From: a virus
Direction: 5' to 3' (one strand)
Length of the DNA: 21,283 nt
IMG/VR virus record: IMGVR_UViG_3300032282_004882
Coordinates: 1 to 21,283 of that record
A model generated the notes under the pieces. That model made no database searches. It was not told the origin of the DNA and was given only the letters and a program-made list of their open reading frames with translations. Shown here piece by piece: positions 1 to 21,283 of this stretch. Each line of letters begins with the position of its first letter. The first letter of the stretch is position 1. The translations under genes were made by a program, and so were the position numbers.

Positions 1-330
1 AACAAGATCTAAATTACAATCATCTTCCATGATAATTGCATAAGGACTATCAGATGTTTCCATCCAATGTTTGATTGCTTTTAGATGAGAAGTAATACAT
101 CCAATCTCACCAGAAGTCATCATCTCTGGATACTTACCTTTAATAATATCACTCAAGTCATCTTCACGCCCATCATAAGCAGAAATGCGAGTATAATTTT
201 CTATTTCCCAATACTTAAATTGATTCTCCATATATTCTTTTCTTTCTGGTTGATCATCCAGATTAAGATAATATATTGGTCCAATATTCTTTAACTTATA
301 AGAAGATTTATTTTTATCTAAAATATCCAT
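1..330 (-). CDS. GT25-family glycosyltransferase, N-terminal part (cut by window edge)
   Basis: Reading from an ATG at 330, 110 codons run open to the edge of the window, so the C-terminal half is missing. The visible part matches the glycosyltransferase family 25 (LPS galactosyltransferase-like) pattern: IYYLNLDD near residues 19-26, where the family starts with a strand and a conserved Asn-Leu; EIGCITSH at 75-82; and the acidic metal/nucleotide-binding motif IIMEDD at 99-104. Family members transfer a hexose, often galactose, to LPS or protein glycans; the acceptor here is unknown. The start codon directly abuts the TAA stop of the preceding gene with no spacer, which implies translation as part of the same operon. 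This start lies just before the conserved N-terminal motif, so it is well supported. Sugar specificity is not predictable from this fragment. Confidence 0.85.
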   Translation of the reverse strand, partial: MDILDKNKSSYKLKNIGPIYYLNLDDQPERKEYMENQFKYWEIENYTRISAYDGREDDLSDIIKGKYPEMMTSGEIGCITSHLKAIKHWMETSDSPYAIIMEDDCNLDLV

Positions 331-1128
331 TTATTTTTTTTGAAAAACGTCATTATAGAAATCTTGAGGGATTTTATCCCAAAATGTTGGTGTCACAACT
401 TCTGCTTTGCATCCACCGAACCACCACGCAGCTTCACTAAAAGTGCTACCAAAAGAACAAACAATTTTTTTCTTACATTGAGATAACAAATACATTTCTA
501 GAAATGCTTCTTTAGTTTGCTGCACATCATCAACACATCCATCATTAGCAATTATATTTACTCTTCTTGAAAGTGTGATAATTTGGTCTGGATATTTTGA
601 CTTATAATAATTATTAATTTGAAGATTGTCTGATGAGAAAAAGAATTTTTGATTAGAATCTAATTTCTGAATTTCACTCTCAAATCCTTCAAGATCAACC
701 CAAACACTTCTACCACAATTATCAATAGGTGGCAACCAACTACGAATGTTAATTCCCACCATATTATCTTTGTCCCAGTGCTTAGTTATATCATCAACGA
801 CTTGTTGCAGATCTGGTTTAAGTTTAAACTTTTGAAAAATTGGAACATATTTATTAATAAAGTATTGTGGTGTTCTTTGATAAAGAAAATCAATTGTATT
901 CAAATCATCAATATAATCTTGTTCATCTTCATCAACAAGAAGACGCCAAACAGATCCTGTATGAGGATATTTTTGAATATCTTCTGGAGTTGCCAATTCA
1001 AAGTTTTCAAATAAATGAATGTCTGTTGGCTTTTCAATCATAATTTTATCATATCTTGCCATATGTGAGGCATATGATTTAATACGATTCCCAAGTGCTG
1101 CTGTACGCAAAACAACAAAAGTACTCAT
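331..1128 (-). CDS. NodZ/fucosyltransferase-like glycosyltransferase
   Basis: A 265-residue protein with a GT-B-like fucosyltransferase look. Near the N-terminus there is an ALGNR segment (residues 11-15), recalling the G-x-GNR/GNQ nucleotide-sugar loop of GT11 and NodZ-type enzymes. VGINIRSW at 124-131 sits where the family carries its H-x-R-x-G strand. CSFGSTFSEAAWW at 224-236 resembles the S-x-S-x-(F/W) segment that closes the donor site. These are what I see; the assignment to the GT11/GT23/NodZ superfamily is inference, and the sequence is too divergent to name linkage or donor. Its ATG overlaps the TGA of the upstream epimerase gene (ATGA), and its TAA touches the next ATG, so it is in the middle of a translationally coupled run. 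It could instead be an unrelated GT with a convergent motif. Confidence 0.6.
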   Translation of the reverse strand: MSTFVVLRTAALGNRIKSYASHMARYDKIMIEKPTDIHLFENFELATPEDIQKYPHTGSVWRLLVDEDEQDYIDDLNTIDFLYQRTPQYFINKYVPIFQKFKLKPDLQQVVDDITKHWDKDNMVGINIRSWLPPIDNCGRSVWVDLEGFESEIQKLDSNQKFFFSSDNLQINNYYKSKYPDQIITLSRRVNIIANDGCVDDVQQTKEAFLEMYLLSQCKKKIVCSFGSTFSEAAWWFGGCKAEVVTPTFWDKIPQDFYNDVFQKK

Positions 1129-2021
1129 ACGTTTTCTTCAATCCACTTTCTTACATTAAACTTTGGTTTCCAACCAAAAGTATTTCTTGATTTATCAATA
1201 CATGCAAGAGTTGTTCTTGCTTCACCATCTCTTGGCGGAAAATAAACAAGATTATCAGAGATCATATTAGCAATTTCAAGAATAGAAATATTTTCACCAC
1301 TTCCAATATTATACACTTGTCCATAACAAGATTCTTCAAGATCTGCTAAGGCAACCATAATGTTTGCATTTGCTACATCTTGGACATGAACAAAATCTCT
1401 ACGTTGTTCTCCATCACCAACAATAGTAAGTGGTTCTGCAACACTCTTTTGTCGTAGAAAAATACCAATCACAGGAGCATACTGACCGGTAGTTGGTGAG
1501 CGTTCACCATAGACATTAAAATATCTGAAGATAATTGTTTTAAGTCCATACAGATTTGTATACAGTGTGCATAATTCTTCACCAGCAACTTTAGATACTG
1601 AATATGGATTTAAACAATCATTAGGATCTGTCTCATAATTTGGATACTTATTTAAACCATAAGCAGAAGATGTTGAAGAATAAATGACTTTTTTTACACC
1701 CGCTTCTCTTGCACATTGAAGAACTGTGCAAGTACCTACAGCATTTTTGGTTACGGCATTAATAGGATTTTTAATAGCTGGTTGAAGTCTAGATTCTGCT
1801 GCTAAATGAAAAACATAATCAACATCACTATACAAATCTCTTGTAAATTCATAATCACAAATATCTAATTTATGATTATCTGCTTTTGAATTCCAATAAA
1901 ACTTTTCATTGCATTCAGCACTTTCATTATCAATTACAATAACTTCACAGTTCATTTCGATTAGTTTATCAACAAGGTTAGAACCAATAAACCCTGCACC
2001 ACCAGTGACTAATGCTTTCAT
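1125..2021 (-). CDS. NAD-dependent sugar epimerase/dehydratase (extended SDR, UDP-glucose 4-epimerase-like)
   Basis: A 298-residue extended short-chain dehydrogenase/reductase. It shows the Rossmann dinucleotide loop TGGAGFIG (residues 6-13), the FHLAAES segment (71-77), the catalytic Ser region SSTSSAYG (115-122) and the YSVSK catalytic Tyr/Lys pair (Y140, K144), followed by RYFNVYGERSP and a substrate-binding C-terminal domain. Length and motifs fit UDP-hexose 4-epimerases or related NDP-sugar epimerases; the exact substrate is not clear. I place the start at the ATG at 2021 because it begins right before the beta-strand of the Rossmann fold and forms an ATGA overlap with the previous stop; an upstream TTG at 2036 would add five residues that do not look part of the fold. 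Its own stop overlaps the next ATG in the same way. Confidence 0.88.
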   Translation of the reverse strand: MKALVTGGAGFIGSNLVDKLIEMNCEVIVIDNESAECNEKFYWNSKADNHKLDICDYEFTRDLYSDVDYVFHLAAESRLQPAIKNPINAVTKNAVGTCTVLQCAREAGVKKVIYSSTSSAYGLNKYPNYETDPNDCLNPYSVSKVAGEELCTLYTNLYGLKTIIFRYFNVYGERSPTTGQYAPVIGIFLRQKSVAEPLTIVGDGEQRRDFVHVQDVANANIMVALADLEESCYGQVYNIGSGENISILEIANMISDNLVYFPPRDGEARTTLACIDKSRNTFGWKPKFNVRKWIEENV

Positions 2022-2725
2022 TTTAAAGACTCGCAAATTTTATTTTTTAATTGTGTGGTTGAATAATCATGACTCCTATCAACAAAAACTATTCCGATAT
2101 CTATACCTTTTCCAGTATAAGATCCATCGTTATAATCTTCTCCTAAAAATCTTACATCATACTTACCAGATTTAAGATACGAATGAAAAGTATTTTCTTC
2201 CTGATAGACAACTACATCATCAACATAACGAATTGCTTTTAAAATTTCCACTCTTTCTTCAACCGTTTGAACTGGTTTAAGTTTGTGTAGTCTAGCAACA
2301 GAAGGATCTTCATGAAGAGAAACTGTTAGATGAGTACAATATCTTTTACACTCCTGAAACATTCGAATGTATCCAGGATGAATAAGATCAAAAGCACCTG
2401 CAACAATTCCCCGAACTTGAGGAATTCTTAATTTCCATTCAGAAACAGGTATTCCTTTATCATCAATAAACCAATGAGCATGTGGTTTAATGTGCATTAA
2501 AAGTTCATGGTGTTTTACGCCCCAATCATTAAGTTGTTTTTTGGTAATGAATGTATGATCGATACCACTAACACAACCACGAGCAGTCATAATTTTAATA
2601 GTATGTCCTTGATCATAAAGACGATTAATCTCATTAATTACAGAATAATCTGGAAGTGCTTTCTCATATTGACTTTTTTTTACAGAAGTGCAAATAGTTC
2701 CATCAAGATCAAAACAATAAATCAT
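2018..2725 (-). CDS. Fusion of HAD phosphatase and cytidylyltransferase-like domain
   Basis: A 235-residue two-domain protein. Residues 1-105 are a compact HAD-superfamily phosphatase: DLDGT at 6-10 with nucleophile D6 and acid D8, MTAR at 47-50, K80, and a final WFIDDK acidic motif at 85-90. Residues 106-235 are a nucleotidyltransferase of the glycerol-3-phosphate cytidylyltransferase/HldE-C type: GAFDLIHPGY at 110-119 (G-x-FD-x-x-H-x-G), VEILKAIRYVDDV near 159-171, and SHDYSTTQLK at 218-227, resembling the family's ISTT segment. With the GmhA-like gene upstream and an HddA-like kinase beyond, the two domains could supply the missing phosphatase and nucleotidyl-transfer steps of heptose activation. 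That pathway role is inference; glycerol or ribitol activation remains possible. I start at the ATG at 2725, which gives an ATGA overlap and begins right at the HAD strand. Confidence 0.85.
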   Translation of the reverse strand: MIYCFDLDGTICTSVKKSQYEKALPDYSVINEINRLYDQGHTIKIMTARGCVSGIDHTFITKKQLNDWGVKHHELLMHIKPHAHWFIDDKGIPVSEWKLRIPQVRGIVAGAFDLIHPGYIRMFQECKRYCTHLTVSLHEDPSVARLHKLKPVQTVEERVEILKAIRYVDDVVVYQEENTFHSYLKSGKYDVRFLGEDYNDGSYTGKGIDIGIVFVDRSHDYSTTQLKNKICESLK

Positions 2726-3228
2726 ACTACTCCATGAAGAAAGATTTGATGTACACACTCAACAATTCCATAATTAGTGCTTGGAATATGATAATCCCAA
2801 AGAGAATTTTTTGCAAGTTTTCTTGCACTGTTATTCTTTTCAAATCCAGTCAAAATCCCATACTTTTTATGAGTTCGTTCACACCACTTAATGCAGTTAA
2901 GAATATTGTTTGATTCTCCACCAGAACTAATCAAGATAACCAAAGTATCTTGAGTTGCATATGCTTCAAGAAATTTTACATATGCATTCTCCATACCAAA
3001 ATCATTGATGTAACAAGTAAGCATTGATGGATCAGAAAACACCATCGAACGCTTACCATGAAACTTTACATAATCTTGAGAGATATGAGAGGCAACTGCA
3101 TTGCTTCCTCCATTTCCAAGAATAATGATATCAATTGTTTTTGAAAATGCATCTTTAAACTTTTTGAATTGAGTTTCAAGATGTGCTCCTTGCAGTGCCT
3201 CAATATATTCCGAAAATGGATTGTTCAT
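2722..3228 (-). CDS. SIS-domain isomerase, GmhA-like (sedoheptulose-7-phosphate isomerase)
   Basis: A 168-residue single SIS-domain protein. The phosphosugar-binding loop GNGGSNAVASH spans residues 38-48, the second loop ISSGGESNNI spans 100-109, and the C-terminal helix has ECVHQIFLH at 157-165, matching the Glu/His arrangement of GmhA, which converts sedoheptulose 7-phosphate to D-glycero-D-manno-heptose 7-phosphate. It is slightly shorter than the usual GmhA of about 190 residues, mostly at the N-terminus. The ATG shares one base with the methyltransferase stop (TGATG) and its stop overlaps the next start as ATGA. Location next to a HAD/nucleotidyltransferase fusion and near a GHMP kinase supports a heptose role. 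Other SIS sugar isomerases cannot be fully excluded by motif alone. Confidence 0.82.
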   Translation of the reverse strand: MNNPFSEYIEALQGAHLETQFKKFKDAFSKTIDIIILGNGGSNAVASHISQDYVKFHGKRSMVFSDPSMLTCYINDFGMENAYVKFLEAYATQDTLVILISSGGESNNILNCIKWCERTHKKYGILTGFEKNNSARKLAKNSLWDYHIPSTNYGIVECVHQIFLHGVV

Positions 3229-3989
3229 CAGACCTTTTTTTTCAAACAGAAGAAAATACTATTTCCATAAGTGGTATGCATTCTAAACATTGCATCACCA
3301 AATAGATATCCAAAAAAGAGACCTTGAGGACGAGCAGCAACACCTTGAGGAATTCCTGGATGATGAGGATATTGAATTCCAACAGGTGTAGGTGGCCAAC
3401 TTGGATCATACGCAAGTTCAAATCCGCAATCAAACAGAAGATTAATCCACTTCACGCAATTAAAAACTGATTGATGCCTACGAAGGAACTTGCCATCAAC
3501 CCAACCAACATCATCTGGAACAACCGAAACTGAACAACAGAATACACCATCGTCTTTAAGGTGATTTCGAATTTGTTCAAAAAATACACGCAAATCTTCT
3601 TCAGCAATATGCTCAACAACTTCCCAAGTGGTGATGAAATCAAACTGCATCTTTTCATCATTTTCATACAGTTGATATGGTTTGGAAAGATCAACTGTAA
3701 AAAGATTCTTATCTCCATATTGATCCCAGTTGTGTTTACCCGCACCACGCTCACGAGCGTTGGTAGAACCTTCTAGACCAACTCCAATATCTCCTCTGCT
3801 AATAAAATCAGCAATTAATTGACCTCCAGCACAACCAAGGTCAAGAACTCTAATCTGCTCATTATTAAAATGACTCTTTACAGCATTGATATAATCAATA
3901 TCTGTTGTATTATCATCTACAGTTCCAACGGGTGCAATATGATCAGGAGACTCAATTGCAACAGGATGCTCCGTTTCTAATCTAATCAT
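3228..3989 (-). CDS. Class I SAM-dependent methyltransferase
   Basis: A 253-residue methyltransferase of the type 11/12/23 fold. The SAM-binding motif I is VLDLGCAGGQL at residues 48-58, with an acidic strand end GVGLEGS near 69-75 (motif II), and the post-I region ITTWEVVEHI near 118-127 with the typical E-H-I sequence before a helix, followed by a DGVFCCSVS strand. The C-terminal third has an aromatic/proline-rich region (WPPTPVGIQYPHHPG) that I do not recognise. Given its place between the heptose kinase and the isomerase genes, a sugar or glycan methyl acceptor is likely, but nothing in the protein proves it. ATGA overlap links it to the kinase upstream; its stop overlaps the isomerase start by one base. 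Confidence 0.85.
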   Translation of the reverse strand: MIRLETEHPVAIESPDHIAPVGTVDDNTTDIDYINAVKSHFNNEQIRVLDLGCAGGQLIADFISRGDIGVGLEGSTNARERGAGKHNWDQYGDKNLFTVDLSKPYQLYENDEKMQFDFITTWEVVEHIAEEDLRVFFEQIRNHLKDDGVFCCSVSVVPDDVGWVDGKFLRRHQSVFNCVKWINLLFDCGFELAYDPSWPPTPVGIQYPHHPGIPQGVAARPQGLFFGYLFGDAMFRMHTTYGNSIFFCLKKKV

Positions 3990-4933
3990 AATTTTTTACC
4001 TTTTACTCCATCAGGGGATACATTAATTTTAACAGAAGAATATGGCAATGTCAATTTATCTTTTTCTGAAAAGGTTAAAAAGAATCCGCCATTACCAGCA
4101 CCACACAACTTATGAGCAGTGACAAGTGGATTATTTAGTAAGTATTCGTCAATAGTCTTTATCATTTTATTTTCATCAATTGAGGAACTTGTTTGTTTCT
4201 TTTGTTCCCAACTTTTATTTAAATGATGCAAAAATTCATCATAATTTTTTTGAAGAAGGCAGTCATATGCTACTTCAAGAGTATCGAGAAGTGGTGGTAT
4301 CTTATCCAAGTTATTACTTATATCTTTAAGAACATTTTTTGAATTACGTGTTACTCCAGTAAAAACAAGATGCATATCATAATTTTCAAAAAGTTCTGTG
4401 GATTGAAAATCATATTTTACAATTCCACCTCTCTGAAATTCTATTCTTTTAAATCCACCAATACCACATCCATATGGATCTTGATATCCACAATAAGGAT
4501 TGAATTCTCTTTCTAATTGATATGCCAAAGAACAAATTTCAATGTCAGTCATATTCAGACCTTTGAACATTGAAACACATTTAATTAAATTAATTAGATA
4601 CGATGAAGATGATGCTAATCCACTTCCCTGTGAATAGGCATCACTTGTCATACTTACGGTCAAAGGAAAACATCCAAAATAATTCAATACAACACGTACT
4701 AAATCATTTTGAATATCTCCAATATATTCAGTTTCTTCTCTTTTGGAATAGTTAATAATATACTTATGTCCCTGCATATTATATCCAAACTTATCTTCAT
4801 GCAATGTGATATAAGTTTTTAGGTCACAAGTAAAACTAATAACAGCACCATATCCATATTTCTCTACAAAATATGGATTATCTGTTGATCCACCAAACAA
4901 AGATACTCTTAATGGACAGGAAGAAACATACAT
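3986..4933 (-). CDS. GHMP-family sugar kinase, HddA-like (heptose-7-phosphate kinase)
   Basis: A 315-residue GHMP kinase. The N-terminal substrate segment CPLRVSLFGGSTD (residues 6-18) is characteristic of the HddA/fucokinase-like branch, the ATP-binding motif 2 is GSGLASSSS at 103-111, and motif 3 near the C-terminus is CGAGNGGFFL. HddA phosphorylates D-glycero-alpha-D-manno-heptose 7-phosphate at C1 during GDP-heptose synthesis. With GmhA-like and HAD/nucleotidyltransferase genes just downstream, this reading fits better than galactokinase or mevalonate-type kinases, but the phosphorylated position is inference. I choose the ATG at 4933, which forms a TAATG overlap with the fucosyltransferase stop; a TTG at 4948 would add five residues inside the upstream gene. 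The stop overlaps the methyltransferase ATG. Confidence 0.82.
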   Translation of the reverse strand: MYVSSCPLRVSLFGGSTDNPYFVEKYGYGAVISFTCDLKTYITLHEDKFGYNMQGHKYIINYSKREETEYIGDIQNDLVRVVLNYFGCFPLTVSMTSDAYSQGSGLASSSSYLINLIKCVSMFKGLNMTDIEICSLAYQLEREFNPYCGYQDPYGCGIGGFKRIEFQRGGIVKYDFQSTELFENYDMHLVFTGVTRNSKNVLKDISNNLDKIPPLLDTLEVAYDCLLQKNYDEFLHHLNKSWEQKKQTSSSIDENKMIKTIDEYLLNNPLVTAHKLCGAGNGGFFLTFSEKDKLTLPYSSVKINVSPDGVKGKKL

Positions 4934-5790
4934 TAGATTACAATCCAATCAGGACAATATAGGTCTTTTGTATCTTTATCAGCATAAGCAGAACCAAACC
5001 ACATTTTAGGTGCAATAACTTTTTTAGTTGGATTAGACTGCAACCATGCACCCCACCAACTCAAACTACTATTAGCAATAATAGCATGAGAACATAAAGA
5101 CATCAAGCACAAATCTACATAAGGTAGAAAGGACCCATCAGTATATTTTTCTTGTGGTTCTGAAATAAGAAACCTATCATCAGCAAAGAATTCTTGTTCT
5201 TTTACCCATTCAGCAGAATCAGAAAATACAATTACTGGTTGATCATCACTAAAATAACTCAATGCTTTTTCATAATATTCTAAAGATTGAACAGGATGCT
5301 GTTCTGGACAATTTACATATGCCCATTTGAATCCTCTGGGATCAATAAGATTTGGATCTCCACGACGAACATGAAGCATGATTGGATCTTGACTGCCAAA
5401 CTGCTCAATAAATTCTTTACAAGGTTCTAAATGCTCATCAAGAAAAGTATAATCTTTACGAATCTCATCTGAGATATGCTTGAAATATTTTTCAGATTGA
5501 AAAAATCCATGAAGACTTACATTATCTGGACACTTTTCAAAAAGAACATCATCAAAATGAAAGAATCTTTCTCCAACATATTGAACATCTTCAATAATGT
5601 TTATATTTTCTTCTTTAACAGATTCCAATTTAAAACATTCATTGAGACTGTAATTTTCAATTCCTTTTATATGAAAAGGTGGAATACACCAATCATAATT
5701 ATGATATGATGCTATTCCACGCAAAGCGGCATACTCAAACATTTGATTGCCAAGTCTACCTAAATTTCCAATCTGATTAAATGCTAACAT
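4933..5790 (-). CDS. GT11 alpha-1,2-fucosyltransferase (copy 1)
   Basis: A 285-residue GT11 enzyme. The N-terminal GRLGNQMFEYAALRGIA block (residues 11-27) is the family signature; HVRRGD at 140-145 is the GDP-fucose-binding H-x-RRGD motif; FSDSAEW (189-195) and NSSLSWWGAWL (240-250) complete the usual set. GT11 enzymes transfer L-fucose from GDP-fucose, typically to galactose in an alpha-1,2 linkage; the donor can be made by the Gmd and fucose synthase genes in the same window. It is paralogous to the gene at 7337-8182, with near-identical layout. The start overlaps the previous gene by 14 bases; this ATG is preferred because it aligns with the paralog's start. The acceptor is unknown, and GT11 members with other linkages exist. 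Confidence 0.92.
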   Translation of the reverse strand: MLAFNQIGNLGRLGNQMFEYAALRGIASYHNYDWCIPPFHIKGIENYSLNECFKLESVKEENINIIEDVQYVGERFFHFDDVLFEKCPDNVSLHGFFQSEKYFKHISDEIRKDYTFLDEHLEPCKEFIEQFGSQDPIMLHVRRGDPNLIDPRGFKWAYVNCPEQHPVQSLEYYEKALSYFSDDQPVIVFSDSAEWVKEQEFFADDRFLISEPQEKYTDGSFLPYVDLCLMSLCSHAIIANSSLSWWGAWLQSNPTKKVIAPKMWFGSAYADKDTKDLYCPDWIVI

Positions 5791-6604
5791 ACTTTTTAAG
5801 ATACTCTTGCTTTGAATAATATTCTTTTAGTTGTTCTTTATTAAGAGTTTGAATATAATCCCAAACATCAAAATTTTGTGCCATGTAGGGATTTCCATGA
5901 ATAGAAGTGGGCCAAGAATTTGCTCCACGACTATGCTCTAGATGATAAATCCAATTATCAATTCTACCGACATTATAACCTAAAATTGTAAATCTGAAAA
6001 ATCTTTCCTTATCTTCAGGAGATGATCCTCTAAAATTTTCATTCTCCATTCCACCTTCAAAATATACAGAACGATTAAAGAACTGCACCCAACCAAAATC
6101 AGAACTACTAATTTGCGAATTGTTGTCTAAAATAGAAAAATTAAAATCTTCATTTAGAAAATCAGAAACTATTTGATCAGTCGCACGAACTTGTTTTTGA
6201 AAATTACCATTACCATATGGATAAACAATGTCATAAGTTTTGTTTAGAATTGCCTCATAGGCATTTACATAGGTCTGAACTGGCATCAAGACATCAGAAT
6301 CATAATTAATTACAACATCAGTTTTACTCATCGCAAGCATTTCATTAAGAATATGCATACGATAAAAAACTGAATCCTCAGATCTTTCAAATACATGAAG
6401 AAGATTAATATCTTTACCAACAAACTCTTTCACTTGAGGTAATACATTTTTTTCAAATACAGGTTCACTATCAACTTCTTTTACAATTACATTGGTATCA
6501 AAGTTACCAAATAAAAAGCAAAGAAGAGTAATAATATTTCTCATCCTATCTGCGGACTCTATTCGCAGAGGAATGATAAAAGTAGCATTTGATAGATCAA
6601 TCAT
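5777..6604 (-). CDS. GT-A glycosyltransferase with GT7-like (galactosyltransferase C-domain) motif
   Basis: A 275-residue GT-A-fold protein. A hydrophobic first strand TFIIPLRIES (residues 8-17) begins the nucleotide-binding domain. NYDSDVLMP at 100-108 carries the D-x-D metal site. The segment GWVQFFNRSVYFEGGMENE followed by FRGSSPEDKERFFRF (about 171-205) resembles the GGMDEE...GGEDxD acceptor/catalytic block of family 7 beta-1,4-galactosyltransferases and chondroitin-type polymerases. The match is by motif only, so donor and linkage are open. The start is the ATG at 6604, overlapping the previous stop by eight bases; a TTG at 6625 would lie deeper in the upstream gene. The first codons are strikingly like those of the gene at 8185-8889 (see findings). 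Confidence 0.75.
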   Translation of the reverse strand: MIDLSNATFIIPLRIESADRMRNIITLLCFLFGNFDTNVIVKEVDSEPVFEKNVLPQVKEFVGKDINLLHVFERSEDSVFYRMHILNEMLAMSKTDVVINYDSDVLMPVQTYVNAYEAILNKTYDIVYPYGNGNFQKQVRATDQIVSDFLNEDFNFSILDNNSQISSSDFGWVQFFNRSVYFEGGMENENFRGSSPEDKERFFRFTILGYNVGRIDNWIYHLEHSRGANSWPTSIHGNPYMAQNFDVWDYIQTLNKEQLKEYYSKQEYLKKYVSI

Positions 6605-7337
6605 TTGAATATTCCCAATTTTCAAAAAAATCTGCGTGTTTTTTCTGAAGATATTCTAACTCGCTTTGAATAAATTGCCAAGCAGTTCCATCTCCTTCTA
6701 TAACTATATCAAAGTTAAGTTTTGATGTAGTATTGTTTGTATGCTGCCTACTCGTAGTTAAAACATCATCAATAATAAGTGGCATACCATATTTCATACG
6801 AAGTCTATGATACCACTCATGATCCATACTTGTTTGAACATTTACATCAAAATATTCAATATTTTCATTTCTAATTGTAACATTGGAAGGACATCCTAAA
6901 AGATTATTTCCAACTAAAAGATGATCTGGATATTTTGGAACTCTTTGATCGAAAAAATTTACATTATCATAAGTATGATTAAATCCATTAACTAACCAAT
7001 ACTTATCACTATTATCAAGAGAATCTACAATAATTTTTAAAGCATTCTGAGAAAAAAGAAGATCATCACAATGTAAGATTTTAATATATTCTCCATTACA
7101 CATATCCATTACATAGTTTGAATTTGCAGACATTCCAACATAATCTAAATTTTTTTCATACTTTACAGAATAGTCATTGCACAATTCTGTAATCAGATCA
7201 TTTGGAGAATTATCAGAAACAATGATCTCATAATCTTTAAATGTTTGCATTTTAATGCTATCAAACAATTCTTTTAATTGCTGAACACCCGAAAGATCAT
7301 TTACATATGTTGGAATAGCAACAGAGATTTTAGGCAT
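6597..7337 (-). CDS. GT2-family glycosyltransferase
   Basis: A 246-residue family 2 glycosyltransferase. It opens with KISVAIPTYVND (residues 3-14), the standard first strand and loop of GT2. It continues with FKDYEIIVSDNSPND (33-47), where the family places its uridine-binding Asp, and ILHCDDLLF at 87-95, the D-x-D-like metal site. A later MDHEWYHRLRMKYG segment resembles the (E/D)D-x-(D/E)W/R-x-x catalytic-base region. No membrane segment is visible, so it is a soluble or peripheral enzyme. It starts in a TAATG overlap with the GT11 gene upstream. The sugar transferred cannot be told from the motifs. Confidence 0.88.
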   Translation of the reverse strand: MPKISVAIPTYVNDLSGVQQLKELFDSIKMQTFKDYEIIVSDNSPNDLITELCNDYSVKYEKNLDYVGMSANSNYVMDMCNGEYIKILHCDDLLFSQNALKIIVDSLDNSDKYWLVNGFNHTYDNVNFFDQRVPKYPDHLLVGNNLLGCPSNVTIRNENIEYFDVNVQTSMDHEWYHRLRMKYGMPLIIDDVLTTSRQHTNNTTSKLNFDIVIEGDGTAWQFIQSELEYLQKKHADFFENWEYSND

Positions 7338-8182
7338 TAAATTCTCTCCCAGTTATCAGGGATTAAATCACTATCATCTACTGTAGATGCAGGACCATAC
7401 CATTTTTTAGGTGCAATAATAGGTTGTGTTGGATTCTCAATTAACCATGCTCCCCACCAACTCATACTACTATTGGCAATGATACCACCATTACAGAGAG
7501 ACATTAAACAAAGATCAATATAAGGAATCAGAGAATGTCTCATTTGACCATCAGCATCAAGATGGACATGTGCATATCTTTCATTATTTTCCGATAGAAG
7601 AAACCTATCAGAACTAAAGATTTCTTGTTTTGCACACCATGCAATATCATCAGAAAACACTAAAACAGGTATATCTTTATCAAACTTTTCAAGTGCTCTT
7701 TCATAATATTCCAATTCACATACTGGATGATAATATTGAAGATTTACATAATCACCACGACGAACATGAAGAAAAATAACGTCTCCAATTTCTGAAATGA
7801 AATTTTTACAAAGTTCTAAATTTTCTGATTTAAATGTAAAATCTTTTTTGATCTCATCTTTGATATGAATGAAATACTTTTCTGTTTGGAAATAGTCCTC
7901 AATGTTGCAATTATCGGGACAACTATTAAAGAACTCCTCATCAAATGCACCAGTGTTTGCTTTATAAGTTGGAAAATCTGTGGGAACTAATCCAAGATTT
8001 TTATCAGTAACTCCGCTCATTTCAAAACAATCAAAAAGTCCATAGTTAGTTTGATGTGGACCTTCTGGAGATGGGACTACACAATCATATCCATGATGTG
8101 CTGCAATACCACGAAGAGCAGCATACTGAAACATTTGATTACCAAGACGACCGTTAGAACCAAGTCTATTATAACCGATCAT
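7337..8182 (-). CDS. GT11 alpha-1,2-fucosyltransferase (copy 2)
   Basis: A 281-residue GT11 enzyme with GRLGNQMFQYAALRGIA at residues 11-27, HVRRGDY at 139-145, FSDDIAW at 176-182 and NSSMSWWGAWL at 237-247. It is a clear paralog of the gene at 4933-5790: both share the N-terminal block, the RRGD strand, the LEYYE(K/R)AL helix and the LPY(V/I)DLCLMSLC helix, but differ in the loops that usually set acceptor choice (about residues 36-80 and 195-216 here). It has the best ribosome-binding site of the neighbourhood, a GAGGAG five bases before the ATG, formed inside the last codons of the upstream gene. Donor is expected to be GDP-L-fucose; the acceptor is unknown. Confidence 0.92.
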   Translation of the reverse strand: MIGYNRLGSNGRLGNQMFQYAALRGIAAHHGYDCVVPSPEGPHQTNYGLFDCFEMSGVTDKNLGLVPTDFPTYKANTGAFDEEFFNSCPDNCNIEDYFQTEKYFIHIKDEIKKDFTFKSENLELCKNFISEIGDVIFLHVRRGDYVNLQYYHPVCELEYYERALEKFDKDIPVLVFSDDIAWCAKQEIFSSDRFLLSENNERYAHVHLDADGQMRHSLIPYIDLCLMSLCNGGIIANSSMSWWGAWLIENPTQPIIAPKKWYGPASTVDDSDLIPDNWERI

Positions 8183-8184
8183 AA

Positions 8185-8889
8185 TTACTCCTCTATTACA
8201 ATTGTGGGTGGAAGATTAAAGTGAAAACCAAAAGGAGTTAATCCTTGATTTTCTGGGACTGGTGTTTCATAAGAAAACCTAGCAGCAACTTCTACAGGAG
8301 GAAACTTGCAACCTTCTTCAATAAACATATGTCTATTGTGAACACAGATATTTCCATCTTCTGCAAAGTTGTTTGCATTAAAGTGTTTATAAAAATCTCC
8401 AGTAGTACAATCAAAAGGTATTTCTCTCTTTAAAGGAACTTCAAGAAGTTTTTTACTACGAAGAGAGAAACCACCATTTCCAACTCTAATATGTTCACCA
8501 AAAGGTGACACATAAGAGTTTTCCTGATATGGCCAAGGAGCTCCAATGTAATCATAGTCATAGAACTCATCTGACCAGGAATCAGGATTTACAATAAATG
8601 CATGGTCATGAACCATTAAACAATAATCTTTATCTACATGCTTATAAAGTTGATATAGACAATATTTACTATATTCATCAATATTGGTTATAGGAAAAAT
8701 CATCTCCTCTACTACAATACCATCTTGCAGTAAAGAATCTTGATATTGATCTTTGATCTCCTTTGAGGTAACAAGTTTAACTGAACCAAACTTTGCTTGC
8801 TCAATGCAAGTATAGATTGCCTTAATACTACCAGAAACTCTGGTAGTATTATCTATTGCAATTAAAGTTACTTTAGATAGATCAAGCAT
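8185..8889 (-). CDS. DUF5672-family glycosyltransferase-like protein
   Basis: A 234-residue protein that fits the DUF5672 family, found in polysaccharide clusters. Visible motifs are LMVHDHAFIVNPDSW (91-105; the place of a D-x-D site, here HDHAF), DYIGAPWP (113-120) and VGNGGFSLRS (136-145), then FAEDGNICVHNRH in the C-terminal half. DUF5672 proteins are thought to be glycosyltransferases related to GT-A folds, but no reaction is established as far as I know. I choose the ATG at 8889, overlapping the stop of the aminotransferase-fold gene by eight bases; a TTG at 8904 is possible but lies before the conserved DLS start. Two bases separate its stop from the following GT11 start, and its last Glu codons provide that gene's Shine-Dalgarno. 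Confidence 0.78.
   Translation of the reverse strand: MLDLSKVTLIAIDNTTRVSGSIKAIYTCIEQAKFGSVKLVTSKEIKDQYQDSLLQDGIVVEEMIFPITNIDEYSKYCLYQLYKHVDKDYCLMVHDHAFIVNPDSWSDEFYDYDYIGAPWPYQENSYVSPFGEHIRVGNGGFSLRSKKLLEVPLKREIPFDCTTGDFYKHFNANNFAEDGNICVHNRHMFIEEGCKFPPVEVAARFSYETPVPENQGLTPFGFHFNLPPTIVIEE
8188..8193 (-). promoter_or_regulatory. Strong ribosome-binding site of GT11 copy 2
   Basis: GAGGAG five bases before the ATG at 8182, made by the last two Glu codons of the DUF5672 gene. It supports that start and suggests higher translation of this fucosyltransferase than of most coupled neighbours. Confidence 0.7.
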
Positions 8890-10183
8890 TGATAAAAGAG
8901 TCAACTACTATTTCAATATAATCAATCATTTTCTGATTAATTGTTGGCGAACATCCAAGAAAGAATACTTTATTCAATACTTGGTTCGCTTTTGGATATT
9001 TAGTTGCGTCATCAAGATGACTATATCCAGGATGAAGAAGAACGTTTCCAGCAAAGTAATTTCGTGTTTGAATTTTATTACTTTCAAGGTGTGCAACAAG
9101 AGATCTTTTCAATTCTTTGTTATCGCAAATAATAGGAACTCCAAACCAACTTGTTTCTGCGCTTTCTCGTTCATTTACTATTCTTGTTCCAGGAATCTTT
9201 TCAATAATTTTTTGAATTTTTTCTTTGTTGATTCTACGGAGTTGGTGGATTTCTTCAAACTTTTGAAGTTGAATTAAACCAACTGCACCTTGCATATCAA
9301 GAGGTTTAAGATTATATCCCATAGTTGAGAACACATACTTATGATCAACTACATCTTCATAGTTTTCCAACCAAGTATCAAATCGACGACCACAAACTCC
9401 ATTTGAAAGAAGATTCTGTTGACCAACACAATAGCATCCACGACCCCACCAAGCAAAACTACGAGCAAGATCAATGATTCCTTTTTCATTTGAAGAAACC
9501 ATACCACCTTCCATCGTACAAATATGGTGTGCAGGATAGAAAGAACAAGAAGCAGCAACTGCATAATCAGTAAGATAGTTGCCACGCCACTTACTTCCAA
9601 GACTATCGCAATTATCTGCAATCAAAGCAATACTTTTACGACGACAGAGATCAACAAACTTGTTCACATTATAAGGATTGCCAAGAACAGGCGATGAGAT
9701 AGCACCAACAGTCCTATCAGTGATTTTGCTTTCAACCTGATCCAAATCCCAATTAAGATCTTCCCAATCAATATCAACAAATACTGGTTTCAATCCACAC
9801 TGGACAATTGGAGCAATAGTGGTGACAAATCCACATGCACAGACAATAATTTCATCACCATCTTTCCAACCAAAATGCTTCTTAAGTGCGGCAAACATTA
9901 CAAGATTAGCAGAGCTTCCAGAGTTTACCATCACAGAATGTTGGAAGTTAAACTTCTTCGAAAACTCACGCTCAAACTTATTAACCTGCTCGCCAGAAGA
10001 AAGCCACTTACCTTTCATTGTAGAGTGAATGATTTCTCTAACTTCTAGATCATTCCAATAAGGACCAGAATAATAAACATTATCTTCACCGCCAACAAAT
10101 TCTTTTTTGTTGGCAAGATATGGGAATACATCGTCATCTACTTCTTTGGTAGATTGAATAAAACTGTCAATTAGGTCGTACAT
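8882..10183 (-). CDS. rfbH: RfbH/E1-type PLP(PMP)-dependent NDP-sugar 3-dehydratase
   Basis: A 433-residue DegT/DnrJ/EryC1-fold protein. The PLP phosphate loop is NSGSSANL (87-94), the ring-stacking Asp region is ALIADNCDSLG (186-196), and the usual Schiff-base lysine is replaced by His in SFYPAHH (H220). This replacement marks the dehydratase branch (E1/RfbH and ColD) rather than true aminotransferases. Cysteines at 192, 250, 252 and 264 reproduce the C-x57-C-x1-C spacing I recall for the [2Fe-2S] cluster of E1 (CDP-6-deoxy-4-hexulose 3-dehydratase), with the last gap 11 instead of 7. The GRRF and DHKYVFSTMGYNLK segments also resemble RfbH. The reaction would be C3 deoxygenation toward a 3,6-dideoxyhexose. 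The donor could be a CDP-, dTDP- or GDP-4-keto-6-deoxy sugar; no CDP-glucose pathway gene is in the window. It overlaps the paired SDR gene by 13 bases. Confidence 0.85.
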   Translation of the reverse strand: MYDLIDSFIQSTKEVDDDVFPYLANKKEFVGGEDNVYYSGPYWNDLEVREIIHSTMKGKWLSSGEQVNKFEREFSKKFNFQHSVMVNSGSSANLVMFAALKKHFGWKDGDEIIVCACGFVTTIAPIVQCGLKPVFVDIDWEDLNWDLDQVESKITDRTVGAISSPVLGNPYNVNKFVDLCRRKSIALIADNCDSLGSKWRGNYLTDYAVAASCSFYPAHHICTMEGGMVSSNEKGIIDLARSFAWWGRGCYCVGQQNLLSNGVCGRRFDTWLENYEDVVDHKYVFSTMGYNLKPLDMQGAVGLIQLQKFEEIHQLRRINKEKIQKIIEKIPGTRIVNERESAETSWFGVPIICDNKELKRSLVAHLESNKIQTRNYFAGNVLLHPGYSHLDDATKYPKANQVLNKVFFLGCSPTINQKMIDYIEIVVDSFINA

Positions 10184-10989
10184 AGTTGTTTGATAATTTC
10201 GTCTGTTGAAATTGATTGAGTAAATCCAAGTGCCTGCAACTTTGAAGTATCAAGCCAAAAATCTTTTGCCTGAACAATCTGATGAAATTCAGGTGCTTCC
10301 TTGAATTTTATAGTTGAATTAGAACCAAGATACTCTTTTGCTTTATTAATTATATCACCTATACTAGTTGGTTGTCCACTACCAACATTATAAATTTCAT
10401 TTATATTTCCTTTATCACATATAAGTTTTATTGCTTTACATACATCATCGACATGCAACACGTCACGAACTGGAGTCCCTTCATCATACAAATAAACATC
10501 TTCATTTTGTTTCAAAAGATCAATCATATGAACTAAAGCATTTTTTTTGAGTGATGCTTTATTATCACTTTTTCCTAGAACATTACAAAGACGTATAATT
10601 CTATATCTAACATTATATGTTCTACAAAAAGAAATCAATAAATCTTCTGCTGCTTTTTTGGTAATTGAATAAAATCCTGTTGGTTTGCATTGATATTCTT
10701 CTTTTGCTGGTAACTGAGTTTCCCCGTAAACAAACCAAGAACTAATAAAATTAAAAACAATATTAGAATCTCTACAAAAATCCAAAACTTCACAAAGAAT
10801 TTTGAGGTTAGTTTCAACATCTAAAGTAATATTAGTATGAACATTATAATTATCTACTGTAGAAATAAAATAAAGAATATCTTGACTTTGTGGTTGTCTA
10901 CTTTCTCTTTCAATTTTTATGGTTTTATTGGGAAACATTTTGCAATAGTTACCACCAACAAAACCAGTTCCACCAAAAATACTAATCAT
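10171..10989 (-). CDS. SDR NDP-sugar reductase/epimerase paired with the 3-dehydratase
   Basis: A 272-residue SDR. The cofactor loop is GGTGFVGG at residues 6-13; the catalytic Ser region is FISSWFVYG (81-89), and the Tyr/Lys pair is FYSITKK (Y107, K111). RDVLHVDDV and YNVGSG are typical of NDP-sugar reductases and epimerases. Abequose/paratose synthases (RfbJ/RfbS) and other 4-ketoreductases that finish 3,6-dideoxyhexoses are of this size, and the gene sits right before, and overlaps, the RfbH-type dehydratase. I therefore infer a 4-keto reduction of the dehydrated sugar. The sequence alone does not separate this from 4-epimerases. The ATG overlaps the previous TGA (ATGA). Confidence 0.75.
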   Translation of the reverse strand: MISIFGGTGFVGGNYCKMFPNKTIKIERESRQPQSQDILYFISTVDNYNVHTNITLDVETNLKILCEVLDFCRDSNIVFNFISSWFVYGETQLPAKEEYQCKPTGFYSITKKAAEDLLISFCRTYNVRYRIIRLCNVLGKSDNKASLKKNALVHMIDLLKQNEDVYLYDEGTPVRDVLHVDDVCKAIKLICDKGNINEIYNVGSGQPTSIGDIINKAKEYLGSNSTIKFKEAPEFHQIVQAKDFWLDTSKLQALGFTQSISTDEIIKQLCTT

Positions 10990-12023
10990 CTTTCACTCAA
11001 AAAATTGATTAAACATTCTGTTTTATTTTTATTATAAACCTCACCAACTTCACCTTTCATCCAAGGTAAAGTATTGCTTGCATTTTTGTAGTGGAAAATA
11101 AATGCATCATCAATACTACCATCTTTTTCCAACTTCATAAAGTCAACAAAGGTTGGTTTTGGAAAATTATATTGCTGTGCAATATTACGAATCTTAGAAT
11201 AGTTTTCGCAAAAATACTCCCAATAGTTTTCTCTATCAATTTGATGTGGAAAAGTTTTATTATCAGAATGTTGATATTGTGTGATATCTAAAGTTTCTTC
11301 TTCAAAATTTATTTTAAACTCAGAACATCCATTCAAAACAAGTTGATTAGGAACATTCAAATCTTCACATAATCCCCACTGATCAATATAATTAATTTTT
11401 AATTGATCTTCATACTTTTTCAAGTAAACATTAACTTCACCACCAACATCAACGGAAAGACCATCAACCCATCCATCACCCCAACTAATTTCTTGTGGAT
11501 TTGGCATTTTAGGAATATCTGCAATGACTAAACCATTCCAAGGATATTTAAATGCTATTTCTTGATATTGATCTTTGATATATCGATACGATGGAACAAA
11601 AGCAAAATTATATCCACTCATAATATCAACGATTGATACATCTTTAATAAAGAACATATCAGAGTCAATCAACAAAGAGATACAATCATTTTTGCTTATA
11701 TAATTTTTCCATCCCCAAGTAAATGAATAGGCACATGCAGTATTTCCATTCACATATCTATCACCTTCAAACATCTTGTTATTATTCAGGACTTGAAGAG
11801 ATGAATCCAGATCAACTCGAATACATTCTATACCCAATCTTTCACATTCACCAAAAATAACATCTATTTTATTTTCGTCATATCCACCATCACCACCTGG
11901 TCTCTCATTATTAAAAACAATATATTCAAAATCGTCTTTAATATGTTTTTTTATACTTTCATATTGAAGTGAAATAAAATCTGGTCTATTATGAGAATAA
12001 GTATAAATTTTTACTTTTGCCAT
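10986..12023 (-). CDS. Putative GT-A-type glycosyltransferase
   Basis: A 345-residue protein beginning with a strand and loop VKIYTYSHNRPDF (residues 4-16) of GT-A type, followed by FEYIVFNNE (32-40) and, after a long insert, ISLLIDSDMFFIKD at 115-128, whose D-S-D is a good metal-binding D-x-D motif. NGNTACAYSFTWGW (92-105) precedes it, as in GT8-like or galactosyltransferase-like folds. The C-terminal segment AFIFHYKNASN has the His seen in GT8 (H-x-x-G/x) enzymes, although the glycine is absent. I cannot place it in a named family with certainty. Two bases lie between the upstream methyltransferase stop and this ATG. It shares an exact 20-base stretch with the DUF5672 gene. Confidence 0.65.
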   Translation of the reverse strand: MAKVKIYTYSHNRPDFISLQYESIKKHIKDDFEYIVFNNERPGGDGGYDENKIDVIFGECERLGIECIRVDLDSSLQVLNNNKMFEGDRYVNGNTACAYSFTWGWKNYISKNDCISLLIDSDMFFIKDVSIVDIMSGYNFAFVPSYRYIKDQYQEIAFKYPWNGLVIADIPKMPNPQEISWGDGWVDGLSVDVGGEVNVYLKKYEDQLKINYIDQWGLCEDLNVPNQLVLNGCSEFKINFEEETLDITQYQHSDNKTFPHQIDRENYWEYFCENYSKIRNIAQQYNFPKPTFVDFMKLEKDGSIDDAFIFHYKNASNTLPWMKGEVGEVYNKNKTECLINFLSER

Positions 12024-12025
12024 TT

Positions 12026-12826
12026 TCAGTCTTCTCTTTTAATGTAAACAATAATATTTTGACTATATTCTTCCTCTACTTTATTCGTATCATCAAATAA
12101 AAAATTATCAGGTAAAGATTGAATTGTTTTTTTATGATCTTCAATACATTTTGGCGAATAAAGGTTTCTGATAACATAAGAATATTTTGATTTTGAAATA
12201 ATTTTATTAAAGTATTTCATTTGGAACTCAGTATCACATTCACTTAAAGAATTAATTGCGATAGTTAAATCTGTGTTTTGGAAATCAAACTCATCAATAT
12301 CAAAGCAGGATAAACTTTTAATCCTATCTTTAAGATCATCATAATTTGAAATATACTTATCGACCAACTTACAAGTTTCAGGAAGATCAACTAAAGTATA
12401 TTCAGAAAAATCTAAAATTCCACCAAGAACAACAGCAAGTCCACCATATCCTCCACCAATTTCTACGATTTTATTAATCGAAGAATCTTTTACATATTCA
12501 ATAATTTCCAATGCATTATATGCATACTTTAATGTTGTAAGAGAAAACTTTCCAATCTCTGGATCTTCATAAAGATCCGGATTTCCATAAAAATCATTCC
12601 TTCTAAACAATTCTAAATTGTCAAAAAATATAGAATTGTTATCAAGTGTTTTAATTTTATTGAGAAAATAATCAAAAGTATCTTTTGTTCCTCCCTCTAA
12701 AATGTAACGATACCTAGAGTCCTGTTTAAAGTTGATGAAATTTTCATCTTTAACTGCTTCAGAACAAGCATTAACATATCCTTCTGCAATTTGCTCATCA
12801 ATTTCCCAGTTTAAAACTTTTGTCAT
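12026..12826 (-). CDS. Putative sugar O-methyltransferase
   Basis: A 266-residue protein with the SAM-binding loop IVEIGGGYGGLA at residues 120-131, followed by an acidic strand TLVDLPETCKLVDKY and a NSLSEC segment before a helix, a combination typical of the putative sugar O-methyltransferase family found in capsule and O-antigen loci. The N-terminal 100 residues are helical and include a NPDLYEDPEIGKFS segment that probably forms the acceptor lid. It is one of the most AT-rich genes in the window by eye. A GGAG sits six bases before the ATG, inside the end of the previous gene, whose TGA it overlaps. The methylated sugar is unknown. Confidence 0.8.
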   Translation of the reverse strand: MTKVLNWEIDEQIAEGYVNACSEAVKDENFINFKQDSRYRYILEGGTKDTFDYFLNKIKTLDNNSIFFDNLELFRRNDFYGNPDLYEDPEIGKFSLTTLKYAYNALEIIEYVKDSSINKIVEIGGGYGGLAVVLGGILDFSEYTLVDLPETCKLVDKYISNYDDLKDRIKSLSCFDIDEFDFQNTDLTIAINSLSECDTEFQMKYFNKIISKSKYSYVIRNLYSPKCIEDHKKTIQSLPDNFLFDDTNKVEEEYSQNIIVYIKRED

Positions 12827-13794
12827 TTCAGACTCCGATAAAATTCTTTTGTTTCTTTATACATTTCATATTCTTTTTTACATTCTATTCCTGTCATCAA
12901 GTCGCCTTCACGATCCAACCAATACCAATCATCAACAATAGATTCATGAGGTCTCCACCAACCATTGGAAGTTTTCCAATCAAACCAATATTTTGGAGCA
13001 ATCACATCACAATCTTTATTTGTCCAAACAGGCCAAAATGCAAATGTGGAAGATGAGATAATTGCATTCTTAGCAGTATTAAGAATTGAATAATCAACTC
13101 CAATTGGACCACCTGGATATGCATACCATCCAATACTTCCTTGATATGGATCTTTCTCCTCCATCATAGCAGATCCAACTACTTCTGCAAAAGGAATAAA
13201 TTGTCTTGCATGTTCTGGATCATCAGTTACACAAACAAATTTCATATTAGGATTCTTTTCTAACATATGCTTTGCTGCATTCTGATAGTACTCAGGAGGA
13301 ACCCAAGAAGCACCAGTCAAATAATCGCCGCCACGGAATTGAATTACACAAATATCATCTGATGAATAATCAGTAATTTTATTATCGTATTCCAACCATT
13401 TGATAATATCATCTCTACGATGATTGATATAGGACATATTTTGAAAATATCCTTCTACCTTTGTATTATCCTGAAGTTCATTCCAAAGGCGTTCATCAAA
13501 GACATTCATTTCTTCTCCTCCCATATAAGGAGGATATTTTTGCCTGCGCTCTAAGTAATAATGAGCAATTCCTTCTGGAAGCTCAATTGGAGGTCCACCT
13601 TCAGGACCATGACCACCGATGACAGGTTTACCCATATCAAAGTTAGTCATAAAAGCACATGCCTTAAATGGAGTGGTAGGTTTTTTTTGAATACCCCACT
13701 CATACCCCATTCTTTCAGCAATAATTCTTGGAACAATGATGTGCCAAAGTTGGTTGCCTATACCAGAACCATCATAAATTTCAGAAACAATCAT
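12823..13794 (-). CDS. GT11-like fucosyltransferase homolog, divergent
   Basis: A 323-residue protein resembling GT11 but more distant than the two clear copies. It has DGSGIGNQLW at residues 8-17 (compare the G-x-LGNQMF block), VEGYFQ at 113-118 (a usual GT11 strand), QFRGGDYL at 152-159 in place of H-x-RRGD-Y, FVCVTDDPEHA as the FSDD strand and ISSSTFAFWPVW as the S-S-x-SWWGAW segment. The His and first Arg of the RRGD motif are altered (Gln and Phe-Arg-Gly-Gly), so the donor or activity may differ. It carries a C-terminal extension of about 50 residues. Coupled by ATGA overlap on both sides. GDP-fucose use is inference. Confidence 0.72.
   Translation of the reverse strand: MIVSEIYDGSGIGNQLWHIIVPRIIAERMGYEWGIQKKPTTPFKACAFMTNFDMGKPVIGGHGPEGGPPIELPEGIAHYYLERRQKYPPYMGGEEMNVFDERLWNELQDNTKVEGYFQNMSYINHRRDDIIKWLEYDNKITDYSSDDICVIQFRGGDYLTGASWVPPEYYQNAAKHMLEKNPNMKFVCVTDDPEHARQFIPFAEVVGSAMMEEKDPYQGSIGWYAYPGGPIGVDYSILNTAKNAIISSSTFAFWPVWTNKDCDVIAPKYWFDWKTSNGWWRPHESIVDDWYWLDREGDLMTGIECKKEYEMYKETKEFYRSLK
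12833..12836 (-). promoter_or_regulatory. Ribosome-binding site of the sugar O-methyltransferase
   Basis: GGAG six bases before the ATG at 12826, inside the end of the GT11-like gene. It supports the chosen start. Confidence 0.5.
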
Positions 13795-14630
13795 TTGATT
13801 AAATTTGCAAACTTCTTTTTATTATCGAGGATGTATTGTGGATAAGAATCATCTATAGGAACAGTTTTATAAATTGCATAGTCTCTACCCAAAGGATCTT
13901 TATTATCTTTAACTCTGGCAACGTTTTGTTTAATTTGATCATTATTTAATTCAGAATGAGCAGCACACTCAATCTTTTTCAAGACTCTTTCCTCAACAGA
14001 AAGTCCTTCACTTCCAACATAACTCCAATGCCATCCACCAGGAAAAATTCTATAATTTTTTTCATTCTCCTGTTTACTACGCAGTTCTGATAAAGTATAT
14101 TTTTCAAGAATTGACTTTCCAAATACCTTTGTCCCCAACCATCTGGGTCTATCACCATAGTCCCAGTCAGTAGTCATAGCACGAATTATACCACCAACTT
14201 CAACAAGATTCAAGTATCCAATACAGTTCTCTTGAGCAAAATGAAAAATAGAATCCTGCTCAAAATATGACTCTAAATTTTCAATTGCTTCTGAGTTTGG
14301 CACTTCATCAACATCACTCCAAATAATAACATCTTCATCAGTTACATTCTCAAGAATAACTTTTTTAATATTATCCTTTTGAAAAACGTCTCTTTGATAA
14401 GGATGAAGATCTGATGAAGTTGTATCCTCAACAATATTGTGAATGATTTTATGATTAAACTTTTCAAATCTTTCTTTATTTTCTTGATAATAAAGTGGTT
14501 TTTCAAGACCAGAAAATGTTTTTGTTGCTTCACTTAAAATAAAACAATCTACATATGGGGCAAGAACATTTAACCTAATTTCCAGAATATCAAGTTCATT
14601 GAAAAAAGGAAATACATCAACGACTTTCAT
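13791..14630 (-). CDS. GT17-family glycosyltransferase
   Basis: A 279-residue protein matching family 17 (beta-1,4-N-acetylglucosaminyltransferase type). It opens with DVFPFFNELDILEIRL (residues 5-20), the hallmark N-terminal segment, has SEATKTFSG (33-41), the YQRD region at 78-81, WSDVDEVPNSEA at 104-115 as the acidic metal site, and PGGWHWSYVG at 197-206. Family members transfer GlcNAc in eukaryotes, but bacterial and viral members sit in polysaccharide loci with unknown acceptors. A strong AAGGAGG lies three bases before the ATG, within the 14-base overlap with the upstream SDR gene. Its TGA overlaps the next ATG. Confidence 0.88.
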   Translation of the reverse strand: MKVVDVFPFFNELDILEIRLNVLAPYVDCFILSEATKTFSGLEKPLYYQENKERFEKFNHKIIHNIVEDTTSSDLHPYQRDVFQKDNIKKVILENVTDEDVIIWSDVDEVPNSEAIENLESYFEQDSIFHFAQENCIGYLNLVEVGGIIRAMTTDWDYGDRPRWLGTKVFGKSILEKYTLSELRSKQENEKNYRIFPGGWHWSYVGSEGLSVEERVLKKIECAAHSELNNDQIKQNVARVKDNKDPLGRDYAIYKTVPIDDSYPQYILDNKKKFANLIK

Positions 14631-15474
14631 ATTCCTCCTTCATTGCATTGAAGACTTTAGCAATACCCTGTTCTATTGTTGTTTTCGGCATCCACCATTT
14701 TGTAATGAAGGTATCAGCTTGATTTCTTTTATCTAACTGAACAGAGTCTTTCTCTTCTGATGGTTTTATAACAATATTATATTTTCCGATCAAGTTAAAT
14801 TGACCGCATATCATGTTTGCAATATCAATAATTTTTGTGTAATGAAAACTTGTGATATGCAAATTATCTTCAGAAGTAAATTCAGTATAATTTTCCATTA
14901 CTGCTTCAAGTGCCTCACAACAATCTTCTGCGTAAAGAAAATCTCTTTGTTCCTGACCATCAGTAAGCATATCAATTACACCAGTTTCAAATGCTTTACG
15001 AATAAAGTCTGTGATAACGTGTGCTTTCTCATGATCTTTCTCAATACCATAAACATTCCAGAACTTAACAATAAGTCCATTCAAAGATTTTGTATAGAGT
15101 TCTCCAACATTTTTAAGGACACCATAAGGAGAGTAACTCATATTACTCATTTGTGATGATGCAAACACGAATCTCACATTGTACTTCTGAAGAAGTGTAA
15201 AAGCGTTTGCCATCAAGCGGCAATTGTTATTGATGAACTGGAAAGTATGTTGATACTTTTTAAGATATCGTGATCCACCAACATCAAATGCAAGAAAGAA
15301 AACAAAGTCAGAATCTGCAATTCTTTCTTCCAAAAGAGTGTTTGGAATCGTAGTCATATCTTCATCAGGAGTATTGACCATATCAAACTCATGAACTTGA
15401 TGACCTTTGTTGCGTAGATACTCTGTCAAGTAGGCACCAATTTGCCCACTGGAACCTAATACTGTAATTTTCAT
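14617..15474 (-). CDS. NAD-dependent epimerase/dehydratase (extended SDR), substrate unknown
   Basis: A 285-residue SDR. The Rossmann loop is LGSSGQIG at residues 6-13, slightly variant from the G-x-x-G-x-x-G rule, with VNTPDEDM after the second strand. FASSQMS (104-110) holds the catalytic Ser, and SPYGVLK carries Y117 and K121. FWNVYG and DGQEQRDFLYAEDCCEAL follow the usual substrate-domain pattern. It is an NDP-sugar epimerase, dehydratase or reductase; I do not recognise a specific type. One base separates it from the GDP-mannose 3,5-epimerase stop upstream, and it overlaps the GT17 start by 14 bases. Its context beside the GDP-mannose enzymes makes a GDP- or dTDP-sugar substrate plausible but unproven. 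Confidence 0.82.
   Translation of the reverse strand: MKITVLGSSGQIGAYLTEYLRNKGHQVHEFDMVNTPDEDMTTIPNTLLEERIADSDFVFFLAFDVGGSRYLKKYQHTFQFINNNCRLMANAFTLLQKYNVRFVFASSQMSNMSYSPYGVLKNVGELYTKSLNGLIVKFWNVYGIEKDHEKAHVITDFIRKAFETGVIDMLTDGQEQRDFLYAEDCCEALEAVMENYTEFTSEDNLHITSFHYTKIIDIANMICGQFNLIGKYNIVIKPSEEKDSVQLDKRNQADTFITKWWMPKTTIEQGIAKVFNAMKEEYESR
14634..14640 (-). promoter_or_regulatory. Strong ribosome-binding site of the GT17 gene
   Basis: AAGGAGG three bases before the ATG at 14630, located inside the coding end of the upstream SDR gene. The match to the anti-Shine-Dalgarno is among the longest in the window, though the spacing is short. Confidence 0.65.
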
Positions 15475-15475
15475 A

Positions 15476-16549
15476 TCAAACAGGATGGTGGAAAGGAACG
15501 TAGTTTTCAGTTTTGAGTTGAGAATTAATCCAATTATAGGTCCTCGAAATACCTTCTTCGAGAGTCATTGAATAATCCCAACTAAGTTTTTCACGAATCA
15601 AGTCATTATTTGAGTTACGACCACGAACACCAAGAGGCCCATCAATATGTTTTTTGATGATTGTTTTGTTAGCAGACTTAGCAGCGACATCCGCTAGTTG
15701 ATTAATAGTAACCATTTCCTCAGAACCAATATTCACTGGTCCCATAAAGTCGGACTGTACAAGGCGATAAGTTGCTTCTATACATTCATCAATATAAAGG
15801 AATGATCTTGTTTGTTCACCATCTCCCCAAATTTCAATCTCACCACCTTCTTTTGGAAGTTCTGCTACCTTACGGCAGATTGCTGCTGGAGACTTTTCCT
15901 TTCCGCCACGCCAAGTTCCTTCTGGTCCGAAAATATTATGGTATCTAGCAACACGTACAGGAATACCATAATTGCGATTATAAGCAAAGAAGAGACGTTC
16001 CGAAAACAGTTTTTCCCATCCATATTCACTATCTGGCCCAGCTGGATAAGCATCGTCTTCTTTGAGTCCAGGATTTGCTGGATCAAGTTGAATATGCTCA
16101 GGATACATGCAAGCAGATGAAGAGAAAAAGATAGTCGTCTTATTTACTTCTTTCAATTCATTTAGATCTTTAAGAGAACGAAGAACGTTCAAATTAATCG
16201 ATGCAGAATTATTCATAACATCCGCATCATGATCTCCAGTGAAGATATATCCTGCTCCACCCATATCCGCAGCAAACTGATATATCTCATCAAAGGTATC
16301 AATATATTTTGATGAGATAAAATTGTAAAAGTTGCCAAGACATCCTTTAAATTGTAGAACTTTTTCTACAAAAACTTGGTCAGTTAAATCACCAAGAATA
16401 AATTCATCCGCTGCAGATGTTGAGTGTTCTGGATATTTTACATCTACACCACGAACCCAGTAACCTTCTTTCTTTAATCGTTTAACCATGTGACTACCAA
16501 TAAAGCCACCAGCACCAAGAACAAGTGCTGTTTTAATCTGTTGGGTCAT
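15476..16549 (-). CDS. GDP-mannose 3,5-epimerase (GME-like)
   Basis: A 357-residue SDR closely resembling plant-type GDP-mannose 3,5-epimerase. Visible landmarks are GAGGFIGSH (12-20), QFAADMGGAGYIF (91-103), SSSACMYPE with the catalytic Cys at 147, DSEYGWEKL with Y176 and K180, RYHNIFGPEGTWRGGKEKSPAA (202-222 region) holding the second catalytic Lys, and GVRGRNSNND near the C-terminus. The enzyme turns GDP-D-mannose into GDP-L-galactose and/or GDP-L-gulose. A small insert near residues 68-83 (KGCLGNFYNFISSK) distinguishes it from the plant form. It is the only gene of the cluster with a real spacer before it (28 bases), which holds an AGGAG and a likely extended -10 promoter. Product identity is the main uncertainty. 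Confidence 0.88.
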   Translation of the reverse strand: MTQQIKTALVLGAGGFIGSHMVKRLKKEGYWVRGVDVKYPEHSTSAADEFILGDLTDQVFVEKVLQFKGCLGNFYNFISSKYIDTFDEIYQFAADMGGAGYIFTGDHDADVMNNSASINLNVLRSLKDLNELKEVNKTTIFFSSSACMYPEHIQLDPANPGLKEDDAYPAGPDSEYGWEKLFSERLFFAYNRNYGIPVRVARYHNIFGPEGTWRGGKEKSPAAICRKVAELPKEGGEIEIWGDGEQTRSFLYIDECIEATYRLVQSDFMGPVNIGSEEMVTINQLADVAAKSANKTIIKKHIDGPLGVRGRNSNNDLIREKLSWDYSMTLEEGISRTYNWINSQLKTENYVPFHHPV

Positions 16550-16564
16550 GAAAAAATCAATAAT

Positions 16565-16569
16565 CTCCT
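16565..16569 (-). promoter_or_regulatory. Ribosome-binding site of the GME-like gene
   Basis: AGGAG on the minus strand, 15 bases before the ATG at 16549. The spacing is long, so it may work weakly, but it is the only purine-rich stretch in the 28-base gap and supports the chosen start region. Confidence 0.45.
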
Positions 16570-16576
16570 AGTATAT

Positions 16577-16585
16577 ATTATAGCA
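16577..16585 (-). promoter_or_regulatory. Extended -10 promoter inside the operon, before GME-like gene
   Basis: The minus strand reads TGCTATAAT, a perfect extended -10 (TGnTATAAT), spanning the stop codon of the fucose synthase gene. I see no good -35 at 16-18 bases upstream, as is usual for extended -10 sites. A transcript from it would begin about 7 bases later, just ahead of the GME-like gene, and could raise expression of the downstream glycosyltransferase block independently of the cluster's first promoter. Confidence 0.4.
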
Positions 16586-17510
16586 TATTGTGGCAATACC
16601 ACTCATATGTTTTTTTAAGTCCCTCTTCAAGAATTATTTTTGGTTGCCATCCAAGTGTTTTAATTTTATCTACATTCAAAACTTTACGAGGAGTGCCATT
16701 TGGTTTTGTAGTATCCCAATTAATGTCGCGGTCATATCCAACAACATTAGCAATCATGGTTGCTAATTCTTTAATGGTCACATCTATACCAGTACCAACA
16801 TTAATGTGCTCATCACTGTCATAGTTTTCCATACAAACATAACATGCTTCAGCAAGATCATCGACATGTAAAAATTCACGCATTGCCGAACCATCTCCCC
16901 ATAGTTTTACTTCATAGTGCTTACTATGATCTAGAGCAGCATGAAACTTTGCAAGCATTGCAGGAAGAACATGTGATGTCTTTAAATTAAAATTGTCGTA
17001 AGGACCATAAAGATTAGTTGGCATCAATGAAATTGCATTGAATCCATATTGCCTACGATATGCTTGACACATTTTAATTCCAGCAATCTTTGCAATCGCA
17101 TAAGAATCATTTGTAGGTTCTAAAGGACTTGCAAGAAGTTGGTCTTCAGTAATTGGAAGATTTGGATACTTTGGATAAATGCATGAAGAACCAAGAAATA
17201 GTAACTTTTTTACTCCATAATTATAAGATGTATTAATGATATTTGATTGAATCATCAAATTATCGTATATAAAGTTGGCAGGATATGTTTTATTCGCCAT
17301 GATGCCACCAGCTTTAGCTGCAGAAAGAAAAACATACTCTGGTTCTTCAGAACTAAAGTAACGTTCTACTTCTTCTTGAATAGTGAAATCAACATCAGAT
17401 CTAACTCCTTTGATGATATTAGTAAATCCTTTAGATTCAAGATTTCTTACAATTGCTCTACCAACCATTCCATTGGCACCAGCAACCAATATTTTAGATT
17501 TTGTGTCCAT
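16578..17510 (-). CDS. fcl: GDP-L-fucose synthase
   Basis: A 310-residue SDR matching GDP-4-keto-6-deoxy-D-mannose 3,5-epimerase/4-reductase (Fcl/WcaG), usual length about 310-320. Landmarks: VAGANGMVG (9-17), SAAKAGGIMANKTYPANFIYDN region (63-84) with the family's A-K-V/A-GGI-x-A-N signature, GSSCIYPK (107-114) with the catalytic Ser/Cys, YAIAKIAG (Y137, K141), PTNLYGPYDNF and the H of SHVLPA. It makes GDP-L-fucose from the product of the Gmd encoded at 19303-20307. It overlaps the RmlB gene end by 17 bases. Together with Gmd it forms a full GDP-mannose to GDP-fucose path, feeding the GT11 genes downstream. Confidence 0.94.
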   Translation of the reverse strand: MDTKSKILVAGANGMVGRAIVRNLESKGFTNIIKGVRSDVDFTIQEEVERYFSSEEPEYVFLSAAKAGGIMANKTYPANFIYDNLMIQSNIINTSYNYGVKKLLFLGSSCIYPKYPNLPITEDQLLASPLEPTNDSYAIAKIAGIKMCQAYRRQYGFNAISLMPTNLYGPYDNFNLKTSHVLPAMLAKFHAALDHSKHYEVKLWGDGSAMREFLHVDDLAEACYVCMENYDSDEHINVGTGIDVTIKELATMIANVVGYDRDINWDTTKPNGTPRKVLNVDKIKTLGWQPKIILEEGLKKTYEWYCHNML

Positions 17511-18417
17511 ACCACTTGATTGTTTTTTCTAAACCTTCATTTAATGAAATTTTTGGAGACCACTTAAGTTCATGACGAATTTTAGTTATATCAGTGGAAT
17601 AACGGCGATCATGTCCAGGTCTATCTTCAATATATTCTATCATATCTTCTTTCATATTCATATAATCAAGAATCATTCTTACAACATCAATATTTCTAAC
17701 TTCACACTCGCCACCAATATTATACTTTTGTCCCGATCTACCTTTTAACCAAACCTCTATAAGAGATTCACAATGATCTTGAACATATAACCAATCACGA
17801 ACTTGCTTACCATCACCATAGACTGGAATTTTTTTACCAGATAAAAGATTAGTGATTACTTTTGGAATCATCTTTTCGTGGTGTTGTCTTGGTCCATAAT
17901 TATTAGAACAGTTTGTAATAATTGCGGGCAATCCATATGTATTATGGTATGCCATTACAAAATGATCACTTGCTGCCTTTGATGCTGAATAAGGATTTCT
18001 TGGAGAATAGTTTGAGTTTTCAGTAAAATATCCTTCTTCAATTGAACCATAAACTTCGTCAGTTGATATGTGAATGAATTTTTCTACATTATATTTTAAT
18101 GAAAGATTTAAGAGATTTACAGTTCCATTTATATTTGTATGAATAAATGGAACGCAATCTTTAATTGAATTATCTACATGACTTTCTGCAGCAAAATGAA
18201 AAACTGTAGATGGTTTATATTTTTTAAAGATAAACTCACAATTATGTTCATCAGCAATATCAGTAGTATAAAATTTTACGCTATCTGGAATATTATGCCA
18301 ATCCGCAACATAAGTTAAATTATCAATGCAAATAATTTCTTCGGTAGTATATGTAATCAGATGATGTAAAAAATTACTTCCAATAAATCCAGCACCACCA
18401 GTAACTAAAACAGTCAT
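17494..18417 (-). CDS. rmlB: dTDP-glucose 4,6-dehydratase (RmlB)
   Basis: A 307-residue SDR with all RmlB landmarks: TGGAGFIGSNF (6-16), CIDNLTYVAD (30-39), HFAAESHVDNSI (74-85), ISTDEVYG (117-124) carrying the catalytic Asp-Glu pair, YSASKAASDH with Y143 and K147, and NNYGPRQHHEKMIPK. It converts dTDP-glucose to dTDP-4-keto-6-deoxyglucose. It is somewhat shorter than the common 340-360-residue enzymes, mainly in mid-loops. It directly follows RmlA with a nine-base gap. RmlC and RmlD are not in the window, so the end product need not be rhamnose; the keto sugar could feed another SDR or the 3-dehydratase here. Confidence 0.93.
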   Translation of the reverse strand: MTVLVTGGAGFIGSNFLHHLITYTTEEIICIDNLTYVADWHNIPDSVKFYTTDIADEHNCEFIFKKYKPSTVFHFAAESHVDNSIKDCVPFIHTNINGTVNLLNLSLKYNVEKFIHISTDEVYGSIEEGYFTENSNYSPRNPYSASKAASDHFVMAYHNTYGLPAIITNCSNNYGPRQHHEKMIPKVITNLLSGKKIPVYGDGKQVRDWLYVQDHCESLIEVWLKGRSGQKYNIGGECEVRNIDVVRMILDYMNMKEDMIEYIEDRPGHDRRYSTDITKIRHELKWSPKISLNEGLEKTIKWYGHKI

Positions 18418-18426
18418 ATAACACTA

Positions 18427-19287
18427 TTAATAGATTGAATAGAGATATTTACCATATCCACTTTTTACAAGTGGTTCGGCAAGATTTTTCAGTTCATTCA
18501 AAGTAATCCATCCGTTACGATATGCAATCTCTTCTGGACAAGATATTTTTGTTCCCTGCATCTTTTCTACAGTAGAAATAAAATTAGAGGCAGTTAATAA
18601 AGAATCAAATGTTCCGGCATCTATCCAAGCAATCCCTCTTGAGAGATTCTCAACATTTAATTCACCATTGGAAAGATACATTTTATTAATATCAGTTATC
18701 TCCAGTTCTCCTCGTTTAGATGGATCAAGTTGTTTAGAATATTCAACAACTCTATTATCATAAAAATATAATCCAATTACGGCATAGTTTGATTTTGGAT
18801 TTTCTGGTTTCTCCTCAATTGAAATAACTTTATTATTTTCATTAAACTCAACTACACCAAATCTGTGTGGATCATGTACATGATATGAAAGAACTGTTGC
18901 GCCTTGATTTTTTTTACATTGATTAAGAATTTTATTTAATCCATTTCCGTAAATAATATTATCACCAAGAATCAAACATACATTATCATTTCCAATAAAT
19001 TTTTCTCCAATAATAAATGCTTCAGCAATACCACCAAAGTTATTTTGAACTTCATAAGTAAATCTAACTTTCCATTGAGATCCATCGCCCAACAGTTTTT
19101 GGTATTGATCAATATATTCTGGAGTTGCAATAATTAAAATATCCTTAATTCCAGCAATCATTAATGTGGAAATAGGATAATAAATCAATGGTTTATCATA
19201 AACATTCATCAACTGTTTTGAAACAACTAATGACGATGGATACAAACGTGTTCCTTGTCCACCAGCAAGAATTATACCTTTATACAT
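18427..19287 (-). CDS. rmlA: Glucose-1-phosphate thymidylyltransferase (RmlA)
   Basis: A 286-residue nucleotidyltransferase. The signature GGQGTRLYPSSLVVSKQL (9-26) binds the nucleotide, DKPLIYYPISTLMIAGI (31-47) follows, and LILGDNIIYG near 105-114 holds the metal-binding Asp; the length is standard for RmlA (about 290). It makes dTDP-glucose from glucose 1-phosphate and dTTP, the substrate of the RmlB encoded next. Late motifs RGELEITDINKMYL and RGIAWIDAGTFDSLL are also fully RmlA-like, so CDP- or GDP-specific relatives are unlikely. A 15-base spacer separates it from Gmd; no strong Shine-Dalgarno is seen before its ATG. Confidence 0.95.
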   Translation of the reverse strand: MYKGIILAGGQGTRLYPSSLVVSKQLMNVYDKPLIYYPISTLMIAGIKDILIIATPEYIDQYQKLLGDGSQWKVRFTYEVQNNFGGIAEAFIIGEKFIGNDNVCLILGDNIIYGNGLNKILNQCKKNQGATVLSYHVHDPHRFGVVEFNENNKVISIEEKPENPKSNYAVIGLYFYDNRVVEYSKQLDPSKRGELEITDINKMYLSNGELNVENLSRGIAWIDAGTFDSLLTASNFISTVEKMQGTKISCPEEIAYRNGWITLNELKNLAEPLVKSGYGKYLYSIY

Positions 19288-19302
19288 AATTATCTTAATT
19301 TA

Positions 19303-20307
19303 TTAAAGTTCATTCAAACACATATCTTTAACAAGTTCTTTAAAAGAAGTTCTAGGTTCCCATCCTAATTTTGCTTTTGCCTTAGATGCATCACCTAATA
19401 AAGTATCAACCTCAGCAGGTCTAAAGTATTTCTCATCAACAATGACTCTTACAAGTCCAGTATTTTTATCCACACCAAATTCATTATCATAAATATCATT
19501 CTGCCATTCAATATTCATACCAAAATAAGGTGCTGCTTCATTAACAAAATCACGAACCGAATACTGCTCTCCTGTGGAAATTACATAGTCATCAGGTTCA
19601 TCTTGCTGCAGCATCAACCACATCGCTTCTACGAAGTCTTTAGCGTGTCCCCAATCTCGTTTTGCATTTAGATTTCCCAGTTTAAGTACAGTTTGCCTAC
19701 CTTCAGACATTGCTTTGAGTCCTCTGGTGATCTTACGTGTTACAAAAGTTTCACCTCTTCTAGGGGACTCATGATTGAATAGAATACCAGAGCAAGCATA
19801 GATTCCATATGCTTCACGATAATTCTTAGTAATCCAATAGGCGTATACTTTTGAAACTCCATAAGGTGAACGAGGATAAAAAGGTGTAGTTTCTTTTTGA
19901 GGGATTTCTTGGACTTTACCAAACATCTCCGATGTAGATGCTTGATAGATTCTGGTATTATTCTCCATACCAAGCAAACGAACTGCTTCCAAAATACGAA
20001 GAGTTCCAAGACCATCTACCATACCTGTATATTCAGGCATCTCAAAAGACACTTTTACATGACTTTGTGCACCAAGGTTATAAATTTCATCTGGTTGAAC
20101 TTGTTGGATCACTCTTACAAGATTTGTAGAATCAGTAAGATCTCCATAATGGAGATTAATTCGATTAAAAATATGATCAATACGATGTGTATTAATTAAA
20201 GAAGATCTACGAACAATACCATGAACTTTATATCCTTTACTTAGAAGCAATTCTGCAAGATAAGATCCATCTTGCCCTGTAATACCAGTAATCAATGCTA
20301 TTTTCAT
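19303..20307 (-). CDS. gmd: GDP-mannose 4,6-dehydratase
   Basis: A 334-residue SDR with the full Gmd pattern: [15 protein letters not shown] (7-21), [15 protein letters not shown] (32-46), [17 protein letters not shown] (78-94), [13 protein letters not shown] (122-134) with the catalytic Thr and Glu, [10 protein letters not shown] (149-158), and [15 protein letters not shown] (178-192). It turns GDP-mannose into GDP-4-keto-6-deoxymannose, the entry to GDP-L-fucose, and possibly to GDP-colitose-type sugars if the 3-dehydratase accepts it. It is the first gene after the terminator and promoter at 20328-20363, hence probably the first gene of the polysaccharide operon. No clear Shine-Dalgarno lies before the ATG; the leader is AT-rich and unstructured. 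Confidence 0.96.
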
Positions 20308-20327
20308 ATCAAAAATAATTTTATTTT

Positions 20328-20356
20328 ATTATACCAAAAAAGGAGAGTTTATGCAA
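20328..20356 (-). promoter_or_regulatory. Probable promoter of the polysaccharide operon
   Basis: On the minus strand a perfect TATAAT (20328-20333) is preceded at 17 bases by TTGCAT (20351-20356), a three-of-six match to the -35 consensus. The -35 lies in the loop of the terminator hairpin just upstream. Transcription would start about 7 bases after the -10 and give a leader of some 10-15 bases before the Gmd ATG. This is the only good promoter-like site ahead of the 20-kb gene run; it is a motif call only. Confidence 0.5.
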
Positions 20357-20363
20357 CTCTCCT
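20336..20363 (-). terminator. Intrinsic terminator upstream of the operon
   Basis: The minus strand forms a perfect nine-base-pair stem AGGAGAGTT / AACTCTCCT with a five-base loop (20350-20354), followed directly by a run of T. It would end transcripts of the HNH/tRNA side and of any RNA made from the GC-rich block, separating them from the operon below. The T-run is only on the minus strand, which fixes the direction. Confidence 0.85.
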
Positions 20364-20373
20364 ATCAGGTCTT

Positions 20374-20469
20374 TCATGCACGCCACCAATTCTTTAACTG
20401 GAAATTGGAAACCAGGCGGGAGAGAGTCCCATCCGCACCAACGTCATTTGAGAGATGCCGTAAACTCAT
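20374..20469 (-). CDS. Small frame of 31 codons, possibly the C-terminal part of a degraded gene
   Basis: An ATG at 20467-20469 opens 31 codons ending in a TGA. The peptide ends NFQLKNWWRA and looks protein-like, with two adjacent Trp and a DVGADGTLSRLVS stretch; codon third positions are much richer in G and C than in neighbouring genes. The same frame is open further upstream to 20499 (adding QHWWSQYDPV) but without a start codon there, and is closed by TAA (20500-20502) and TAG (20563-20565). The start overlaps the stop of a 14-codon frame as ATGA. It may be a tiny real gene, a remnant of a longer one, or a by-product of a structured RNA. I do not recognise the peptide with certainty. Confidence 0.3.
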   Translation of the reverse strand: MSLRHLSNDVGADGTLSRLVSNFQLKNWWRA

Positions 20470-20510
20470 AACAGGGTCATATTGACTCCACCAGTGCTGT
20501 TATAGTCCAT
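20466..20510 (-). other. 14-codon frame coupled to the small frame downstream
   Basis: ATG at 20508-20510 followed by 13 codons (peptide begins MDYNSTGGVN) and a TGA whose bases overlap the next ATG as ATGA. It occupies the 7-bp inverted repeat at 20468-20503. No Shine-Dalgarno is visible before it. It could act as a leader for the 31-codon frame or be meaningless. Confidence 0.2.
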
Positions 20511-20598
20511 CCGTGACTTCGAGGGGGTTCCCGACCAGGGCAAGTTTTAAGTCATTCCGAGACTAGTGCTCGATGTTGGTTATGATCCGACCTGTGTT

Positions 20599-20606
20599 GA
20601 TTTATA
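20599..20606 (-). promoter_or_regulatory. Late-promoter-like TATAAATC before the GC-rich block
   Basis: Seven of eight bases match the T4-type late promoter TATAAATA. It lies right after the HNH stop, inside a short TGATTT/AAATCA inverted repeat, and points into the GC-rich block. Weak evidence; AT-rich DNA yields such matches by chance. Confidence 0.3.
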
Positions 20607-20609
20607 AAA

Positions 20610-21095
20610 TCAGTGTTTTCCTGGGAATCTAAACGAGTATTCATTATTCGCAAATAGCAAGTTTTTTTTATTTTTTGCACGATATGTATCAGTTTGTGCA
20701 TGACAGTTTGGACATAAAATACGAAGATTATCTATAGTATTATTATGACGGTTTCCATCAATGTGATCAAGTTCTATCGGTGCTGGTTTTCCATTCCATT
20801 CAGTAATACCACAACATTCACATCTATGTAATTTTAATCCTTCAGATATTAATCTAAGTTTAAGTTTATGGGATGATGGTATTTTTGCACCATTAACTAA
20901 AACATCATTTAGTGGAATAGGTTCAAATCCAGATACTCTAAAATGATTAGTATCTAAATTTAATTCTATTGCTCTTTTTTTAAGAGCAGAATTAGATGAT
21001 CTACATAGATTTAAATCATATGCAACCTCGGCAAAACTTTTACATTTTTTAACTGATTCTCTTAAATCATTATCCGTCCAAGTGCGGGTTTTCAT
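20610..21095 (-). CDS. HNH homing-type endonuclease
   Basis: A 161-residue HNH nuclease. Residues 1-55 look like a small DNA-binding domain: TWTDNDLRESVKKCKSFAEVAYDLNL resembles the helix-turn-helix of phage mobile nucleases. The nuclease core runs from about 88 to 145: zinc pair C92/C95, ELDHIDGNRHNN (108-119) with catalytic D110-H111 and Asn, and LRILCPNCHAQTDTY (124-138) with C128, C131 and H132. Such free-standing enzymes cut intronless or sister-phage DNA and spread with their gene. I take the ATG at 21095 as start, because further upstream the frame runs back into the tRNA gene and loses protein character. It sits 41 bases from the tRNA 3' end, with a late promoter between. It could also belong to a group I intron, but I find no convincing intron core. 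Confidence 0.88.
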   Translation of the reverse strand: MKTRTWTDNDLRESVKKCKSFAEVAYDLNLCRSSNSALKKRAIELNLDTNHFRVSGFEPIPLNDVLVNGAKIPSSHKLKLRLISEGLKLHRCECCGITEWNGKPAPIELDHIDGNRHNNTIDNLRILCPNCHAQTDTYRAKNKKNLLFANNEYSFRFPGKH

Positions 21096-21096
21096 A

Positions 21097-21134
21097 AGTA
21101 GTCGTAAATGTATATAATTATTTATATGACTACT
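21097..21134 (-). promoter_or_regulatory. Hairpin ending just before the HNH start codon
   Basis: AGTAGTC (21128-21134) and GACTACT (21097-21103) form a perfect seven-base-pair stem around a 24-base AT-rich loop, ending one base from the ATG at 21095. In a read-through transcript from the tRNA it could hide the start; a transcript from the late promoter inside the loop would lack the 5' arm. No Shine-Dalgarno is visible. Confidence 0.5.
21119..21126 (-). promoter_or_regulatory. T4-type late promoter TATAAATA
   Basis: A perfect TATAAATA on the minus strand, the consensus of T4-like late promoters, pointing at the HNH gene. Transcription would start about six bases beyond, leaving a leader of about 18 bases before the ATG. 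It supports a T4-like phage source. Confidence 0.55.
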
Positions 21135-21136
21135 AA

Positions 21137-21211
21137 TGGGAACACTGGGCCTTGAACCCAGACAAGACACCCGTTATAAGCAGGCCGCTCTTCCAATTAA
21201 GCTATGCTCCC
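21137..21211 (-). tRNA. tRNA-Ile(UAU)
   Basis: The minus strand folds as a full cloverleaf: acceptor stem GGGAGCA/TGTTCCC (21205-21211 with 21138-21144), D-arm GCTT/GAGC with an AATTGGAA loop, anticodon stem GCCTG/CGGGT with loop CTTATAA, and T-arm CTGGG-TTCAAGG-CCCAG. The anticodon at 34-36 is UAU, so it would read AUA (Ile), a codon that the AT-rich genes in this window use often. The variable region is seven bases (GTCTTGT), longer than the usual four or five. CCA is not encoded, the discriminator base is A. No intron. It may compensate for a low supply of this tRNA in the host. Confidence 0.88.
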
Positions 21212-21217
21212 ATAAAA

Positions 21218-21264
21218 GTTGCTTTGAAGCAACATATAAGACCCATAGGTTGCTTTGAATCAAC
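21218..21264 (-). repeat. Two near-identical inverted repeats 31 bases apart
   Basis: GTTGCTTTGAAGCAAC at 21218-21233 and GTTGCTTTGAATCAAC at 21249-21264 (15 of 16 identical) occur as direct copies, each itself an inverted repeat. The nearer copy forms a six-base-pair stem with a four-base loop followed by TTTT on the minus strand, ending right before the tRNA. They may be processing or terminator hairpins in a tRNA array, or spacer copies left after tRNA loss. Both are followed on the minus strand by ATGGG. Confidence 0.6.
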
Positions 21265-21283
21265 AACCTTCTTCGTGATCTGT

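Follow-up and report, generated by a model that had tools for sequence, protein, structure and literature searches.

We asked what kind of RNA is encoded by the GC-rich block that lies between an HNH endonuclease gene and a run of sugar genes in this phage DNA. The window, the whole stretch of 21,283 bases from an IMG/VR virus record, carries its long ORFs on the minus strand, in the order tRNA-Ile (anticodon tat, 21136–21212), HNH endonuclease ORF (20610–21170; PF13392 and PF01844), GC-rich block (20364–20607) and gmd (19303–20307), the first gene of the downstream operon, encoding a GDP-mannose 4,6-dehydratase (PF16363, 504 bits). The HNH ORF probably starts at an ATG near 21095, rather than at its listed start, 21170. 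The Pfam search within the window covered the HNH and gmd products only, and in our own reading of the translations, positions 1–20307 form a long run of genes on this one strand, many of which resemble nucleotide-sugar and glycosyltransferase genes. A first-pass annotation, made from the sequence alone, had regarded the block as an independent RNA gene without known relatives. Here we report that the minus strand of the block encodes a composite RNA element, and not one single unknown RNA. The source appears to be a T4-like cyanophage, in which the block occupies a gene boundary and consists of two small units, A and B, a wcaG RNA and a terminator/promoter-like element, followed by the nucleotide-sugar operon led by gmd.

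Sequence features of the block

The raised GC content that drew attention to the block was confirmed, as its 244 bases have a GC content of 0.475 against 0.326 in the window, above 99.8% of the same-size windows. The three perfect inverted repeats of 6–7 bp described earlier do exist, but shuffled sequences contain 2.27 of them on average, and 119 of 300 shuffles reach three. One, TGACTT/AAGTCA, consists of P1 strands of the two neighbouring units pairing with each other, and another, CCAATT/AATTGG, is a stem of wcaG. Furthermore, single-sequence folding of the block (−74.1 kcal/mol, z −0.62) was no better than chance. The case for an RNA from inverted repeats and folding energy of this single sequence is thus weak, and the stems become convincing only through comparison with homologues. 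As for the late-promoter-like box proposed at one end, the motif TTTTATAAATC is indeed present at 20599–20609 on the minus strand, directly behind the HNH stop codon, but a promoter role for it found no support.

The wcaG half

The statement that the block matches no known family held for one part of it. A cmscan search identified 20372–20469 (minus strand), 40% of the block, as a full-length wcaG RNA (RF01761, model positions 1–98) with 98.3 bits against a gathering score of 42 (E 4.5e-18), whereas 20474–20564 is without an Rfam match; no Rfam 15 family, wcaG included, was detected in 20470–20607 at E ≤ 5. A study of 2010 introduced wcaG as a candidate riboswitch, present in marine metagenomes and in T4-like cyanophages close to genes for exopolysaccharide and high-light functions; the riboswitch function in the 5' UTR that it proposed is unproven (Weinberg et al. 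2010, PMC2864571). The present copy resembles the published RNA in being full-length and high-scoring and in lying ahead of exopolysaccharide-type genes in an apparently T4-like cyanophage (PMC2864571). Indeed, gmd lies directly downstream in the window, and epimerase-type genes are found behind wcaG arrays in relatives. In contrast, the published family comprises only the 98-nt domain, while here two uncatalogued pseudoknot units precede it and a terminator with a promoter-like box stands behind. We found no description of either the units or the terminator with its promoter-like box in the open-licence literature, which is weak as evidence of absence.

Tandem pseudoknot units

Positions 20474–20564 of the minus strand contain two tandem copies, A and B, of a 29–31 nt unit, each with a hairpin after it. 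The unit is built of a 4-bp stem P1, a 7-nt loop NYGGNNN, an A-rich linker and an invariant CTGGT, and then comes a hairpin of variable length. In the core of unit A (20534–20564), P1 is formed by AGTC (20561–20564) and GACT (20550–20553) around the loop TCGGAAT (20554–20560), with TAAAACTTGCC as the linker ahead of CTGGT, and the following hairpin 2, CGGGAACCCCCTCG, occupies 20520–20533. Covariation among 77 distinct homologous cores identified two further pairs, C20559–G20541 and A20556–T20542, between loop and linker; since such pairs cross P1, they constitute a pseudoknot. The core of unit B (20490–20518) has the same P1 strands and CTGGT, the loop ACGGATG, a linker shorter by 2 nt and the loop–linker pair C20513–G20497. 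Its hairpin 2, GGAGTCAATATGACCC, lies at 20474–20489, and the arms GTC(A)/(T)GAC are among the commonest pairs behind CTGGT.

A BLAST search with 20470–20607 matched 80 phage records, nearly all of them from Synechococcus phages, and pattern scans of IMG/VR collected at least 588 copies of the unit in at least 420 loci (346 A and 242 B), mostly from T4-like cyanophages, with sequences related by descent counted separately. The scan patterns fixed CTGGT, GG and the A-rich linker, so that these positions are invariant in part because of the search itself. Behind CTGGT, a hairpin whose length varies is present in 221 of 328 distinct homologues, as compared with 90 of 328 after shuffling. When the relatives were searched against Rfam 15 at E ≤ 1 or 0.5, only wcaG and tRNA scored over the cut-off, and no match fell on unit A of S-RIM8 (L004). 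The first half of the block thus holds two copies of a small pseudoknot RNA that is absent from Rfam.

Compensatory changes establish that the units fold as RNA. The 77 A cores had been picked by a stem filter (at least three of the four pairs), with no filter on the pseudoknot pairs, so that the pseudoknot counts are the cleaner test. As a result, 97.2% of the cells were paired, and two-sided changes occurred in all six pairs, four in P1 and two in the pseudoknot; the covariation score was 0.615, against 0.201 for shuffled cores (0 of 500 shuffles reached the observed score) and at most 0.084 when the alignment was slid. The covariation claims rest on scans in which the tested positions were left free, and not on earlier patterns that fixed them. 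In a scan that put no constraint on P1, loop 5, loop 8 or linker 22 and restricted linker 23 to A or G, all 52 distinct full-stem matches among those listed were Watson–Crick at both pseudoknot positions. The pair between loop 5 and linker 23 was C–G in 41 and U–A in 11, and that between loop 8 and linker 22 was G–C in 29, A–U in 19 and U–A in 4, taking all three forms even within the AGTC/GACT stem background alone. A nearly identical pattern, scanned for cellular homologues through the GTDB bacterial genomes, gave mostly chance matches, with the stem in 4 of 121. The earlier view that the minus strand encodes a structured RNA of the phage is thus borne out for 20474–20564, and compensatory changes, the kind of evidence that the first-pass annotation had asked for, were found in both P1 and the pseudoknot pairs of unit A. 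For unit B, a scan without constraint on the loop–linker pair found it kept in 25 of 25 distinct copies, and stem changes were compensated; since this pair is C–G in 24 of the 25, the evidence comes mainly from the stem and from the likeness to unit A, and appears thinner than for unit A.

In two sequences, L010 (Syn30) and L206, a change of loop G7 to A accompanies one of linker C25 to U, a hint of a third pseudoknot pair (loop 7/linker 25) that we do not claim from two sequences only. A protein-coding reading of the units was rejected, because the length of hairpin 2 varies by non-multiples of three and the changes are compensatory.

Genomic place of the units

The units are linked to wcaG. 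By the exact pattern, isolate genomes hold between zero and two A units and no more than one B, with one to three copies per genome, and a wcaG match was also present in 15 of 16 isolate genomes, 13 of them above the cut-off. Among the matches listed, wcaG was found on the same strand, no more than 700 nt further downstream, in 205 of 329 arrays, but stood upstream in 7 of 365 and on the opposite strand in 0 of 329; the wcaG of relatives was recognised here, as in the terminator tally below, by a strict text pattern, so that these numbers are undercounts. The distances from unit to wcaG fall into two groups, roughly 0–150 nt (direct) and 250–400 nt, and in the latter a small ORF can sit between them, encoding either phrog_2318 (e.g. 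L018) or a protein beginning MATxGTAxKSA (L001). The linkage is not absolute, since unit and wcaG lie far apart in S-RIM8, S-RIM50 and WH25-B. The product of phrog_2318 is small and probably membrane-spanning, and its gene begins immediately after unit A or B in about 100 loci (among them L018, L057, L077 and L122). In ACG-2014j (L015, 1001–1100) and near 6307 of L143, unit A is fused to the second half of wcaG in place of the first hairpin of wcaG, which suggests that the domains are exchangeable, by shuffling between the two RNAs.

Free units, with no wcaG directly behind, are linked to start codons: among the matches listed, a start codon follows within 60 nt in 156 of 223, at a peak distance of 15–18 nt, with the ORFs of the IMG/VR loci called by simple rules. 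Some free units precede a terminator instead, as in S-RIM50 (L013). Units A and B thus combine two marks of a riboswitch, a conserved aptamer-like fold with covariation and a location next to a possible expression platform. The proposal of an independent RNA gene was not upheld, as the units occupy intergenic positions on the coding strand, with a start codon often immediately behind them. The downstream genes are varied and include phrog_2318, sugar epimerases, nucleotidyltransferases and 2OG-Fe(II) oxygenases. In addition, 62 A units lie within 20 nt of a tRNA among the matches listed.

In L013, L020 and L082, the tRNA-adjacent unit A is directly followed by a small terminator-like hairpin, as if attenuating the tRNA cluster. 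The stop codon of the upstream ORF is overlapped by 54 units among the matches listed; in L327, L328, L346, L355 and L358, the first unit falls within the final codons of that ORF, and the stop TAA belongs to the linker of the unit.

Terminator and promoter-like element behind wcaG

The strong intrinsic terminator noted at the far end of the block was confirmed at 20341–20363 on the minus strand, with a 9-bp stem and a T-run; written as AGGAGAG-TTGCATAAA-CTCTCCT with the full T-run, it extends over 20336–20363. It is overlapped by a promoter-like element at 20328–20356 on the same strand, in which TTGCAT (20351–20356) lies in the terminator loop and is separated by 17 nt from TATAAT (20328–20333). 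The link of wcaG to a terminator is general: an intrinsic terminator stands behind wcaG in 69 of 107 distinct cases among the matches listed, versus 1.5% in shuffles, and in 76 distinct relatives its stems carry compensated changes on either side of the loop TTGCATAAA, which the search had fixed. TTGCAT-17-TATAAT occurs in at least 124 distinct copies in the fetched loci, while permuted hexamers give 0–5, and at least 95 of the 124 have a wcaG-like sequence upstream together with the hairpin and T-run. The start codon lies a median of 21 nt beyond the composite, which is also seen at L021, L022, L046, L093, L176, L326 and other loci.

Judging from its sequence, TTGCAT-17-TATAAT would act as a promoter, and the sugar operon therefore need not depend on the RNA. 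With the terminator and promoter-like box behind it, a simple 5' UTR role of wcaG is uncertain here. Complementarity of the terminator arms to their own upstream RNA was 6.79, against 6.58 to that of other loci, without convincing excess for antiterminator pairing; since the arms hardly exceed other loci, no direct antiterminator is visible.

Discussion

On an evenly balanced judgement, we regard the block as a modular, cis-regulatory composite RNA at a gene boundary, placed here ahead of a nucleotide-sugar operon. A covarying pseudoknot around an invariant GG, near start codons and less often terminators, resembles a riboswitch or a protein-binding leader. Each unit may act as an aptamer-like domain for a ligand or for a protein of phage or host, with its fold controlling the sequence behind it. 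Where a unit stands free, hairpin 2, which lies within about 15–18 nt upstream of the AUG, would control the access of ribosomes; in arrays such as the present one, the units together with wcaG would set the share of upstream transcription that passes the terminator, and the overlapping promoter would supply a baseline for the sugar genes. More specifically, and only tentatively, the tandem unit may represent a new class of very small cyanophage pseudoknot riboswitch (or nuclease-blocking RNA) that works with wcaG as a multi-domain element, with the terminator loop doubling as a promoter box for the operon behind. Doubt comes chiefly from the mixed downstream genes, which give no pointer to one metabolite, the absence of a visible antiterminator, and the promoter-like element, which would let the sugar operon start alone.

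Small H-type pseudoknot riboswitches, such as preQ1-I, have a short P1 and a loop paired to an A-rich 3' linker, near a start codon or terminator. The units resemble these in the short P1, the loop–linker pairing and the place by a start codon or terminator, but differ in sequence, loop size and pairing register, and are without an Rfam match. Another cyanophage RNA, manA (RF01745), was named together with wcaG (PMC2864571) and lies in the same tRNA-rich region of S-CREM1 (PMC9964418) as wcaG. The unit is distinct from it, as it has no match to RF01745, and in S-CREM1 it adjoins wcaG, several hundred nt from manA.

Among the other explanations, it is rather unlikely that the units serve primarily in stability or processing, the pseudoknots blocking host ribonucleases or marking cuts between genes and tRNAs, so that either the following mRNA is protected at its 5' end or the preceding one at its 3' end. 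Such a role would suit their tandem arrangement ahead of unrelated genes and their position in the narrow intervals that separate a stop codon or tRNA 3' end from the gene behind, including the many A units near tRNAs; however, the peak distance to the start codon suggests an effect on translation, and a roadblock would need neither two alternating unit types nor a fusion to wcaG. It is unlikely, too, that A-B-wcaG serves as the 3' UTR of a transcript covering tRNA and HNH, or as a small RNA of its own that ends at the terminator, with the sugar operon using its own promoter. The frequent terminator behind wcaG, overlapped by TTGCAT-17-TATAAT shortly before the start codon, and the late-promoter-like box are as this explanation expects. 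Yet free units immediately precede start codons, with no terminator, the direction and order (unit, then wcaG) are kept, and no common promoter was found in the upstream flanks of the units listed.

An operator for a phage-encoded RNA-binding protein seems less probable still. T4-like phages use mRNA operators bound by RegA, gp32 or gp43, and the units, in one to three copies per genome, recall these (gp32 pseudoknot, RegA and gp43 operators) as structured elements near start codons of T4-like phages. In contrast to such operators, they precede unrelated genes, occur in tandem copies and are fused to wcaG; no known RNA-binding repressor gene lies behind the element in the loci examined, and a pseudoknot with invariant GG and CTGGT is equally aptamer-like. 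Finally, the earlier suggestion of an intron piece carried with the HNH gene, here a group I intron fragment, can be set aside as highly improbable. An HNH gene does adjoin the block on its upstream side in the window, but the search at E ≤ 5 gave no match to a group I intron family, and HNH was annotated beside the element in 0 of 16 isolate loci.

Work on wcaG, an orphan riboswitch candidate since 2010, now has to reckon with a covarying domain that often precedes it and with the terminator-promoter behind; both alter the choice of constructs for cloning and testing. Dozens of isolate genomes carry the unit, and isolates such as S-SM2, S-CAM1 and Syn30 are directly usable. Should the unit indeed respond to a metabolite or stop a host nuclease, it would be a control point in the remodelling of host sugar and envelope metabolism by cyanophages.
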